From Paenibacillus odorifer (GTDB lineage Bacteria > Bacillota > Bacilli > Paenibacillales > Paenibacillaceae): a DNA stretch of 64,000 nucleotides. The notes under the pieces are model-generated. The model did not search any database and was not told where the DNA came from. It saw only the letters and a program-made list of their open reading frames with translations. Shown one piece after another: positions 1-64,000 of this stretch; position 1 is the first letter of the stretch; each line of letters begins with the position of its first letter. The stretch covers positions 806,001 to 870,000 of the forward strand of contig NZ_CP009428.1 of the NCBI RefSeq assembly GCF_000758725.1, given 5' to 3'. The position numbers were made by a program, and so were the translations under genes.

Positions 1-1
1 A

Positions 2-160
2 TCGATTAAGATCGATACAAAGGTAGCTACGATTTCGGTCAGCCCGCAGGATTTAAAATATGTGAAGCAAGTGAATTATCATGGGAGACGCTGCATTTTG
101 ATTGAGGTTGACGAAGATGCCGTGATCGAAGGATTCACACTTACTACAGAGAATCTTTAG
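2..160 (+). CDS. C-terminal end of an unidentified protein (partial)
   Basis: An open frame enters the window at its left edge and stops at 158-160. The 52 visible residues include KYVKQVNYHGRRC and ILIEVDEDAVIEGF. I do not recognise the family. A strong hairpin follows 20 bases later, so this is the last gene of its transcript. The start and most of the protein lie outside the window. Confidence 0.55.
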   Translation, partial: SIKIDTKVATISVSPQDLKYVKQVNYHGRRCILIEVDEDAVIEGFTLTTENL

Positions 161-180
161 ACCGCTTCAACAATGTTATG

Positions 181-226
181 GGCTATCCTTAAAGTCTTTG
201 AACAAGACTAAGGATAGCCCAATTTG
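181..226 (+). terminator. Rho-independent terminator of the left-edge gene
   Basis: An 11-base arm GGCTATCCTTA (181-191) pairs with TAAGGATAGCC (209-219), and a GTCTT/AAGAC stem extends it inward. It is followed by a T-rich tail on the + strand. The other strand lacks a clear T run, so it mainly serves the left-edge gene. Confidence 0.75.
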
Positions 227-233
227 TTTTGTG

Positions 234-767
234 TCAAATACGGTGATTAAAGATATATTCGATATATTCTTTTGCGCTAGTATTAATTTCTTCATCGCTG
301 GCTTGAAATGAAGCTCCAAAAACAGCAAAGTACGGTAGGACTTCTGCGCCTACATGTTTGGCACCGGCGTTAAAGGGTGCGATCACTTCGTCTACGGTAA
401 AAGAAACAGAGCCCTCTGGCTGATAATTTTCTTTTTTATCACCAATGGACAGGGCCAGCCCTAACTTTTTCCCGTTAAGCTTGTTCCCGTTTGATCCATA
501 AGCCCATCCGTAAGCTAACACATCGTCAAACCATTTTTTTAATAGCGGCGGATAACTGTACCAATACAACGGGAATTGAAAGATCACATGGTCATATGCT
601 TCCATTAGATTCTGCTCTCTAGGAACATTAATATTCCAGTCAGGGTACTCCTTATAAATCTCATGAAGGGTAATGTCGTTGGGATATAATAGCAGTTCTT
701 CTTTCCAGCGCTGGTTGACCCTCGAATTCTCAAGGCCCGGATGCGCCAAAATCACTAGTGTTTTCAT
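234..767 (-). CDS. NAD(P)H oxidoreductase, flavodoxin fold (YwrO/MdaB/KefF type)
   Basis: This 177-residue protein belongs to the flavodoxin-fold NAD(P)H dehydrogenase (quinone) family, which uses FMN to reduce quinones or electrophilic compounds by two electrons in the cytosol. The N-terminal strand and phosphate-binding loop (KTLVILAHPGLENSRVN), the FQFPLYWYSYPPLLKKWFDDV segment and the GxKLGLALSIG strand are typical of the family, and the length is normal. The start has a GGAG ribosome site. It is divergent from a remnant of an HxlR-family gene. HxlR regulators often control such reductases from the divergent position, so this gene was probably under that control. The physiological substrate is not evident. 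Confidence 0.85.
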   Translation of the reverse strand: MKTLVILAHPGLENSRVNQRWKEELLLYPNDITLHEIYKEYPDWNINVPREQNLMEAYDHVIFQFPLYWYSYPPLLKKWFDDVLAYGWAYGSNGNKLNGKKLGLALSIGDKKENYQPEGSVSFTVDEVIAPFNAGAKHVGAEVLPYFAVFGASFQASDEEINTSAKEYIEYIFNHRI

Positions 768-803
768 GATGAATCTCCATTCTCAGGCCTATATTATTTA
801 TGA

Positions 804-831
804 ATATTATTATTATCTTGCAGGTTGTAAA
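804..831 (-). promoter_or_regulatory. Predicted sigma-A promoter of the flavodoxin-fold reductase
   Basis: On the minus strand TTTACA (826-831) is followed after 16 bases by TAATAT (804-809), about 37 bases upstream of the reductase start codon. The dyad at 841-879 lies just upstream of the -35 box. Confidence 0.6.
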
Positions 832-840
832 AAAAGAAAA

Positions 841-879
841 TACACACAATAAAGTAAGATGGTTACTTCGAGGTGTGTA
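841..879. promoter_or_regulatory. Interrupted dyad, probable HxlR-type operator
   Basis: The arm TACACACAATAAAGTAA (841-857) and the arm TTACTTCGAGGTGTGTA (863-879) are inverted copies matching at 13 of 17 positions around a 5-base spacer. The outer TACACAC/GTGTGTA and inner AAGTAA/TTACTT blocks match exactly. It lies between the reductase and the HxlR remnant, where HxlR/YodB-type regulators bind. The assignment to HxlR is inferred from position. Confidence 0.6.
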
Positions 880-934
880 CTGGACCCAGAAAAAAATATA
901 TGCAACAATGAAGTTTTGAGTAAGCTTAATTTGA

Positions 935-1201
935 TCATTTGAATTACAGCGTAATATTCAGGGCATCTCACAAAAGGTTCTGATCCAGCAGCTTCGTGAA
1001 CTTGAGAGGGATGGGCTTGTCAAAAGATTCGTGTACCAGCAGATGCCGCCAAAAGTTGAATACAGCCTCACGGAATATGGCGTTACAGCCAATAAGATCG
1101 TGGATGTTATGTGTTCTTGGGGAAAAGAAAATATAAAAATAAGACAAAGACGAGGAGAAGAGATCGTCTTGTTGGAGGATACATGTCCTGGAGCAAATTA
1201 A
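935..1201 (+). pseudogene. HxlR-family regulator remnant, N-terminal half missing
   Basis: The frame encodes the second half of an HxlR winged helix: LQRNIQGISQKVLIQQ, LRELERDGLVKR, then VEYSLTEYG. The usual N-terminal part (Cys-Pro, LIGGKW motif) is absent, and the frame is closed by a stop at 932-934 directly upstream. About 88 codons remain against 105-120 in intact members. The 3' end overlaps the next gene by 19 bases. It was probably the regulator of the divergent reductase and is now inactivated by a deletion. Confidence 0.75.
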
Positions 1202-1752
1202 AGCAACAACTGGAGAGTTTTCTATGTCCTGCGTTATCCGGCAAGGTTGAATATCGTGCAAGCAGTTACCGTTATTTACCTGATAAATCAGGGAGCTGTT
1301 ATATTTCGGTAGATAAAAAGAACGTACTCAATATGAATGATAGAACTAGCTCAATCAGATGGTATCAGACGGAGCAGGAGATTAAGAATGATTCAGAACT
1401 CCAAATTCCAATCCGCCCTGAAGACATCGAAGCGGTTAGAAAAGATAGTAAAGGGATCATCCCGGAGGATCGTCTAATAGTCATTGCAAGAAGCAGAAAG
1501 ATATCAGAAGTTGCAAAGGAGCTTTTGTCAGCACAGACCTCATTAAGTAAATCGAATTTTATCGTTATAGCTAATAAGTTTCTATCTACTTCTATAGAGG
1601 AAAGCATAGAGAGTGATGATATCTTATTGAATATTCTGGCTTTAGTGGACAGACGGGTTGGGAAAAAGCGGATTTTAAACATGAGCGAGAAGATGCAGTT
1701 GAAGCATCCGATTGTGCAATATTTTTATGAACTACGGCGTAGTACATTGTGA
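1183..1752 (+). CDS. SF0329 family protein
   Basis: The 189-residue protein starts at an ATG preceded by GGAGG (1174-1178); a longer frame open from 1111 lacks such a site. The N-terminal WSKLKQQLESFLCPALSGKVEY, the YISVDKK block and the C-terminal LALVDRRVGKKRI block match my memory of the SF0329 family of Bacilli, whose function is unknown. No membrane segment or signal peptide is visible. It overlaps the HxlR remnant and sits 22 bases before a decayed metallo-hydrolase gene, so the three may have been one transcript. The family call is from recall and was not searched. Confidence 0.65.
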   Translation: MSWSKLKQQLESFLCPALSGKVEYRASSYRYLPDKSGSCYISVDKKNVLNMNDRTSSIRWYQTEQEIKNDSELQIPIRPEDIEAVRKDSKGIIPEDRLIVIARSRKISEVAKELLSAQTSLSKSNFIVIANKFLSTSIEESIESDDILLNILALVDRRVGKKRILNMSEKMQLKHPIVQYFYELRRSTL

Positions 1753-1774
1753 ATACAGGAGAGGAACCCATAGG

Positions 1775-2161
1775 ATGAAACTGAAACAAATAAATGACTC
1801 TATTTATTATTTAGAAAATGTCAGAGAAACAGACAGACCTGTTTTGGGATATGTTTTAGGTGACAGCTTTTCAATAATGATTGATTGTGGCAATTCAAAA
1901 TCGCATTTAGATGCCTTTATAAAGTGTTTAGATGATAACAATCTGCCACGTCCCAAATATGCTTTGATCACGCACGTTTGATAAGATGCACATAGCGGGG
2001 ATTATTATCATGGAGAAGGTAAAATTGATCCAATAAAAATGAAAGAATATATTGAGCTTTTATCGACTCTTTCATTTACTACGTATATCCCAGGGCACGA
2101 CGCCCCTATGAGCAAGGAACAAATCATTCCCTTGTTAAATAGATTTTGTGAGGTAAAGTAA
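1775..2161 (+). pseudogene. Metallo-beta-lactamase-fold hydrolase with an internal deletion
   Basis: The first 68 codons read like the start of an MBL-fold hydrolase (IMIDCGNSKSHL, then PKYALITHV), but the frame stops exactly where the metal-binding HxHxDH motif should follow ITHV. In another frame, from about 1985, the family's C-terminal part continues (GDYYHGEGKIDP, then TYIPGHDAP) to a stop at 2159-2161. The metal-binding core and most of the middle are gone, so the product cannot be active. Loss of the centre by deletion explains this better than a sequencing error. Confidence 0.75.
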
Positions 2162-2261
2162 AGGGGAACCGTATCATTAGGGCGAAATTTTGTGAACTGT
2201 TAATTAAGCAGGTTTAGCAACAGGGAGTATTTTTAACTCATCGATAGAATTAGGTAATACA

Positions 2262-2270
2262 TGATATAAT
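2262..2270 (+). promoter_or_regulatory. Extended -10 promoter of the AbiF-like gene
   Basis: A perfect TATAAT (2265-2270) is preceded by TG one base upstream, giving an extended -10. No good -35 is visible 17 bases before it. The start codon lies about 36 bases downstream. Confidence 0.6.
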
Positions 2271-2306
2271 TGTCATAATGTTATCTAATAGGTGGTGAAT
2301 ATACTT

Positions 2307-3470
2307 TTGAAAAGAGCATCAACAAAAGAGTTATTGAAGTTTAAACAATCTTTAAGTCCACTTAAAAGAATAGAGGCTAAAGATGAAGTTGCAGCTACGG
2401 TAGAAGATTTACTGATTTTGAGCAAAGAACCTGTTTTGAATTTGGTAGAAAAGACGAAATTAAAAGAGAAGTTATCAGTAGAAGAGCAAATCGAGTATTT
2501 AAAATTTAAAGGCATTACTTTCAATTCCTATAATGAGTCATTAGCTAAAGAAATATTAACGGATCGAACTTACTATTATAAAGTTACTGCTTTCAGAAAG
2601 AATTTTAATAAAGATAGAGATAACAAATACACAAATGTTGATTTTTCAATTTTAAATGATTTAGCTACAATAGATATGCATTTTAGGTATTTATTTTTAA
2701 AGTTGTCTTTAGATATCGAACATAATATAAAATCTTTAATTATTCGCTTGATAACTGAGAGTGATGAAGATGGTTTTGAAATTATTGATGAGTATAAATT
2801 ATTTGAGTTAGAAAGTTATAGACGAAAACTTATAACAAAAGAACTAACGCTTGAAGTAATCGAAAATAAAATGAAAAAATATGAAACTATAGATAAAAAG
2901 TTATTGGAGGCATTTAAGTCTCAAAGAGATTATAGCTATGATTTGATTGTTAAAAGGAAAAACAAACCTTCCATATGGGTACTCATTGAATTAATGTCTT
3001 ATGGTCAATTATGTTTCTTTATTAATTTTTATGTTCAAAAAAAGAAATATAAATATAAAGAATTAAAACTGGCGAATAGCCTATTATTTGATTCGAAAAA
3101 TATTAGAGATTCCTCTGCACATAGTAGACCTATTATTTTTAATATTGTAGGGCCTAATCAATTTTTAATATCTAATGAAAAGCATATAAAATTGCAAGTT
3201 CGAAATTATATAACTCAAAATTGTAATATGAGTGATTCAAGTACTAATATTCTACTTAGAAATCTTAAAACACATGATATTACTGCCCTACTGTATTTAC
3301 ATGATTATTATGTTAAAGGAAGAATTTCAAGAGTTGAACGTAAAAAAGAATTAGTAAGTCTCATTAAAAGATGTAGATTGAAGAAATCCTTTTATGAAGA
3401 ACATTCAGAGTTTGGAGAGATAATGTACATTTTATTCAAACTGGTCAGAAATTATAAAGTGAAACCTTAA
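2307..3470 (+). CDS. Abi family (AbiF/AbiD-like, Abi_2) HEPN-domain protein
   Basis: This is a 387-residue member of the Abi_2 group of abortive-infection proteins, predicted HEPN-fold RNases or toxins acting in the cytosol. Marks of the family are EEQIEYLKFKGI near residue 60, the helix with LSLDIEHNIKSLI near 133-146, PSIWVLIELMSYGQL near 221-235, and the HEPN motif R-x4-H (Arg267-His272 in RDSSAH). I place the start at TTG 2307, nine bases after AGGTGGTG; an upstream GTG at 2292 lies inside that ribosome site. The gene is much more AT-rich than its surroundings, which suggests horizontal gain. A well-formed small RNA gene begins 8 bases after the stop. AbiF genes are known to occur beside a conserved RNA (abiF RNA motif), so the pair is probably one defence or toxin-antitoxin unit. 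Confidence 0.8.
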   Translation: MKRASTKELLKFKQSLSPLKRIEAKDEVAATVEDLLILSKEPVLNLVEKTKLKEKLSVEEQIEYLKFKGITFNSYNESLAKEILTDRTYYYKVTAFRKNFNKDRDNKYTNVDFSILNDLATIDMHFRYLFLKLSLDIEHNIKSLIIRLITESDEDGFEIIDEYKLFELESYRRKLITKELTLEVIENKMKKYETIDKKLLEAFKSQRDYSYDLIVKRKNKPSIWVLIELMSYGQLCFFINFYVQKKKYKYKELKLANSLLFDSKNIRDSSAHSRPIIFNIVGPNQFLISNEKHIKLQVRNYITQNCNMSDSSTNILLRNLKTHDITALLYLHDYYVKGRISRVERKKELVSLIKRCRLKKSFYEEHSEFGEIMYILFKLVRNYKVKP

Positions 3471-3477
3471 GATGTTA

Positions 3478-3506
3478 TTGACTTGACTATTTTACAGTGG
3501 TAAAAT
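3478..3506 (+). promoter_or_regulatory. Sigma-A promoter of the small RNA beside the AbiF-like gene
   Basis: TTGACT (3478-3483) and TAAAAT (3501-3506) are separated by exactly 17 bases. No coding frame follows; the promoter leads directly into a structured region that ends in a terminator. Confidence 0.8.
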
Positions 3507-3512
3507 TCAGTT

Positions 3513-3632
3513 TAGATGAAAGACCCTTCCGCAAGGTCGTCTGGAAAATAGGGTAACAGCTATTTCTAGATTAAAGGAATCAAAATCCTTGAAACAATTA
3601 TTACTTGTGTAATTGTTTCAGGGATTTTTTAG
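3513..3632 (+). ncRNA. Structured small RNA next to AbiF-like gene (abiF RNA-motif candidate)
   Basis: A transcript of about 120 nt is predicted from the promoter at 3478-3506 to a terminator. Hairpin A (3521-3542) pairs AGAC with GTCT and CCTT with AAGG around a CCGC loop. Hairpin B (3546-3565) pairs AAATAG with CTATTT around an eight-base GGUAACAG loop. UUUAGA near the 5' end can pair with UCUAGA at 3565-3570 to close both hairpins. TTCC in hairpin A could pair with GGAA at 3576-3579 as a pseudoknot. No ribosome site with a start codon is visible. The position suggests an RNA antitoxin or guide-like partner of the AbiF-like protein. Identity with the Rfam abiF motif is inferred from context. 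Confidence 0.7.
3582..3632 (+). terminator. Terminator of the small RNA
   Basis: A 19-bp stem joins 3582-3600 to 3610-3628 with one G-U pair and a 9-base loop, and ends in a T6 run. It is one of the strongest terminators in the window. Confidence 0.9.
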
Positions 3633-3716
3633 TATCTAAATTATTTATAGAACTTAACTTATCACTATCACGGAGAACCTTATCATAAGTAAGTGAGGTT
3701 TTGATTTGAAGGTAAA

Positions 3717-3759
3717 GAAGCTTACTCAAAATAATTAAATCTTGGGTAGGCTTTCTTTT
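3717..3759 (+). terminator. Second terminator-like hairpin in the non-coding stretch
   Basis: The arm GAAGCTTACTCAA (3717-3729) pairs with TTGGGTAGGCTTTC (3742-3755), with two G-U pairs and one bulge, and is followed by TTTT. No gene ends before it other than the small RNA. It may be a backup terminator or the end of another short transcript. Apart from this hairpin and the toxin remnant near 4000, I see nothing recognisable in 3633-4132. Confidence 0.45.
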
Positions 3760-3999
3760 GAGCTATCAGTAATTCAACTTAGTCCTACTGTGCTTGTAAA
3801 GTCTGAGCTCGCCATGTGGACATACTTGCTGAAGTAAGGGACTATCTTAGTACCTTTTAAACTTCGCCCTCGGATGATATGGGGAGCCTTATCACATAAC
3901 AGCTTATTTTATTAGGTGAATTGTTAGGTATGAATTCGGTAGTGTACCGGACGCATGCCTTTTTGTTGTGCCTGATGGGGCAGTTCATAGGGGGTGGCT

Positions 4000-4060
4000 T
4001 ATTTGCGTTTATTGGGAAGCAGCGTTACGATTAATCATAAGCAGCCTTGCTTCAAACCCC
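4000..4060 (-). pseudogene. Decayed holin-like type I toxin gene
   Basis: Read on the minus strand this resembles the toxin at 13602-13682. Both share TTTGAAGCA near the start, CTTATG in the middle, and the end CCAATAAACGCAAATA. Here about 12 bases of the middle are missing and the frame is shifted, so the hydrophobic segment is destroyed. The matching antisense-side sequence (GCATGCCTTT near 3953, and ATTTGCGTTTATTGG at 4001) is also shared, so a whole toxin/antisense module was once present. Confidence 0.55.
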
Positions 4061-4132
4061 TCCTGAGCTATTAGAAATCTTAGACGAATTATACATCGAT
4101 GGCTGGGGACATGTACAGAAAGGGAAACAGAA

Positions 4133-4891
4133 ATGGATAAGAAAATAAGCGTAGAGAATCTAAAACTGACACCACAAAATGATACTTATTATATTGCTTG
4201 GAGTATCGGAGTCGATAAGAGGTATAAAAAGCATATGAAAAAAGAAATAAAGAGCCAACTCACAGACGTTCTAGGATCCATGACTCAAAATAATGCTGTG
4301 GAGGATATTTCAGTTTACAGTCATAACAAAACAGCCGAAAAACATGGAGAATTCATTATATGGGATTATCTTATCCTAATGCAGATCAAGGAAAAAGAAG
4401 ATGCCGAAATCATTTTACCTAACTTAAAAAATGTGAATATACCTTTCGTGCTCGAAACAATCCGTATGGAGTTACTTGTAACTACACCAAACAGTACGTA
4501 CCCTACACCAGGGGAAGGCGCGAGAAAACGGCATGTAAAGCCATTTTATGCAATTGAATATGTCGATGTTCAGCCTAATCATTTAGATGAATTCCGGGAC
4601 ATAATGATTAACAATAACGGACCGGCAATGAAGTACATAATGGAGGAAGCGAGATGGTGTCATAATTTTTATGCATTAGAAACGCTGACTGTCTTCTATC
4701 ATAATTCAAGTTATCCTACTTGGAATCAGATTCATGTCATAGGTTTGTATTTGGAATCAATTTTTCTATATAAAAAAGATTTCTCAAAAGGGCTGGCACT
4801 GACCCACAGCATTTCATTTGAAGAAAACTTTGCGCAGTTAAAGAAGATAAGAACCATGTTATATAAAACGATCGGGAGAAAGATGATCTAG
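4133..4891 (+). CDS. Hypothetical protein, possibly two ferredoxin-like (ABM-type) repeats
   Basis: I do not recognise this 252-residue protein. It has no signal peptide or membrane segment. Two halves look alike in general plan: each has a strand-rich stretch (TYYIAWSIGVDKRYKKHM near 18-35, and FYAIEYVDVQPNHLDEFRDIM near 138-158) followed by helices, reminiscent of dimeric alpha/beta-barrel (antibiotic biosynthesis monooxygenase-like) domains. That comparison is only an impression. The ribosome site is weak (AAGGGAAA before the ATG). It is convergent with the AraC-type gene and stands outside any visible operon. Confidence 0.6.
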   Translation: MDKKISVENLKLTPQNDTYYIAWSIGVDKRYKKHMKKEIKSQLTDVLGSMTQNNAVEDISVYSHNKTAEKHGEFIIWDYLILMQIKEKEDAEIILPNLKNVNIPFVLETIRMELLVTTPNSTYPTPGEGARKRHVKPFYAIEYVDVQPNHLDEFRDIMINNNGPAMKYIMEEARWCHNFYALETLTVFYHNSSYPTWNQIHVIGLYLESIFLYKKDFSKGLALTHSISFEENFAQLKKIRTMLYKTIGRKMI

Positions 4892-4913
4892 AATAGACCA
4901 ATGGATCAATGGA

Positions 4914-5855
4914 TCAAACCCACCCCGTAAACTCCAATATAGACGCTTTAGCGGATTGTGCTTCGGATTGTGCGCCTTTACGCCATTGTTTAGGTGACTC
5001 ACCCATAAGCTTGGAGAAACATCGGTTGAAGCTGGATATGGACTGAAAACCGACTTGCTCAGAGATGGAGAGAATGGAATCGTCCGTACTTTTTAACTGC
5101 TTGCAGGCCTCTTCAATACGGGTACTGTTTAGGAAGTCGAGAGGTGCGGACCCCATAATCTCATGGAATTTCCTGCGGAAATGAGTGGTACTTAGGTGGC
5201 ACAGATCAGCTAAAAAATCGATGGTAATCGGCATCATGTAGTTTTTAGTGATGTATTCCAGAACGGGTGAGATGACAAAATCGCCCTTCAGGCTATGCTC
5301 TGTGTCTTGATTAATCAAGGGTTCATTCCGGGAATGAATTCTAAGAAGCTCTATATAAAGCGATAACAATAAGCCGTAGGCACTTTCTTGATAGTAAGGA
5401 TTTTTTTGCTTCAATTCCTCTAAGACCGATGTCGCAAGGGTATAAACCTTGGGATGTTCCTCTTTGTTCAAAATACAGTTTGTTCCCTTAATTGCCCACA
5501 GATTCGGCTCAAAGTTGCTGTAAGCGCTCTTGAAGGATTGCTGAAAAAGATCCTCAGGCGAAAAAAAGATATAAGACCACAGACTGGCTTCATTCGGCGA
5601 ACTATAAGTTGTATGAGGGAGATACCTAGGGATGAAGGTCACATCTCCGGCTTTAAAAGGCACAGATTCTCCTTTGATCTCCATGATGCCGCTATCCGAA
5701 TGGCAAATGCCAATCTCCAAATGATTATGGAAATGCAGATGTTCACTTTTAATATCAGAAATCTTCCAACGTTCACCGCTTAACAGCAGGATAGGAAAGT
5801 TTATCGGTAAGCTGTAGTGGCGGTATTCAATGACGGGCTTCTTTTTTCTGGGCAT
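4914..5855 (-). CDS. AraC-family transcriptional regulator with N-terminal cupin
   Basis: This 313-residue regulator has an N-terminal cupin-type sensing domain (HLHFHNHLEIGICHSDSG near 39-56, then FKAGDVTFIPRYLPH) and two C-terminal helix-turn-helix units (residues about 195-295: TIDFLADLCHLSTTHFRRKF and SISEQVGFQSISSFNRCF). The domain order and length are typical of AraC/XylS regulators of sugar use. It is divergent from the GH105-GH112 pair, which it most likely activates in response to a sugar from pectin. The effector cannot be read from sequence. Confidence 0.9.
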   Translation of the reverse strand: MPRKKKPVIEYRHYSLPINFPILLLSGERWKISDIKSEHLHFHNHLEIGICHSDSGIMEIKGESVPFKAGDVTFIPRYLPHTTYSSPNEASLWSYIFFSPEDLFQQSFKSAYSNFEPNLWAIKGTNCILNKEEHPKVYTLATSVLEELKQKNPYYQESAYGLLLSLYIELLRIHSRNEPLINQDTEHSLKGDFVISPVLEYITKNYMMPITIDFLADLCHLSTTHFRRKFHEIMGSAPLDFLNSTRIEEACKQLKSTDDSILSISEQVGFQSISSFNRCFSKLMGESPKQWRKGAQSEAQSAKASILEFTGWV

Positions 5856-5974
5856 ATTCTCAATACTCCCATTCTTATTACGTAGGTTGAGTAGATTATA
5901 GGTTAACGTTATATCAAATTCAACTATATAAAGAGAACTTGATATTATACAATTTTGGAAAAAAAGTGGCGGAG

Positions 5975-6093
5975 GAGAAGTTTGGAACTGTAGGAGCGTT
6001 AGCGTCCGCCTTTGTCAGCAGATTTCCACCGCGAAGAGCGGTATAAAATCAAGAAATCTGCAGACAACAGCGGCCGGAAGTCCAAACATTCTC
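5975..6093. repeat. Nested palindromic intergenic element
   Basis: The outer arms GAGAAGTTTGGA (5975-5986) and TCCAAACATTCTC (6081-6093) pair with one bulge. Inside are GGAGCG/CGTCC, a GCAGATTT/AAATCTGC stem and an ACCGC/GCGGT hairpin. It has no coding frame, is GC-richer than its flanks, and looks like the dispersed palindromic elements I recall from Paenibacillus genomes. Only one copy lies in this window, so the repeat status rests on recall. The rest of 5856-6280 holds only the promoter region and the cre-like site. Confidence 0.5.
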
Positions 6094-6206
6094 TGTAGTC
6101 ACGGCCAATCCCGAAATATAAGAACTACTAGTTAATGGTTGAAATTGCACAGTTTAGTTATGAATATGCTTAGAATCAGACCATTTTACTACTTACAATA
6201 GAGTTA

Positions 6207-6219
6207 GTAAAGCGTTTAC
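6207..6219. promoter_or_regulatory. cre-like CcpA site before the GH105 gene
   Basis: GTAAAGCGTTTAC has perfect GTAAA/TTTAC arms around GCG and fits the catabolite-responsive element consensus. It lies about 60 bases before the GH105 start, consistent with glucose repression of the operon. Confidence 0.6.
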
Positions 6220-6280
6220 AATGTGGACGGACAGCTCTCAAGCGCCTTTGGGGGCGTGTGCGAAAGAGAGGAGAAACAAG

Positions 6281-7300
6281 ATGCTTCAATTAAATTATGA
6301 CAGAGAAGAGATTTTAAGGGTCATCGACAAAGTGGTCAGAAAAACAATGGCGATGGATTTAACATGGGACTGGCCTTGTGGTGTGGCTTATTATGGGGCA
6401 ACCAGAGCTTATGAAACTACAGGAAATAAAGAGTATTTGGATATGCTTGTCCAGTGGGCAGATGAATATATCGAGCTGGGTCTGCCGGATTGGACAGTTA
6501 ACACCTGTGCCATGGGCCATATGCTGATCACCTTGTATGAAGAAACAGGCAACCAGAAATATTGGGATATTGTGATGAGCAAGGTGGATTATCTGCAGAA
6601 CAATGCGCTTAGATTCGGAGATCATGTGTTGCAGCATACCGTCTCTATTTCTAATGATTTTCCAGAACAGGCATGGGCGGATACCTTGTTTATGGCGGCA
6701 TTTTTCCTGCTCCGTGTAGGAAGCAAGTTAAAGGATCAGGAAATGATCCAAGATGCCTTGAATCAATATTATTGGCATATCAAATACCTGCAAGATCCTA
6801 GCAGCGGGTTTTGGTACCACGGCTACAATAATGTGAAGCAGGATCACATGTCTGGACTTTTCTGGGGCAGAGCGAATGCTTGGGGCGCATACACTATGTC
6901 GCAAGTTAAAAAGCTTTTGAAAGAATGGTATTTGTATCCGCAGTGTATGGACGTGGAGTGTTCGCTGCGCGATCAGCTGGCCGCACTCAAGCTGGTGCAA
7001 ACGGAGAACGGCCTGTGGCGGACTGTACTAGATGACGAGGAGTCTTATGAAGAAGTATCCGCGTCTTGCGGCATTGCGGCTGCTATGATCGATAACGGCA
7101 ATCCGCTGCATACCAAATATGTGCAAAAGGCCCTGAAAGGTATTTTGAACAATATCAGTGATGATGGACGGGTACTAGGTGTTTCTGGCGGAACAGCGGT
7201 TATGAAGGATCGGGAAGGATACCGCAATATTCCAAAAGACTGGATTCAAGGCTGGGGTCAAGGCTTAGCATTAGCTTTTCTATCCGATATGCTTAAATAG
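6281..7300 (+). CDS. GH105/GH88-like unsaturated rhamnogalacturonyl hydrolase (YteR/YesR type)
   Basis: The 339-residue protein has the alpha/alpha-barrel pattern of family GH105, which removes unsaturated galacturonate from rhamnogalacturonan-I oligosaccharides in the cytosol by hydrating the double bond. Visible features are MDLTWDWPCGVAYYGATRAYE near the N-terminus, TVNTCAMGH, the AWADTLFMA segment holding the catalytic Asp region, and WGRANAWGAY. There is no signal peptide. I choose ATG 6281 because AGAGGAG precedes it; an in-frame ATG at 6221 lies in the cre-like region and would add 20 unrelated residues. It is co-transcribed with the GH112 gene 12 bases downstream and is probably controlled by the divergent AraC protein. 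Confidence 0.85.
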   Translation: MLQLNYDREEILRVIDKVVRKTMAMDLTWDWPCGVAYYGATRAYETTGNKEYLDMLVQWADEYIELGLPDWTVNTCAMGHMLITLYEETGNQKYWDIVMSKVDYLQNNALRFGDHVLQHTVSISNDFPEQAWADTLFMAAFFLLRVGSKLKDQEMIQDALNQYYWHIKYLQDPSSGFWYHGYNNVKQDHMSGLFWGRANAWGAYTMSQVKKLLKEWYLYPQCMDVECSLRDQLAALKLVQTENGLWRTVLDDEESYEEVSASCGIAAAMIDNGNPLHTKYVQKALKGILNNISDDGRVLGVSGGTAVMKDREGYRNIPKDWIQGWGQGLALAFLSDMLK

Positions 7301-7312
7301 GAGGGATCCAAG

Positions 7313-9475
7313 TTGTCCCAAAAAACAACGGGGGCCTTTACACTGCCGGGAGAATCCGGTTATGAGGCATTGACCCTGAAATTAGCTGAACGTTGGGGTG
7401 CCGATGTCATCCGTGACAGTGACGGCACACAGTTGTCCGATGAGATTATCAACGCAGGATACGGCATTTATTCTACAATCTGCATCATCAGAGATCATAA
7501 CGAATGGGCGTCCCAGAATTCAGACAAGCTGCAGCAGAGCTTTTTAATAACAAATCCGAAGGTAGCGGTACAAGATTATTTATCCATCTATCTGATGGAG
7601 GATTTTTTTGCTGAACAATTCCGAGTGAATGATTCCAAAGAGGCGTTTAAGTACTGGCAGGTTTTTGACCGAACGACGGGCGAAGAGGTTCCAAGAGAAC
7701 AGTGGAATTATGAGCGGGAATCGGGAAATGTAGTCATTACTGGAATTGCACCTTGGCATAAATACACAGTCAGCTTCATGGTCTATCGGATTTGGGAAGA
7801 GATCTCCATGTACAATCACACCACGAATCACTGGGAAAAAGAGCATCTGATGCAGATTGATCCCATCTATGTAGAAACGCAAAAATATTTACTCCATTGG
7901 ATAGAAGATTGGTGTCATAAGCATAAGGAAACAACAGTGGTTCGATTTACCTCCCTCTTTTATAATTTCGCCTGGATCTGGGGCAGTGATGAGCGCAATC
8001 GCCATTTGTTCTCGGACTGGGGTTCATATGATTTTACGGTAAGCTCAAGAGCGCTTGATCTGTTTGCCAAAAAATATGGGTATTCGCTCACGGCCGAGGA
8101 TTTTGTGAATGGTGGGAAATATCGGGTCAGTCATATCCCGGCGCAGCAGCGGAAGCTGGACTATATGGCATTTATCAATGATTTTGTCATCGAATTTGGT
8201 AAGCAATTAATTGATATTGTGCATAAGCACGATAAGCTGGCGTATGTCTTCTATGATGATAGTTGGGTTGGCATGGAGCCTTACAATGACCGTTTTGAAG
8301 AATTTGGTTTTGACGGGATGATTAAATGTGTGTTCTCAGGATATGAGGCAAGGCTTTGTTCTGGTGTAAAAGTAGATACCCATGAGATTCGGCTGCATCC
8401 CTATTTATTTCCGGTTGGATTGGGAGGGCTTCCTACGTTTATGGAGGGAGGTAACCCTACGCTCGATGCCAAAAAGTATTGGATTAATATCCGGCGCGCC
8501 TTGCTCAGAGAGCCTATAGATCGGATTGGACTGGGCGGATATTTGCATCTTGTAGAGCCTTATCCGGATTTTTGTGATTATATCGAAAAGATCGCGGATG
8601 AATTCAGAGAAATTAAAGAGCTGCATCATAAAGGCAAACCGTATCACATTAAGACGAAGGTAGCCATTTTACACGCTTGGGGTAAATTGAGATCGTGGAC
8701 TTTGTCCGGGCATTTCCATGAAACGTATATCCATGATCTGATTCATATCAATGAGGCTTTGTCCGGATTGCCGATTGAAGTCCAGTTCATTGATTTTGAA
8801 GATATCCGTAAGGGAGTATTACAAGAGTGTGATGTAGTGATTAATGCCGGCTCGGCAGGTTCAGCATGGAGTGGCGGAGAATACTGGAGTGACCATAAGT
8901 GCGTGGACTTACTGACAGCGTGGGTTTATGAGGGCGGTACTTTTATAGGTGTCAATCAGCCTTCGGCGCTTGAAGGTTATGACAGCTTTTTCAGAATGGC
9001 CCATGTGCTTGGTCTCGATGAGGATACAGGCTCCAAGGTAGCTCATGGAAGATGGACATTTGAGGCTAGAGATGAGCAAGGTTTAGTGCCTGAAGGAGCC
9101 AGTATAACACCTAAAAATAACATTTATCTTACGGATGGCTCGGCAGCGGTATTGTGTGAAAAGAGTGGGATGATAACATTGTCTGCCCATACCTTTGGTA
9201 AAGGAAAGGGGATCTACCTGCCTTCTTTCACCTTAAGCTTTGAAAATACAAGATTGCTGTTAAATGTGATTCGTTATGCCGGGAATGAGTTAAAGGACAC
9301 AAAGTATATTACGGATAATTTATATACAGAGTGTGCGTATTATCCAGAAAGTAAAATACTCGTCGTGATTAACAATAGCGACCAGCTTCAAAAAACTACG
9401 ATTGATACAGAATATGGACAACAAACGTTGGAATTAGATCCGTTTGATACTATTATCCGGACTATTGGCGATTAA
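7313..9475 (+). CDS. GH112 phosphorylase, probably D-galactosyl-beta-1,4-L-rhamnose phosphorylase
   Basis: This 720-residue protein matches family GH112: inverting phosphorylases that cleave galactosyl-beta-1,3-N-acetylhexosamine or galactosyl-beta-1,4-L-rhamnose to alpha-galactose 1-phosphate. Evidence is the family length and motifs such as VVRFTSLFYNFAWIWG, FYDDSWVGMEPY and EGGNPTLDAKKYW. It has no signal peptide, so it acts on imported disaccharide. The TTG start at 7313 has AGGAGG 9 bases upstream. The neighbouring GH105 acts on rhamnogalacturonan-I, in which galactan is attached to rhamnose by beta-1,4 links, so galactosyl-rhamnose is the more likely substrate. The specificity is inferred from context. 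Confidence 0.85.
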   Translation: MSQKTTGAFTLPGESGYEALTLKLAERWGADVIRDSDGTQLSDEIINAGYGIYSTICIIRDHNEWASQNSDKLQQSFLITNPKVAVQDYLSIYLMEDFFAEQFRVNDSKEAFKYWQVFDRTTGEEVPREQWNYERESGNVVITGIAPWHKYTVSFMVYRIWEEISMYNHTTNHWEKEHLMQIDPIYVETQKYLLHWIEDWCHKHKETTVVRFTSLFYNFAWIWGSDERNRHLFSDWGSYDFTVSSRALDLFAKKYGYSLTAEDFVNGGKYRVSHIPAQQRKLDYMAFINDFVIEFGKQLIDIVHKHDKLAYVFYDDSWVGMEPYNDRFEEFGFDGMIKCVFSGYEARLCSGVKVDTHEIRLHPYLFPVGLGGLPTFMEGGNPTLDAKKYWINIRRALLREPIDRIGLGGYLHLVEPYPDFCDYIEKIADEFREIKELHHKGKPYHIKTKVAILHAWGKLRSWTLSGHFHETYIHDLIHINEALSGLPIEVQFIDFEDIRKGVLQECDVVINAGSAGSAWSGGEYWSDHKCVDLLTAWVYEGGTFIGVNQPSALEGYDSFFRMAHVLGLDEDTGSKVAHGRWTFEARDEQGLVPEGASITPKNNIYLTDGSAAVLCEKSGMITLSAHTFGKGKGIYLPSFTLSFENTRLLLNVIRYAGNELKDTKYITDNLYTECAYYPESKILVVINNSDQLQKTTIDTEYGQQTLELDPFDTIIRTIGD

Positions 9476-9483
9476 TTACATTA

Positions 9484-9528
9484 AAAAAGCTCAAGCCAGC
9501 GGCTAACTTGCCGATGCTTGAGCTTTTT
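9484..9528. terminator. Bidirectional terminator between GH112 and the flavoprotein gene
   Basis: AAAAAGCTCAAGC (9484-9496) and GCTTGAGCTTTTT (9516-9528) form a 13-bp stem with A and T runs on both sides. It serves the two convergent genes. Confidence 0.85.
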
Positions 9529-9558
9529 GCTGTGAGGCTTATAGTATCTATTATCTAC

Positions 9559-11082
9559 TTATTTTGCTTTTATGAATTCAGCAGATTTGATCCCAGCTTG
9601 ACGGCCGAAAATAATGATTTCTGCAACAGAGTTGCCGCCGATCCGGTTTTGTCCGTGTAAGCCGCCTGTAACTTCACCAGCCGCAAACAGACCAGGAATA
9701 GCTTCACCATCTTTATTTAGAACTTCTGTGTTCGTATTGATCTTCACGCCACCCATGGTGTAGTGAATCCCAGGAGCAATTTTAATAGCGTAGAAAGGAC
9801 CAGTGGACAGGTCATTGTCCATTCCTGTAGTTCTGCCAAATTCGGCATCCTTTTTATTCTTAACGGCGCTGTTCCAAGTATCAAGCGTTGTTGCCAGCTT
9901 ATCCTCTGGAACACCGATTTCTTTGGCCAAAGCTTCGATGGAATCCGCCTGAATCACGAAACCCATTTTGTCATATTGTTCAATAGCCTTCACACGGGAT
10001 TTAACACCGGAATCAAAGACCAGCGTAGCTGCTTTTTCAGGCAGTGTATTAATGGAAGCCGTTACTTTATCACGGGTATCCAATTCGTTGGTGAAGCGTG
10101 TACCTTCACTGGAAACAAGGATAGCGCCTTCCCCACGAACAGCTTCGCCAATGAGGTAGGATTTTTCTTGCTGCACAGTCGGGTGAACTTGGATTTGATC
10201 CATATCGACGGTTGTGCCTCCGAGTTTCTCAATCATCTTGATGCCGTCTCCGGTACTGCCGATTTGGTTAGTAGTAACGTAGCCTTCCAAGTCAGGTCTT
10301 ACTTCGGAGATCAAATCCATATTGGCACCGAACCCGCCAGTGGTTACAACGACAGCATCTGCCGTAATTGTTTTTTCCTCTGTTTGGTTAAAGAGGACTT
10401 TAACGCCATTAACCTTGCCGTCTTTTTCGGTAATTTCTTTGACATCAGCATTCACGAAAAGTGGAATTTCTTTCTCTTGTACGTTTTTCACTAAACCTTT
10501 GACAAGGTATTGACCCACAGCAGAGCCATCTTCAGGACGGTGTGTACGTTTTTCGTTCATGCCGCCTGTAATGGTGATATTGTTCAAGCGGATTCCGATG
10601 GAATCCAGCCAATCGATCGCACTCGCGGAATTATCAACGAAGAAACGAAGCATTTCTTTGTCGTTAGTGTCATGGCCACCTTTTAATGACTCTTCATAAA
10701 ATAAATCATTGCTGTCTTCAATGTTTTGTTCTTTTTGGAATTTTGTTTCAGAAGCGTTCATTCCCGAAGAGGATTTGGTTGTGTTCCCGCCGGCAACCGG
10801 CATTTTTTCCAAAATAACAGGGTTCATGCCTTTCTCTTTGGCCTCAAGCGCCGCGGACATTCCCGCACCACCCGCACCGACAATGATGATATCATATTTA
10901 TCTTTTAATTGATCGAATGGTGTGTAGCTTGCTTCAGATGCCCCGGAGACGGCTTCAACTTCTTTTTTCTCGTTGTTATTACTCTTGCTCTCGTTCACCT
11001 TGTCGTTTCCATTACCGCAACCTGCGGTAACGAGCATGACAGAGAGGACGAGACTCAGAGCACCAGCTGCTTTCTTTTTCAT
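9559..11082 (-). CDS. Membrane-anchored fumarate-reductase-like flavoprotein (FAD-binding 2)
   Basis: This is a 507-residue lipoprotein: signal peptide, lipobox VTAGC with Cys22, then a low-complexity linker. From residue 64 it has the FAD fold of the fumarate reductase/flavocytochrome c/urocanate reductase group: GAGGAGMSAALEA, GGNTTKSSSGMNA, HPTVQ, RFTNE, and the C-terminal GLFAAGEVTGGLHGQNRIGGNSVAE. It should sit outside the membrane and reduce a small unsaturated acid such as fumarate or a cinnamate-like compound; the substrate is open. The family often has an FMN-bearing domain. Here only a short EAVSGASEAS segment (43-52) in the linker resembles an ApbE flavinylation motif. An Fnr-like site lies upstream. 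Confidence 0.8.
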   Translation of the reverse strand: MKKKAAGALSLVLSVMLVTAGCGNGNDKVNESKSNNNEKKEVEAVSGASEASYTPFDQLKDKYDIIIVGAGGAGMSAALEAKEKGMNPVILEKMPVAGGNTTKSSSGMNASETKFQKEQNIEDSNDLFYEESLKGGHDTNDKEMLRFFVDNSASAIDWLDSIGIRLNNITITGGMNEKRTHRPEDGSAVGQYLVKGLVKNVQEKEIPLFVNADVKEITEKDGKVNGVKVLFNQTEEKTITADAVVVTTGGFGANMDLISEVRPDLEGYVTTNQIGSTGDGIKMIEKLGGTTVDMDQIQVHPTVQQEKSYLIGEAVRGEGAILVSSEGTRFTNELDTRDKVTASINTLPEKAATLVFDSGVKSRVKAIEQYDKMGFVIQADSIEALAKEIGVPEDKLATTLDTWNSAVKNKKDAEFGRTTGMDNDLSTGPFYAIKIAPGIHYTMGGVKINTNTEVLNKDGEAIPGLFAAGEVTGGLHGQNRIGGNSVAEIIIFGRQAGIKSAEFIKAK

Positions 11083-11270
11083 TGTTAACCCTCCACTTTT
11101 ATATTTCTCTATTAAGATGTACCAAAAGAACCCGACAAAAAAGAAAGGAAGTATCAGAGGGAGTTGGAAGTGGAGAAGCGCGCGCGTCGCTGTTATTCTC
11201 CTAACTTCAAATCTTCTACGGTTACGTCCACAGTTTCCATCGTTATTCTCTTTAGTTCATCTTCTTATTA

Positions 11271-11276
11271 AGTATA
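11271..11276 (-). promoter_or_regulatory. Extended -10 promoter of the flavoprotein gene
   Basis: On the minus strand TGG precedes TATACT (11271-11276), an extended -10. It predicts a start near 11262 and an untranslated leader of about 180 bases. The rest of 11083-11566 holds the Fnr-like site and, on the + strand, TTGTTC (11461-11466), 18 bases, TAAAAT (11485-11490) ahead of the next gene. Confidence 0.55.
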
Positions 11277-11294
11277 CCATCAATCATGACTATT

Positions 11295-11310
11295 AGTGAA
11301 AGTTTTCACA
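11295..11310. promoter_or_regulatory. Fnr/Crp-type binding site
   Basis: AGTGA-AAGTTT-TCACA matches the Bacillus Fnr/Crp consensus TGTGA-N6-TCACA with one mismatch. Its centre is about 40 bases upstream of the predicted start of the flavoprotein transcript, the usual position of an activator. Anaerobic induction would suit a terminal reductase. Confidence 0.6.
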
Positions 11311-11566
11311 AATTATACAAGTCGTCTATTCTAACATAGGGTAACGAAATATTGAGCAGATTAGCTGAAAAATGGACCATAAACCTTGCAATTAGAAGAT
11401 TTTGACGTAAGATTTTCTCACTGTAGAAGTGGTAACTGTCACGGATTAGTAAAGCGATTTTTGTTCTTCTGGATTTTTAAATGGTAAAATGGGAGTATTG
11501 CCTACTAGGCATACTGGAAAGACTAATAAGAGTCGTGGAAATAATTTCTAATAAACAGGTGAGGAT

Positions 11567-12454
11567 ATGGAATCTAATAGAGTAATAAAAGAAAAGGTAA
11601 AAGAAGATAACTATAAAGTGTTTGCTTTACTAAGTCATTATTTGAATAATACCCCCGACTTTATTAGCAAAGAAGAAATTGAAGAAATTGTTAACTTTGG
11701 AGTGTCTTATGAATACGCTTTTGGTTTAATGTTGGCTTCTGCCTTTGGGATGGATACGGTTGATAATGTTGATGATAAGGAATTGTTCAACCAATATTTT
11801 AGCAATATGCTTCATAAGCTTGATGCAAATGAATATTATGACAATCCATATTATAAAAATATCAAGATACCAACTATAAAGATTAATAATAGTGAATTAA
11901 AATATGAAAAATATAAACCTTTTGAAGGTTTTGTTTGCAATGATATCATCCGGACAGAAGAGGGAAGACAAATTCCTCAGGTTGGTTTTTTTCAAACTGA
12001 ATTCATGTTCCCGGCCGTATTAGAGAATGATAGAATCTGGATGACGATCACGCCAAATGAAATAGAAACAATGAAAGAAGCTGTAGATAAAGCGTGTGGG
12101 AATGTTCTTACGTTTGGACTTGGGCTTGGCTATTATGCTTATATGGTTTCTGAAAAAGATAATGTTGAAAGCATAACGGTTGTTGAAAAAAATCAAGATG
12201 TCATTGATCTATTTAATAAATACGTACTGCCACAATTCAGTAATGCTCACAAGATCAGGCTTATCCAAGCAGATGCTTTCGAATATGCAGAACAACATAT
12301 GTCTAAGGAAAAATATGATTTTGTATTTACGGATTTATGGCATGATGTTTCTGATGGAATGGACATGTATTTAAAAATGAAAAAGTTTGAAAAGAAAAGC
12401 CCGGATACTGTATTTATGTACTGGATAGAACAATCTATTTTATGTTATTTGTAG
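11567..12454 (+). CDS. Class I SAM-dependent methyltransferase / spermidine-synthase-like protein
   Basis: The 295-residue protein has a helical N-terminal domain (1-90) and a Rossmann domain: GNVLTFGLGLGYYAYMVS (motif I, about 181-198), SITVVEKNQDVIDLF with the acidic residue after strand 2, IQADAFEYA, and YDFVFTDLWHDVSDG. These are marks of the spermidine-synthase-like branch of methyltransferases. The substrate is unknown. The protein ends at YWIEQSILCYL soon after strand 5, which looks short for the fold, so it may be truncated at the C-terminus. It is AT-rich compared with its neighbours. The next gene begins about 50 bases downstream. Confidence 0.65.
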   Translation: MESNRVIKEKVKEDNYKVFALLSHYLNNTPDFISKEEIEEIVNFGVSYEYAFGLMLASAFGMDTVDNVDDKELFNQYFSNMLHKLDANEYYDNPYYKNIKIPTIKINNSELKYEKYKPFEGFVCNDIIRTEEGRQIPQVGFFQTEFMFPAVLENDRIWMTITPNEIETMKEAVDKACGNVLTFGLGLGYYAYMVSEKDNVESITVVEKNQDVIDLFNKYVLPQFSNAHKIRLIQADAFEYAEQHMSKEKYDFVFTDLWHDVSDGMDMYLKMKKFEKKSPDTVFMYWIEQSILCYL

Positions 12455-12505
12455 TTTTGGGTTGCGTAAATCTGTTGTAGCTGACTCCGAAAGGAAGAAC
12501 CATTT

Positions 12506-13375
12506 TTGAAAACTCCTATATCTCTCATAAATTGGCTAGAGCACAACGAAATCATAAACGACTTATTAAATCAGGAAGACAGCTTAACTGCGCATACAAT
12601 GGATCAAGGATTTGAAGCTGAGGTCATAAGGATTAATTCTGATCAAGAGAGCTATGTACTGAAAACATGGAATAAGGAATCCAGACCGGATGTCCAGTTT
12701 CAATATCGTTTATTGGATGTTCTATCCGAACGAGGAGTAGCCGTCTCTAAACCAGTGGGCTGGGGAATCAATTTGGATGGAGATAAGGTGTTGTTAACAG
12801 GTTTTGACGGAACCCCTATTCATAAAATGAATACCAGGAAAATGAAGGAACTCGCAAGCCTATTAGCAAAAATACATAAAATTCGCGTTGAAGAGATTGG
12901 AAATATACAACTGCCAAAATACAATTTCATCGGCTACTTTTTCCCTGAAGCCAAAGAACAATCTGATATTTCTAATGTGTTGACTATTCTTGTTGAGCAA
13001 ACTCCAATGAAGCAAGACTGTATCATTCATGGGGATTTTCATATCGGAAATATAGTGGAGGATAAAGAGCGATATACCATAATTGATTGGACGAACGGCC
13101 AGTTGGGAGACTCTAGATATGATTTTGCCTGGTCACTTATTCTGCTGAAAATATATATCTCCGAGCGTTATGCTGATGTGTTCCGAACTGCTTATCTATT
13201 GGAAAATGATATGGATCAGGAAGAACTTGAGATCTTTGAAGCTTGGGCATGTCTACGGTGGATTTTGCTGAATAGAAGAGGTAGCACACCGAAAGGGCCT
13301 AATACAACGAAGAGAGTGAAAAGTTTAATCGCTGATAATCGGTTTTTAAAAAAGATGGATAGTAAATTCTTCTGA
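12506..13375 (+). CDS. Aminoglycoside phosphotransferase (APH)-family kinase-like protein
   Basis: A 289-residue member of the APH/choline-kinase-like superfamily. It carries the N-lobe SYVLKTWNK strand with the nucleotide-binding Lys, the Brenner loop HGDFHIGNIV (about residues 175-184) and the metal-binding Asp in YTIIDWTNGQLGDSRYDFAW. It would phosphorylate a small hydroxyl compound in the cytosol, but neither the family nor the context shows which, and antibiotic resistance should not be assumed. The start is TTG 12506 with AAGGAAG upstream. It follows the methyltransferase-like gene and may share its transcript. Confidence 0.75.
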   Translation: MKTPISLINWLEHNEIINDLLNQEDSLTAHTMDQGFEAEVIRINSDQESYVLKTWNKESRPDVQFQYRLLDVLSERGVAVSKPVGWGINLDGDKVLLTGFDGTPIHKMNTRKMKELASLLAKIHKIRVEEIGNIQLPKYNFIGYFFPEAKEQSDISNVLTILVEQTPMKQDCIIHGDFHIGNIVEDKERYTIIDWTNGQLGDSRYDFAWSLILLKIYISERYADVFRTAYLLENDMDQEELEIFEAWACLRWILLNRRGSTPKGPNTTKRVKSLIADNRFLKKMDSKFF

Positions 13376-13471
13376 TGTACGCAAGGATGGATGGATTTTC
13401 TGGGAGATTGGAAATGTAATGTAACACCGTACATTATTACGTTATTAAATTATTTGTGGTATATTAAAGGC

Positions 13472-13615
13472 AGAAAAGACGTAAAATGCAAAGAGAGCCG
13501 TGCTGTAACACGACTCCCAAGGCAATAGCCGCTTTTAAGGGCGGTAGGCTTCAGCAAATAGGACACGACAGATAGACCGCATGCCTTTGTGAGTGGGCGG
13601 TCTATTTGCGTTTAT
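13472..13615 (+). ncRNA. Antisense RNA antitoxin of the holin-like toxin (RatA-like arrangement)
   Basis: A TATATT -10 (13460-13465) with a weak TTACGT -35 starts a transcript of about 140 nt. Hairpins CGTG/CACG and AGCCGC/GCGGT-AGGCT follow. The end is a terminator whose stem ATAGACCGC/GCGGTCTAT (13572-13580 and 13597-13605) runs into a T-rich tail. The 3' end overlaps the 3' end of the opposite-strand toxin gene by about 14 bases plus the shared terminator, as in the B. subtilis txpA/ratA system. No coding frame is apparent in it. Confidence 0.6.
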
Positions 13616-13682
13616 TGGACAGCAGCGCTACGATAAGCGAACCAAAGGTTAGCATAAGCATCATTGCTTCAAACACTGTCAC
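13602..13682 (-). CDS. Holin-like type I toxin peptide (26 aa)
   Basis: The GTG start has GGGAGGG just upstream. The peptide VTVFEAMMLMLTFGSLIV-ALLSNKRK has a short acidic start, one hydrophobic membrane span and a basic tail, the pattern of the putative holin-like toxins of Bacilli (Fst/TxpA-like). Such peptides damage the membrane unless an antisense RNA blocks their mRNA. A minus-strand promoter with an extended -10 (TGCTATACT near 13749-13757) lies about 70 bases upstream, and an antisense RNA gene converges on its 3' end. Apart from this module, 13376-14047 shows no recognisable feature. Confidence 0.8.
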   Translation of the reverse strand: MTVFEAMMLMLTFGSLIVALLSNKRK

Positions 13683-14047
13683 AAGGCATCCCTCCCTTCG
13701 GTGAGAGGTAGCCGACCGACCCTTTAAGCCTATTCTATTTGCTCCACCAGTATAGCATAATCGTTTGAAAGAGAATTAAGACTCTTGTCATAATACTCCC
13801 TAGGATTGGAGTAGTTTTCCATTTTCTCTCTTTGTCTCCGCAACTTTCTCCATTTTGAAACTTCCGTATCACATTTGCGATTTTTTGATTCCCAATTGTA
13901 GGACGTACCCCTCTTTCTAAATCTCTTCCTTGCGAATTCCCAAACATCCGATTTTCATTGGATTTTCAGTTTGGGTGTTTATAATGCTTTTTATGAATCG
14001 GGGCAGCGGATTGTAAAGGGCTTTCGATTGCGCAAAGGAGGTTTTCC

Positions 14048-15604
14048 ATGATAAGAGGAATTCAAAAAACATTGTATCTCATACTTGCATTCTTTATCGG
14101 TCTTTTTATCGCATCCTCCTTTTTTATTAGGGCGAAATATAATTATTTCGTATATGGGGATACGCCAATTTTGGAGAGACAACAGCTGGGTCTTTTTATT
14201 CTAGTGATCGCAGGGGTGCTGGCATTAAGCGTTATTTTGTATAAAATGTGCCTGAAGCTTAATAAGTACAGTTGGAAAATAGTCATTCCAGCCACACTGC
14301 TATTTTCTTTTGCAATCCAGATGGTGATTATCTTTCTGTTTCCACGCTTGCCGACGGATGATTCGCAGACAGTGCTTTCATTGGCACTCGACATGCTGTA
14401 CAGGAATGATTATTCGTCGTTTGACACGAACGGCTATCTGCATATGTTTCCGTTTAATTTTTCGATCGTTTTATATTTAAAGACGTTGTTGTTGATCTTT
14501 CCGGATAATTATCTGGTAATCAAAATATTTAATATTCTGTTTACACTCTTAACCTCATTAATGATTTATATGCTGTATAAAGAGCTCAATTATAAGTCCA
14601 AGGATAAGGATTATGGCATCCTCGTGTTTGCCGCAACCTATATCCCTTCATTGTTTATGAGTAATTTTATCTATAACGATGTGATCGCTACCGCTTTTCT
14701 GACAAGTGCTTTATATTTTGCCATAAGATTTATCAAAAGAAGGTCCATTAAGGATATTTTCTTCGCAGCTCTCTTACTGGCAATAGGCAACTATTTCCGC
14801 AGTATCGGTGTTATTTTTCTGATTACCGTGGTGGCGGGTCTTTTATTTAACATACGTTCTATCGGAGTGAAAAAGGTTCTTAGCGCTTTGTTTATCACGG
14901 CCATATTGTTTAATGTTCCCGGCTGGACGCAAAATGCTGTGCTGCAGGCGACGAATGTTGTAGATGAACCGATGAACGAAAATTCCGCACCTGTCTACAT
15001 GTGGCTGAATATGGGGATCAATCTGGAGACGTTTGGGTTCTGGGACAACCGGGAGAGCTACGCTATCTATCAGCAGGATGCAAATTATAATAAGGCAGAA
15101 AGTACGGAGTTATTTAAAGAAGAAATCCGTAATAAACTCTCCGAGGCGGGCCTAAGTGACTTAGTGAAGATGTATTATAAAAAAATCGTTTGGACCTGGA
15201 CGGAAGGAACCTACCAGATGGAACGATATGGGCTCGGAAATGACGGATCATCCAGTAACGGGGGAAGAATGGGCTTTGTCATGGACCGTTATAGCTACAC
15301 TAATGCTGCTACGGATTTGTTTAAGGCAGACTCCAATTATAGAAGTGGAATGTTGTGGCTGCTGTATGTTCTGAATTTTCTGATGTATGTGTTTATACTC
15401 GTTCGCTTAATCGGTGGAATAAGAGCCAAAAGATTTGAAGAGACCTCTTTGATTCTTGTGGTGCTGGGCTTTATCGGATTCTATCTTTTATGGGAGATCA
15501 AGTCCCGGTATATATACCCGGTGTATCCGCTGCTGATCGTATTATCCTACATGGGTTTTAAGGACGTATACGATTATATGTTAAAAAGATATTTTCCACG
15601 TTAA
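14048..15604 (+). CDS. GT-C type membrane glycosyltransferase (PMT/GT39-like)
   Basis: This 518-residue protein has about 11-12 hydrophobic segments and a GT-C layout. After the second to third span an outside loop carries PRLPTDDSQTVLSLALDML, with the Asp pair expected for lipid-phosphate-sugar-dependent enzymes, followed by YLHMFPFN. A large soluble loop lies near residues 300-410. Such enzymes move a sugar from a polyprenyl phosphate donor to protein or wall polymers on the outer face of the membrane. AAAGGAGG gives a clear ribosome site. A small glycine-rich lipoprotein gene follows 31 bases later, perhaps a partner or acceptor. Confidence 0.7.
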   Translation: MIRGIQKTLYLILAFFIGLFIASSFFIRAKYNYFVYGDTPILERQQLGLFILVIAGVLALSVILYKMCLKLNKYSWKIVIPATLLFSFAIQMVIIFLFPRLPTDDSQTVLSLALDMLYRNDYSSFDTNGYLHMFPFNFSIVLYLKTLLLIFPDNYLVIKIFNILFTLLTSLMIYMLYKELNYKSKDKDYGILVFAATYIPSLFMSNFIYNDVIATAFLTSALYFAIRFIKRRSIKDIFFAALLLAIGNYFRSIGVIFLITVVAGLLFNIRSIGVKKVLSALFITAILFNVPGWTQNAVLQATNVVDEPMNENSAPVYMWLNMGINLETFGFWDNRESYAIYQQDANYNKAESTELFKEEIRNKLSEAGLSDLVKMYYKKIVWTWTEGTYQMERYGLGNDGSSSNGGRMGFVMDRYSYTNAATDLFKADSNYRSGMLWLLYVLNFLMYVFILVRLIGGIRAKRFEETSLILVVLGFIGFYLLWEIKSRYIYPVYPLLIVLSYMGFKDVYDYMLKRYFPR

Positions 15605-15635
15605 CTATGTTCGCTCGGAAAGAGGGGATTCAAAG

Positions 15636-15884
15636 ATGCGGATCAAGCGATATTTCGCTTTGCTCATAGCAGTGCTAAGTTGTTCCATGGTGCTCGTCTC
15701 CTGCGATGCTATTACCGCACAGAAGATAACGAGTACTGACTCCGGGTCAAGAGCGAACGGGGGACAGGGCTTCACCGGCGGGCGGGGGAAAGATGGGGGC
15801 GGATCTCCCGGCATGAATGGTGGGACAAGGAGAAACGGCAACCCAGGTACAGATGGCGGTGGCGCACAAGGTGGGCGGCAGTGA
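15636..15884 (+). CDS. Small glycine-rich lipoprotein
   Basis: The 82-residue product has a lysine/arginine start, a hydrophobic signal and a lipobox LVSC (Cys24 in SMVLVSCDA). The mature part is disordered and made of Gly, Asn, Arg, Asp, Pro and Ser (GGQGFTGGRGKDGGG, NGGTRRNGNPG). AAGAGGGG lies upstream of the ATG. I recognise no family. Its position directly after the glycosyltransferase suggests a shared transcript; it may be a spacer or a surface substrate. Confidence 0.55.
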   Translation: MRIKRYFALLIAVLSCSMVLVSCDAITAQKITSTDSGSRANGGQGFTGGRGKDGGGSPGMNGGTRRNGNPGTDGGGAQGGRQ

Positions 15885-15980
15885 ACAAATTTCATGAACT
15901 TGCCCCAAGCCTACGAAGATTAAGTGTGATAGGATAAGGTTACATTTAAATTCCCCGCGGGGGTAAGAAAAGGGAGCACC

Positions 15981-16733
15981 ATGAGAATCATTATATCGCC
16001 TGCCAAGAAGATGAAGATGGATACAGATTTCTTGGATTGCCGCCAGATGCCGCAATTCATAAGCGAGTCGCAGACTCTTCTGGCCTTATTACAAAAGTTG
16101 AATTATGAAGAAGCCAAATCGTTATGGAAATGCAATGATGCCATCGCCACGCTGAATGTGGAACGGATTCGGGATATGGATGTAACACGGAATCTTACAC
16201 CGGCTATCTTTTCTTATGAGGGAATCCAGTACCAGTACATGGCACCCGGGGTACTTCAAATGGAGGAGCTGGAATATCTTCAGCAGCATTTACGGATATT
16301 GTCCGGATTCTATGGAATCGTCCGGCCATTTGACGGCGTTGTTCCGTACAGGCTGGAGATGCAGGCTAAGCTTAGCGGACCTGGTTTCAAGTCTATCTAC
16401 GAGTTCTGGAACAGGAAGCTGGCAGATCAGCTATTTTCGGAGACTGACATCATTCTGAATCTGGCCTCTAAGGAATACAGCAAGTGCATCTCCCCTTATA
16501 TTGGCGGGAACGTTCGCATGGTTAGTTGTATATTCGGGCAGGAGATCGGTGGTAAGGTAGTGGAGAGAGCGACCCTGGTCAAGATGGCCAGAGGTGAAAT
16601 GGTACGCTTCATGGCTGAGCGGCAAATCAGCTGTGTGGAGGATATCAAAGGCTTCGACGGATTTGATTTCAGCTTTGCTGATGAGCTGTCGGATGAGAGT
16701 ACGTATGTGTTTATTCAGAAAAAGAATGACTAG
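15981..16733 (+). CDS. yaaA: Peroxide stress protein YaaA (DUF328/UPF0246)
   Basis: A 250-residue protein with the YaaA signature from its first residues (MRIIISPAKKM), then TPAIFSYEGIQYQYM, RILSGFYGIVRPFDGVVPYRLEM and the C-terminal GFDGFDFS. In E. coli YaaA limits free iron and DNA damage during peroxide stress. The length is normal. AAAAGGGAG precedes the ATG. A terminator follows, so it is a one-gene transcript or the end of the upstream one. Confidence 0.92.
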   Translation: MRIIISPAKKMKMDTDFLDCRQMPQFISESQTLLALLQKLNYEEAKSLWKCNDAIATLNVERIRDMDVTRNLTPAIFSYEGIQYQYMAPGVLQMEELEYLQQHLRILSGFYGIVRPFDGVVPYRLEMQAKLSGPGFKSIYEFWNRKLADQLFSETDIILNLASKEYSKCISPYIGGNVRMVSCIFGQEIGGKVVERATLVKMARGEMVRFMAERQISCVEDIKGFDGFDFSFADELSDESTYVFIQKKND

Positions 16734-16748
16734 AGCAAGCAGTACATG

Positions 16749-16800
16749 AAGGTAATTCTGAAGGAGGTTGAATAACCGGCTTCAGGGTTACCTTTATTTT
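16749..16800 (+). terminator. Terminator after yaaA
   Basis: AAGGTAA (16749-16755) pairs with TTACCTT (16788-16794), CTGAAG pairs with CTTCAG inside, and a T-rich tail follows. Confidence 0.8.
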
Positions 16801-16906
16801 TTGGTCAACGAAACCAGATGCTGAATTCTAGTTTTTTAAAGGGGATAGATTAGGGTATAGAGAATAAAGTTCGGGTGGAATAAGAACAGGTTAACGAGGA
16901 GGACTT

Positions 16907-19900
16907 ATGATTTTCAAAAGAGATCCATTGGATAAACAGAGCTTACTTAAAGAATTGGATTCGCTAGGCTATTCCGACAGAATCAAAAAAGTAGCAATCT
17001 TAGGCCGTGATCATCTCGGATCTGTCCAGTACTCCCAATTACTAGCCTCTTTGCTGGAGGATGGCGTTTATGAAGCGCGACTTGCCTTAATCGGCGCCAT
17101 TGCAACACAAGATGCTGCTATTATTCTATCAGCACTGCGGCATCCCAAGGCAAGTATCAGAAATACGGCTGCGGGTCTTTTGGCAAGGGTGGCTTCGGAT
17201 GCTGATATTGAACGTGAGCTCCCCCATTTATCCCATGATTGCCGCCGCAAGCTGCTGCACAGTATTTCACAGATTAACCGTCAGGAATTAGCGGAACGCT
17301 TATTGCCTGTAGTGTATGCCCGGTGGGGAGCAGAGGAAGCCGCGATTATATTGCAGGCCTGTTATTCGGCAACGGTAAGTAAATGGCTAGCTGATATCGG
17401 GTATGCCATAAAAGACTGGAAGAAATTATCCAGCCGGCATCTTGACGTAGTGGCGGAATACTTTGCAACAACACTGGAAAGCACACCACTCAGGGAAAAA
17501 GGCTATGTCTGGTGGAGATTCTCATCAGCTCTGGAGATCCTATGCAATCTGAAGGCAGATTTGGTGCTGGAGTGTGCGCTGAATCATGGACCCATGGACA
17601 TCATACATCCTGCTTTAAAAGAACAGCTTGGCACGCTTGTACGCCAAAATCCTAATAAGGTATATCAGCTGTTAACACGAACGGAGTCGCGGAGCGATCT
17701 GATTTCTTATGGTGTTCCTGAAGCTGTTCTTAAAAGGAAAAAATATTTATCCATTGATCAATGGATTGAGATAGCGAAACTACTCGCAGATCACCCTATG
17801 CACATAGCAAAGCTGCTTAATAATATTGCACCCTCTAAGCGCAAGGTCATTTTCGATGCTGTGTATGAAGAAGATAAACGCAATGAACGCATTTTTCCGG
17901 AAAGATTACTGTATGTATTACCACATGCCTTGCGTGACAAGGAAGCCACCCGGATGCTTGCCCTTCGTGAAATCAATGATGACCGGGAGAGAACAATCAG
18001 ATTTACAGCTTGCCGTTCTATTCTTCATTCAAGAGCGGGACTTGAACAAGCAGCAAAGGTATCCAGTGCAGACGAACGTGCCACGGCGCTTATGCAGCTG
18101 ATCAGAAGTACCGTTCTGTCGAGACAGGGCATGAATGAAACTTTGGTGTACCTGGGCCGGATTAAAAATGATCAGGATCCTGTCCGGGGCGCTGTGTTTA
18201 AAGAGCTATCGGAAAGTCCTGCGTCTGTGTTCACGGATACCCATGTACAAGAGCTTACTTTGCTTGTTGATAGTGTTATAGAGGCCAGAGATACTTCATA
18301 TGGTACAAAATTTTCCGTTCAACAACTGGCATTTGCTATTCTCCGGCATAACGCATTACTTCCTCACGGTGAGCTGTTTAAGTTTTCTTTAAAGACGATT
18401 CAGAAATTGGCCAAGCAGAATGGGCAGCTTTCCCTTCCATCATTGGAGAAGAATTTACCCCGGGGAGTAGAAGAGATTATCTTCGACGAAATTTATACAT
18501 TAGCTGTACAGGCCAACAAAAGAGAAGACTACAATCTGGTGTTAAGTCTAGCTAGCTCATTCGGTAAAAGAGGTTACGGCATCATAAAACTTCAAAATCT
18601 GTTAAAGGAAGCAACGAGGGCAAAGGCAGATTCTACAGCCATACAAGCGGCCAGATACTGGCTTGCGCCTCATACAACGCGTGATGCCAGAGTTAAGGAA
18701 TTATTAGCTATAGATAAATCGTATATTACGATCCATGAAGTGTTCCAGCATCTGCATCTGAAGCGACAGGAATGGCTCGATCCTTTTATTTCAGGGGCTG
18801 TCATTAAGGGCAAGTTCCTATCAGGCAAAACTATCTATCTTGTGCCGGCCGCGGATGGATTCCACAGATGGCTGCCACGTCAGCAACAAGCTTTAAGTGC
18901 CTTATTAGAAAAAGTTGCATACGATGCCAAACGTAATCTTTGGGAGCGTGCAAGCGTTATTAAGATCATGGCAAGCATGCCTGATCTCGGTTCGGATAGG
19001 TTACTGGGGCTTATGCAGGATAAGGAAGTAACTGTAGTAGAAGCTGCACTTCATGCCTTTTCACTTATGGAAGAACCGGAGAAGGCACTTCCCGTTCTGC
19101 TGGAGAATCTGGATGGGGACCGGGCCCGTGTAGCCATGTACTCGATACCCAGATGCATCCGCAGGGTGAATCCGGTGTTACTGGTTACCATGCTGAAAGA
19201 GCTGCTGAATCGGGATAAGCTGAAGATCACTGTCAGAAAAGAAGCCATCCGCTTACTGGGCGCTTATAGAAGCGATGACAGTCTTCCGCTATTGATGAAC
19301 GAGTTCGAGAAACTCAATGCACACAAGGATGTAATCATAGCCATAGGGCATGCTGCGAAACAGCTTTTAGATGATGAACGCGCTTGGGATATTTTAAGTA
19401 CAATGGCTTCTTCATCAGAAAGTGACATCGCAGGGAGTTTATTATCTCAACAGCCTAATGCTCTTCCGCTAGACTATAGACCACGTTATCTAGGATTAAT
19501 CCTTGAAATTGCAAGGCACCAGGATGCGTATATTGGCAGATATGCTTTCATTTCTATGATGCGGTGGACAAATGGAAATGAAGGGATTGTTGCAGCTGCC
19601 ACCGCTCAGTCTATTACGGATTTGGAAGACAGCACTAGATGGGAAACTGCTATGGACACGCTGGTAGAAACCTGTCGCGATGGTAAGATCAATGAGGTTG
19701 TAGTTGGTGTATGTCAGAGACTGGTTAGTGCAGCGATAAGTGATGAATGGAACGCTACTGCCAAAAGAGATTTGCCTCATCGGCAACGTCTACTGAAATT
19801 AGTCAACCAGCTGATAGCTTTGCCAAAAATCACCCGGATGCACCTTATCCCTTTGTATACGGATCTGATTGACTGTCTGGCATCTGATGAGACCTTACAG

Positions 19901-20272
19901 CAAGCTGTGATGAAATTGTATATAGCAGCAACAGACTGGAATAACGTGGAGGAATCCGCCAATTATCTGAATCGGATCGTTGCCACTATTTCAAATCAGC
20001 CCCAGCTATTAAGCGATGTTTATAAGCAGGTCGCGTATAATTTAGAAGAGAGCACGGGATACTGGAGTCCGGAAACTTTATTGGAAATTGTAGATGTTCT
20101 AGGGTTTGAGAGCCGTTACGAATCTCAGTATATTGGACTTTCGTTGCTTGAAGTTGCCGGAAGTGCTCTATTGTGGAGTCCAGAGCCTGCAGAGCGTCTG
20201 CGGTTGTACAGAAATCACACGAACCTTGCGGTTCGCTCACTTGCGCTAAATATTTGGACGGCGATAGATTAG
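16907..20272 (+). CDS. Giant HEAT-repeat protein (1121 aa)
   Basis: The protein is almost wholly alpha-helical with repeated HEAT-like pairs, for example residues 50-90 ([21 protein letters not shown], then [18 protein letters not shown]), 690-740 ([40 protein letters not shown]) and 755-790 ([21 protein letters not shown]). There is no signal peptide, membrane span or catalytic motif. It is probably a cytosolic scaffold. GAGGAGG lies before the ATG. It stands alone between two terminators, so its partner is not shown by context. The first 60 residues and the stretch around 610-670 do not look like HEAT repeats and could be separate domains. Confidence 0.75.
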
Positions 20273-20304
20273 TTTTTGATATTTTTTGAAAATAATAAAG
20301 CATC

Positions 20305-20340
20305 AAAAAGCTCAGGCTGCAAATCGGCCTGAGCTCTTTT
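20305..20340. terminator. Bidirectional terminator between the HEAT gene and the ABC exporter
   Basis: AGCTCAGGC (20309-20317) and GCCTGAGCT (20327-20335) form the stem, with A runs before and T runs after, serving both convergent genes. Confidence 0.85.
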
Positions 20341-20353
20341 GGTATTTCTTCAA

Positions 20354-22129
20354 TTAAGCTTCCATCTTCTGTGCTGTGTAGAGGCGGTAATAAAGGCCCC
20401 GCTGTGCGATAAGCTCATCATGTGAGCCGCTTTCCGCGATGCCTTTGTTAGATACGTACATAATACGATCGCAGTTTTTTACGGTGGAGAGGCGATGCGC
20501 GATAATGAAAGAGGTGCGTCCCTTAAGCAGTTCATTCAGCCCTTTTTGCAATAAGCGCTCAGTCTTCGCATCAATGGAAGAAGTGGCTTCATCCAAGATG
20601 AGAATGCGCGGATCTGCCAAAAGTGTTCTTGCGAACGAAATGAGCTGCCGCTGTCCTTGAGACAGCTTGGAGCCACGTTCATTGACCTCTGTCATGTAGC
20701 CTTGATCGAATTCACGGATGAATTCGTCGGCGCAAACGGCCTTTGCAGCGGCGATTACTTCTTCTTCGGTCGCATCCAGTCGGCCGTACCGAATATTGTC
20801 CAGAATGGTACCGGAGAAGATGAAGCTATCCTGTAACATAATCCCCATCTGGCTGCGAAGAGATTTTAACGTCACCTGCGAGATATCCTGGCCGTCGATC
20901 AGAATCTGACCACTGGAAATGTTATAAAAGCGTGAGATCAGATTGACGACGGTTGTTTTGCCCGCACCTGTGGGTCCTACCAGCGCGATGCTTTCTCCCG
21001 CTTTGACCTTGAAGGAGATATTCTCCAGAATATTAAGCCCCGGGTCATAGGCGAAAGTTACATCGTCGAAGGTGACATGGCCCTGAACAGATGGCAGTGT
21101 TTTTGCATCCGGGATATCACTGACGGTAACCGGTTCATCCAGCGTTTCGAAGATACGCTCAAGATAGGCAACGGCGTTGATGAAGTTATTGTACAGGTTC
21201 GAAAGATTCAGAATCGGCTGCCAGAAGCGGGCAGCGTAGCTGCTCATCGCCAGAATGACACCGAGGGTCATGTCTTGAGGACTCAGTGTTAGTAGGCCTA
21301 CAAGGAAAATCAATGATGTAACAATCGTAGACAAGTTGTCTACAGAGAACGGAATAAGTAAGTTGTAACGTTGAGCCTTCATCCATTCTTTACGGAAATT
21401 ACCTGCGAGACGTGTGAAGATTCCTTCGTTACGTTGTTCCCGGGAGAACATTTGTGTCACACCAATACCGCTGATGCTCTCTTGCAGATAGGCGTTCAGG
21501 TTAGAGCTTTTGTTGGACACTGCTTGCCATGCCCGGCGTTGCCGGGTTTTGATCAGCAGCATGATGCCAAGGAAGACTGGCAGTCCGGCAAGGATGACAA
21601 ATGAGAGTCGTACATCGACAGCGAACATGAAGGCTGCGATAAAGAGTAAATTCACGATTTCTAGAATAAAGTTGATAATCCCGTTGGACAGCACATCTGA
21701 AACGGCGTTGACGTAGTTTACGACCCGGATAAGGATCTTGCCCTGTGGGCGGTCGTCATAATATTTGAAAGGCAATTCTTGCAGATGCTTAAACAAATCC
21801 GTTCGGATGTCAAAAATAATATCCTGCCCAACACTCGTCATGATGCGCGAGCGTATCGTAGCCAGATAAACACTGACCACGATGGTCACAAGCATCAGTG
21901 CAGCCCAACCCAGCAGTGCAAGCTTCTCTTTTGCCGGAATGGTCACGTCGATGACATGTTGCATGATCAGCGGAGCCGACAGTGAAATGGCTGCTGAAAG
22001 TGCACTGAGCACGAACGCAACAATCATTGGCGTTTTCTTTCGTTTGATATATACCATCGCACGCCGGAAGTGTTTTATATTAAACGGCGATTCAAGATTT
22101 TCATCGACGTCAAATTTATTCCTTGCCAC
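20354..22129 (-). CDS. ABC exporter half-transporter, canonical-site subunit (YfiC-like)
   Basis: A 591-residue type IV exporter subunit with six membrane spans (about 35-310) and a nucleotide-binding domain. Walker A is GPTGAGKTT, the signature is LSQGQ, Walker B is ILILDEATSS with the catalytic Glu, and the H-loop is IIAHRLS. It overlaps the end of the upstream exporter gene by 14 bases, so the two are translationally coupled and should form a heterodimer exporting drugs, lipids or peptides. The signature has Q in place of the usual second G (LSQGQ rather than LSGGQ), which occurs in one half of asymmetric exporters. Confidence 0.9.
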   Translation of the reverse strand: MARNKFDVDENLESPFNIKHFRRAMVYIKRKKTPMIVAFVLSALSAAISLSAPLIMQHVIDVTIPAKEKLALLGWAALMLVTIVVSVYLATIRSRIMTSVGQDIIFDIRTDLFKHLQELPFKYYDDRPQGKILIRVVNYVNAVSDVLSNGIINFILEIVNLLFIAAFMFAVDVRLSFVILAGLPVFLGIMLLIKTRQRRAWQAVSNKSSNLNAYLQESISGIGVTQMFSREQRNEGIFTRLAGNFRKEWMKAQRYNLLIPFSVDNLSTIVTSLIFLVGLLTLSPQDMTLGVILAMSSYAARFWQPILNLSNLYNNFINAVAYLERIFETLDEPVTVSDIPDAKTLPSVQGHVTFDDVTFAYDPGLNILENISFKVKAGESIALVGPTGAGKTTVVNLISRFYNISSGQILIDGQDISQVTLKSLRSQMGIMLQDSFIFSGTILDNIRYGRLDATEEEVIAAAKAVCADEFIREFDQGYMTEVNERGSKLSQGQRQLISFARTLLADPRILILDEATSSIDAKTERLLQKGLNELLKGRTSFIIAHRLSTVKNCDRIMYVSNKGIAESGSHDELIAQRGLYYRLYTAQKMEA

Positions 22130-23927
22130 TTGCGGTCACCTGCCTTCCAATACCCTCGTTCTGCAGTTTAAACACTTCGTAATAGTAACCACGTTTCGCT
22201 AGCAGTTCAGCGTGAGTCCCTTCCTCAACTAGCTTCCCGCCATCCAGAATGAGAATACGGTCGGCTTGCGAGGTAGTAGATACACGCTGCGCAATAATAA
22301 TTTTCGTACAAGGATAGTCCAGTTCACGTAGACTTTTTTGGATATGCTCCTCCGTCTCAAGGTCGACTGCAGAGGTCGTATCATCGAGAATCAGGATAGG
22401 ACGGTGTACCGCCAAAGCACGCGCTAAGGCAATACGCTGCTTTTGCCCCCCCGACAGTCCGACTCCGCGTTCCCCGACAACGGTATCATAACCTTCAGGC
22501 ATTTTGGTAATGAAGTCGTGTGCGGCTGCGAGCTCTGCATAACCCATTGCATCTTCTTCCGGAAGATCAGGATCGCCATAGGCGATGTTTCCATCAATGG
22601 TATCAGAGAACAAGAGTACATCTTGGGTCGCCATGCCGATATTTCCACGAAGTTCATCAAGCTCCAGCTGCCGAACATCAACACCGTCTACGAGTACGCG
22701 CCCTTCAGCTACATCGTAGAAGCGAGGGATGAGGTTGATGATTGTTGTTTTGCCTGATCCTGTCGCGCCCATGATTGCTACAGTTTCACCGGGTTCAACG
22801 GTAAAGCTAATATCGTCCAGTACGATAGCGCTATCATATTTGAAGCGGACATGATCGAATTCAATACGGCCTTCATAACGGCGTTTGTCAGTGACAGTAT
22901 GCTCGTTAACAATATTTGGCCGGGCATAATAGATATCTACGATTTTGGACAAGCTCGCAAAAAAGCGCTGAATGTCGTTGATAATGATACCAATGTTGCG
23001 CATAGGGTTGGATATAGCCCAAATAAGCGAAGAGAAGGCCATAAATTCACCGAAGGTGATCCGGCCGTTCATAAGGAACAAACCACCAACCAACATAAGA
23101 ATTACGTTGAAGCCCTGAGCGAAGGATTCCAGATAAGGAAAATAATCAAGCCATACAAGGGCGGCCTTTTTGTTCGCCGTAGAATAGTTGACATTCTTCT
23201 CTGTGAATTTTTCGACCTCGAATTCCTCGCGGGCAAAAGCCTTGACCACACGGTTGCCTGAGATATTCTCCTGTGTAGTCGTGTTAAGCTGGGACAGCCG
23301 TTCACGCAGGTCAATATACATAGGACGGACGCGTTTAGCAAATATGTAAGCCACGATAAAAATGGGCGGTGACAGGATAAGCATCCACAGCGTCAGTTCC
23401 GCATCTATGGTGAAAAAATAGATAACGGCGGCAAGGAAGATCGTTAGCGATTCAATGATCGTCTTAAAAATCCAGGCCATAGAGTGACGGACCATGTCCA
23501 GATCGCCTGTCATCTTGGTCATGAGATCGCCGGTACGATTATGATCGTAGTATTTTCTGTCCTGTCCCTGAATTTTGTTGTACAAATAAATGCGGACATT
23601 GTACATCATATTTTGCGAGGATATCTCGTACTGCATGGTCGTGAAATATGCGAGACCTGTGCGCAGTAGAGAAAATCCGATCATGCCCAGACAGAGCATA
23701 ATCAATAATTGCCGTTCTTGTGTAAGATTCTGCAGGGCGTTGTCACCGGCTATAAACGTATCGACAATGCGCTGACTGATGTACGGATTCACGATTGTAA
23801 GACTTGAGCCCACCACCGAAAGGCAGAGTGCCAGAATGTATCGCGTCCGGTTTCCCTCTAGGTTCTGCCATAGCCATTTCAGTTCGAACATCTGATCACC
23901 TGTTTCTGATTGTTCTTGTTCTTTCAC
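22116..23927 (-). CDS. ABC exporter half-transporter, degenerate-site subunit (YfiB-like)
   Basis: A 603-residue partner of the downstream gene, with six membrane spans and a nucleotide-binding domain: Walker A GATGSGKTT, signature LSGGQ, Walker B ILILDDTTSAVD and switch IIAQRVS. The Walker B Glu is replaced by Asp and the H-loop His by Gln (IAQR rather than IAHR). Both changes mark a non-hydrolysing site, as in known heterodimeric exporters such as BmrCD and TM287/288. It is first in the two-gene operon. The substrate is unknown. Confidence 0.9.
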   Translation of the reverse strand: MKEQEQSETGDQMFELKWLWQNLEGNRTRYILALCLSVVGSSLTIVNPYISQRIVDTFIAGDNALQNLTQERQLLIMLCLGMIGFSLLRTGLAYFTTMQYEISSQNMMYNVRIYLYNKIQGQDRKYYDHNRTGDLMTKMTGDLDMVRHSMAWIFKTIIESLTIFLAAVIYFFTIDAELTLWMLILSPPIFIVAYIFAKRVRPMYIDLRERLSQLNTTTQENISGNRVVKAFAREEFEVEKFTEKNVNYSTANKKAALVWLDYFPYLESFAQGFNVILMLVGGLFLMNGRITFGEFMAFSSLIWAISNPMRNIGIIINDIQRFFASLSKIVDIYYARPNIVNEHTVTDKRRYEGRIEFDHVRFKYDSAIVLDDISFTVEPGETVAIMGATGSGKTTIINLIPRFYDVAEGRVLVDGVDVRQLELDELRGNIGMATQDVLLFSDTIDGNIAYGDPDLPEEDAMGYAELAAAHDFITKMPEGYDTVVGERGVGLSGGQKQRIALARALAVHRPILILDDTTSAVDLETEEHIQKSLRELDYPCTKIIIAQRVSTTSQADRILILDGGKLVEEGTHAELLAKRGYYYEVFKLQNEGIGRQVTASGKE

Positions 23928-24165
23928 TCTTGCCTGAAAAGAGTAAATAAAACAAAGTGATTATAACATTATCAAATGACTAAGTATCGTTTACGGTAAA
24001 ATTTCCTTGTTACATTATTGTTACAAAAAAATGAACTTATTAATGATGTGAATTTCACCTTGTGTAATGAGGGTTTGCCATTCGGGCTTGAGCGTTCTAA
24101 TTATGATAAACTGAGACAATGTAGAGTAATTAGACTTAGTTCGGATAGGGATAGGAGGAAGAGGA

Positions 24166-24867
24166 ATGAGTTTTGTTGCTGTAAAAGGGGAGTACAAGCG
24201 TTACAAGATGGGCGAGAATGTAATTGTCGCGAATGACGGGATTGATTTTGAGATAAAAAAAGGTGAATTTGCCGTGATCGTCGGCCCAAGTGGTGCGGGT
24301 AAATCTACAGTGCTTAATATTCTGGGTGGAATGGATTCCGCCGATGAAGGTCAGGTCATTGTGGATGGCATTGATATCGCTAAGTTTAGTGCCAAGGAGC
24401 TGACAGGCTACCGCCGAAATGACGTAGGTTTTGTATTTCAGTTCTATAATCTAGTGCCTAATCTGACCACACTGGAAAATGTTGAGCTTGCTTCGCAGAT
24501 TTCCCCGCGTGCACTAGATGCACGTAAGGTGCTGGAGGATGTGGGTCTGGGCGCGCGGTTAGATAATTTCCCGGCTCAGTTGTCCGGTGGTGAGCAACAA
24601 CGTGTCGCTATCGCCAGAGCGTTGGCTAAACAGCCGAAGCTGCTGCTCTGCGACGAGCCGACAGGAGCGCTTGATTATAACACCGGCAAGCAGGTGCTGA
24701 AGCTGCTGCAGGATACTTGTCGTAACACCGGGACAACGGTCATCGTAATTACACATAATCTGGCGATCGCTCCGATGGCTGACAGGGTTATAGAGATTAA
24801 CAACGCTAAGGTACGGAAGATGGTGATCAATCCTTCGCCGGTATCCGTTGACGATATTGAATGGTAA
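24166..24867 (+). CDS. ABC transporter ATP-binding protein (MacB/LolD type)
   Basis: The 233-residue ATPase has Walker [11 protein letters not shown]-loop [16 protein letters not shown], signature [16 protein letters not shown], Walker [13 protein letters not shown] and H-loop ITHN. This is the MacB/LolD/FtsE subgroup that drives mechanotransmission rather than solute passage. AGGAGGAAGAGG lies before the ATG. The partner permease begins 13 bases after the stop. The system probably expels a peptide or lipid, or handles envelope material. Confidence 0.92.
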
Positions 24868-24880
24868 GGAGAAGGCATCT

Positions 24881-27526
24881 ATGAAAAAGCGTGCATTGTG
24901 GAAAGATATTTTTCGTGAAATTGGGCATACCAAAGCCCGGTTTATTTCGATTTTTGCAATTATTATGTTAGGCGTCAGCTTTTTTGCCGGAATCAAGGCT
25001 ACAGGGCCAGATATGCTGAATACAGCTGGAATCTTTTACAAAGAGCAGCGCTTGATGGATCTGAAGGTGCAGACTAACTACGGCCTGACTGAAGACAACA
25101 TCGAGTTACTCATAAATGTACAGGGGATCGATGAGATTCAGCCGAGCTATAGCGCAGATGTATTCATGGGTGATAATGCCTTAATACTTAAAGTCAATTC
25201 TTACAACACGGATAAACCACTTAATCAATACCGTATAATTGAAGGCCATCTACCGGAGCATTCCGGTGAAATCGTGCTGGACGATAAGCTAGCGGAAGAA
25301 TATGCGTTGGGTGACAAGGTATCTTTCAGTGGAAACGGTACGGATACGGAGCTGTCGAACAGCTTCGAGACACTGGAGTATACCGTAGTTGGCTTTGTTA
25401 GAAGTCCACAGTTTATTGAGCAAAGTACCCGGGGCACCAGTGGGATCGGCAAAGGTACGGCGGATGCGTTCGCCGCGATCCCGGAGTCGGATTTCAAGCT
25501 TCCGGTGTATACGGAAGCCTATCTGTCCTTTAAGGATACAGCCGGGGTGAAGGCTTATTCGCCGGAGTATGAAGATCTGATCGAACAGCATACCCATGCT
25601 GTAGAGCAGGCGATGTCCGGCGTGCCGGAAGCACGGCTTGCTGAGCTGCGGGCGGAAGGCGAGAAAGAGCTGTCCGGAGGCCGCGCCAAGGTGGCCGCCG
25701 CCGAGCAGCAGCTTGCGGATTTGCAGCGCCAGCCGGAGGAAGTGCAGCAGGAACAGGCTGCAAGCATGAAGGCAATTGCTGCCGGACTTGCTTCTGCCAA
25801 GGAGGAATTGGCGGCAGGGGAGCAAAAGCTTGCAGAGCTGGAGCAGCTTAAGGTCTACGTTACTGACCGAAGCGCTAATCCGGGATATGCCGAATATAAA
25901 GATAACGCTGATCGGTTGTCGGCGATTGCGAGTGCGTTTCCTGTGTTCTTTTTCCTGATTGCTGCGCTGGTCAGCTTGACGACCATGACACGGATGGTTG
26001 AGGAGCATCGCCTGCAGATCGGGACCCTGAAAGCACTTGGTTATGCTAACCGCGACATCATGGCCAAATTCCTGGTCTATGGTACGCTTGCCAGTCTGGC
26101 GGCTTCAATTGCGGGTCTTGCGGTTGGTTTTACCCTGTTTCCGGGTATTATCTACGATGCGTATAGTGCAATCTATAACTTGCCGGATATCACGAAGAAT
26201 TTCTATCTTTCGTATTCGATCATATCCGTTATCGTAGCGTTAATATGTACTACGTTGACGGCGTGGATTGCTTCACGGGTAGAATTACGCAGCAATGCTT
26301 CCGTATTGATGCGTCCGAAGGCACCAAAGAGTGGCCAGCGTATTTTACTGGAGCGGATCACTTTTGTATGGAAGCGATTGAGCTTTGTCCAAAAGGTTAC
26401 CGCACGGAATCTATTCCGCTATAAGCAGCGGATGTTCATGACTGTATTCGGCGTGGCTGGCTGTACAGCGCTGATCCTGACGGGATTTGGTCTCAAGGAT
26501 TCAATTGGCAGCATCGCCGGGTCGCAATTCGGCACGATTATGAAATATGATGCACTTGTGGCACTGCATGAAGATGTATCTACCGATGTGCTAAAAGCCT
26601 ACGACCAACTAATCACTGGTGAATCTGCAGTAACTGGGACGCTGAGTGTGGCGCAAGAACGGATGACCGCACATGCTAGTGGTGTAAATGATCAAGAGGT
26701 TCATCTGTTCGTTCCTACCTCCGTTGACTCTTTATCCGATTTCGTGGAGTTGCGTGATCGAAAAAGTGGAGAAGGGCGGATGCTTACGGATGAGGGGGCT
26801 ATTATCTCAGAGAAGCTGGCTAAGCTGTATGGGCTGGAGTCTGGTGATAAATTGACCGTGGTGGACAAAGATAATGAGACGTTCGAGATTGAGGTCGCAG
26901 CGATTACAGAGAATTATGTAATGCACTATGTTTATATGACACCGGCGTATTATGCTTCTGTGTTCGGAGAAAAACCGCTATTCAACACAGAACTGCTGAA
27001 CTACGCCGCACATGATAAGACATGGGAAGATAAATTTGGTGAAAAGCTGACGGCTAATGAGGGCGTCGCTGCCATCAGCTTTTCCAGCAGTGTAGGCTCC
27101 GCCTTCGATGAGACTATGAAGAGTATGGACGTTGTAACCTTGGTGCTCATTGTTTCAGCGGCGGCGTTGGCTTTTGTCGTCCTCTACAATTTGACCAATA
27201 TCAATGTGTCCGAGCGGATCCGGGAGCTGTCAACCATTAAGGTACTGGGCTTCTACGACAAGGAAGTAACCATGTATATTTACCGCGAAAATATGCTGCT
27301 TAGCCTACTCGGTATTGTGGCGGGATCGGGTCTCGGCATAGTGCTGCATAGCTTCGTCCTGAAGACGGCTGAGCTGGATGCGACGATGTTCGCTCCGATC
27401 ATCAAGTGGCCAAGTTATATTTATGCGGCGCTCCTAACACTGTTGTTTTCCGGTATTGTCATGGCGTTCATGCATATTAAGCTCAAACGAATCCATATGA
27501 TTGAGGCTTTGAAGTCGGTGGAATAG
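24881..27526 (+). CDS. FtsX-like ABC permease with coiled-coil outer domain
   Basis: An 881-residue permease counted from ATG 24881, which has AAGGAG 8 bases upstream; an in-frame ATG at 24848 lies inside the ATPase gene. One N-terminal span (about 19-40) is followed by an outer domain, then a charged Ala/Glu-rich coiled coil (about 230-320), three spans (FtsX unit, 345-470), a second outer domain (about 520-720) and three C-terminal spans. The duplicated FtsX plan with a coiled coil resembles MacB-type permeases of Firmicutes, though the coil is short. The coil-coding DNA is markedly GC-rich compared with the rest of the gene. It works with the ATPase upstream. Confidence 0.88.
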   Translation: MKKRALWKDIFREIGHTKARFISIFAIIMLGVSFFAGIKATGPDMLNTAGIFYKEQRLMDLKVQTNYGLTEDNIELLINVQGIDEIQPSYSADVFMGDNALILKVNSYNTDKPLNQYRIIEGHLPEHSGEIVLDDKLAEEYALGDKVSFSGNGTDTELSNSFETLEYTVVGFVRSPQFIEQSTRGTSGIGKGTADAFAAIPESDFKLPVYTEAYLSFKDTAGVKAYSPEYEDLIEQHTHAVEQAMSGVPEARLAELRAEGEKELSGGRAKVAAAEQQLADLQRQPEEVQQEQAASMKAIAAGLASAKEELAAGEQKLAELEQLKVYVTDRSANPGYAEYKDNADRLSAIASAFPVFFFLIAALVSLTTMTRMVEEHRLQIGTLKALGYANRDIMAKFLVYGTLASLAASIAGLAVGFTLFPGIIYDAYSAIYNLPDITKNFYLSYSIISVIVALICTTLTAWIASRVELRSNASVLMRPKAPKSGQRILLERITFVWKRLSFVQKVTARNLFRYKQRMFMTVFGVAGCTALILTGFGLKDSIGSIAGSQFGTIMKYDALVALHEDVSTDVLKAYDQLITGESAVTGTLSVAQERMTAHASGVNDQEVHLFVPTSVDSLSDFVELRDRKSGEGRMLTDEGAIISEKLAKLYGLESGDKLTVVDKDNETFEIEVAAITENYVMHYVYMTPAYYASVFGEKPLFNTELLNYAAHDKTWEDKFGEKLTANEGVAAISFSSSVGSAFDETMKSMDVVTLVLIVSAAALAFVVLYNLTNINVSERIRELSTIKVLGFYDKEVTMYIYRENMLLSLLGIVAGSGLGIVLHSFVLKTAELDATMFAPIIKWPSYIYAALLTLLFSGIVMAFMHIKLKRIHMIEALKSVE

Positions 27527-27531
27527 CATCT

Positions 27532-28213
27532 AAAAACGCCATAGCTGCGGCTTTTTCTATGGATAGCTTCACTGGAGTCCGAAACTATACCTCAAAGGCT
27601 ATAAATGAGCAAATAGAGTCATCTGGCTCTGTAAGGAACAGGGGATGGTTAGGAATCGACGCTATCGTTCGCTATCGGATGCCATCCGACGATTTCTGAC
27701 GATATAGTTTGCTATCTGAATCTATGCCCGACGCTATCGGACCTAGATGACCTTAAACGCCGGATTATCCGCCATTTGGGATGTTATCGGACTCCATAGC
27801 AGCTATTGGCATAAAAAACGTCAGAAATGCGGCTCTTTCTATGTAATAGCGACACTGGAGTCCGAAACTATGCTTCAAGGGCAATAAATGAGCAAATAGC
27901 TTCATCTGAGTCCGCAAGTAACTGGGGATGGTTAGGAACTGACGCTATCGGACGCTATTGGATGCCATCCGACGATTTCTGACGATATTGTTTGCTATCT
28001 GAATCTATGCCCGACGCTAACGGACCCTATCGGACCTAGAGGACCTTAAACGCCGGATTATCCGCCATTTGGAATGATATCGGACTCCATAGCAGCTATT
28101 GGCATAAAAAACGCCAGAAATGATGCTCTTTCTATAGAATAGCGACACTGGAGTCCGAAACTATGCTTCAAGGGCGATAAATGAGCAAATAGCGTCATCT
28201 GAGTCCGCAAGCA
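27532..28213. repeat. Tandem direct repeats of about 290 bp (2.4 copies), non-coding
   Basis: Copy 1 starts at 27532, copy 2 at 27813 and a partial copy 3 at 28106, so the periods are about 281 and 293. Each begins with an A run then ACGCCA or ACGTCAGAAATG and contains ACTGGAGTCCGAAACTAT (27571, 27854, 28147). Copies 1 and 2 share most of their bases. Copy 2 carries an extra GGACCCTATCGG block. Inside are many short repeats of CTATCGGA and its relatives. No credible frame is present. The 3' part of each copy has TTATCCGCCATTTGG and CCATAGCAGCTATTGGC. Confidence 0.85.
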
Positions 28214-28257
28214 ACAGAGAGCTTTGATTGGGTGATGTGCATGAGGGGATATGCGTA

Positions 28258-28400
28258 GATTTAGAAGTAGTTGCAGAAGTAGATGTAAAGGTAGAAGTAG
28301 AAGTAGAAGCAGAAGTAGAAGTAGAAGTAGAAGTAGAAGTAGAAGTAGAAGTAGAAGTAGAAGTAGAAGTAGAAGTAGTTGCAGATGCAGATGCAGATAT
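28258..28400. repeat. GAAGTA hexanucleotide microsatellite
   Basis: About 23 six-base units. The core 28311-28378 is perfect (about 11 copies) and the flanks carry variants such as GCAGAA, GTTGCA and GATGCA. One frame would encode alternating Val-Glu, beginning at TTG 28228 and ending at 28413, but no convincing ribosome site or known protein supports it. 28414-28504 shows nothing recognisable. Confidence 0.9.
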
Positions 28401-28504
28401 TAGTTATAGGTGAACCGAATACTCGAAGCCGCTTCGCCTAGCTCCTCATATCTACTCCTATCCGCTCCTAGCTTCGCCAACCTAAACTGCAGACAACTAA
28501 AACA

Positions 28505-28552
28505 CAGAGCAGCGATTCTCTCGTTTGAGAATCGCTGCTCTGTTGTTTTTTT
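28505..28552. terminator. Strong terminator downstream of the GNAT gene
   Basis: A perfect 16-bp stem (28505-28520 with 28527-28542) around TCGTTT, with a T7 run on the + side and TGTTTT on the - side. It probably ends the GNAT-DUF4003 transcript and shields the repeats. Confidence 0.88.
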
Positions 28553-28595
28553 ACGATAATAAAATGCATCGAACTGTCTCCTACATAGGAAAAGG

Positions 28596-29042
28596 CTACT
28601 TACGCGACATGTGCAGGATAGGAAAAGGATTACCTTGTTCGTCGAGTGCTGAACGCTCAAAAACCTGAAATCCCATATGCTCATAGAAACCTAAAGCTTG
28701 GGGATTTTGCTCATTCACATCTACGAGGTGTACGTCGAGTTCCTGCATGACATAAGCTACAAGTGCTTTTCCAACCCCTTTTCCCATTACAGCAGGTTCT
28801 ACGAACAGCATTTCAATCTTATTATTCTGAACCCCTATGAAGCCAATCAACTGTTCCTCATCATCTGTAAAAGCAAACAAATCGCTTATGCCCTCAAGCG
28901 CCTGCATAACCAGCGGCCGCAAAGCATCAATATCCTGCTCGGATAGAAAAAGATGAGTATGCCGCACGGATGATTCCCAAATGTTCAGTAGACGGTTTAA
29001 TAATTCTTCATTTCTAGTTGTGAAGATTTTTATTGAGTCCAT
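28596..29042 (-). CDS. GNAT acetyltransferase (YjaB-like)
   Basis: A 148-residue GNAT. It closely follows the E. coli YjaB plan: RHTHLFLSEQDID, the beta-strand GFIGVQNNKIEMLFV, the acetyl-CoA loop GKGVGKALV, then VDVNEQNPQALGFYEHMGFQVFERSALDEQG at the C-terminus. The substrate is unknown. It lies 11-21 bases after the DUF4003 gene on the same strand, so they share a transcript. Confidence 0.88.
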   Translation of the reverse strand: MDSIKIFTTRNEELLNRLLNIWESSVRHTHLFLSEQDIDALRPLVMQALEGISDLFAFTDDEEQLIGFIGVQNNKIEMLFVEPAVMGKGVGKALVAYVMQELDVHLVDVNEQNPQALGFYEHMGFQVFERSALDEQGNPFPILHMSRK

Positions 29043-29063
29043 ATCTTTCCCTCACGATTCAAT

Positions 29064-30053
29064 CTAATTCGAAGAAGAAGCTGCAGCCGCAGCTGACGCA
29101 GCCGCTGCCCCGGCAAGAGCAGCCTGCTGAGCAATTATAATATTGGTAATGTTGGTGGAAAGCATCGTAGTTAATACGCCGTTTTGTACATCCTCCACAG
29201 ATCTGAAGGCTACCAGCGCAGAAGACAAGAGCAGTAATTCCTGCTTGCCAATAGACCAGTTACCGAAGCCCTTTTTTGTACGCAAAAATTCGTAAGTCTC
29301 CGAGACATCAGTAACGATGTCCTCCTTGTTGCAAGGGAGCAGGGATAACACGCCCAGCGAGGAGAGGGTATATTCCTTGTCTAGCCGGATACCCTGTGCA
29401 CGAAATGCATCTCTTAATGCCAATACACGGTCCGCTGCTTGAGGGGCTTCTTCCCCAAGAACCAATACCTGGGTCAGGGCTTGCACACTGTTGCCTGACA
29501 TAAATTCGGGCTTAAGTGTTACATAGAGCTGCTCCATGCGGTCCACGCCACTCTCAACATCGATATCGGAAAGACCAAGCATAGCGGAGAAGATATAATC
29601 GTCCTGTCCGGTAAGGAAACGATGTTTTGCTTTCATACTATCGTAAAATAGCTTTGCCCGTTCTACCGTACGCTGATATCGATCCGATGTTGCATTAGCA
29701 GCGATTTGATAGGCAGCAACGACGAGATAATCAGAGGCTCTGAATTTGGCTTCCTTCATTAAATCATACACGGCAAATGTGTTTGCAAGCAGAGTTTCCT
29801 TTTCGTCAGAAAGTGAAAGCAGGGCAGCAATGCTGATCACCGAAGCCCCTCTAAATTGAGAGAAAATCCCGGTACTCTCCTTAATTAGCTCGTAGCTAGC
29901 ACGAATGGCTTCGTCATCTGCAACTTTGTCCTCTACAGCATACAATAGTGCCGCTAACCGATTCACCATTGCATTTTGCCATGGAAAAGCTTTTTTGATC
30001 CTCTGAGCGTTGTCTGCGAACAATTCAAGCCTAGCTGGATATTGCTCCTTCAT
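29064..30053 (-). CDS. DUF4003-family protein
   Basis: A 329-residue, mostly helical cytosolic protein. I start it at the ATG 30051-30053, eight bases after AAGAGG; a GTG nine bases earlier is less likely. The pattern RLAALLYAVEDK, FRASDYLVVAAYQIA, RYQRTVERAKLFYDSMK and LTGQDDYIFSAMLGLSD matches my recollection of DUF4003, a family of unknown function in Bacilli. The C-terminal 15 residues are an Ala/Ser tail. It is the first gene of a pair with the GNAT acetyltransferase. Confidence 0.65.
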   Translation of the reverse strand: MKEQYPARLELFADNAQRIKKAFPWQNAMVNRLAALLYAVEDKVADDEAIRASYELIKESTGIFSQFRGASVISIAALLSLSDEKETLLANTFAVYDLMKEAKFRASDYLVVAAYQIAANATSDRYQRTVERAKLFYDSMKAKHRFLTGQDDYIFSAMLGLSDIDVESGVDRMEQLYVTLKPEFMSGNSVQALTQVLVLGEEAPQAADRVLALRDAFRAQGIRLDKEYTLSSLGVLSLLPCNKEDIVTDVSETYEFLRTKKGFGNWSIGKQELLLLSSALVAFRSVEDVQNGVLTTMLSTNITNIIIAQQAALAGAAAASAAAAASSSN

Positions 30054-30276
30054 TGGGTACACCTCTTATCTCTACTTTTAATTCATAACATTACGAAAAT
30101 CCAGTGCTGTAGATTCATTTTACTATAAAAAATAAATCGGATGCCCACGAAAGCGGCTTACCAATAAGCTAGAGGTTGTTCAGGTAACCCAATGATTGAG
30201 TTTACAATGAAGATGTTATAATAATTATAAGATGGATCGGCAGGGGCTTAAATGACAACAAAGGAGAAGTGCGACG

Positions 30277-31119
30277 ATGACTGAGAGAATACCTGAAATC
30301 ATATTGAACGATGGAGTGAAGGTGCCTGCTATTGGTTTTGGTACCTACGCCTTAAATGGTACTGAGGGAGCACAAAACATCACTAAGGCGATTGATGTTG
30401 GCTATCGTCTGATCGACACTGCGTTTAATTATGAGAACGAAGGTGCTGTAGGCCAGGCTGTTCGGCAAACTTCTGTGACTAGGGAAGAACTGCTCATTAC
30501 TTCCAAGCTGCCAGGTCGCCATCACTCTTATAAAGAAGCATTAGCCACCATACAGGAGTCTTTATTCAGAGCCGGATTGGATTATTATGATTTCTATCTC
30601 ATCCACTGGCCTAACCCTAGAGTGAATTTATATGTTGAAGCCTGGCAGGCGATGATCGAGGCACGGAAGCAAGGTTTGATCCGCTCCATCGGTGTATGTA
30701 ACTTTTTGCCGGAGCATATCGAGCGTTTGATACAAGAAACTGGCGTAGCGCCGAGCATGAATCAGATTGAGCTGCATCCTCATTTTAATCAGGAAGAGCA
30801 ACGTGCATGGAACAAAGAGCATGGGGTAGTGATTGAATCGTGGAGTCCATTGGGACGAGCTAGCAGCGTACTGGAAAATGAGAAAATAGCGGAAATAGGT
30901 AAGGTTCATAATAAATCGATATCGCAAGTTATCTTACGTTGGCATATACAGCTTGGGGCTATTCCCATTCCAAAGGCTTCTTCTCTAGAGCATCAGCGCG
31001 ATAATCTGAATATTTTTGATTTTCAATTATCGGAAGCTGAGATGACCGTTATTTCCGCATTAACCTCGCCAACAGGTCGCATAGCTGATCAAGATCCCGC
31101 ATCGTATGAAGAATTTTAA
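30277..31119 (+). CDS. Aldo/keto reductase
   Basis: A 280-residue aldo/keto reductase of the YvgN/2,5-diketogluconate reductase type, NADPH-dependent in the cytosol. The tetrad is visible: Asp in LIDTAFNYENE, the Tyr five residues later, Lys in LLITSKLPG and His in LIHWPNP. GFGTYAL opens the barrel, and IPIPKASS holds the cofactor-phosphate Lys. AAGGAG is upstream, and a terminator ends the single-gene unit. Confidence 0.92.
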   Translation: MTERIPEIILNDGVKVPAIGFGTYALNGTEGAQNITKAIDVGYRLIDTAFNYENEGAVGQAVRQTSVTREELLITSKLPGRHHSYKEALATIQESLFRAGLDYYDFYLIHWPNPRVNLYVEAWQAMIEARKQGLIRSIGVCNFLPEHIERLIQETGVAPSMNQIELHPHFNQEEQRAWNKEHGVVIESWSPLGRASSVLENEKIAEIGKVHNKSISQVILRWHIQLGAIPIPKASSLEHQRDNLNIFDFQLSEAEMTVISALTSPTGRIADQDPASYEEF

Positions 31120-31130
31120 TAAATTTAACT

Positions 31131-31160
31131 AAAACACGCCAGTTATTGGCGTGTTTTTTT
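31131..31160 (+). terminator. Terminator of the aldo/keto reductase gene
   Basis: AACACGCC (31133-31140) pairs with GGCGTGTT (31148-31155), with a T run behind. Confidence 0.88.
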
Positions 31161-31215
31161 ATATTAGGCTAGCCTCAGAATCAGTCAGCGCTTGAGTAAT
31201 TTAATCTAGTCTAGT

Positions 31216-31839
31216 TTAGTACAGTCGTGCAAACCGTTGTTCTGTTTTATCGAGATGCTTCACCCGCTCTTCTAAGCTGCGATCTGACATCCCGGAATAA
31301 TTATACCAACGGAGGTTCTTCCGTATTCCCATTTTGCGGAAGGTGCCTCTAAATAGAATTTTGGTGATGGGGTTGCCAAAAATCCAGCGATAAAAGAATT
31401 CGGGTGTGTTCATTACGGTCAGCAAGGACACTCCTTTAATATTTGGGAGTAAGCATTTGAAGGGCCGCCCAGGTTTAGTTTCTTCGTAGACAATGCCTTT
31501 TGCGAATACCTTATCAAGAAAACCTTTGGTAAGAGCGGGCATGGCTTCCCACCATATAGGGAAAATGAAGACGATATGATCCGCTGCTATAAGACGCTGC
31601 TGATAATTGGCGACTAGCCGGTCGGTGGTTTTCTTTTGTCGCCAAGCAGTGAGTTCTTCGCGTGACATGACCGGATCAAATCCATCGGCATGCAGGTCGA
31701 TAAGATCAATCGTATGGCCTTTGGTGGTGAGACCTCGCATAACGGAGGCTAATAAAGCTGCGGAATAGCTTCGCTGATGGGGGATATTCTCGGACGCTGA
31801 TGCACCGTAGGGATGATCAAAAATAATTAAGACATTCAT
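31216..31839 (-). CDS. NAD(P)H dehydrogenase (quinone), flavodoxin fold
   Basis: A 207-residue flavodoxin-like reductase. MNVLIIFDHPYGAS begins the FMN fold, and ADHIVFIFPIWWEAMPALTKGFLDKVFAKG is the family's central motif, with the substrate-site Trp pair. It is expected to reduce quinones or toxic electrophiles. It is divergent from a MarR-family gene across a stretch with several matching half-sites, so it is very likely the regulator's target. It is a larger, distinct relative of the reductase at 234-767. Confidence 0.88.
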   Translation of the reverse strand: MNVLIIFDHPYGASASENIPHQRSYSAALLASVMRGLTTKGHTIDLIDLHADGFDPVMSREELTAWRQKKTTDRLVANYQQRLIAADHIVFIFPIWWEAMPALTKGFLDKVFAKGIVYEETKPGRPFKCLLPNIKGVSLLTVMNTPEFFYRWIFGNPITKILFRGTFRKMGIRKNLRWYNYSGMSDRSLEERVKHLDKTEQRFARLY

Positions 31840-31864
31840 ATAAACACCTTCTTTATGATTTATT

Positions 31865-31945
31865 GTTTCCTAGAAATTAAATATTAACTATGGAAACAAT
31901 AATACGTTTTAAGTTTCCTTGTTGTCAATATTATTTCTAGGAAAC
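31865..31945. promoter_or_regulatory. Divergent promoter region with paired MarR-type operators
   Basis: GTTTCCTAGAAAT (31865-31877) and its exact inverse ATTTCTAGGAAAC (31933-31945) flank an inner pair GGAAAC (31892-31897) / GTTTCC (31913-31918). On the minus strand TTGACA (31922-31927) and TATTAT, 18 bases apart, form a promoter for the reductase that spans the inner pair. The arrangement predicts repression of both genes by the MarR protein. Confidence 0.7.
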
Positions 31946-32007
31946 TTTATTTATGAGCTGTATCTTGTTAAAATGAGCATAAGATGAATTTACGAGGAGA
32001 CGTAACA

Positions 32008-32682
32008 GTGACACATTCTTTCGAGAACTTACCTAATAAGGATATTTTGATTAAAAAATTAATAGAGAAGATTCCCCAATTACAAAAGCGATTTCAATCG
32101 GAGGATGACGAAGAGAAGGAATGGTTGATTCAGAACTGCAGTAATCCCCTTATCATTGATTTCCTCCAAGACTCCACAGTCATGATGCTGCATGTAATAG
32201 ATGCGATTGGACAGCTTGAGCCGGTGAATGGTACTACCATTTCGAAGCAATTCGGAATTCCAAAAGGCAGCGTGTCCAAAATCACTAGAAAATTAGTACA
32301 ACAGGAGATTATTCGCACGGAGTTTCTCCCCGATAATAAAAAAGAAGTGCTTTTTCTTACAACATCTCTAGGGAAAGAAATATTCGATTTGCATTTAGCC
32401 CTACATAAGCAGATGAATAAAGGGATAAACCGGTTTCTACAGAGATATAACACGGATGAATTGTTATTTATAATCCAAGCCTTCGAGGATACTTTGGAAG
32501 CGTCATGGGTTCATTCGGAATCTGTTGCTGAAAAAGAACTATTAACTACCGGAGCATCTCTTGAGCCAGTGGAAAACGATGAAATGAGTCAAATCGTAGA
32601 CATGCTTAACCAACTGGATACGCGCAACCTCAAAAAGGCTAAGGCAGTTCTCCAAGCTATGTTTTTTACCCCTTTTGATTAG
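32008..32682 (+). CDS. MarR-family transcriptional regulator
   Basis: A 224-residue protein starting at GTG 32008, which has GAGGAG eight bases before it; an in-frame ATG at 31984 has none. The winged helix is at about 60-130 (GTTISKQFGIPKGSVSKITRKLVQQEII, then the wing NKKEVLFLTTSLGKE). It has a longer tail than most MarR proteins, with a C-terminal helical stretch after residue 175. It is divergent from the flavodoxin-fold reductase and sits behind paired operators, so it probably represses that gene and itself. Confidence 0.85.
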   Translation: MTHSFENLPNKDILIKKLIEKIPQLQKRFQSEDDEEKEWLIQNCSNPLIIDFLQDSTVMMLHVIDAIGQLEPVNGTTISKQFGIPKGSVSKITRKLVQQEIIRTEFLPDNKKEVLFLTTSLGKEIFDLHLALHKQMNKGINRFLQRYNTDELLFIIQAFEDTLEASWVHSESVAEKELLTTGASLEPVENDEMSQIVDMLNQLDTRNLKKAKAVLQAMFFTPFD

Positions 32683-32684
32683 CT

Positions 32685-33623
32685 TTATATTTTTTGATAG
32701 TGATTTACCAGTTGCTCTAACTTATCTTTGATTATTTGTTTTAAGGCTTCAGGTTTCACGGATGTAACAGCATGACCATATCGGATAAAATAATTAGCCA
32801 AGAAATCCTCTTCACCTGGATTATAGAATCCCTTAATGACTGTTTTCGGACCAGCCTCTATTTCCATAGAAGGATAATGTTCTTTATAAAAAATATCCTT
32901 TGCTTGTTCCGCAATCTCAACTTCAAAGTCAATACTTTTCGCAGACTGATAGATTTCTAATGAACGACTAAGAAGTTCTTCTATAGAATAACGAGCCTTG
33001 CTTTCCTCTTCTTCAATGAAGGTTATTCGATCACATCTAAAAACTCTATATGTATTCGTCGCAAGCTCTATTCCAGTGGCATACCATTGACCAAACTTAG
33101 CGGAAATCCTAAAGAATTGAACAGGGTAGCTTTTTGTTTGGTTTTCTTTGGTATATTCAATGTTACAGGCACTCTCATTTAGAATACTTGCTAGGATTTT
33201 ATCTAAAAAACGGCTGACATGCTTATGCTGATACATTTCGAATTGCAGGACCTTTTTCATTTTGTGAATCTGGTTGATTTGTGTACTCGATAGACAGTGC
33301 TCGAACTTTTCGTTTAGCTTGTTAACACTTAGATGAAAGGGTGTGGATTGATAAGATTCTAACGTCAGCATGGCAAAATACAGCGCATAGACTTCATCTA
33401 TCGTGAAAATAATAGGGGATAACAATCTGTTTTTTAGAATACCATAACGTCCGTGTCTTCCATGTTCCGCGAAAATAGGCATACCCAATTGTTCTAATGA
33501 AGTAACATCACGTAGCGCTGTGCTTTTTGAAATATTGTATTTCTCCATAAGGTTACTTAGATTAAAAAACTCTCGCCCGTTTAAGTATCTCATCATGTCA
33601 TTTAATCGTTCTGATTTCTTCAT
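32685..33623 (-). CDS. HTH/WYL-domain transcriptional regulator (YafY type)
   Basis: A 312-residue regulator: an N-terminal DeoR-like helix-turn-helix (SERLNDMMRYLNGREFFNL, then SNLMEKYNISKSTALRDV), a middle linker, and a C-terminal WYL-like domain in which the WYL triad appears as WYATGIELATNTYRVFRCDRI. It is divergent from the VOC-family gene and separated from the MarR gene by two bases at the 3' end. WYL proteins sense ligands or nucleic acid; here a simple local regulator is most likely. Confidence 0.85.
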   Translation of the reverse strand: MKKSERLNDMMRYLNGREFFNLSNLMEKYNISKSTALRDVTSLEQLGMPIFAEHGRHGRYGILKNRLLSPIIFTIDEVYALYFAMLTLESYQSTPFHLSVNKLNEKFEHCLSSTQINQIHKMKKVLQFEMYQHKHVSRFLDKILASILNESACNIEYTKENQTKSYPVQFFRISAKFGQWYATGIELATNTYRVFRCDRITFIEEEESKARYSIEELLSRSLEIYQSAKSIDFEVEIAEQAKDIFYKEHYPSMEIEAGPKTVIKGFYNPGEEDFLANYFIRYGHAVTSVKPEALKQIIKDKLEQLVNHYQKI

Positions 33624-33640
33624 ATAAAAAGCTCCTTATT

Positions 33641-33663
33641 AAGGTGTCATGTTTTGATACCTT
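33641..33663. promoter_or_regulatory. Dyad operator between WYL regulator and VOC gene
   Basis: AAGGTGTCA (33641-33649) and TGATACCTT (33655-33663) are inverse copies with one mismatch around a 5-base spacer, midway between the divergent starts. Confidence 0.5.
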
Positions 33664-33719
33664 TATATATCATAATAAGTTTAAGATCACATATCAAATA
33701 TACGAAGGAGACTTACACT

Positions 33720-34169
33720 ATGAGTACAACACTAGAAGTAGCTATTTTCTTATCGATGAAGGGAAGAGCCAAGGAAGCTATAGAATTTTACAAAAAACAT
33801 TTTAACGCAGAGGAATTGTTACGTGTCACCTATCAACAACTTGCAGAGCGTGACAGCTCCCTACAGCTTACGGATGAAAATAAGGATTATATTACTCACT
33901 CTGTCCTGTTAATCGGAAAAACAAAAATAATGATAGCAGAAGATACAATGAATACGAATGAGAAATATACAGTGGGCAATAACACTTCATTATGTATTCA
34001 AAGTGCTGATTTAGAGGGGATTGAAGGTTTTTATAAAAGCTTAATCACAGACGAGCGCGTGAAAATTATTTCTCCGTTATCCAGCAATGTGTTTAGTAAA
34101 GCCTACGGTATCATTGAGGATCCCTTTGGTATTCAAATTCAACTTATGTTTGATGAAAGATTACATTAA
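33720..34169 (+). CDS. VOC-superfamily protein (PhnB/3-demethylubiquinone methyltransferase-like)
   Basis: A 149-residue glyoxalase/dioxygenase-fold protein. The ATG 33720 has AAGGAG nine bases before it. AIFLSMKGRAKEAIEFYKKHFNAEEL and SKAYGIIEDPFGIQIQLMF are typical of the PhnB subgroup, which lacks a settled function. It is divergent from the WYL regulator and ends in its own terminator. Confidence 0.85.
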   Translation: MSTTLEVAIFLSMKGRAKEAIEFYKKHFNAEELLRVTYQQLAERDSSLQLTDENKDYITHSVLLIGKTKIMIAEDTMNTNEKYTVGNNTSLCIQSADLEGIEGFYKSLITDERVKIISPLSSNVFSKAYGIIEDPFGIQIQLMFDERLH

Positions 34170-34205
34170 CAACTTTGCTTCTAAAGTAAACCCAGCTCAC
34201 CGTTC

Positions 34206-34252
34206 AGCTGATCATAATTCAGGGATTATCCTGATGTTGGTCGGCTTTTTTT
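34206..34252 (+). terminator. Terminator of the VOC gene
   Basis: AGCTGATCA (34206-34214) pairs with TGGTCGGCT (34238-34246), with a TCAGG/CCTGA stem inside and a T7 tail. Confidence 0.75.
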
Positions 34253-34287
34253 GTATGTATTGAGGGCTATTTTTTTTATGAAAAACA

Positions 34288-34339
34288 TTGAATTATTATG
34301 CATAAAGATGTATAGTGTTTTTTAATTAACGTTAATTAA
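34288..34339 (+). promoter_or_regulatory. Promoter and perfect palindromic TetR operator
   Basis: TTGAAT (34288-34293), 17 bases, TATAGT (34311-34316) form the promoter. The perfect 18-bp palindrome TTAATTAACGTTAATTAA (34322-34339) covers the predicted start site. It is the natural target of the TetR protein encoded just downstream. Confidence 0.8.
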
Positions 34340-34350
34340 GTAAGTAAGGG

Positions 34351-34944
34351 ATGTGGAATGTCTTGACCAAAAACAAGTTGAAAGAAGTAGCGATGCGACT
34401 ATTCGGAGAGAAGGGTTACGAGGGTACGGCTCTCTCTGAAATTGCGAAGGAAGTTGGCGTGAAGACTCCGGCGATCTATGCCTTTTTTGAGAATAAAGAG
34501 GATTTGTTTATGACGGTCTTTCGTGAGGCTATGCAGTCCTATAACACTTATATTCAAGAGCTATCGGAAGAGCAGAAAGTATTGAGTGCGCAGGAAAGTC
34601 TACGAGGCATATTGTCTAGACAGTATGAGTTCTATCAGAAGAGCCCTGAAGCAAGCAAAATTGTACTGAGGTATGTGGTCTTCCCACCGGCATTCTTAAA
34701 GGAAACGATTGAGGAAGCATTTCTAGAGTCCGACGCGATGCTGACGAAGATCATTGAACAATTCATCTCGAAAGGAATGGAAGAGGGCGTAATTCGCGAT
34801 CAATCCGTGCAGCTTCTCGCAGATGCTTTTCTCAACTTGATGGATGGATTAAGCATGCAGTATTTCTATTACACTTCTAAGGGAATTTATGAGCGTAAGC
34901 TAAACCATGCGTTTGAAATGTATTGGAAAGGTGCGTCCTCATAG
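34351..34944 (+). CDS. TetR/AcrR-family regulator
   Basis: A 197-residue TetR protein: N-terminal helix-turn-helix (ALSEIAKEVGVKTPAIYAFFENKEDLF, about 27-53) and a helical ligand domain. A TTG at 34363 is an alternative start; neither has an ideal ribosome site. It is the first gene of a four-gene unit with an NCS1 permease, a DUF917 protein and a hydantoinase/oxoprolinase, and a perfect palindrome sits on its own promoter. It probably represses the unit until its substrate appears. Confidence 0.9.
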   Translation: MWNVLTKNKLKEVAMRLFGEKGYEGTALSEIAKEVGVKTPAIYAFFENKEDLFMTVFREAMQSYNTYIQELSEEQKVLSAQESLRGILSRQYEFYQKSPEASKIVLRYVVFPPAFLKETIEEAFLESDAMLTKIIEQFISKGMEEGVIRDQSVQLLADAFLNLMDGLSMQYFYYTSKGIYERKLNHAFEMYWKGASS

Positions 34945-34981
34945 CGCTACAGAAGAAGATAACAACAAGGGGATGGGGAGA

Positions 34982-36292
34982 ATGGCAGAAGTAAGTGAAG
35001 TAAAGGGGAACGAGCTTAGCTCGGGGGATTTTGAGAGAGAGCCGGTTCCAGCGCATTTGCGTAAAAAATGGCTATCTATGTCGCTCGTCTGGATCGCCAT
35101 CGGGATTGACCTATCAGCGATGTTCTTGGGTGCTCAGCTTGGCAATGGAATGAATCTGACGGATTCACTCACAGCAACAATAATCGGTTCGTTAATCCTA
35201 GGGGTGATCGGAGCGTTATGTGCGTATGTAGGGGCTAAAACAGGGTTATCGACATCGATGATCTCTCGGTTTCTATTCGGAAATGTGGGTGCACGTGTCG
35301 TAGCAGTTATCCTCGGTATTTTCTCACTCGGTTGGTTTGGGGTGCAGGTCGGGTTCTTCGCTTCGAATATGCAGACTGCTTTTAGTCAATTATGGGATAT
35401 TCATCTGTCCTTAGGGGTGCTTTCATTCATAGGTGGGCTTTTGATGATGTCGACAGCTATTTGGGGATATCAATCTATTGAACGACTAAGCACCTGGTCC
35501 GTACCATTGCTTATTTTGTTTATCGGAGTGGCTATTTATTCCGCGTTCCATACCAAAGGAGCTTCAGCCGTGTGGGAACCGATTAGCGGAGCAGCGATCC
35601 CGATGGGGACAGCGATCTCGCTTGTTATTGGTATATTTATTGTCGGTACGGTGCTTTCACCGGATATCGCTCGTTGGGCGCGCACACCGAAGCATGCTAT
35701 AACCGCGGCCTTTATCGGCTTCTTTGTGGGTAACAGCTTCATGACGATTGTAGCTATTTTCCTATCTCGAATTATGGACACAGATGATCTGACGAATATT
35801 TTCATTGCGCTAGGACTTGGGCTTCCAGCCATTATCGTCTTAACCCTTGCCCAATGGACGACAAACACGAACAATTTATATTCTGCTTCGTTAGGGTTCT
35901 CTGTCGTGTTCCAAAAGGTTCCGAAAAAGCTAATTACTATTGTGGCGGGTATCTTTGCTACGTTGCTTGCCGTATTTGGCATCTATGATAAGTTTTTATC
36001 TTTCCTAAATATTATTACGGTGTTTGTCGCTCCAATCGGGGGGATCTACACGTCCGAATTTTTGTTTGTAGATCGAAAGAAATTCACTTTTGAAGGTCTG
36101 GATCGCAATAAGAACTGGGTGATTCGCTCCTTAGCGGTGTGGGTTGCAGCTACGTTGTTCGCTTTTATGACAACCGCAGCGCCAGATGGATTTGGATGGT
36201 TCCAAATCACGAGCGTACCGGCATTAGATGCGTTTATGTTCGCCTTTATCGTGCAGTGGATTGTCGGCAAAATCATGACAAAGAAGGGATAA
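34982..36292 (+). CDS. NCS1-family purine/cytosine permease-like transporter
   Basis: About 436 residues with 12 membrane spans. SLVWIAIGIDLSAMFLGAQLG is the first span with the NCS1 substrate-site pattern, and SRFLFGNVGARVVAVILGIFSLGWFGVQVG follows. I start it at ATG 34982, nine bases after AAGGGG; the ATG at 34973 abuts that site. It probably imports a nucleobase, hydantoin or related ring compound for the two enzymes encoded downstream. Confidence 0.85.
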   Translation: MAEVSEVKGNELSSGDFEREPVPAHLRKKWLSMSLVWIAIGIDLSAMFLGAQLGNGMNLTDSLTATIIGSLILGVIGALCAYVGAKTGLSTSMISRFLFGNVGARVVAVILGIFSLGWFGVQVGFFASNMQTAFSQLWDIHLSLGVLSFIGGLLMMSTAIWGYQSIERLSTWSVPLLILFIGVAIYSAFHTKGASAVWEPISGAAIPMGTAISLVIGIFIVGTVLSPDIARWARTPKHAITAAFIGFFVGNSFMTIVAIFLSRIMDTDDLTNIFIALGLGLPAIIVLTLAQWTTNTNNLYSASLGFSVVFQKVPKKLITIVAGIFATLLAVFGIYDKFLSFLNIITVFVAPIGGIYTSEFLFVDRKKFTFEGLDRNKNWVIRSLAVWVAATLFAFMTTAAPDGFGWFQITSVPALDAFMFAFIVQWIVGKIMTKKG

Positions 36293-36296
36293 CAAC

Positions 36297-37409
36297 ATGA
36301 GAAATCACAAACTAACAGAATTAAATGAACAAGCGGTGCAATACATTGCTGTTGGTGCAGCCGTTCTTGGAACAGGCGGGGGCGGTGACCCGCATATTGG
36401 TAAATTGATGGCGATGGAAGCCATTCGCAAATATGGTCCTGTTCGTTTAGTAAGTCCTGAGGATCTGGAGGACGATGCATTGGTTGTTCCTATATCCATG
36501 ATTGGCGCACCTACGGTTATGAATGAGAAGATTCCTTCGATTCAGCAAATGATCAAGCCTTTGGATATGATTGAGAAAGAGCTGGGCCGCAAGGTGAGCG
36601 CCATTATGCCGATTGAGGTCGGTGGCGGTAACTCTCTGGTTCCCGTAATTACGGCTGCGGAACGCAATATTCCTATCGTAGATGCGGATGCCATGGGACG
36701 GGCTTTTCCAGAATCGCAAATGGTGACATTCTACTTGGACGGTATTGACTGCAGTCCGATTACGATGGCAGATGAACGCGGCAATGGTGTGCTTATGCAT
36801 GCGATCGACGGTGTTTGGGAAGAGCGGATGGCGCGTGCGGTTACGATTCAAATGGGCGGATCAGCTTCGATTTGTGATTATCCGGTAACTGGAGCGCAGG
36901 TAAAGCAAAGTGCAATTCCACATACCTTGACGCTTGCGTATGAAATTGGAAAAACATTGTTTGAGTCCAAGGAATTGAAGCAGAATCCAATTGAAATGCT
37001 GCTGAAGCAGCTGAATGGATATGCGTTGTTCCAGGGTAAGGCAGTAGACATTCGCCGTCGTACAGAAGGCGGATTTACACGCGGTGAAGCGATCTTCGAA
37101 GGTACAGATGCTAAAAAGGGACGTACGATGACTTTGTTCTTCCAGAATGAGTTCCTTCTTGCCACAGAAGATGGACATTCAATTGCTATTACTCCTGATC
37201 TGATCTCTGTGCTTGACCAGGATACCGGTATGCCAATCACGACTGAGAATTTGAAATACGGTGCTCGGGTTAGTGTGGTTGGTTTCCCTTGTGATCCGAA
37301 ATGGCGTTCACCAAAGGGCCTCGAGACGGTAGGTCCACAATATTTTGGCTATGACGCACCTTATGTTCCAATTGAACAATTGGCAGCAGAGAAAGGGGGA
37401 GCAGAGTAA
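36297..37409 (+). CDS. DUF917-family protein (hydantoinase-associated)
   Basis: A 370-residue protein with the family's N-terminal VGAAVLGTGGGGDPHIGK, the MPIEVGGGNS loop and DADAMGRAFPE. DUF917 proteins usually travel with hydantoinase/oxoprolinase subunits and NCS1 or NCS2 permeases, as here. The gene starts four bases after the permease stop and overlaps the next gene by one base, so the products are coupled. The reaction is not established. Confidence 0.85.
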   Translation: MRNHKLTELNEQAVQYIAVGAAVLGTGGGGDPHIGKLMAMEAIRKYGPVRLVSPEDLEDDALVVPISMIGAPTVMNEKIPSIQQMIKPLDMIEKELGRKVSAIMPIEVGGGNSLVPVITAAERNIPIVDADAMGRAFPESQMVTFYLDGIDCSPITMADERGNGVLMHAIDGVWEERMARAVTIQMGGSASICDYPVTGAQVKQSAIPHTLTLAYEIGKTLFESKELKQNPIEMLLKQLNGYALFQGKAVDIRRRTEGGFTRGEAIFEGTDAKKGRTMTLFFQNEFLLATEDGHSIAITPDLISVLDQDTGMPITTENLKYGARVSVVGFPCDPKWRSPKGLETVGPQYFGYDAPYVPIEQLAAEKGGAE

Positions 37410-38989
37410 TGTCTCATACGAATGTAGACAACATGGAAGAAATATACCGCATTGGGATTGATGTCGGCGGGACAAATACAGATGCAGCCTTGCTCGACTC
37501 CAAGCTAAACACCATTCATACGATAAAAGTGCATACCACAAGTGATGTGAATGAAGGCATTACTGAATCCATCCGTCGTTTGTTAGCAGAGAGTAGTGTG
37601 AATCCGGCGCAGATTCGTTATGCAATGCTCGGAACTACGCACTGTACGAATGCTATTGTAGAGCGCAAGCACTTGGGGAAAGTCGGCTTGATTCGAATCG
37701 GGGCACCGGCAACAACTGCGGTTCCTCCACTTGCGGATTGGGACGATACACTTAAGGCAACGGTTTGCCCACATGCTTATGTTGTTCATGGTGGATATGA
37801 ATATGATGGCCGCACGATTGTTGAAATGGATGAAGAAGAGATTCTAGACTGCTTTTTGAAAATGAAGGGTGAAGTCGAAGCGGTTGCGATCTGTGGTGTG
37901 TTCTCCCCAGTGAATACCTCGCAGGAGAAACGTGTCGAAGAACTAGCGAAGCAAGTACTTGGCGCAGATATGCCTGTGACGTTGTCTCATGAGATTGGAA
38001 GTATTGGATTGCTCGAGCGTGAGAACGCGTCGTTGCTGAACGGCGCATTACTTAACGTCATTGCTGGAGTCGTAAAGGGCTTCGAAGAGGCGCTTCACAC
38101 TTATGGAATTGACGCGAGCCTATACATCTGTCAGAACGATGGAACACTGATGTACAGTGAATATGCGCTTCGTTACCCGATTCTGACGATTGCTTGCGGT
38201 CCGACGAATTCCATTCGGGGCGCGGCACACTTGTCAGGTCTGAATGATGCACTTGTTGTTGATATCGGTGGCACCACGACAGATATCGGCGTCCTGATGC
38301 AAGGCTTCCCGCGTCAATCCTCCGCTGCGGTTGAGATTGGCGGGATTCGCACGAACTTCCGCATGCCGGATATCTTATCGATCGGGATCGGCGGCGGTAC
38401 AATCGTTCGCTTGGATGAAACGCAGGATCAGGTAACAGTGGGTCCGGATAGCGTGGGGTACGAGCTATTGAAGCGCGGTCTCATCTTTGGTGGTGATACG
38501 CTCACAGCAACCGATGTGGCGGTGAAGCTTAATCGATACGAGTGGAAAGATGCGCAGACTGAGGCACTTGATGAATCGATCTGCAAGAGAGCAGATGAGA
38601 TCATTACGCGGGATATCGAGGAAGCGATTGATCGGATGAAGACAAGCTCAGATCCTGTTGACGTCATTTTGGTCGGTGGCGGAAGTATTCTTGTGGCAGA
38701 CAAGCTTGAAGGTGTATCACGGATTGTAAGACCGGATCACTATGATGCTGCAAATGCGATTGGCGCTGCGTTAGGTGAGGTGAGCGGGGAGACAGAGCGG
38801 ATTTATTCCCTGGACGAAATGTCTTATGATGAAGCTAAGGAAGATGCCCGCAGCCATGCAATAGAGCAAGCTGTTCTAGCCGGTGCAGATCGCGATACCG
38901 TTCAGATCGTATTGTCTGAGGATATTCCGATTGCATACTTGCCGGGTAATGCCTTGCTGGTAAAAGTAAAAGCGGCTGGACGTTTATAA
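37409..38989 (+). CDS. Hydantoinase/oxoprolinase family protein (HyuA-like, short form)
   Basis: A 526-residue protein with an actin-like ATP-binding fold: RIGIDVGGTNTDAALLD (phosphate 1), LVVDIGGTTTDIGVL (phosphate 2) and VDVILVGGGSILV. Such proteins open lactam or hydantoin rings with ATP. It is shorter than stand-alone HyuA (about 690 residues) and matches the short form that pairs with DUF917. It is the last gene of the TetR-controlled unit and is followed by a terminator. Confidence 0.88.
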   Translation: MSHTNVDNMEEIYRIGIDVGGTNTDAALLDSKLNTIHTIKVHTTSDVNEGITESIRRLLAESSVNPAQIRYAMLGTTHCTNAIVERKHLGKVGLIRIGAPATTAVPPLADWDDTLKATVCPHAYVVHGGYEYDGRTIVEMDEEEILDCFLKMKGEVEAVAICGVFSPVNTSQEKRVEELAKQVLGADMPVTLSHEIGSIGLLERENASLLNGALLNVIAGVVKGFEEALHTYGIDASLYICQNDGTLMYSEYALRYPILTIACGPTNSIRGAAHLSGLNDALVVDIGGTTTDIGVLMQGFPRQSSAAVEIGGIRTNFRMPDILSIGIGGGTIVRLDETQDQVTVGPDSVGYELLKRGLIFGGDTLTATDVAVKLNRYEWKDAQTEALDESICKRADEIITRDIEEAIDRMKTSSDPVDVILVGGGSILVADKLEGVSRIVRPDHYDAANAIGAALGEVSGETERIYSLDEMSYDEAKEDARSHAIEQAVLAGADRDTVQIVLSEDIPIAYLPGNALLVKVKAAGRL

Positions 38990-38999
38990 GATGATTATG

Positions 39000-39041
39000 G
39001 ATCTGCCTTGAGGAGTGAACTCTTCGAGGCGGATCTTTTTG
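39000..39041 (+). terminator. Terminator of the NCS1-DUF917-hydantoinase unit
   Basis: GATCTGCC...GAGT pairs with ACTC...GGCGGATC, with G-U pairs and small bulges, then TTTTT. Confidence 0.75.
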
Positions 39042-39132
39042 TCTTTATAATTGTATTACCAAGAAAGAAAGGGGATTTAGAATAGCTGTCGAAGTGGGTT
39101 ATGTACATATTTTAACGATGGGAGAGAGGACA

Positions 39133-39984
39133 ATGAAAGTGATTAGCACATTAGAAATCGTAGATGTACAGACTAGGGAGCGTACTGCCCTCCGCTCATT
39201 TGATTATTTAATCGAGGCACCCAATTGGACTAGCGATGGTAAGCGTCTTATTTATAATAGTCGAGGTTGTCTCTATTCGTTCGACATCGCAACCTGTGAG
39301 CTTGTTCAAATTGACTCGGGGTTTGCTGCGGAATGTAATAACGATCATGTTCTGTCTTTTGACAACACTAAGATCGCAATTAGTCACCATACGAAAGAAG
39401 ATGGTAAATCTCGTATATATATTCTTCCCATGGAGGGTGGCGAACCGGTTCTAGTTACACCGAATGCTCCAAGTTATTTACATGGTTGGTCTCCAAACGG
39501 TGCTGAGTTAGCTTACTGTGCAGAGCGCAATGGTCAATATGATATTTATACCATTCCAGTAGACGGGGGAGTAGAGGTACAACTGACGGATTCGCCTGGG
39601 CTGGATGATGGGCCTGAATATTCACCAGATGGGGGAAATATATGGTTCAACTCGGTGCGTACAGGGCTGATGCAGATATGGCGAATGAATGCCGATGGCA
39701 CTGAGCAAACACAGATGACTTTTGATGAGAGTAATAACTGGTTCCCGCATGTATCGCCAGATGGGCAGACGATTGCTTACTTGAGTTACCGCAAAGGAGA
39801 TGTAGATCCTGGCGATCACCCTGCGAATAAGGATGTTGAGATTCGATTGATGGCAAGCACGGGAGGAGATTATCGCACACTAGTACAATTGATTGGAGGA
39901 CAAGGTACGATTAACGTGAATTCGTGGTCTCCGGATAGTAAGCGCTTGGCGTTTGTAAGTTATGTGGTGGAGGAATACGAATAA
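39133..39984 (+). CDS. TolB-like six-bladed propeller protein (cytosolic)
   Basis: A 283-residue protein starting at ATG 39133, behind GGGAGAGAGG; the upstream ATG at 39094 lacks a site. It has WD40-like/PD40 repeats: APNWTSDGKRLIYNS, LHGWSPNGAELAYCAE, DDGPEYSPDGGNIWFNS, WFPHVSPDGQTIAYLS and VNSWSPDSKRLAFVS. There is no signal peptide. Members of this group are often annotated as TolB-like or biopolymer-transporter-like. Its role here is unknown. Confidence 0.8.
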   Translation: MKVISTLEIVDVQTRERTALRSFDYLIEAPNWTSDGKRLIYNSRGCLYSFDIATCELVQIDSGFAAECNNDHVLSFDNTKIAISHHTKEDGKSRIYILPMEGGEPVLVTPNAPSYLHGWSPNGAELAYCAERNGQYDIYTIPVDGGVEVQLTDSPGLDDGPEYSPDGGNIWFNSVRTGLMQIWRMNADGTEQTQMTFDESNNWFPHVSPDGQTIAYLSYRKGDVDPGDHPANKDVEIRLMASTGGDYRTLVQLIGGQGTINVNSWSPDSKRLAFVSYVVEEYE

Positions 39985-40038
39985 AATACCGATAAAAATT
40001 ATAGTATTGTTATTTATATATAAATGGAGGAAAGACGG

Positions 40039-41736
40039 ATGAAGAGGATTTTTAGTATATTGCTGATGTTATTACTGGTTACACCAGCACTCGGCACTAC
40101 AACCTTTGCGGGCAATACGGTGAAGGCTAAGGTGACAGAGAGCAGTACATATTTTGATGGAGAACAGCGGAACCTGAATGGGTTCAACATATCGAATAAC
40201 AATTATTTCAGACTACGCGATTTGGCAGAGTATTTCTCGGGAACGAGCAGCCAGTTTGATATCACTTGGAATAAAGCGAACAATGCGATTGAGATCATAA
40301 CTGGGCAAGCATATACGCCCGAAAAGAAAACTACGAGTAACTATTATAGCCGCAATAAAAATTATGCAGCTACGCTTTCCAACTCTAAGGTGCTGGTAAA
40401 TGGACAGTTGCAGTCTATTACGGCGTACAATATTGATGATAACAATTATTTTCAGTTGAGAGATTTGGCGGGCAAAATCCCGTTCGATATTGAATTTGAC
40501 GTTCAGTCTGATCGCATATCGTTATTCTCCAAGATCCCAGATCATGCTTACCGGGTAAAGACGGCAGCTGTAGCTGAGAGTAATGCAGAATCTTCTTATT
40601 TTCCTAGATGGAAAAGTACGGCCACTTCCTATCTCGTGAATAATAAGGACGGGACTGTAAGTGTCCTTGAGGCGAATAAGGAGGTTACGATTGAATCATA
40701 TAATGAGAAGTTTGAACTAACTGGAAATAAGAGTATCCCTTTTGAGCTTCCGATATTTGGTGGTTTCTACTGTGGGGAGAAGTATAACTATATTGCTTTT
40801 GGCCAAGAGAACCGCGAAGAGAATGATAGCAAAGAAGTCATTCGTATTGTCCGTTATGATAAAAGCTTCAATAGAGTAGACAGTGTCTCCATAAAGGGTG
40901 GGGAGAGCTATACCGTTAGCCCGTTTGATTCAGGCTCCGGTAGTATGGCTGAGGCTGGAGATACGCTTGTATTTCACACCTCACGTACAAGATACACGAC
41001 AGAAGATAAATTAAATCATCAATCCCAGCTTACCATTATCGTAAATACTAAATCCATGACCGTGACCAATGATCTGGGAAGATTCCAGAAGAATCATGTC
41101 AGTCACTCTTTTGACCAATATGTATTGTTTGATGGTGCAGCGCATGTTCTAGTCGATCATGGAGACGCTTATCCCCGTTCGATTGTTCTGAATAAAGGAG
41201 ACGGAGCCAGTTATAACGAAGTAGACTTATTTAATATTCCCGGCAAAATCGGAGCTAACGCGACGGGTGTTTCTATAGGCGGATTTGAGCTGTCCCCGGC
41301 GAACTATATAGTCGCTATGAATTCGGTAGATCATTCCCTAGTCAAAGAGTATACATCTTATGAGATGGTGGGTTTAGAAACGGACCAAAGGGATGTCATG
41401 CTTAGTGTGTTGCCCAAGTCCAACCTGAGCAGTACTTCGGTGAATCACATTACCTTGGCTAAATATGTAGGCACGAACCTGATCGCTTCCATCCCTAAAC
41501 TAGTAAAAATCACAGACGACAAAATGATGGTGCTGTGGCAGGAGTTTGATAAAGAGAATCATCCGGGTGATCTGAAATATGTTCTTATAGATGGAGCGGG
41601 GAAAGCTACTAGCGACATCCAAACGGTCAAGCATTTTGCCTTATCAGAGTGCAGTCCTATTATTAGTGGTGATAAAATTATTTGGTATACTAACAATAAG
41701 GGGTCCCGAGTGTTCTATTCGATCCCGTTAAATTAA
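40039..41736 (+). CDS. Secreted stalk-domain protein (copper-amine-oxidase N-terminal-like repeats)
   Basis: A 565-residue secreted protein: signal peptide 1-25 (RIFSILLMLLLVTPALGTTTFAG), then two stalk repeats marked by NNNYFRLRDLAEYF (about 57-70) and DNNYFQLRDLAGKIP (about 138-152), each preceded by a short VNG or DGE turn. The remaining 380 residues look beta-rich and may form a propeller, without a motif I know. GGAGG precedes ATG 40039. Stalk repeats are common in Paenibacillus surface proteins. A terminator follows, so it stands alone. Confidence 0.8.
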   Translation: MKRIFSILLMLLLVTPALGTTTFAGNTVKAKVTESSTYFDGEQRNLNGFNISNNNYFRLRDLAEYFSGTSSQFDITWNKANNAIEIITGQAYTPEKKTTSNYYSRNKNYAATLSNSKVLVNGQLQSITAYNIDDNNYFQLRDLAGKIPFDIEFDVQSDRISLFSKIPDHAYRVKTAAVAESNAESSYFPRWKSTATSYLVNNKDGTVSVLEANKEVTIESYNEKFELTGNKSIPFELPIFGGFYCGEKYNYIAFGQENREENDSKEVIRIVRYDKSFNRVDSVSIKGGESYTVSPFDSGSGSMAEAGDTLVFHTSRTRYTTEDKLNHQSQLTIIVNTKSMTVTNDLGRFQKNHVSHSFDQYVLFDGAAHVLVDHGDAYPRSIVLNKGDGASYNEVDLFNIPGKIGANATGVSIGGFELSPANYIVAMNSVDHSLVKEYTSYEMVGLETDQRDVMLSVLPKSNLSSTSVNHITLAKYVGTNLIASIPKLVKITDDKMMVLWQEFDKENHPGDLKYVLIDGAGKATSDIQTVKHFALSECSPIISGDKIIWYTNNKGSRVFYSIPLN

Positions 41737-41783
41737 CGGATTCAATTAATAACAAAGTGGGTAAATTAGACTATAAGCTATAA

Positions 41784-41815
41784 ATAGGACCTTCTAATTA
41801 GAAGGTCTATTTTTT
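41784..41815 (+). terminator. Terminator of the stalk-domain gene
   Basis: ATAGGACCTTC pairs with GAAGGTCTAT with one bulged G, followed by a T run. Confidence 0.8.
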
Positions 41816-41848
41816 CACGCAAAAATTACATCATCCATGGAGGTCGCT

Positions 41849-43729
41849 ATGCATCGCGTAAATCTAAACCAGGAACAGTTCAACCAACAGGTGATTAATC
41901 ACGCCTCCTTTGGGATCGCTCTTTTAGCGCCAAATGGTTTGATTCTGACCGTAAACCCAGCCTTTGAACAGACTTTTGGTTATTCCACTGAAGAGTTTGA
42001 GGGTATGCGGTTAGAAGACCTTTCTCACCCCGAAGATTTCGGCAACCTTCATGATCTAAAGGCACTCTTGGGTGAGAAAACAAGATTGCAGATGGAAAAG
42101 CAGTTTATCACAAAAAATGGAGATTATATTTGGGGACAGCTTACTCTCCACTTATTCAGCGACGAGTCGAACCAGCCAGCATATTTCATTTGCCAAATCG
42201 TTAACATTACAAAGCAAAAGGAATCTGAGCAACGCCTTCAGGAGTCTGTTGAACGGTATACGTCGCTTAAAAAATACAACCATGACGCCGTCATTTCCTT
42301 TGACCTTGACGGTCGAATCATTAACACCAATAGTATGGCTGAAAAGATAACGGGCTACGCCATCGAGTCCGAGTTGATCGGGATGAAGCTTGCGAGTCTG
42401 ATTGGAGAAGAGAATGTCCAGCGCATTCTGGAAAGAGCCCTTTACGATAATACGGTTGAGCAGTATATCAATAAGCTTGTCACTAAGGAAAGCGAAGTAG
42501 TTGAAGTGCTCACCAGTATTGCACCCATTTATGTGAACAATCATAATATCGGATTTTACCTTATATGCAAGGACATTTCCGAGCAAAGGCAATTGTCGCT
42601 AGCTAAGGAAGCCGCAGAGTCCACGAATAGAGCTAAAAGTGAGTTCCTGGCTATGATGAGTCATGAAATTCGCACTCCCATGAACGGGGTGATCGGCATG
42701 ACTGATATTTTGCTTGAAACAGAGCTTAATGAAGAACAACGTGAATATGTAGAAATCATTCGCAAAAGCGGAGGAATCCTGCTCAATATAATCAATGATA
42801 TCCTTGATCTTTCAAAAATTGAGGCAGGCCGTAGCGAGCTGCAAGAGGATACATTCGATCTGCGGACTTGCCTCAAGGACAGCTTTTCTGTTATCGCAAT
42901 AAAAGCTGAACAAAAAAATCTGGAGCTCACCAGCATCATAAATCATGATGTTCCTGACTTTATTTACGGTGACGAGGAACGCTTGAAGCAGGTGTTTTTG
43001 AACCTGCTAGGGAATGCTGTGAAATTCACACCCGCGGGCAGCATATCGGTAAAAGTGAGGCTTGTAAAGGAAGATCCCTTCCTGCTGGCCTTTACGGTAA
43101 CCGATACTGGCATTGGAATTGATCCTGATCGACTTACTGATATTTTTGAACCATTTGAGCAGGTGGATAGCTTTATGATGCGGAGACACGAAGGCACGGG
43201 TCTTGGCCTTGCCATCAGCCGCAGAATTGTCGAAATGATGGGTGGTGAGATCTATGCGGAGAGTGACGGCAAGAGCGGTACGTCGGTTACCTTCACAATC
43301 AGGCCCAAGAAATCAGTGGTAATCCCTAGCCAAGAGGCTAACATTAACAAGCTTCATACCGCACGTGAGGCAAGGATTTTACTTGCTGAAGACAACTCTA
43401 TCAATGCGCTAGTGCTGACCAAAATACTCGAAAAAATGGGTCACAGCGTTATCGCCGTCACAAATGGCATAGATGCGGTTGAAGCAGCACGGAAAGAACC
43501 CTTTGATCTTATTTTATTGGATCTTCACATGCCCATTATGAACGGTATAGAGGCTATGAAGATGTTAAGAGATGAGCATCAAGAGAAATGTCCGCCGATC
43601 ATCGCGGTCACGGCTAATGCTTTGAAGGGTGATCGTGAAAATTGTCTAGCTGCCGGGATGGACGAGTATATCAGCAAGCCTGTAAAACGTGAAGTCATCA
43701 TAAAGATGTTAGATCAGTTTGTGATCTAA
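41849..43729 (+). CDS. Soluble hybrid sensor histidine kinase (PAS-PAS-HisKA-HATPase-REC)
   Basis: A 626-residue protein starting at ATG 41849 behind GGAGG. It has two PAS domains (about 12-125 and 135-250), a HisKA H-box SHEIRTPMNG with His272, an HATPase domain with N-box FLNLLGNAVKFT, DTGIGID and GTGLGLAIS, and a REC domain from 508 with phospho-acceptor Asp558 in LDLHMPIMNG and Lys in SKPV. No membrane span is present, so it senses a cytosolic signal. There is no output regulator or HPt beside it, so the phosphotransfer partner must be elsewhere. Confidence 0.92.
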   Translation: MHRVNLNQEQFNQQVINHASFGIALLAPNGLILTVNPAFEQTFGYSTEEFEGMRLEDLSHPEDFGNLHDLKALLGEKTRLQMEKQFITKNGDYIWGQLTLHLFSDESNQPAYFICQIVNITKQKESEQRLQESVERYTSLKKYNHDAVISFDLDGRIINTNSMAEKITGYAIESELIGMKLASLIGEENVQRILERALYDNTVEQYINKLVTKESEVVEVLTSIAPIYVNNHNIGFYLICKDISEQRQLSLAKEAAESTNRAKSEFLAMMSHEIRTPMNGVIGMTDILLETELNEEQREYVEIIRKSGGILLNIINDILDLSKIEAGRSELQEDTFDLRTCLKDSFSVIAIKAEQKNLELTSIINHDVPDFIYGDEERLKQVFLNLLGNAVKFTPAGSISVKVRLVKEDPFLLAFTVTDTGIGIDPDRLTDIFEPFEQVDSFMMRRHEGTGLGLAISRRIVEMMGGEIYAESDGKSGTSVTFTIRPKKSVVIPSQEANINKLHTAREARILLAEDNSINALVLTKILEKMGHSVIAVTNGIDAVEAARKEPFDLILLDLHMPIMNGIEAMKMLRDEHQEKCPPIIAVTANALKGDRENCLAAGMDEYISKPVKREVIIKMLDQFVI

Positions 43730-43963
43730 TATAAACTGCATCAACCTCTTAGTGATATTATCCCCTTCAGGTGAATAGTAAAAAGCCAGTCCATTACTGT
43801 TACACTTGGAGGGGATCGCTCTATCCATTGAATTACATAGCATTGCACGTTATACTTTGAAAAGAAATACGGACCCGCTTATCATATAACAGATCCGTCC
43901 TTCTATAAGGTATGGATCTTATTTTTTGTATGTATATATTCAGTCAGAGACGGAGGCGCAACA

Positions 43964-44308
43964 TTGCAGCTAATCAATCAATCGGAAGTACAAGATAGGA
44001 TCGACCTGCTTAAAGATCAGGATCTATATATCCATCTTGAGATGACAACGGGAGCCTACGCTGCCCATTTAGATAGTTCGAAGCATCCAGCCGCTACTTT
44101 TATTACCAATGCTATTATTCGATATTCCCATGGTTCGATTTCCGGCAACGGTCCTTATCGGGTCGGCTTAAAAATGTCGCAGGGCTGGGTTTACTCGGAA
44201 GGGCTAACTCACTATGAAGAGAGTGAGACAGGCAGATTGATTATGGCTGGACATGATGCTCAAGGCAAACTGATCGTATCGTTACAATTAAGCCGAGAGC
44301 CGTTCTAA
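43964..44308 (+). CDS. yojF: YojF family protein
   Basis: A 114-residue protein of the YojF (DUF1806) family, found next to bshB2 in Bacilli. FITNAIIRYSHGSISGNGPYRVGLKM and GWVYSEGLTHYE are characteristic. TTG 43964 is the start, with ACGGAGG eight bases before. Its stop TAA overlaps the next ATG. The function is unknown but presumably linked to bacillithiol synthesis. No motif explains 43730-43963 beyond the promoter region. Confidence 0.88.
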   Translation: MQLINQSEVQDRIDLLKDQDLYIHLEMTTGAYAAHLDSSKHPAATFITNAIIRYSHGSISGNGPYRVGLKMSQGWVYSEGLTHYEESETGRLIMAGHDAQGKLIVSLQLSREPF

Positions 44309-44985
44309 TGGAAGAGGAGATGAAGAGTTCTGTGGAAAAACATATTCTTGTTATTTTGCCACATCCGGATGATGAGGCCTTCGGTATATCAGGTACCCTT
44401 GCCAAACATATACAAAATGGGACCCAAGTTACCTACGCATGCCTAACGCTTGGAGAAATGGGCCGAAATATGGGCATCCCGCCCTTTGCGAATCGGGTAA
44501 CCCTCCCGGAAATACGTAAGAAGGAGCTGGAGGAATCCTGCGAGGCTATTGGCATACAGGATTTAAGAATGCTTGGTTTTCACGACAAGACGATAGAATT
44601 CGAAGATCAAGTCTTGCTCGATGGGCAGATTGATGCGCTCTTGAAAGAGCTTAAACCTTCGCTGATCATCACTTTCTATCCAGGGTACAGCGTTCATCCT
44701 GATCACGATGCTACTGGAGCTGCAGTGATCCGAACCGTTGCAAGATTGCCGAAGGAAGAAAGACCTCCTGTTCACTGTATAGCTTTTGCTAATAATATTG
44801 TAGAGATTGGGGAGCCAAAGGTTATCAATGATGTGAGAGATTTCCTCAAGCACAAGATGGCGTCCATTCAGGCGCATCGTTCCCAATTCCAGGCTGCTGA
44901 GCTGTTGGGCAGCAAACCTTTAAATGATAAAGAGATCCAAGCTCGGTTTGGAACAGAACATTTCTGGATTTATCCGTTTGAATGA
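44308..44985 (+). CDS. bshB2: Bacillithiol biosynthesis deacetylase BshB2
   Basis: A PIG-L/LmbE-type zinc deacetylase that removes acetate from GlcNAc-malate in bacillithiol synthesis, or from bacillithiol conjugates. The zinc motif HPDDE occurs in ILPHPDDEAFGISGT, with CLTLGEMGRNMG and HPDHDATG as the second and third metal and active-site blocks. The ATG at 44308 overlaps the yojF stop; ATG 44320 or GTG 44332 are possible later starts, the last with GAGGAG before it. It is coupled to yojF. Confidence 0.9.
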   Translation: MEEEMKSSVEKHILVILPHPDDEAFGISGTLAKHIQNGTQVTYACLTLGEMGRNMGIPPFANRVTLPEIRKKELEESCEAIGIQDLRMLGFHDKTIEFEDQVLLDGQIDALLKELKPSLIITFYPGYSVHPDHDATGAAVIRTVARLPKEERPPVHCIAFANNIVEIGEPKVINDVRDFLKHKMASIQAHRSQFQAAELLGSKPLNDKEIQARFGTEHFWIYPFE

Positions 44986-45008
44986 TAATGATCTAGTCAG
45001 AATTTTAG

Positions 45009-45054
45009 CGGTGATCTGTTGTCGGTGCTTAACCGGGGATAGATCGCCGTTTTT
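45009..45054 (+). terminator. Terminator of yojF-bshB2
   Basis: CGGTGATCT (45009-45017) pairs with AGATCGCCG (45041-45049), a CGG/CCG stem lies inside, and TTTTT follows. Confidence 0.75.
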
Positions 45055-45130
45055 GTATGTGAATATTCAACTTTTCAGCGGGGGACGGTGGGAATTTAAG
45101 GCGAGGCCTTAAGACACGGGTAATTTGACC

Positions 45131-45158
45131 TAAAAAATTACTAAGGACTATCCGATAT
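45131..45158 (+). promoter_or_regulatory. Sigma-D (flagellar) promoter
   Basis: TAAA (45131-45134), 16 bases, TCCGATAT (45151-45158) match the sigma-D consensus TAAA-N15-GCCGATAA closely, about 30 bases before the flagellin start. Confidence 0.7.
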
Positions 45159-45188
45159 AGAAGATACTAACAATTGAAAGGTGATTAA

Positions 45189-47096
45189 ATGCGAATCGGT
45201 CACAACATCACGTCTTTAAATAGTTTGAACAGATTAAATAAAAATAATAAATCTATTACAAGTTCACAAGAGAGGTTATCTTCTGGACTTCGGATAAATA
45301 TAGCGGCAGATGATGCTGCAGGATTAGCAATTTCTGAGAAAATGAGAGCACAGATTCGTGGATTATCTCAGGCAGCAAGGAATACACAGGATGGTATTTC
45401 ACTAATTCAGACTGCTGAGGGTGGACTTGGAACTATACAAGATCCTAATCTGCTAAGACTTCGGGAGCTTGCAATACAGGCTTCAAATGATACCTTAACA
45501 AATTTTGATCGAACATTGATTCAAAAAGAAGTTGAGCAGATAAAGCTTGGGATAAATGATATTGCTAATAACACTCAATTTAATGGAATTCATTTATTGA
45601 ATAATGACCTCGAAGTAAACACGAATATTACCCCAGTACAGGGCAATATAAGTACGAACTGGACAGCTAACATACCTGCCAGAGATTTATCTAAGACTTC
45701 AGATGGAGGTTACGTCGGAATAAGAATTCCCGGTAATAATCCCTTCAAATTAGATAGTATGGGTAATCTGGTTTGGTCACAAGCAATTCCTAATATGGAT
45801 GTGTATAGTATTAAGGAATCTAGTGATGGTGGTTATATTTTATTAGGAAATGATTTCTCAGCAGGGGCAATTTCCGATCAAAGGATAAATATAATTAAAT
45901 GGGATGGGAATTTGAATGAGCAGTGGAGTACAGGGGTATCTGGCGTCTACTCCATTATGGGGAATGAAGTAATTGAGACTAGTGACGGTTCCTTTATTGT
46001 GGCAGGGACGGGTTCCGGTATTCAAAATTGGGATGGCCTTATGGCTAAATTTAATAGTAGTGGTGTGCAACAATCCACCTCGATAGTGGGTTCTTCACAA
46101 TCCAATCCTGTTGGCTATGGAAGCGAAGAATTTAATTCTATTATTGAAACTGCTGACGGCGGTTATTTGGCTATTGGTTCATCAAGTCTCAAACTAAACA
46201 GTTCTTATACCGATAAGTCAAGCTGGGTTGTGAAATATGATAGTAACTTAAATCCGTTATGGGACACACGAGTCGGTGCTGCTGGGGATGATGAAGGTTA
46301 CCGCGCCATCGCAACCAGTGATGGAGGGGCCATAATTGTTGGTTCTTATAACGACTCTACTAAAACTAGTGGATTAATCTATAAACTAGACAGTAGTGGA
46401 AACGTATTGTGGGAGAAGAATATCTCAAATGAAACTTCCAACTCCAGTCAACTTACTAGCATTACAGAAATGAAAGATGGGAATTACATCGTTGGAGGAA
46501 TAGTAGATAATAATTATCGTCTTTCCATTTTTGATCCACAGGGAAATGAATTGGCTAATGTTAATCTAAATGGTGGGGGCTCTACGGATAGATTAAATAA
46601 CATTATTAGTAATGATGACGGAAGTTACACTTTTTCAACTACAACTGGGATAACCAATTTCAATGTATCTTACGGATCAAACCCTGGTACCACATATGAT
46701 TACAAAACAGTAAATCTTCAGGTGGGAGCAAACTCTGGGAATAACTTCGCTGTTAAATTAACAGATGCTAGAACTACTGCTCTGGGAATTGCGGATATAG
46801 ATCTTTCAACTAGACAAGGTGCCGAATTAGCGATTTCAAAAATAGACAAAGCTATAAATACCGTTTCATCCAAGCGTTCAATGTACGGCGCGTATCAAAA
46901 TGCATTAGAACATATCCATAATAACCTAACCAATTACGAAGTGAACTTAACAGCAGCTGAATCACGAATAAGAGATGTGGATATGGCAAAGGAAATGATG
47001 AAGCTTACCAAATACAATGTCTTATCTCAAGCATCACAAGCGATGTTGGCTCAAGCTAATCAACAGCCTCAAGGCGTGTTAGAGTTGTTAAAATAG
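45189..47096 (+). CDS. Flagellin with a propeller-like insert in place of D2/D3
   Basis: Residues 1-145 are flagellin D0/D1 (MRIGHNITSLNSLNRL, SSGLRINIAADDAAGLAISE, QDGISLIQTAEGGL) and residues about 503-635 are the C-terminal D1/D0 (ESRIRDVDMAKEMM, then LSQASQAMLAQANQQPQGVL). Between them, about 345 residues carry seven repeats of the type DGGY..xG...K.D..GN..W, for example near 171, 215, 265, 315, 375, 435 and 480. That number suggests a seven-bladed beta-propeller. The length is 635 against about 270-300 for ordinary Bacillus flagellin. It lies alone, far from any flagellar genes seen here, with its own sigma-D promoter and terminator. It is probably a minor filament subunit displaying a binding domain. 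Confidence 0.85.
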   Translation: MRIGHNITSLNSLNRLNKNNKSITSSQERLSSGLRINIAADDAAGLAISEKMRAQIRGLSQAARNTQDGISLIQTAEGGLGTIQDPNLLRLRELAIQASNDTLTNFDRTLIQKEVEQIKLGINDIANNTQFNGIHLLNNDLEVNTNITPVQGNISTNWTANIPARDLSKTSDGGYVGIRIPGNNPFKLDSMGNLVWSQAIPNMDVYSIKESSDGGYILLGNDFSAGAISDQRINIIKWDGNLNEQWSTGVSGVYSIMGNEVIETSDGSFIVAGTGSGIQNWDGLMAKFNSSGVQQSTSIVGSSQSNPVGYGSEEFNSIIETADGGYLAIGSSSLKLNSSYTDKSSWVVKYDSNLNPLWDTRVGAAGDDEGYRAIATSDGGAIIVGSYNDSTKTSGLIYKLDSSGNVLWEKNISNETSNSSQLTSITEMKDGNYIVGGIVDNNYRLSIFDPQGNELANVNLNGGGSTDRLNNIISNDDGSYTFSTTTGITNFNVSYGSNPGTTYDYKTVNLQVGANSGNNFAVKLTDARTTALGIADIDLSTRQGAELAISKIDKAINTVSSKRSMYGAYQNALEHIHNNLTNYEVNLTAAESRIRDVDMAKEMMKLTKYNVLSQASQAMLAQANQQPQGVLELLK

Positions 47097-47109
47097 TGCT
47101 ATACATACA

Positions 47110-47141
47110 GTCTATGCATTTTCAGTGCATAGGCTTTTTTT
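47110..47141 (+). terminator. Terminator of the flagellin gene
   Basis: GTCTATGCA (47110-47118) pairs with TGCATAGGC (47126-47134), then T7. Confidence 0.85.
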
Positions 47142-47262
47142 AGAATCTATGATGATCTAAGAAATGATTTACAAAAAAATTTCCAGAGACTATTATATTT
47201 CTATGCGTAATATTTTCCTTTTTTAACTAGATTATTGTAAGAATTTATCTCTGGAGGTTCAA

Positions 47263-48636
47263 ATGAAAAAGCACGACAAAATCATTTCCTTCATCTTCAT
47301 GTTCATTATGATGGTGACGGCTATTTTCTGGGTAAACTCGACCACTAGTTGGACTATGATGGGTACCCTTGCTTCCGTGGCCTGTTTCGTACTTTTTATA
47401 TTATTGGGACTCCGCACTATACCTGTTTTGACAGATTTTGTTCTGACAAATCCAGCACCTGAAGTAACTCTGGAAAATAAAACACGGGACAGAAAGCAGG
47501 CTTGGCTATATATTATCGGCTGGGTAGTGGCTAGTCGGGTCTTGCTTATGTTTATCGGTTATATATTTTTGATCATACAGAATGGCTATTCCGGTGGTTT
47601 GTTTAGCAAAATAGCTGAGACCTGGCATATATCAGGGATCGACGCTTCACATTATTTGGGCATCGCGGAGAATTGGTATGTGACGGAGGGAGATCCGAAA
47701 TACCATATTGTGTTTTTTCCTTTTTTTCCAAATCTAATTAAAGTAGTTCAGGTATTCGTAGGGAATTATCTCGTCGCTGGATTTATCGTTTCTAATATTT
47801 GCTCGCTTGTTGCTGCCTTGGTCGCCTATGAGCTTGCCTCACTAGACATGCATCGAAAGAGTGCTATGCGAGTAGTGAAGTATATTTTTATATTTCCGGC
47901 TGCGTTCTTTTTCTTCATCCCAATGACCGAATCTCTATTTCTGGCCTTATCGCTGCTGTGTTTATATTTTGTGAGAAAAAAAGAATGGCTCATCGGATGT
48001 TTATGCGGTGCACTCGCAGCGTATACGCGTTCTCCAGGGGTGCTGTTGATTGTACCGGTTGCGATTGAATTAGCACGGGATCTTATAGGGAATTATAAAT
48101 TACTAGATAAAAAAGCGTTTATACATAAGCTGATCACCGCCATTGGTTGTCTTGCTATCATATCGATGGGTTTGCTGGCTTATCTTTACATCAACTACTA
48201 TGTTACGGGAAATGCTTTTCAGTTCAGTATTTACCAGAGGGAGCATTGGTCACAGAAGTTCTATCTCTTTTTCGATACCGTAAGATATCAGATGGAATAT
48301 GCGGTGGGCACCTTTAAAAGTGGAGATAGCCGTTCTTTTCTCGGCATGTGGCTGCCCAATTTAATCGCTATATTCTCAGCACTAATTATCATGTTTATGG
48401 GAGCAAGAAAACTACGGCCATCCTACACTGCTTATTTTATCGTGTATTTTGCTTTCGTAGTGGGAGCTACCTGGCTGCTGTCAGCCCCGCGTTATTTGCT
48501 TGTTGCCTTTCCGCTAGCTTTTGCTGCCGTTGCGCTCACTAATGAAAAGCCGAAGGATGTTGCACTCACTGTTATATCTGTTGTGGGTAGTATACTTTAC
48601 TTGGCAATGTTTGTAGCGGGATATCCGGTGTATTGA
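47263..48636 (+). CDS. Mannosyltransferase family membrane protein (PIG-V-like, GT-C)
   Basis: A 457-residue protein with about 10-12 membrane spans. The loop DASHYLGIAENWYVTEGDPKYHIVFFPFFPNLIK (about 127-160) carries the acidic residue and the FFPFFP motif of the PIG-V/mannosyltransferase family. AAYTRSPGVLL and SAPRYLLVAFP are also typical. It would transfer a sugar from a lipid-linked donor on the outer membrane face. CTGGAGG precedes the ATG. A terminator follows at once. Confidence 0.8.
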   Translation: MKKHDKIISFIFMFIMMVTAIFWVNSTTSWTMMGTLASVACFVLFILLGLRTIPVLTDFVLTNPAPEVTLENKTRDRKQAWLYIIGWVVASRVLLMFIGYIFLIIQNGYSGGLFSKIAETWHISGIDASHYLGIAENWYVTEGDPKYHIVFFPFFPNLIKVVQVFVGNYLVAGFIVSNICSLVAALVAYELASLDMHRKSAMRVVKYIFIFPAAFFFFIPMTESLFLALSLLCLYFVRKKEWLIGCLCGALAAYTRSPGVLLIVPVAIELARDLIGNYKLLDKKAFIHKLITAIGCLAIISMGLLAYLYINYYVTGNAFQFSIYQREHWSQKFYLFFDTVRYQMEYAVGTFKSGDSRSFLGMWLPNLIAIFSALIIMFMGARKLRPSYTAYFIVYFAFVVGATWLLSAPRYLLVAFPLAFAAVALTNEKPKDVALTVISVVGSILYLAMFVAGYPVY

Positions 48637-48653
48637 GGAATCGTGTTAAAATA

Positions 48654-48683
48654 GGAGAACGCCTAGGTGCGTTCTTCTTTTTT
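48654..48683 (+). terminator. Terminator of the mannosyltransferase gene
   Basis: GGAGAACGC (48654-48662) pairs with GCGTTCTTC (48669-48677), then T6. It lies inside the longest open frame of the next gene, which argues that the next gene starts further down. Confidence 0.75.
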
Positions 48684-48707
48684 ATTGCGAATAATCTTAT
48701 AGAAACG

Positions 48708-49373
48708 ATGGTGGGTATGAAGATTGATTACGACAATCAGGTGATCGAGTTTAATGTTCAATATGGAAACGGGAAAAAAATCTCCATTCATATAGATTCG
48801 TCAGGGCGCATAACACTCAAGGTACCTAAGAAAACATCTGAAGAGACGATTAAAAGTGTGGTTGAGCGTAATGGCAAAATGATTGTGGAGAAGCTGCAAA
48901 GTCTCGAAGCGGCTCGTGAAACGCCAAAGATGATCAGAGCGTACGAAGATGAAGGAAAGTTCCTGTATCTAGGCAAATATTATTCTCTGCATGAGCTTAT
49001 AGAGACAGCGGAGCTAAGTGAAGAACAACTTCAGTTAAAGCTGAAAAAGTTCTATTTCTCTAGCTGCAAGAAGCTTATAGGAGAGCGGATCACTAGGTAC
49101 CAGACGCAGCTTAGAGTAAAACCTAAGAGTATCGAGATTGTAGAGTCCAGGACCAAATGGGGAAGCTGCAGCTCCGATAAAAAACTAACCTTTAACTATC
49201 GTCTGGCCATGGCTCCCGTGGAGGTTATCGATTATGTGATCATCCATGAGTTATGTCATTTGCTGCATATGAACCATGATCGCTCCTTTTGGCGACGGGT
49301 TGGAAGCCTAATGCCGGATTATAAGGAGAAGGAAGAATATTTAGCAAGATATGGACGGGCTATGACGTTATGA
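48708..49373 (+). CDS. YgjP-like (DUF45/M48-type) zinc metallopeptidase
   Basis: About 221 residues with the YgjP/DUF45 layout: a beta-rich N-terminus, KSIEIVESRTKWGSCSSDKKLTFNYRLAMAP, then the zinc motif HELCHLLHMNHDRSFW, with His ligands in HExxH and a third His. The frame is open from TTG 48633, but a terminator at 48654-48683 lies inside that extension, so I start at ATG 48708; ATG 48717 is also possible. The substrate is unknown. Confidence 0.82.
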   Translation: MVGMKIDYDNQVIEFNVQYGNGKKISIHIDSSGRITLKVPKKTSEETIKSVVERNGKMIVEKLQSLEAARETPKMIRAYEDEGKFLYLGKYYSLHELIETAELSEEQLQLKLKKFYFSSCKKLIGERITRYQTQLRVKPKSIEIVESRTKWGSCSSDKKLTFNYRLAMAPVEVIDYVIIHELCHLLHMNHDRSFWRRVGSLMPDYKEKEEYLARYGRAMTL

Positions 49374-49377
49374 AAAA

Positions 49378-49426
49378 AAGGGTATTCCAGTGCAACTAGA
49401 GTAATGGTTGCCGGGAATACCCTTCG
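49378..49426. terminator. Bidirectional terminator between metallopeptidase and pucR-like gene
   Basis: AAGGGTATTCC (49378-49388) pairs with GGAATACCCTT (49414-49424), with an A run before and a T-rich stretch after. Confidence 0.82.
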
Positions 49427-49431
49427 TTATT

Positions 49432-51129
49432 TTAACCCCTTTGCAGCAATCGATAGAGGTTAAGTGCCAGTTGAATCTCGAATAACTCATCAGAGTTTTT
49501 CAGATCTATATTTAGCAAATCTTTGATTTTATCAATCCGGTAAATAAAGGTGTTGCGGTGAATAAACATCGCTTTGGCGGCTTCGGTTACATTCTGATTG
49601 TACATAAAATAATACTCCAAGGTAGACATGAATCTCGTGTTCATCGTCTGGTCATGTTCATGAATGCCTCCCAGAACTTTGTTAAAGAATGTCTCCATTT
49701 CCGTAGGCTTAATGTTGGAATCCAGAAAATGATAGACAGAATAATCCTCGAAGTGAGCAATGCTCCGGCTGTCTTTATTAAACCGCTGCATGAGCCGCAT
49801 AGCTTCCTGGGCCTCGAAGAAGCTTCGATGGAGCGAAGCAAGTGTCTTATACTGACTGCCAATGCCGATGAGAAAATGATTTTTAGTCATTTCCTGAGCC
49901 AGCAACTGCAGCACCTCTTGAGCAAAGGCTTTCGTATCGCTTACGGAAATTGGCGGTTTATTTTCATTTTTGCCGATCAAGATGATGATTTGCTGATTGC
50001 GATAGTAACAGATTAGCTCTCCACCTGCATTACTGGACAAGCCATAGATCAAATTGACACATTTTTTGACCATATGCTCCATTTCATATTTTCTATAAAC
50101 CATGTCCGTGTAGTTTTCCAGCTGTGTAGCTTCAACATGGATAACTGTACAGTAATACGCATAGTTAACTTTAAGCCCATGCATAGCAGATAGGGAATGC
50201 AGTGTTTCTGTTGAAGTAATATTGCCAGCTAATAAGTCGTCGAAGAAGTCCTGCCTAATTTTATGCTTTACCTCTTCGATTTCCTTGGCTTTGATCCGGT
50301 CCAGTGCAAGCATCGTGGATACATGCTCTAACGCGGTGTAGTCAAATTCAACCAGCTTGCGTACCGTTTGCAGAACGACGATATACGCGTAAGCATTACT
50401 GGATACAGAAACCGGCATAATGCAGCACTTGTACGGCTGTCCCTGAGAATAGTAGGTGCGTTTGATGGATTTTTTGATTTCAGTAATATACTTTGGGAAA
50501 GCTACCGTGAACTCTGTTGGAAAAACAGGCCTGTTCTTCACCAGTGGCAGGAATTCCTGAAGTGGAGATGGGTTGTCCTTATGATCTGTATAGCAGAGTA
50601 GGTTCCAGTCTCTATCTAATATAAGAACAGGGTTATGGATCGTGTCGGACAATTCCGCCGATATTTGCTCAATACCGCCGCCTTCGAGCGCGATTTTGAA
50701 CAGCGCATTATGAAGGTCGAGCGAACGTCGGTTCACTGCATCGTAATCCGCGTTGGTCTTTTCGTTAATGATCGCAATGACTCTGGACAAGGTGTATTCA
50801 AAAGGGAGCTCCAGTAGCGGAAGTCCATGCTTATCAGCAAGCTCGATCATGTTCTGCGGGATAGCATCGAAATATCGCTTCATTTTGATGCAGAGTCCTG
50901 CACAGTTATTCTCCACCAGCTCATGAATGAATTTGTTCTGCAGCTCCGTGCTGTCTTTGAAGATATAGCCGGTGGATAAAAGCAGCTCGTTCGAGGTCAG
51001 CCAGTCAAATACGTCCGGATTCTCGATGATATTAACTACGGAGATTTGATTGTTTAGGCCAGAATGCCCCGCAACGATCTTTATGCCTTCGATGGATTTG
51101 ATTTGTAAGATATCTTTTATCGTTAGCAT
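49432..51129 (-). CDS. PucR-family transcriptional regulator
   Basis: A 565-residue regulator. I start at the ATG 51127-51129 with AGAGGTG upstream; the frame is open nine codons further. The N-terminal PucR domain (LTIKDILQIKSIEGIKIVAG, VVNIIENPDVFDWL, ELLLSTGYIFKD) is followed by a GAF/GGDEF-like middle and a C-terminal PucR helix-turn-helix (FMYNQNVTEAAKAMFIHRNTFIYRIDKIKDLLNID). PucR controls purine and ureide catabolism in Bacilli. It is divergent from the DUF2877-FdrA-DUF1116 operon and is its likely activator. Confidence 0.9.
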   Translation of the reverse strand: MLTIKDILQIKSIEGIKIVAGHSGLNNQISVVNIIENPDVFDWLTSNELLLSTGYIFKDSTELQNKFIHELVENNCAGLCIKMKRYFDAIPQNMIELADKHGLPLLELPFEYTLSRVIAIINEKTNADYDAVNRRSLDLHNALFKIALEGGGIEQISAELSDTIHNPVLILDRDWNLLCYTDHKDNPSPLQEFLPLVKNRPVFPTEFTVAFPKYITEIKKSIKRTYYSQGQPYKCCIMPVSVSSNAYAYIVVLQTVRKLVEFDYTALEHVSTMLALDRIKAKEIEEVKHKIRQDFFDDLLAGNITSTETLHSLSAMHGLKVNYAYYCTVIHVEATQLENYTDMVYRKYEMEHMVKKCVNLIYGLSSNAGGELICYYRNQQIIILIGKNENKPPISVSDTKAFAQEVLQLLAQEMTKNHFLIGIGSQYKTLASLHRSFFEAQEAMRLMQRFNKDSRSIAHFEDYSVYHFLDSNIKPTEMETFFNKVLGGIHEHDQTMNTRFMSTLEYYFMYNQNVTEAAKAMFIHRNTFIYRIDKIKDLLNIDLKNSDELFEIQLALNLYRLLQRG

Positions 51130-51264
51130 CAATTCACACCTCTCATCATCACCCATTGTGCAATGTGCATAGTGATTACTTGTTGTTTTTAGTGTTCTTG
51201 TATGATGACCCCCAGTGTACGGAGGACTACAATAAGGGTGTCAGGTAACGTTTATCCGTTAAAC

Positions 51265-51280
51265 TGTGATATATTTCACA
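51265..51280. promoter_or_regulatory. Consensus Fnr/Crp box
   Basis: TGTGATATATTTCACA is a perfect TGTGA-N6-TCACA match. It lies in the pucR/operon intergenic stretch, 136 bases before the pucR start and about 85-90 bases upstream of the predicted + strand start site. It suggests anaerobic control of the carbamate-kinase operon. Confidence 0.7.
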
Positions 51281-51325
51281 AAAATATCCTTTTTCACACA
51301 GAAAGCAGCTCAATCTTCATCATTC

Positions 51326-51353
51326 TTGGAATTTTATGAACTGAGTGTAACAT
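51326..51353 (+). promoter_or_regulatory. Possible promoter of the oxamate-type operon
   Basis: TTGGAA (51326-51331), 16 bases, TAACAT (51348-51353). The match is moderate. The spacing is near normal and no better promoter is visible in the stretch. Confidence 0.4.
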
Positions 51354-51371
51354 CTTCTATCATTCATCATC

Positions 51372-51404
51372 AACCGTTACGGTTTTTTTATGAGAACGCT
51401 TTCT
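51372..51404 (+). promoter_or_regulatory. Leader hairpin with T run, and cre-like site
   Basis: AACCG-TTA-CGGTT (51372-51384) runs into T7, a small terminator-like hairpin just after the predicted start. Next to it TGAGAACGCTTTCT (51391-51404) resembles a CcpA cre. Together they could make a leader attenuator and catabolite block; both are weak individually. Confidence 0.4.
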
Positions 51405-51670
51405 ATATAGGATAACCTGACAATAAGTGACCAAACCATTATCTACTTCCTTCTCAAGGGGGCGATCAAACGGAGTATTCTCAGAGCAAGTGTACCTCTT
51501 ATTTAAAAGCTGGGATATCCAGTGATAGCGCGTTCTTTCATCGGATTCGAGAATCAAGATTTTTCGGAAATATACACAGCATATTTGAGCGGACGATAAA
51601 TGTAAGGTGCAAGGCAACTGATGAATTATATACCATTGCGAGTAGTAGGGTAGATAATGCGCCTAATACT

Positions 51671-52381
51671 TTGATTACAGAGGTTAGTAGTTTTTCGGTT
51701 CTTGGACTGGTTGTGGGAGAAGAAGTTTTTGCGGAGAATGATCAATTATATATTGGCACTAAGCTTTCAATATCGATCAAGGAACTGACAGTTTGGCAGA
51801 GCTCTCTATCTATTTTTCCAAAAGAAGTAAAGACGCTAAGAGATAATTTGGCTGTGGCAAAAGCTTATATCAATAGCTATGGAAAACCAGGCGGTATGAA
51901 GCAGTTTGCGGGTTCTAGCTGCTTTGAGAGAGAAACGATGCGGCTGCTGGAAGAGCGATCTTCAGGTCTTCTGAATGCCTTGGCGAATGACAGCATGGAA
52001 GATGCTGCTCATTATGCAATTCGACTAATGGGATTAGGCCCAGGTCTGACTCCGTCGGGAGATGATTTTTTAGTTGGGTTGTTTGCTGTGATCCATCTGC
52101 CTCAGAGTCCTATTAATAAATATCAGCCGTGGTGCAGGAAAGTCGTGAACGAAGCAGCTGAATTAACGAATGAAATAAGCTATATGGCTCTGAAAAAAGC
52201 GGCTTGGGGTCAGGTGAGAGAGTCAATGGGTCAGATGCTGCATTCGCTCATGTATGAGAGTAAGGAAAATATGCTTCTTGGCTTATCGGCAGTGCTGGAT
52301 ATAGGTTCTTCTTCCGGAACAGATATTGCCTTGGGGATCATTAGCGGTTTGGATCTTAATCTAGAACAACGTTGGAGGTAA
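51671..52381 (+). CDS. DUF2877 protein, AllH-like (oxamate carbamoyltransferase subunit); start unresolved
   Basis: From TTG 51671 the product is 236 residues, with the DUF2877 motif GLGPGLTPSGDDFLVG (about 117-132) and the C-terminal GSSSGTDIALGIISG. It corresponds to E. coli YlbF/AllH, one of the three proteins forming oxamate carbamoyltransferase. The family's N-terminal part is encoded upstream in the same frame (NIHSIFERTINV near 51599, then DELYTIASSRVDNAPNT). That frame is open back to 51431 but has no ATG, GTG or TTG before 51671. The true start is therefore a rare codon, or a mutation or frameshift has hit the gene. It is first in the operon, four bases before fdrA. Confidence 0.75.
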   Translation: MITEVSSFSVLGLVVGEEVFAENDQLYIGTKLSISIKELTVWQSSLSIFPKEVKTLRDNLAVAKAYINSYGKPGGMKQFAGSSCFERETMRLLEERSSGLLNALANDSMEDAAHYAIRLMGLGPGLTPSGDDFLVGLFAVIHLPQSPINKYQPWCRKVVNEAAELTNEISYMALKKAAWGQVRESMGQMLHSLMYESKENMLLGLSAVLDIGSSSGTDIALGIISGLDLNLEQRWR

Positions 52382-52384
52382 GAT

Positions 52385-53929
52385 ATGTCGACTAAAATAG
52401 TAATTAAAAGAAACACATACTTTGATTCCGTCTCGCTCATGTCGTTGTCGACCAAAGCGAATCAAATAGAGGGTGTCGAACAAGCTTTTATCGCAATGGC
52501 TACTCAAATGAATAAAGAGGTATTAGCGAATGTAGGGCTGATAACCCCTGAGCTAGAGGAAGCTAAGAATAGTGACCTGATGATCGTAATCAAAGCAGCA
52601 TCCCCTGAGCTGGCTGAAGTTGCCTTGGAAGCAATCGAAGAGCTGTTTATTAAAAAAGATAGTGCAGTTGGCGGTACAGAGCTTAAATATCCAACAATTG
52701 AGTCGGCAGTGAAGAATATGACAGCAGCTAATCTTGCAGTGATTTCAGTCAACGGATCGTTTGCAGCCAGAGAAGCAAGAAAAGCGCTGGAGAATAATCT
52801 CCATGTCATGATGTTCAGTGACAACGTAAGCGTAGAAGACGAAATTGAATTAAAAAAAATAGCACATGAGCGTGGATTACTGATGATGGGGCCGGATTGC
52901 GGAACCGCGATCATTGGAAATATGGCCTTATGTTTTGCCAATAAAGTTCGTAAAGGCAATATCGGCATCGTGGGTGCATCTGGCACAGGAAGTCAGGAAA
53001 TCAGCGTGCGGATTCACGATTTTGGCGGAGGCATCTCACAGTTGATTGGCACAGGCGGCAGAGACCTAAGTGAACGTGTCGGCGGAGTAATGATGCTTGA
53101 TGTGATGAAAGCGCTTAACGAAGACGAAGCCACAAAGGTCATTGTGTTGATTTCCAAACCACCAGCCAAAAGTGTGGAACAAAAAGTGCTGAATGAAATC
53201 AAAAATATGCATAAGCCTGTCGTGGTCTGCTTTATCGGAGGAACGGAGGAAGCTGTTCTGGAGGCAGGTGGACATTTTGCCAAAACAACCAAAGAGGCCG
53301 CGCTGAAGGCGGTAATTCTATCCGGCATCGATGAGAGTCAAATTGACAAGCATTCGCTAAACCTTCCGCTGATTGAGGAGATTAAGGTCAAGCTGAAGCC
53401 AGAACAGAAGTATATTCGTGGGTTATTCTGCGGCGGTACTTTATGTGATGAAGCAATGTATCTAGCGATGGAGAAATACGACGATGTCTATAGCAACATT
53501 CCAAAAGATCCGGAATATCAGCTGGGTGATATCCATATCAGCCAAGCACATACGTTTATTGACTTTGGGGATGATGGGTTCACTAACGGCAAACCACATC
53601 CGATGATTGATCCTTCTTCACGGATTGCCAGATTCAAGCAGGAAGCGAAGGACCCGGCGGTGGGCGTGATCATTATGGATTTTGTATTAGGCTATGGATC
53701 ACATGAGGATCCAGTAGGTGTTATGGTGCCTGCAATTATTGAGGCTAAGCAAGCAGCGGAACAAGAAGGCAGACATTTGGAGATTGTCGGCTATGTACTT
53801 GGAACCGATCTGGATACACCTTCCGTCCAAGAACAGCTTGATAAGCTGGTATCCGCGGGCGTTACCTATGCAAGCAGTAATACGAATGCAGGACTTCTTG
53901 CCAGAGGTTTTGTAGAGAAGGGAGTATAA
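52385..53929 (+). CDS. fdrA: FdrA/AllF-like acyl-CoA synthetase-fold subunit
   Basis: A 514-residue protein with the succinyl-CoA-ligase-like FdrA fold: N-terminal MSTKIVIKRNTYFDSVSLM, CoA-binding-type domain (about 110-210: LAVISVNGSFAAREA, GPDCGTAI, GIVGASGTGSQE) and C-terminal ligase-like part (GLFCGGTLCDEAM, FVLGYGSHEDPVG). FdrA (AllF) is part of E. coli oxamate carbamoyltransferase, which converts oxamate-type carbamoyl compounds and phosphate to carbamoyl phosphate. Its neighbours AllH- and AllG-like and carbamate kinase match that pathway. Confidence 0.88.
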   Translation: MSTKIVIKRNTYFDSVSLMSLSTKANQIEGVEQAFIAMATQMNKEVLANVGLITPELEEAKNSDLMIVIKAASPELAEVALEAIEELFIKKDSAVGGTELKYPTIESAVKNMTAANLAVISVNGSFAAREARKALENNLHVMMFSDNVSVEDEIELKKIAHERGLLMMGPDCGTAIIGNMALCFANKVRKGNIGIVGASGTGSQEISVRIHDFGGGISQLIGTGGRDLSERVGGVMMLDVMKALNEDEATKVIVLISKPPAKSVEQKVLNEIKNMHKPVVVCFIGGTEEAVLEAGGHFAKTTKEAALKAVILSGIDESQIDKHSLNLPLIEEIKVKLKPEQKYIRGLFCGGTLCDEAMYLAMEKYDDVYSNIPKDPEYQLGDIHISQAHTFIDFGDDGFTNGKPHPMIDPSSRIARFKQEAKDPAVGVIIMDFVLGYGSHEDPVGVMVPAIIEAKQAAEQEGRHLEIVGYVLGTDLDTPSVQEQLDKLVSAGVTYASSNTNAGLLARGFVEKGV

Positions 53930-53930
53930 C

Positions 53931-55361
53931 ATGAGCAGAATCAATGAGTTATTTAAGAGTGAACTTCACGTTATCAATGTCGGCCTAGAAATGTTCAAGG
54001 ATGATATCCTGAAGCAAAAAGGCAACGTAACCCATCTGGAATGGAAGCCACCTGGTGGAGGTAAGCCCGAATTAATTGCCGCACTGGATGCGTTAGAGCA
54101 AGAGGAAATTGCTGCAAAGATTGAGGCTGCCAACAAGCTGGCTGTAGAGCGAATCGTGAATTCACAACCGGTATTGGTTGGTTTTGACCAAGCGATCAAC
54201 GTCGTACCAGGGATGACTAAGACTACGATATTACATGCAGGACCTCCGATTACTTGGGATAAGATGAGTGGTCCCATGAAAGGTGCAGTTACCGGCGCTT
54301 TGGTCTTTGAGGGCTTGGCGAAGGATCTCGATGAAGCTGCCGAACTAGCGGCATCAGGTGAGATTACGTTCTCCCCTTGTCACGAGCATAATTGTGTGGG
54401 TTCCATGGCAGGAGTAACCTCAGCCTCTATGTTTATGCACATTGTAGAGAATAAAACGTATGGCAACATCGCTTATACGAACCTTAGTGAGCAACTGTCG
54501 AAAATCTTGCGGATGGGTGCAAACGATGAAACGGTCGTTGCCCGTTTGATCTGGATGAGAGATGTGCTTGGACCGATGCTGCGTGAGGCGATGAAGTTCT
54601 CTGAGAACGGCATTGATCTGCGGCTCATGTTATCACAGGCGCTTCATATGGGAGATGAATGCCATAACCGCAACAACGCTGGAACGACTCTTTTGATTCA
54701 GGCATTAACGCCGCTTATCCTGAGAACGGATTATACCAATGAGCAGAAAATCGAAGTGTTCGATTTTGTGGCAATGAGTGATTATTTCTCCGGACCAACC
54801 TGGATGGCTCTTTGTAAATGTGCACTTGATGCTGCCCATGGCATCGAGCATAGCACCATCGTAACAACGATGGCCCGCAATGGCGTGGAATTTGGTATTC
54901 GTGTCAGTGGAATGCCAGGCAATACCTGGTTTATCGGTCCTGCGCAAAAGGTTGTCGGACCGATGTTTGCAGGGTATAAGCCGGAAGACTCGGGACTCGA
55001 TATCGGAGACAGTGCGATTACCGAAACGTATGGTATAGGTGGCTTCGCCATGGCAACCGCGCCGGCGATTGTAGCATTAGTTGGGGGAACCGTAGATGAT
55101 GCCATGAACTATTCTGTGAAAATGAAGGAAATCACTACGACGGAGAATCCAAATGTGACGATTCCTTTGTTGAACTTCCGCGGAATTCCTACTGGAATCG
55201 ATATTCGTAAAGTGGGTCAAACCAGCATTATGCCAGTGATCAACACGGCTATTGCCCATAAGGATCCAGGCATCGGAATGATTGGAGCCGGAATCACTCA
55301 TCCTCCAATCGAGTGTTTCGAGCAAGCCATTCTCGCTTTTAGCCAGAGCATGCATTCATAG
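53931..55361 (+). CDS. DUF1116 protein, AllG-like
   Basis: A 476-residue protein of the DUF1116 family, matching E. coli YlbE/AllG. Landmarks are VNSQPVLVGFDQAINVVPGM near 135-155, GEITFSPCHEHNCVGSMAGVTS and HMGDECHNRNNAGTTL. It starts one base after the fdrA stop. With FdrA and the DUF2877 protein it should form the carbamoyltransferase that yields carbamoyl phosphate for the carbamate kinase at the end of the operon. The exact substrate (oxamate, or another ureido acid) cannot be read here. Confidence 0.87.
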   Translation: MSRINELFKSELHVINVGLEMFKDDILKQKGNVTHLEWKPPGGGKPELIAALDALEQEEIAAKIEAANKLAVERIVNSQPVLVGFDQAINVVPGMTKTTILHAGPPITWDKMSGPMKGAVTGALVFEGLAKDLDEAAELAASGEITFSPCHEHNCVGSMAGVTSASMFMHIVENKTYGNIAYTNLSEQLSKILRMGANDETVVARLIWMRDVLGPMLREAMKFSENGIDLRLMLSQALHMGDECHNRNNAGTTLLIQALTPLILRTDYTNEQKIEVFDFVAMSDYFSGPTWMALCKCALDAAHGIEHSTIVTTMARNGVEFGIRVSGMPGNTWFIGPAQKVVGPMFAGYKPEDSGLDIGDSAITETYGIGGFAMATAPAIVALVGGTVDDAMNYSVKMKEITTTENPNVTIPLLNFRGIPTGIDIRKVGQTSIMPVINTAIAHKDPGIGMIGAGITHPPIECFEQAILAFSQSMHS

Positions 55362-55417
55362 AACCACCCGCCCTTCAGGCCTATTCAAGGGTCTGAGGGC
55401 TTCATAAGCCATTGGTA

Positions 55418-55431
55418 TGTAAGCGCTAACG
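55418..55431. promoter_or_regulatory. cre-like site before the permease gene
   Basis: TGTAAGCGCTAACG fits the loose cre consensus (TGNAANCGNTNNC). It lies 20 bases before the permease start, in the only sizable gap (89 bases) inside the operon. Confidence 0.45.
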
Positions 55432-55450
55432 ATCTAGGGGGAGATTTATT

Positions 55451-56992
55451 ATGGATCAAGTATTTATGAAGATGTTCTGGAAAAAGGGAGATTGGGCCGC
55501 GTTTTTCGGGCTGCTTGCTAACAATTTAACCAATCTGCTTACGATGATTTCATTGTTAATTTTTGTAGTAGGATTTCCGGAAGGTATGGTTTACGGCAGA
55601 GTCGTTCCTGCGTTTGGACTCGCGATTTTTATCGCAAGTATTGCTTATGGCTGGTTTGGATATCAGCTAGCCAAAAAAACAGGCCGAACGGATATAACCG
55701 CATTACCTTCAGGACCTAGTGCTCCATCGATTTTTACGGTAACTTTTCTAGTGTTAATTCCCGTATTTAGAGAAACCAATGATGCATCATTTGCGCTGCA
55801 AATTGGTCTCGTATGGTGTCTGTTCGAAGCCTTGATCCTTATTGTCGGCTCATTTCTGGGAGATGTGCTGCGTAAGGTTATTCCAAGAACCGTACTTTTA
55901 TCTTGTTTATCTGGACTTGGATTGTTATTGCTGGCCATGAACCCGATGCTACAATCCTTCGAAACACCAGTGGTTGCTTTTGTTGTACTTGTGATCATCT
56001 TTATTAACTGGTTTGGCAAATCGCCGATATTCAAAAAAATTCCTACAGGATTTCTGCTGCTGATTGCTGGAACCGCGCTGGCTTGGATATTCGGCTTGCA
56101 GAATCCAGAAGCGATCACAACGGCTCTTTCAACACTTGGGTTTAATCCACCTGAGGTGCATATTACCAGCTTAATTCAAGGGATTCCGCATGCCTTGCCA
56201 TACCTGGCTTCTGCAATTCCATTGGGACTGGCGAATTATATTTTTGACCTTGAAAATATTGAGAGCGCACATGCTGCCGGAGACCCTTATAACACTCGTA
56301 ACGTTATGCTAACGAATGGGGTTGCTTCAAGTATTGGTGCTTTCACAGGTAATCCGTTCCCGGTAACTGTGTATATTGGTCATGCAGGCTGGAAATCTAT
56401 TGGGGCTGGACTTGGTTATACCATAGCTTCTGGTTTCTCCATGTTAATTATTTGTCTCTTTGGCATAGGAGCACTGCTGTTGTCTATCATACCTGTTGTG
56501 GCGATTGTTCCGATTCTGGTCTATGTCGGGGTCGTTACGGCGAATCAGGTGGTTCGAGAGACACCTAAAAATGAAGTGCCCGTTATCTTTATCACCTTGT
56601 TCCCATGGATCGCCAACTGGGCTTTAACGCTTGCGAACAACATTTTTAATGCGGCTGAAACTTCGGCTTCCAAGGTGGGGATTGATCTCTTATTAAGCAA
56701 AGGGGTTTATTACAACGGCCTGATGCATTTAGGAAATGGTGCACCGCTTAGCAGCTTGATTTGGGGCTCCATCACTATTTTCTCTATCCTGAATAAACCA
56801 CTGCGGGCTGCTGTCTTTGCTGTAATCGCGTCTGGCCTATCTTTATTTGGAATCATTCACGCGCCGACTGTTGGATTTGCTCAAGCTTCACTTATGCCGT
56901 TCGTATACGCCTACTTGATGGTGGCAGGATTATTTGTTTATAAGCATTTTTCAGACCTTCGTGACCCAGCGAACAAGCTGCAATCCGAATAA
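55451..56992 (+). CDS. NCS2-like permease (xanthine/uracil/AzgA type)
   Basis: A 513-residue protein with about 12-14 spans. ALPSGPSAPSIFTVTFLVL, LANYIFDLENIESAHAAGDPYNTR and TGNPFPVTVYIGHAGWK are consistent with the AzgA/NCS2 transporter group. Its position in the operon implies it brings in the carbamoylated substrate, or a purine or ureide precursor. CTAGGGGGAG lies before the ATG. Confidence 0.8.
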   Translation: MDQVFMKMFWKKGDWAAFFGLLANNLTNLLTMISLLIFVVGFPEGMVYGRVVPAFGLAIFIASIAYGWFGYQLAKKTGRTDITALPSGPSAPSIFTVTFLVLIPVFRETNDASFALQIGLVWCLFEALILIVGSFLGDVLRKVIPRTVLLSCLSGLGLLLLAMNPMLQSFETPVVAFVVLVIIFINWFGKSPIFKKIPTGFLLLIAGTALAWIFGLQNPEAITTALSTLGFNPPEVHITSLIQGIPHALPYLASAIPLGLANYIFDLENIESAHAAGDPYNTRNVMLTNGVASSIGAFTGNPFPVTVYIGHAGWKSIGAGLGYTIASGFSMLIICLFGIGALLLSIIPVVAIVPILVYVGVVTANQVVRETPKNEVPVIFITLFPWIANWALTLANNIFNAAETSASKVGIDLLLSKGVYYNGLMHLGNGAPLSSLIWGSITIFSILNKPLRAAVFAVIASGLSLFGIIHAPTVGFAQASLMPFVYAYLMVAGLFVYKHFSDLRDPANKLQSE

Positions 56993-57025
56993 ATAATTGA
57001 TAAAAAGAAATAGGAGAGCTAAGCC

Positions 57026-58291
57026 ATGACTAATCAAACTCTGTCAGAAGATTTAATTCAAGCAGCGGATCGCGGGGATTTAGCTGCCGTAGAACAGCTT
57101 TTGGCTCGTGGTGCCGATGTTCATCATAAGGATGCCAGTGGCCGAACTGCGCTGATGGCGGCAACGCAAAAAAATCATATTCCTCTCGCTCAAAAGCTGA
57201 TTGAAGCAGGCAGTGATGTGAATGCAAGAGATATCACTATGTTATCACCCTACCTGTGTGCCGGTGCCAATGGATTTCATGAGATTCTGTCTTTAACTCT
57301 TGCCGCAGGTGCGGATACAACCAGTGTAAATCGTTTTGGAGGAACTACACTGCTGCCCTCCAGCGAGAAGGGGTATCTAAGAACTGTTCAGAAATGCTTG
57401 GAAGCAGGTGTTGCAGTTAACCATATGAACAATCTGGGATGGTCTGCCTTGCTGGAGGCAGTAATTCTCGGGAATGGTGGCCGTTTATACTCCGATATTA
57501 TTCAGTTGTTGGTGGATGCTGGAGCGGATGTTCATTTGCCGGATCGTGACGGGAAATCATCGTTGCAGCATGCAGAAGAGCTGGGTCAGGAGAGGGTCAT
57601 TCGTATTCTCAATAAAGAAAAGCTAACGCTTCATCCAAGTATTCAAAGCGCTCAAGAGCTAGCTCGGGCAGAGGATTTCCGGAAAGCAAGTTTGGTTATG
57701 GAACATGCAATGCAAGTGGACAGTAATAATTCAGATTTCTATTACTATAAAGGATACTTCTTAGGGGAACTCGGGAGATATGACGAAGCTCTGGCAGCTT
57801 ATCAACAGGCACTTACTATTGATCCGGATGACCTTGATTTCTATTTCTATACCGCAAATGCCTACCGAATGATGAAGCGATCCGAGCAAGCATTAGCAGA
57901 GTATGACAAAGCGATAGAACGCGATCCTGGCGAAAGGTTCTTCCGCTATCATAAATCCAATTATTTAAGAGAGTTGGGCAGGCATGAGGAAGCGGTCAAA
58001 GTTATGGATCAGCTTCTGGAACAGCAGCCTGCCCGGTATGATTTCTCGTTCCATAAGGCGAACAGCTTGAGATCACTTGGCCGGGATCAAGAGGCAGTTG
58101 AGGCGATTGAGAACGCAATTGCTAACGATCCGAGCAATCCTTTATATCATCATCATAAGGCTCAGTCACTTGGTTTACTTGGTGATCATGAAATGGCCAT
58201 TCAAGAAATAGATATTGCTATCAGCTATAATCCTGCCAATCCGGATTTTCACTCCGCGAAGGAACAATTTCAGCTGGCCCTTAAACGCTAA
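57026..58291 (+). CDS. Ankyrin-TPR repeat protein in the carbamoyl operon
   Basis: A 421-residue fusion: ankyrin repeats at about 8-205 (DLIQAADRGDLAAVEQLLARGADVHHKD, TALMAATQKNHIPLAQKLIEAGSDVNARD, further degenerate ones, then DIIQLLVDAGADVHLPDRDG) and TPR repeats at about 212-415 (YYYKGYFLGELGRYDEALAAYQQALTIDP and four more). There is no signal peptide or catalytic motif. TAGGAGAG is upstream. It is co-directional between the permease and carbamate kinase, 34-37 bases from each, so it is part of the operon. It may scaffold or regulate the carbamoyltransferase complex; this is inference. Confidence 0.8.
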   Translation: MTNQTLSEDLIQAADRGDLAAVEQLLARGADVHHKDASGRTALMAATQKNHIPLAQKLIEAGSDVNARDITMLSPYLCAGANGFHEILSLTLAAGADTTSVNRFGGTTLLPSSEKGYLRTVQKCLEAGVAVNHMNNLGWSALLEAVILGNGGRLYSDIIQLLVDAGADVHLPDRDGKSSLQHAEELGQERVIRILNKEKLTLHPSIQSAQELARAEDFRKASLVMEHAMQVDSNNSDFYYYKGYFLGELGRYDEALAAYQQALTIDPDDLDFYFYTANAYRMMKRSEQALAEYDKAIERDPGERFFRYHKSNYLRELGRHEEAVKVMDQLLEQQPARYDFSFHKANSLRSLGRDQEAVEAIENAIANDPSNPLYHHHKAQSLGLLGDHEMAIQEIDIAISYNPANPDFHSAKEQFQLALKR

Positions 58292-58327
58292 TCAATGAGG
58301 ATCAACTGATCCGTCAGGAGGAATGGA

Positions 58328-59278
58328 ATGAGTAAATTTATAGTTGTAGCCATTGGCGGTAATTCATTGGTGAAAGACAATGGCCGCGATTCTATAGAGG
58401 ATCAATCTGAGGCAGTACGTGAAATTGCTGTCAATATCGCTGATCTGGTGCAAGCAGGCAACGATGTGGTGGTTACTCACGGCAACGGTCCACAGGTTGG
58501 ATTCGAGCTGAGACGAAGCGAGGTGGCTTCGGAAGTTACTGGAATGGATGTTACTCCGCTGGTCAATTGCGTGGCGGGCACGCAAGGGGGCATAGGTTAT
58601 TTAATTCAGCAGGCCTTAACAAATGAATTCATTCACCGCAGATTAGACAAGAAGGTTGCCACAGTTATTACTCAGGTCGAGGTTAGCAAAAATGATCCGA
58701 ATTTTCAGTCTCCCTCGAAACCAGTGGGCTCCTTCTTCACGCTTGAGCAAGCAGAGGAGATGAAGCGTGCCAAGCCAGATTGGGTCATCATTGAGGATTC
58801 AGGTCGTGGTTACCGCCGTGTTGTTCCATCGCCTAAGCCGATTGATATCGTTGAAAAAGACGTCATTAAATCACTCATTGAGACGGGTTATGTGGTGATC
58901 GCTGTTGGCGGAGGCGGGATTCCTGTGATCAAAACCGAAAATAATACCTACGAAGGTATCGATGCGGTCATTGACAAAGATTTTGCTACAAGTCTGTTGG
59001 CCGAACAGATCGATGCAGAATCGCTGATTATTACAACAGGAGTTCCTCAGGTATGTGTAAATTTCGGTACGCCTGAGCAGAAGGCTCTTGAAGAAGTTAC
59101 AGCGGCAGAAATGATGGTATATGCGGAGCAGGGTCATTTTCCTGCTGGAAGTATGCAGCCTAAAATTGAAGCAAGTCTTAGCTTTTTGAAAAAGGAGGGA
59201 CGTAGAGTTATCATTACTAATCCGGAAAATATGAAAGCTGCGATGAGCCAACAGGCTGGCACACATATTGTAAATTAA
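58328..59278 (+). CDS. arcC: Carbamate kinase
   Basis: A 316-residue amino-acid-kinase-fold enzyme that makes ATP from ADP and carbamoyl phosphate. IVVAIGGNSLVKD starts the fold. VVTHGNGPQVG, CVAGTQGGIGYLIQQAL, PSPKPIDIVE, VVIAVGGGGIPV and GIDAVIDKDFATSLLA are diagnostic, and the length is normal. It is last in the operon and preceded by AGGAGG. In the E. coli allantoin pathway the matching enzyme is AllK. No arginine deiminase or ornithine carbamoyltransferase is nearby. Confidence 0.95.
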   Translation: MSKFIVVAIGGNSLVKDNGRDSIEDQSEAVREIAVNIADLVQAGNDVVVTHGNGPQVGFELRRSEVASEVTGMDVTPLVNCVAGTQGGIGYLIQQALTNEFIHRRLDKKVATVITQVEVSKNDPNFQSPSKPVGSFFTLEQAEEMKRAKPDWVIIEDSGRGYRRVVPSPKPIDIVEKDVIKSLIETGYVVIAVGGGGIPVIKTENNTYEGIDAVIDKDFATSLLAEQIDAESLIITTGVPQVCVNFGTPEQKALEEVTAAEMMVYAEQGHFPAGSMQPKIEASLSFLKKEGRRVIITNPENMKAAMSQQAGTHIVN

Positions 59279-59310
59279 TATGATCTTATTTATCTCATCA
59301 TTTCATGGAG

Positions 59311-59342
59311 ACCGCCACTGATCTAAATCAGGGCGGTTTTTT
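59311..59342 (+). terminator. Terminator of the carbamate kinase operon
   Basis: ACCGCC (59311-59316) pairs with GGCGGT (59332-59337), CTGAT/ATCAG lies inside, and T6 follows. Confidence 0.82.
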
Positions 59343-59470
59343 GACATGTTCATGAATTGTTACTCAACTGCTGCTTTCAGATGGCCTTATTCTGGTGAAT
59401 AAAAGGAAGATAAGAGGTAAAACTATGTCCACTATATAAAAAAGAATACATTAAAATGCGGGGGTAAAAG

Positions 59471-60052
59471 ATGAGATCGAATAAAGGAACAACACAACGT
59501 TTTACCAGGGCTACAATTCTTTGTTGTATTTGTGCATGTACGGTATTGTTAAGTGGATGCACTAAAGCAGCGGATGAGACTCAAGTGGCTACTCCAACGG
59601 CTCAAGTAGAAACCACAGCACCTTCTGCAGAAGCTACTACACCTGCGCCTACGAATAACGCAACAGAACAACCCATGACATCTGCGTCACCCGGTTCAAA
59701 TACTGGGGAACTTCCAGAGGGAGTGAGCATTCAGAGAGTTATCAAGGATGTTTCGTTAAAAGATAGCTATCATAAAAAGGTTGAACTGTTAAGCGACGGT
59801 GGCAAGCGGGTTACCATTACAGATCAGAATCAAAAGATTGTTTTGCAGCAGATTGAATATGACGGAAGGATCACTGCGGTTAAGGATAAACAGATTACCG
59901 TTCAAGTGGAGGGCGGTAAAGAGCAAACCTTAACGATTCCTGATCATATAGTCATTGAAGATGAAGACAAGCTCGGATTAAATAATGGCGTTGAAATCGA
60001 GTGGACGGTAAATGCAGACGGACAAATCGAAAGCGTGGAACTGGACGATTAA
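59471..60052 (+). CDS. Lipoprotein with Thr/Pro-rich linker
   Basis: A 193-residue lipoprotein: signal peptide and lipobox LLSGC (Cys30), then a Thr/Ala/Pro-rich linker (33-80), then a beta-rich domain of about 110 residues (VSIQRVIKDVSLKDSYHKKVEL, ITAVKDKQITVQVEGGKEQTL). I recognise no named family. A small membrane protein gene follows 20 bases later and is likely co-transcribed. Confidence 0.75.
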   Translation: MRSNKGTTQRFTRATILCCICACTVLLSGCTKAADETQVATPTAQVETTAPSAEATTPAPTNNATEQPMTSASPGSNTGELPEGVSIQRVIKDVSLKDSYHKKVELLSDGGKRVTITDQNQKIVLQQIEYDGRITAVKDKQITVQVEGGKEQTLTIPDHIVIEDEDKLGLNNGVEIEWTVNADGQIESVELDD

Positions 60053-60072
60053 AAATTTACCGAGGTGACTGG

Positions 60073-60366
60073 ATGAAATTTCTAATCGTACTTGGTAGTA
60101 TTATTGTTCCCATTGTCATGCTGATGTTACAAGGTAAATCGATAAAGTGGCGTATGGTATTCAATGTTGCTTCGGTCTTAAGTGCGATTATCTTTGGAAA
60201 TATTTCCGCTTTGGCGATTTACGAAATATTAAGGGATCATGCTGTATTTATGACCTCGATCCATGCGATATTTTTAAATCCAATGTTTCTTATTACCGGA
60301 GCCTATCTTGGCGTTTATTTAATTTATCGGTTGATGATAATTTCGTATGACGAGGTTAATATGTGA
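60073..60366 (+). CDS. Small three-span membrane protein
   Basis: A 97-residue protein, starting at ATG 60073 behind GAGGTG, with three hydrophobic segments (about 2-20, 29-50, 62-87). I recognise no family. It follows the lipoprotein gene closely and is followed by a strong terminator, so the two form a unit. Confidence 0.7.
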   Translation: MKFLIVLGSIIVPIVMLMLQGKSIKWRMVFNVASVLSAIIFGNISALAIYEILRDHAVFMTSIHAIFLNPMFLITGAYLGVYLIYRLMIISYDEVNM

Positions 60367-60378
60367 TGGGTACAATAC

Positions 60379-60414
60379 AAATAGGGGTGTTCCCGCGTAG
60401 GGACACCCCTATTT
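60379..60414. terminator. Bidirectional terminator
   Basis: A perfect 12-bp stem AAATAGGGGTGT/ACACCCCTATTT between the convergent small membrane protein and cellulase genes. Confidence 0.85.
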
Positions 60415-60436
60415 GTGTTGTTAACAGGACGGATGC

Positions 60437-62158
60437 TTAAGAGGACTTTCCTACAACGTTTGCTCCGCTCTTCGTGATCTTGTAGGTGATGATATCCCCA
60501 TTCCAGAAGTGGAATTTTAGGATAACCTCGCCGTCTTTAACATCTTTAAAGAACGCGGGAAGCAGCTTGATTTCTTTAGTGTTATAAGAAGGTGAGAAGG
60601 TATTGCCGAATTCCTTAAATGGAGTCCAGTCCTGCGGACCTGCATTGCCACCAGCGGTATATACAGCTTCCATTGTGGCAAGCTGGTTACCATTAAAGGT
60701 GGTCGGAATGGCAAAGGATTCAGTCGTGCCTTTTGCATCGCTTAATTTAGCTGTGTCATACACAATCACCTTAAGTCTCCACGCAACACCCTTGTTGAAT
60801 TTCAGAGTCAGCACGGCATTTTCACCGTATTTTTGGGAAGCTGTGAGCTTTTTGAGTTGGCTGGCTTTGAGGATGAGCTCCTCACCATTTAATGTGTAAT
60901 CTTTACCTTTGGTCAGATATTTTCCGTTGGCACTAATGGTGGTTAGCTTATTGCCGTTCAGGTTTAGCTTAACCTTGGTATCTTTGATTTGTGCACCTTT
61001 TTTTAGGTAGACCAAATCGCTTTCGGTGCTGGAGGAACGCTCCTTCAGACCAGACATTAATACATTGTGGAGTTCAGGATCAGACCACTTATAAGTTTTA
61101 CGATTGAAATGCTGCCCGTTATCCCAGAGCATGGAAGTCATTTTCTTTTCTTTCAAATAATAAGTCAGATACTCGAAGAATTTAAGCTTCTCGCCCTGTT
61201 CAATCACACCCGTGTCTTTATCGAAACCTAATAAACCAAATTCGCCGACGATGACAGGGATGCCTTTAGCTACAAATGTATTGTAAACGTTATCAAAAGT
61301 TTGAGTGATATCGTTTTTTGTATCTTTTTCAAATGTGGTGTAGCCGGCAATGTTCACACTAAAAGGCCAGAAGCCATAGAAGTGAACGGTCGCAATAATA
61401 TTCGGATCGTTTAGAGCCGTAATCGTCTTATAGAGATGATCCATTCTTGTTTGTGTAGGTGAAGACTCTAATGAAGGCAATACAAGTGGGCGGAGGTCGT
61501 TTTTCCCACCGGATTTCCGCACGATCTGATAGAAGGAGTTATTGAGTTCAGTAAGCATTTGCTCCATTTTTGCTTCGTCTGTGCTTCCACCATCGGTGAA
61601 CCGAGGCTCATTTATGCTCTCGAACATCAGCTTATCGGATTTGTCCTTAAAGCGATCGGCAATTTGAGTCCAGGCTGCATTATAACGCGCCAGCGTTTCA
61701 TCGTGTTTTTCTTCCATATGGCTTACCCATAGCCAGGAATCATGATGGACATTAATCATGACATAAAGCTTGGCGTCCAGTGCCCAGCCGACAACTTCTT
61801 CCACACGGTCGAGGTAGGCTTTTTCTAGGGTATAGTCTGGTGCCGCACCCATGTGAGTATCCCAGGTCACAGGAATCCGAATACTTTTATAGCCTTGAGC
61901 GGCGATCTTTTTAATAAGTTCTTGGGTCACACGAGGATTGCCCCAGGAGGTTTCGTCCTCACCTGTAGCATCTAAAGTATTACCGAGGTTCCATCCGGGC
62001 TGCATTTCGTCTACATAGGATTGGATCTTACTCTTTGGCGCTGCCTTAGCTTGTTGCTCATCCTTAGTTGCAGCTGCAGCCATGGATGAGAACAGAGAGA
62101 GCAGAAGAGCGGTGACAAGTGTCAATGATAAGAAGGATTTCTGGATTCGCGTAGTCAT
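60437..62158 (-). CDS. Secreted GH5 cellulase (GH5_4-like, Ig-like X2 and CBM46-like domains)
   Basis: A 573-residue secreted endo-beta-1,4-glucanase. Signal peptide 1-30 (ending AAAATKD), then GH5 from about 42: PGWNLGNTLDA, RIPVTWD, VHHD, acid/base Glu184 in ESINEPR, VHFYG, nucleophile Glu306 in VGEFG and LWDNGQHF. From about 385 come an Ig-like X2 domain (LVYLKKGAQIKDTKVKLNLNG, GKYLTKGKDYTLNG) and a CBM46-like domain at 470-560. The order is that of B. halodurans Cel5B, which acts on glucan and xyloglucan. A cre site upstream predicts glucose repression. Confidence 0.9.
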   Translation of the reverse strand: MTTRIQKSFLSLTLVTALLLSLFSSMAAAATKDEQQAKAAPKSKIQSYVDEMQPGWNLGNTLDATGEDETSWGNPRVTQELIKKIAAQGYKSIRIPVTWDTHMGAAPDYTLEKAYLDRVEEVVGWALDAKLYVMINVHHDSWLWVSHMEEKHDETLARYNAAWTQIADRFKDKSDKLMFESINEPRFTDGGSTDEAKMEQMLTELNNSFYQIVRKSGGKNDLRPLVLPSLESSPTQTRMDHLYKTITALNDPNIIATVHFYGFWPFSVNIAGYTTFEKDTKNDITQTFDNVYNTFVAKGIPVIVGEFGLLGFDKDTGVIEQGEKLKFFEYLTYYLKEKKMTSMLWDNGQHFNRKTYKWSDPELHNVLMSGLKERSSSTESDLVYLKKGAQIKDTKVKLNLNGNKLTTISANGKYLTKGKDYTLNGEELILKASQLKKLTASQKYGENAVLTLKFNKGVAWRLKVIVYDTAKLSDAKGTTESFAIPTTFNGNQLATMEAVYTAGGNAGPQDWTPFKEFGNTFSPSYNTKEIKLLPAFFKDVKDGEVILKFHFWNGDIITYKITKSGANVVGKSS

Positions 62159-62255
62159 TGAATTCTCCTTTGTGAGATAAATTTAGGATGCTTGGACCTG
62201 GCTTTGACGCTGTACTTGGTGGTTAGATGAACACGAACACCTCCAATGTTATTTT

Positions 62256-62269
62256 TGTAAACGCTTTCT
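62256..62269. promoter_or_regulatory. cre site upstream of the cellulase gene
   Basis: TGTAAACGCTTTCT is a near-perfect CcpA catabolite-responsive element. It lies about 100 bases before the cellulase start on the opposite strand. Confidence 0.75.
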
Positions 62270-62461
62270 GAATATACCCTAACATAGAATTCACTCAGCG
62301 AGTACCTTACTAATTTGTGGCAAATTCATATAAGAATTAGTGATTTAAATTAATTTTCCCCACAGTTGGATAAAGAAATTATTTAAATATCCCTACTCGT
62401 AGAAATTGGTTATTCAATAGGATTATCTCTAGCTGCCCGTTATACAAAAAAGAAATATAAC

Positions 62462-62490
62462 ATGACAAAAGCATATATATTAGATATGAT
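62462..62490 (+). promoter_or_regulatory. Promoter of the cobalamin riboswitch transcript
   Basis: ATGACA (62462-62467), 17 bases, TATGAT (62485-62490), predicting a start near 62497 just before the aptamer. Confidence 0.55.
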
Positions 62491-62514
62491 GAAGCATGAA
62501 AATTTAAAATTAGA

Positions 62515-62690
62515 AATAGGTGCCAACTATGAATGTTGCGGAAGTACAATCATAGATTGGTTAAATGGAAAGCGGGTGTGAATCCCGCGCGGTCCCGCCG
62601 CTGTAAAAGAGGAGTCCTTGCAAAATGCCACTGGGAAACTGGGAAGGCAGCAAGGGTGATGATACTTGAGCCAGAATATCTGCCTTTTTC
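62515..62690 (+). ncRNA. Cobalamin (B12) riboswitch aptamer
   Basis: The class signature is plain: AAAGCGGGTGTGAATCCCGC, then GGTCCCGCCGCTGTAA (the B12-box region), a variable arm, GCCACTGGGAAACTGGGAAGGC, and GAGCCAGAATATCTGCC at the 3' side. The promoter is just upstream, and a terminator hairpin at 62770-62804 is the likely switch element. It controls the secreted protein that follows and should turn it off when cobalamin is plentiful. Confidence 0.93.
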
Positions 62691-62769
62691 TGTTACACCA
62701 TCAAACTCTACGATCGATAGAGAGGTGCTTGAATAGTGTTTGCCAGCTAGTATTGTGGTTCACTATCTT

Positions 62770-62804
62770 AACCTCTTGACGTTTATGTTGAGTGGTTTTT
62801 TTTG
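62770..62804 (+). terminator. Riboswitch expression-platform terminator
   Basis: AACCTCTTGAC (62770-62780) pairs with GTTGAGTGGTT (62787-62797), with G-U pairs, and runs into T8. It stands between the aptamer and the coding region, so it probably stops transcription when cobalamin binds. Confidence 0.7.
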
Positions 62805-62865
62805 TGGTTATAAGAAAGTTTATTCTGTTTTTTATCATAGGTATGAAGGGAAGGGTTATGGAAAA

Positions 62866-64000
62866 ATGAAGAAAAATAAGTTTTTAGCGTGGTTACTCAT
62901 TGTAGCTGTATTTATCACGACATTCTCTACAAGTGTTATCCCAGCTCAAGCAAATGGAGCAAGCTCTACCCTTAAAGGGTATGTATCTGTATCCGTAGAG
63001 AAATTCACCTTAGGCCAAGGGTATATTAAGGAACCTATTAAAGTTCCGATTTATGAAGGCGATAATGGCGCATCTTTAATAACACGTGCGCTAGGAGATG
63101 GGAATTATAGACATTTAGGAAATATAGATAGTGGTTTTTATTTATCAGAAGTTAAAGATAGTGGCAGAAGCGAAGTCAATATTCCACAATATATTTTAGA
63201 TATGATTTCAGCCGATGGGAATACAGTCGGCACTAAAGCAGACCCAGAGTGGTTAAGTCAGTTTGACTACACCTCCATGTCGGGTTGGATGTATGCAGTA
63301 AATAATGTGTTTCCTCCGTTTGGGATGACCGATTATAAGCCTCAAGACGGTGACATCATTCGAACTCAGTTCACCACTTATGGCTATGGTTCTGATCTTG
63401 GTGGCTGGGGAGAAATCCCCGTTCAACTTGCCAATAAGGATGCTTTAACTGCGGAAATCGCCGAGATTAACAGTGACCCTAATAAAGAAACTATTTTGGA
63501 CAGACCAGTAGTACAATCGGCAGTTTATCAAGCCTATTCCGTGCTCGAAAATATGGCAAGCTCTCAAATAAGTGTAGATCATGCACTTGTAGGGCTTAAC
63601 CATGCATTAGACATAGAACCCCCTGTTATTACAGTAAGTGGCATACAAGATAAACAGGAAGTATCCAATAAAGAAATAAGCTTCAAAGTAGCTGTCACAG
63701 ACAATGTATATAGTGACATCATTCCAGAAGTGAAGCTGAATGGTGTTACTTTATCACCTGCGAATGGGGAGTACAAAGCTTCTCTGAATTCAGGCAGTAA
63801 TGCAATTACTGTAACGGCTCTTGACGGAGCTGGAAACAAAACAAATGTAACTTATCAAGTTACTTACAAACTGGAAACTACAGTTGCCGTCAAACAACAG
63901 TTAGATAAAAGCCTTGCCTATATTCTAAACACTGTAAAGAATCCGTCGTTTGGTACAGGTAGTGGAGAATGGTCGATCCTTTCTCTGGCACGGGCGAACT
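62866..64000 (+). CDS. Secreted DUF4430/transcobalamin-like protein under a B12 riboswitch (partial)
   Basis: An open frame of 378 codons runs off the right edge. It has a signal peptide 1-30 (KKNKFLAWLLIVAVFITTFS, ending PAQANG). A DUF4430 (transcobalamin C-terminal-like) domain spans about 35-190 (VEKFTLGQGYIKEPIKVPIYEGD, MSGWMYAVNNVFPPFGM, GYGSDLGGWGE). A short Ig-like domain (about 240-325: PPVITVSGIQDKQEVSNKEI) follows. At the end starts an alpha/alpha-barrel repeat (DKSLAYILNTVKNPSFGTGSGEWSILSLARAN), as in prenyltransferase/intrinsic-factor folds. This is the intrinsic-factor plan with the domain order reversed. It probably binds cobalamin or a corrinoid at the cell surface. Confidence 0.85.
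   Translation, partial: MKKNKFLAWLLIVAVFITTFSTSVIPAQANGASSTLKGYVSVSVEKFTLGQGYIKEPIKVPIYEGDNGASLITRALGDGNYRHLGNIDSGFYLSEVKDSGRSEVNIPQYILDMISADGNTVGTKADPEWLSQFDYTSMSGWMYAVNNVFPPFGMTDYKPQDGDIIRTQFTTYGYGSDLGGWGEIPVQLANKDALTAEIAEINSDPNKETILDRPVVQSAVYQAYSVLENMASSQISVDHALVGLNHALDIEPPVITVSGIQDKQEVSNKEISFKVAVTDNVYSDIIPEVKLNGVTLSPANGEYKASLNSGSNAITVTALDGAGNKTNVTYQVTYKLETTVAVKQQLDKSLAYILNTVKNPSFGTGSGEWSILSLARAN

Follow-up and report, generated by a model that had tools for sequence, protein, structure and literature searches.

An Abi_2 HEPN protein and adjacent small RNA of Paenibacillus odorifer from a branch of the AbiD/AbiF family not distinguished before

Described Abi_2 and RNA-antitoxin systems

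Cas13 is considered to have arisen from among the Abi_2 HEPN proteins, for which the abiF RNA is assumed to be the RNA partner. In the AbiFCd/RCd22 system of C. difficile, an Abi_2 HEPN protein is accompanied by an RNA of approximately 100–130 nt with two hairpins, a sigma-A promoter and a terminator, one RNA per toxin; this RNA is a proven antitoxin that acts by direct protein binding, and toxicity requires the HEPN motif residues R202 and H207 (PMC12373285). The RNA lies upstream of the toxin gene, in its 5' UTR, and carries two motifs of the abiF RNA family, RF03085 (PMC12373285). PbAbiF, deposited together with its ncRNA (PDB 8VZ6), forms a homodimer in which each monomer has one RNA (reviewed in PMC12737573). 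Type III ToxIN systems resemble what we propose below in having a ribonuclease toxin held by an RNA, but the toxin belongs to another family and the RNA is an upstream tandem repeat under a single promoter, while CRISPR-Cas13 is linked to these proteins by the HEPN ribonuclease relationship described in the literature. In Staphylococcus aureus, the small RNA sau-5971 (RsaL, srn_0880; Rfam RF02397) is a Northern-validated bona fide sRNA at HG003 361904–362002, a class defined by having its own promoter and terminator (PMC5826253), and it has been described as lying beside SA0355 and rpsR, highly expressed and processed from the large SA0355 3' UTR (PMC3386247). We found no link between sau-5971/RsaL and an antitoxin role in the searchable literature.

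We analysed a stretch of 64,000 nt (the window) from the forward strand of the 6.8-Mb genome of Paenibacillus odorifer (NZ_CP009428.1, GCF_000758725.1, positions 806,001–870,000), in which a gene for an Abi_2 HEPN protein is followed by a small RNA gene. Compared with RCd22, this RNA is situated downstream of the toxin gene, has its own promoter and is unlike RF03085. Compared with type III systems, it is a single unit, downstream and separately promoted, and the upstream repeats, shared promoter and attenuating terminator by which such systems are recognised are absent. Compared with Cas13, the protein has a single HEPN domain per chain and the RNA no variable guide, and no CRISPR family was matched in the window at the gathering threshold. 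The pair belongs to a branch of the AbiD/AbiF family that had not been set apart before and whose RNA is unlike the abiF RNA, and we consider the pair likely to be a two-part module of toxin and RNA antitoxin, type III-like but with the gene order reversed.

The Abi_2 gene and small RNA of Paenibacillus odorifer

The protein gene occupies positions 2307–3470 (+), starts with TTG and encodes 387 residues; Pfam, PADLOC, alignment, tree and fold search all assign its product to the Abi_2 (AbiD/F-like) HEPN proteins. A ribosome-binding site (AGGTGG) is found at 2290–2295, and the consensus scan, as the only basis, gave a candidate promoter with an extended −10 element, TCGATA-18-TATAAT, at 2241–2270 (+), a stretch that is well conserved across the four orthologous loci described below. 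Abi_2 (PF07751) was the sole domain matched by Pfam (68.9 bits, E 9e-19, cut-off 25.6), placing the protein inside the family, and alignment located the catalytic motif RDSSAH at residues 267–272 (3105–3122, +), confirming the 387-residue Abi_2 protein with an R-x4-H motif that a preliminary description of the locus had reported. The sequence RDSSAH fits the HEPN ribonuclease motif R-[NHD]-x3-H, and its R, A and H were invariant in an alignment of 16 proteins; the D at the second position, where most relatives have N, has been reported as an allowed residue. When an AlphaFold2 model of the protein (mean pLDDT 77) was searched against the PDB, the single match below E 0.001 was PbAbiF with its ncRNA (8vz6, E 7e-4, prob 1.0), suggesting that the monomer fold matches a subunit of the PbAbiF dimer. 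By sequence, neither the window protein nor a profile of its clade (clade A, below) matched any PDB entry, and neither matched PbAbiF at E≤1. No match was obtained in a viral collection, whether the protein alone or the RNA pattern was used as query.

For the small RNA, the consensus scan identified a separate promoter at 3478–3506 (+), TTGACT-17-TAAAAT, in which TG precedes the −10 hexamer. It is of the extended sigma-A type, agrees with the consensus at 10 of 12 positions and begins 7 nt past the toxin stop; the same feature recurs at the 3' end of clade A genes. The RNA itself is predicted to extend from 3513 to 3632 (+), approximately 120 nt, its existence being supported by conservation, co-occurrence with the gene and a positional counterpart, sau-5971/RsaL, that is a detected RNA. 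Its 5' leader, AGAUGAAA (3514–3521, +), places GAAA 11 nt past the −10 hexamer. RNAfold then predicted hairpin 1, with a GACC/GGUC stem (3522–3538, +), hairpin 2 (3539–3571, +) and an intrinsic terminator of 20 bp followed by a U tract (3582–3628, +), the last predicted to be common to the toxin mRNA and the small RNA. Hairpin 1 has the same position in other clade A RNAs, and hairpin 2 is invariant in sequence among orthologs. The complete small RNA gene and its two hairpins thus bear out the preliminary description, and the terminator does so too except for its length, given there as 19 bp; for the closing stem and pseudoknot also suggested there, a non-rigorous look revealed no support. The whole RNA gave a z of −4.3 and the terminator alone −7.6, while the two small hairpins alone (about −1 to −1.6) were not unusually stable, and their support is therefore comparative.

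An AUG at 3516–3518 opens a frame of 11 codons within the RNA, and the stretch might accordingly be read as a gene for a small peptide, or else as an unrelated small RNA that lies beside the toxin by chance. The frame is open in the orthologs, as expected because the RNA is conserved, but the AUG lacks a Shine-Dalgarno sequence in front of it, and at that place GGAAA, with no AUG, is found in most clade A RNAs. A chance neighbour is, moreover, at odds with the strict co-occurrence of RNA and gene: among 100 congeneric genomes, the RNA and a close ortholog of the gene were both present in 3/3 and both absent in 97/97 (Fisher P 6e-6). We therefore regard either form of this explanation as most unlikely.

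Close orthologs of the toxin gene were found in Paenibacillus anaericanus, one of the close relatives of the window genome (locus L002, with the same arrangement at L009), and in genomes G081 (L003) and G072 (L004), with protein identities to the window of 90, 92 and 83% for L002, L003 and L004, respectively. The RNA lies directly 3' of the gene in all three. Over the 63 nt of leader and hairpins, L002, L003 and L004 differ from the window at 0, 0 and 2 positions, as compared with 10, 11 and 28% of the fourfold sites of the toxin gene (binomial P 1e-3, 7e-4 and 4e-7, respectively), so that in these sequences the RNA core is conserved beyond the synonymous sites of the gene. Compensatory changes, for which the preliminary description had proposed to look in the hairpins, were found in the terminator stem, where a C-G pair has become U-A in L002 and a G-C pair U-A in L004 with the 20-bp stem kept; the hairpins themselves are near-invariant in the orthologs.

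This near-invariance bears on the proposal that the RNA is a guide or target sensor of a primitive Cas13-like system, in which pairing with phage RNA would activate the HEPN nuclease. The grouping of Cas13 HEPN domains with AbiD/F (PMC12165695) and the predicted match of the window protein to the PbAbiF fold speak for such a relationship. However, the locus holds a single RNA unit with neither repeats nor a variable stretch, its 63-nt core hardly changes across four loci, unlike a reprogrammable guide, and the characterised AbiF RNAs act as antitoxins. A programmable guide is thus very unlikely, and of the kinship with Cas13 put forward in the preliminary description the shared fold stands and anything beyond it does not. 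The other role named there, that of antitoxin partner, is supported as likely, by inference from the sister clade (clade B).

The GC content is 25% over the toxin-RNA locus as compared with 39–45% in its flanks, in keeping with the AT-rich DNA noted earlier and with a horizontally acquired look; the surroundings form no defence island. The end of rlmH is the attachment site of staphylococcal SCC elements, and a pattern search found copies resembling it as direct repeats on either side of the pair, GAACCGTATCATTAGGG at 2166–2182 (+) on the left and GAACCTTATCATAAGTA at 3675–3691 (+) on the right (2 matches in the window, 0.19 expected). The block seen on the left also follows the rlmH stop codon in L003, where the cassette is placed directly behind an intact rlmH gene. 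The window genome's own rlmH is approximately 860 kb away, so the window cassette lies off the native site despite its repeats. Judged by the repeats and the placement in L003, the pair may have spread as a minimal cassette carried as a passenger. Elsewhere in the window, an SF0329-family protein (217 bits) is encoded at 1186–1749 (+) amid apparent fragments of other genes, the pieces at approximately 950–1200 and 1775–2160 being judged by reading of the sequence alone. What looks like a type I toxin-antitoxin locus of the BsrG/SR4 kind is present at 13495–13742 (−), with an Rfam BsrG match of 75.7 bits and a hydrophobic peptide of 26 residues, MTVFEAMMLMLTFGSLIVALLSNKRK, at 13602–13682, and a cobalamin riboswitch (99 bits) at 62501–62701 (+).

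Two clades of Abi_2 proteins and the RNA downstream of clade A genes

Abi_2 homologs were collected from genomes, plasmids, phages and viral contigs, the genomes sampled being those of Bacillota, and 64 non-redundant proteins were placed in a tree by a quick IQ-TREE search with SH-aLRT as the only support measure. The tree was split into clade A (n=47), which includes the window protein, and clade B (n=17) by a branch with an SH-aLRT of 100; the two sets had been named beforehand according to the best BLAST query, and each was recovered in the tree as one side of this branch. Clade B holds every RF03085-associated gene in the tree, including AbiF of phage phiC2. The characterised AbiFs also fall there, namely AbiFCd and, judged by homology, probably PbAbiF, which matched clade B at E 1e-33; PbAbiF is the best structural match to the window protein, while its sequence matches only clade B. 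The PADLOC AbiD model scored above 300 bits for clade B and 52–90 bits for clade A, the window protein being at 52. Despite this split in sequence, the predicted fold appears to be common to both clades.

The distribution of RF03085 followed the same division. In the same genus (G099, G017 and G010) and in other Bacillota, it was situated some tens of bases 5' of another set of Abi_2 genes. In the window, cmscan gave no RF03085 match at the gathering threshold, and next to the toxin gene, including the RNA locus, a local cmscan gave none even at E≤10; 20 other clade A loci also lacked it at the gathering threshold. When the window and the RNA stretch were searched against Rfam, the only matches beside the gene were weak and to unrelated families. 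The preliminary description had taken the protein for a member of the canonical AbiF group and the RNA for the abiF RNA, and the shared Pfam family and fold would suit that identification. It was rejected on the absence of RF03085, which occurs upstream of genes of the other clade, on the separate and fully supported clade of the window protein and on its PADLOC score of 52 as compared with more than 300 bits, and we give it next to no probability. In genome G795, a clade A gene at C1:1610268–1611182 (−) is followed, approximately 770 bases downstream, by a weak RF03085 match (34.6 bits) at 1609461–1609498 (−), which may possibly belong to a neighbouring AbiF of clade B.

Nearly all clade A genes with readable downstream DNA are directly followed by a small element of one plan, which comprises a GAAA leader (mostly AAGGAAA or GAGGAAA), a hairpin of 5–7 bp, a second hairpin and a U-tailed terminator; at Clostridia-type loci the second hairpin is fused with the terminator. 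Promoters were scored over the last 45 nt of each gene and the first 75 nt beyond it, with the 95th percentile of shuffled sequences as threshold. The test was passed by 33 of 47 clade A genes, as compared with 4 of 141 in-gene controls and 2 of 17 clade B genes. Typically, the −35 box (TTGACT or TTGACA) lies inside the codons for the I/V-D residues conserved at the C terminus, with the −10 box around or just past the toxin stop; the window protein has a longer tail, and its entire promoter is past the stop. A GAAA was present 9–14 nt past the −10 box in 25 of the 37 promoter-positive clade A loci, including the window, as compared with a mean of 2 and a maximum of 7 in 300 shuffles, a test that measures the strength of a motif first noticed on these same sequences and is not an independent discovery of it. 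Terminators were found in 32 of the 37.

In eight RNAs of the Lactobacillales/Bacillales type, 4 of the 7 pairs of hairpin 1 had changed on both sides, and the share of paired cells was 96%, as compared with 80% in shuffles. A covariance model of this hairpin (R1), from which hairpin 2 was left out since MAFFT could not align it, recovered its own members and close kin, and it gave no match to the window RNA (approximately 3 bits), sau-5971 or most members outside the training set; R1 consequently does not define the class fairly. The window RNA is instead tied to the class by its protein clade, its place, its 3' promoter, the GAAA leader at the fixed spacing and the shared plan of hairpins and terminator, all of which it has.

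At the Staphylococcus loci, the element directly after the Abi_2 gene is sau-5971 (RF02397, 108–117 bits). As in the window, a clade A gene is followed by a promoter, a GAAA leader, two hairpins and a terminator, here with an RNA that has been detected experimentally, but the hairpin sequences are different and the RF02397 model misses the window RNA. In the staphylococcal loci L118, L119, L112, L114 and L111 the RNA is kept beside frameshifted or truncated Abi_2 genes, a remnant expected of toxin-antitoxin decay if cells can do without the toxin and the RNA does no harm. In another Staphylococcaceae genome (G1078, locus L108), a single damaged Abi_2 gene is surrounded by three RNA copies (1318–1385, 2425–2522 and 2611–2701), with one copy on its upstream side, possibly reflecting RNA amplification or tandem systems.

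The position of the RNA within the toxin 3' UTR, together with the reported origin of its S. aureus counterpart by processing of a long 3' UTR (PMC3386247), would also fit an RNA that controls the toxin mRNA, as an antisense of type I kind or a 3' UTR stability element, and does not bind the protein. Pairing with the toxin translation start region was rejected, since 156 of 300 shuffled sequences were as strong, and antisense control is unlikely because complementarity did not exceed chance. A dedicated promoter is kept across clade A, and the sister clade acts by protein binding. Control of the mRNA is on these grounds improbable. Taken together, we think it probable that Abi_2 HEPN toxins have two different RNA partners, the abiF RNA situated 5' in the RF03085 clade and a second class situated 3' of the toxin, widespread in Bacillota and their phages and commonly with its −35 box within the C-terminal I/V-D codons, of which RsaL/sau-5971 would be the antitoxin RNA in S. 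aureus.

Proposed mechanism and significance

Since the protein is homologous to the sister clade, we infer for the window pair the logic of a HEPN toxin with an RNA antitoxin, and with it, by analogy, the dimer, RNase activity, RNA-protein binding, neutralisation and triggering. The sequence basis consists of the protein family and fold, the catalytic motif, the promoter, RNA conservation, the terminator, obligate co-occurrence and the clade A arrangement. In the proposed mechanism, the Abi_2 protein would act as a HEPN ribonuclease, presumably a dimer as is PbAbiF, that cuts RNA and halts growth. The small RNA, whose promoter lies at the 3' end of the gene, would use its leader and tandem hairpins to bind the protein and keep the active site closed. 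Toxin transcripts would stop at the same terminator, and because each would contain the RNA as its 3' UTR, every toxin mRNA could be a source of antitoxin; the dedicated promoter would keep the RNA in excess without making toxin. If the RNA supply failed, through shut-off of transcription by a phage or loss of the cassette, the RNA would decay first and the freed nuclease would bring about abortive infection or addiction.

The protein family and its fold were already known, as was the concept that AbiF has an RNA antitoxin; as far as the searchable literature goes, a second clade with a 3' RNA, a promoter within toxin codons and the assignment of sau-5971/RsaL are new. If clade A, as a whole sister clade, has another RNA at another place, RNA control of Abi_2 nucleases would be older or would have arisen twice, and structural studies of clade B alone would miss a large share of the family. 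The proposal would also give the abundant S. aureus small RNA sau-5971/RsaL a testable function, and provide an annotation rule for genes labelled 'Abi family', namely to seek an RNA past the stop codon.

Follow-up and report, generated by a model that had tools for sequence, protein, structure and literature searches.

A 64,000-nucleotide stretch of Paenibacillus odorifer DNA (hereafter the window) codes for a flagellin whose variable outer part is replaced by a series of repeats. It raises the questions of what this part is and whether a flagellar filament would carry it. The gene (45189-47096, + strand) encodes 635 amino acids plus stop, without cysteine, and is preceded by the ribosome-binding site AAAGGTGAT (45177-45185, +), which also precedes the start codon in the relatives G056 and G020 (P. 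faecalis). The D0/D1 ends are intact, as an earlier note on this DNA had stated. Pfam recognises Flagellin_N in the amino terminus half (residues 1-140; 45189-45608, +), over residues 3-139 with E 6e-40, and Flagellin_C in the carboxyl terminus half (residues 506-635; 46704-47093, +), over residues 549-634 with E 6e-26; both are far over the cut-off. The nearest solved structures for these core parts are flagellins (best E 4.5e-65). It is likely that the protein is an accessory flagellin, whose core would be expressed, exported and polymerised while a propeller of CylK/SBBP type, taking the place of D2/D3, would be shown on the filament surface.

The gene is found at 0.85 Mb of the genome, away from flagellar genes as previously noted: the main flagellin gene and a FlgL-like gene are localized at 6.34 Mb, and a sigma factor of FliA type is encoded at 4.12 Mb. 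A sigma-D-like motif, TAAA-N16-TCCGATAT (45131-45158, +), matches the consensus 58 nt before the ATG and aligns with the relatives. Such a pattern is expected by chance 0.78 times per window, and the motif by itself is weak evidence. The box is credible as a promoter because of its distance to the ATG and because TAAA-N16-NYCGATAW boxes precede the G056 gene, the P. faecalis gene and the main flagellin gene of the same genome. The sigma-D promoter attributed to the gene in the earlier note therefore stands as a box with counterparts in relatives, qualified by how common the pattern is by chance. An intrinsic terminator composed of a hairpin (47109-47135) and a T run follows the coding sequence (47109-47145, +). 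Elsewhere the window encodes another propeller-type protein (39094-39984, +) with PD40 repeats (Pfam), a different repeat family. It also carries a S-Me-THD/hydantoinase pair (36297-38989) and genes with AllH, CoA-ligase and AllG domains, of the oxamate carbamoyltransferase type (51671-55361, +).

The insert occupies residues ~146-505 (~346-360 amino acids) and features seven DGG(Y)...K.D..GN..W repeats, in agreement with the seven repeats over about 345 residues described before. The repeat cores are at residues 172, 213, 266, 323, 378, 430 and 477, spaced by 41-57 amino acids, and a blade HMM has exactly seven matches in the protein. With an HMM built from blades 4 and 5 alone the other blades score 27.1 bits, versus 7.2 bits for the best of 1000 shuffled inserts. 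Repeat cores, HMM matches and predicted strands delimit, all on the + strand, blade 1 (45675-45797), blade 2 (45798-45953), blade 3 (45954-46124), blade 4 (46125-46286), blade 5 (46287-46442), blade 6 (46443-46586) and strands a-c of blade 7 (46587-46688). Blade 5 is the most conserved, with 86% identity to P. faecalis, and blade 6 the least, with 38%. Sequence alone leans toward a propeller of CylK/SBBP type: the NCBIfam LipL53 model (SBBP propeller) gives a weak match (E 6e-6; 25 bits vs a curated cut-off of 400), and the similarity to CylK found by phmmer is also weak (E 0.007).

Structure prediction favours the propeller envisaged earlier. AlphaFold2 modelled the insert alone (four-row alignment) with a mean pLDDT of 73 and a pTM of 0.76, its strands forming seven blades of four. 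The full-length model (two-row alignment) has a poor core, pLDDT of 66-83 over much of the repeat region and low confidence outside the propeller. When the insert model was compared to solved structures, the CylK propeller ranked first in Foldseek (E 5.8e-13) as well as in VIA-align (334 residues at 3.5 Å, with Z 32.8). It was again first for the full-length model (Foldseek E 1.7e-11, VIA-align Z 30.2). The part of CylK matched is only ~250-662, its seven-bladed propeller. The insert is predicted to be a seven-bladed beta-propeller, CylK/SBBP-like, a fold that according to VIA-align is common to hundreds of chains, many of them non-enzymes. The CylK alignments start at model residue 14-17, which corresponds to protein residue 153-156. 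This is within the segment GNISTNWTA (residues 152-160; 45642-45668, +) that is similar to the GN..W strand in the repeats and is modelled with low pLDDT. GNISTNW fits as the last strand of blade 7, a candidate for the Velcro closure of the ring; model confidence is low for the closing strand, and a carboxyl terminus strand (model residues 367-373) is an alternative closer. Conservation is highest in the motif turns (77-83%) and lowest in the top-face b-c and d-a loops (55-58%), so that no conserved ligand site stands out. With neither a ligand site nor a catalytic motif found in the insert, the lectin- or enzyme-like character proposed for it gained no support.

Other flagellins with the same insert, for which the earlier note had proposed a search, do exist. 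Within Bacillota, insert profiles were run on samples of the family, the order, the class and the phylum, with a maximum of 400 genomes per sample, a limited sampling in which weak independent propeller-flagellin fusions may escape detection. At family level 49 of 394 genomes had matches. Among the family loci read, only those of three Paenibacillus species carry the insert inside a flagellin. The remaining ones code no flagellin core and their amino termini are mostly secreted-looking by eye, and the reading of all genus and family matches as propeller flagellins was accordingly rejected. One further propeller flagellin, a giant protein of genome G836, was present among the loci read from the order, class and phylum samples. 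The full-length relative in G056 shares 96% identity and the upstream neighbours of the window gene, while the one of P. faecalis (G020/L039) has 68% identity and different neighbours. A donor within the same genome was not found at the threshold used, the sole match being the window gene. Back-translated patterns retrieved no viral relatives, phage and plasmid matches were weak (<34% identity) and none of them is named flagellin, and a PHROGs search gave no convincing match.

The dN/dS ratio relative to G056 is 0.13 for the insert and 0.12 and 0.15 for the two core halves; compared to P. faecalis the insert also gives 0.13, with dS near saturation. By these ratios the insert is under purifying selection like the core, and the propeller domain is therefore maintained. 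The dS to G056 is 0.29 in the amino terminus core versus 0.10 in the insert, which makes the gene look mosaic and suggests recombination within 45189-47093; in blades 5-6 it falls to 0.03. In 32 compared flagellins, nearly all from the genus, the outer regions span 5 to 369 amino acids, many of them without detectable similarity. The nearest core relative, an orphan flagellin of G021 (L036:8998-10920, -), belongs to the same core clade and has a different insert of ~367 amino acids, pointing to outer-domain exchange among orphan flagellins. It was discarded as a propeller flagellin, its insert having none of the DGGY repeats. ORFs near two orphan flagellins (L036:8146-8940, -, and L038:6198-6974, +) have amino termini alike by eye (MWSEV.../MWADL...) and match no Pfam family over cut-off.

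G836, presumed to be Acetohalobium arabaticum, a distant bacterium of salt-loving habit, codes for a flagellin of 1,486 amino acids (L113:7904-12364, +; TTG start) that has Flagellin_N and Flagellin_C and, like the window flagellin, lacks cysteine. The gene fliS is ~3 kb away, and another flagellin of this genome has 505 amino acids. A blade HMM refined on the giant protein and the window protein counts 21 blades, 3x7, with an additional half match ahead of these, as expected if an amino terminus strand closes the ring. With its length the G836 protein is within the size range of giant flagellins (>1000 amino acids), unlike the window protein. The propeller label needs two changes in the flagellin core tree, where the starred branches force two; the Paenibacillus and G836 cases therefore look like separate recruitments, losses being a less likely explanation. 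The description of A. arabaticum has it swim with one or two flagella, which were not seen in the genome paper. On the upstream side of fliS and of the giant flagellin gene lie genes (L113:255-4349, +) whose products have glycosyltransferase/methyltransferase and sulfotransferase domains and perhaps modify the filament. A tentative generalization is that propeller flagellins might be a recurrent class, at least two lineages having separately put DGGY propellers (7 or 3x7 blades) on flagellin to give a filament that is a dense array of binding domains.

In the accessory flagellin reading, the helical D0/D1 core of the window protein would be exported unfolded via the flagellar type III apparatus and then polymerise into the filament. 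This filament would probably be mixed with the main flagellin of the genome, which has merely 7 amino acids between its core halves and no outer domain, making mixed filaments plausible. Since the two ends of a propeller are adjacent, a loop of D1 can accommodate it while the core stays undisturbed. These ends would leave D1 side by side, placing one propeller per subunit on the filament surface. Flagellar filaments rise ~4.7 Å per subunit and a propeller disc is ~45 Å wide. A shell at ~85 Å radius offers ~2500 Å2 per subunit versus ~1500 Å2 for the propeller disc, and there would thus be room even in a filament made purely of propeller flagellin. As donors of the domain we infer the secreted DGGY-propeller proteins of Paenibacillaceae, from which it was most likely taken. 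The likeliest use of the propeller would be a binding surface repeated along the filament, a role as interaction surface that we hold to be possible rather than probable.

The domain might also bind nothing in particular. There is a real chance, if a less than even one, that it is a passive outer domain that thickens, stiffens or masks the filament, outer domains being simply swapped among flagellins. The spread in size and the dissimilarity of the outer regions in the 32 flagellins are in line with this, as are the different insert of the nearest core relative and the propeller loops, which are not especially conserved. Thick filaments are possible with giant flagellins (PMC6248924). Against a merely passive domain count the apparent recruitment of the same propeller family by two lineages and the unequal conservation of blades 5 and 6 relative to P. 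faecalis, a hint of a constrained patch. Outer domains could otherwise be exchanged to evade flagellum-binding phages or other recognition, the propeller being one mask of many. Such surface variation would account for the domain replacement inside one orphan clade and for the uneven dS along the gene, but selection on the insert within the propeller group is purifying and not diversifying, and we consider it unlikely.

An enzymatic filament, as in flagellinolysin, is brought to mind by CylK, the top structural match, which is an enzyme, and by the existence of enzymatic flagellins (PMC5595980). CylK catalysis, however, needs Arg105 of its amino terminus domain and Tyr473 (PMC8916777), and that domain is absent here. 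The HExxH motif is also missing, the whole window protein has only four His, and the fold is shared by many non-enzymes, which renders catalysis very improbable. That the protein is not in filaments at all, being released or unexpressed, would agree with a gene that stands alone in the genome. This seems rather unlikely for a gene that has its own promoter-like box and terminator and codes an intact core under purifying selection.

Flagellin outer domains are poorly understood surface structures. The finding of the propeller twice, in multiples of seven blades, suggests that it is a natural display scaffold, and some bacteria may display propellers by the thousand on their flagella. It also poses the folding question of how one propeller with its ~350 residues, or a series of three, would pass the channel unfolded and fold at the filament tip.

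Several known systems resemble parts of this arrangement. Sialidases are a propeller-fold family with six blades. A 2017 survey lists 'Sialidase' in the variable regions of 10 flagellins (PMC5595980, Table 1). By this listing they have a propeller-type domain in the same place, but sialidase propellers differ from the window insert in blade number and sequence family. The view that no propeller flagellin had been described consequently applies to the DGGY/SBBP kind, neither a seven-bladed nor a three-propeller flagellin of which was found in the mainly open-access literature, and not to propellers at large. Oceanospirillales giant flagellins also have an enlarged outer region, in some cases with repeated domains; their DE repeats are reported without similarity to enzyme domains, and the available part of the report does not mention a propeller fold (PMC6248924). 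The carboxyl terminus propeller of CylK (7RON, 7FH6) has seven blades and is the best fold match with weak sequence similarity, but CylK itself is enzymatic, carries an extra Ca-binding domain at its amino terminus, and has blade-bridging Ca2+ sites (PMC8916777). The window protein was rejected as a CylK-type alkylating enzyme, since this domain with Arg105 is missing and the insert is flanked by the flagellin core. SBBP/LipL53 propeller lipoproteins and the secreted DGGY proteins of Paenibacillaceae have similar repeats but no flagellin core, and amino termini that are mostly signal-peptide-like by eye. Flagellinolysins are metallopeptidase flagellins (PMC5595980) that likewise keep the core and carry a foreign domain in the variable region, while the window insert is a predicted propeller; assignment to this group was dismissed for lack of HExxH and a score of 78.9 bits with NCBIfam flagella_HExxH versus a cut-off of 205. 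Replacement of the flagellin outer domain was thus already known, and propeller inserts in flagellin are not wholly unprecedented.
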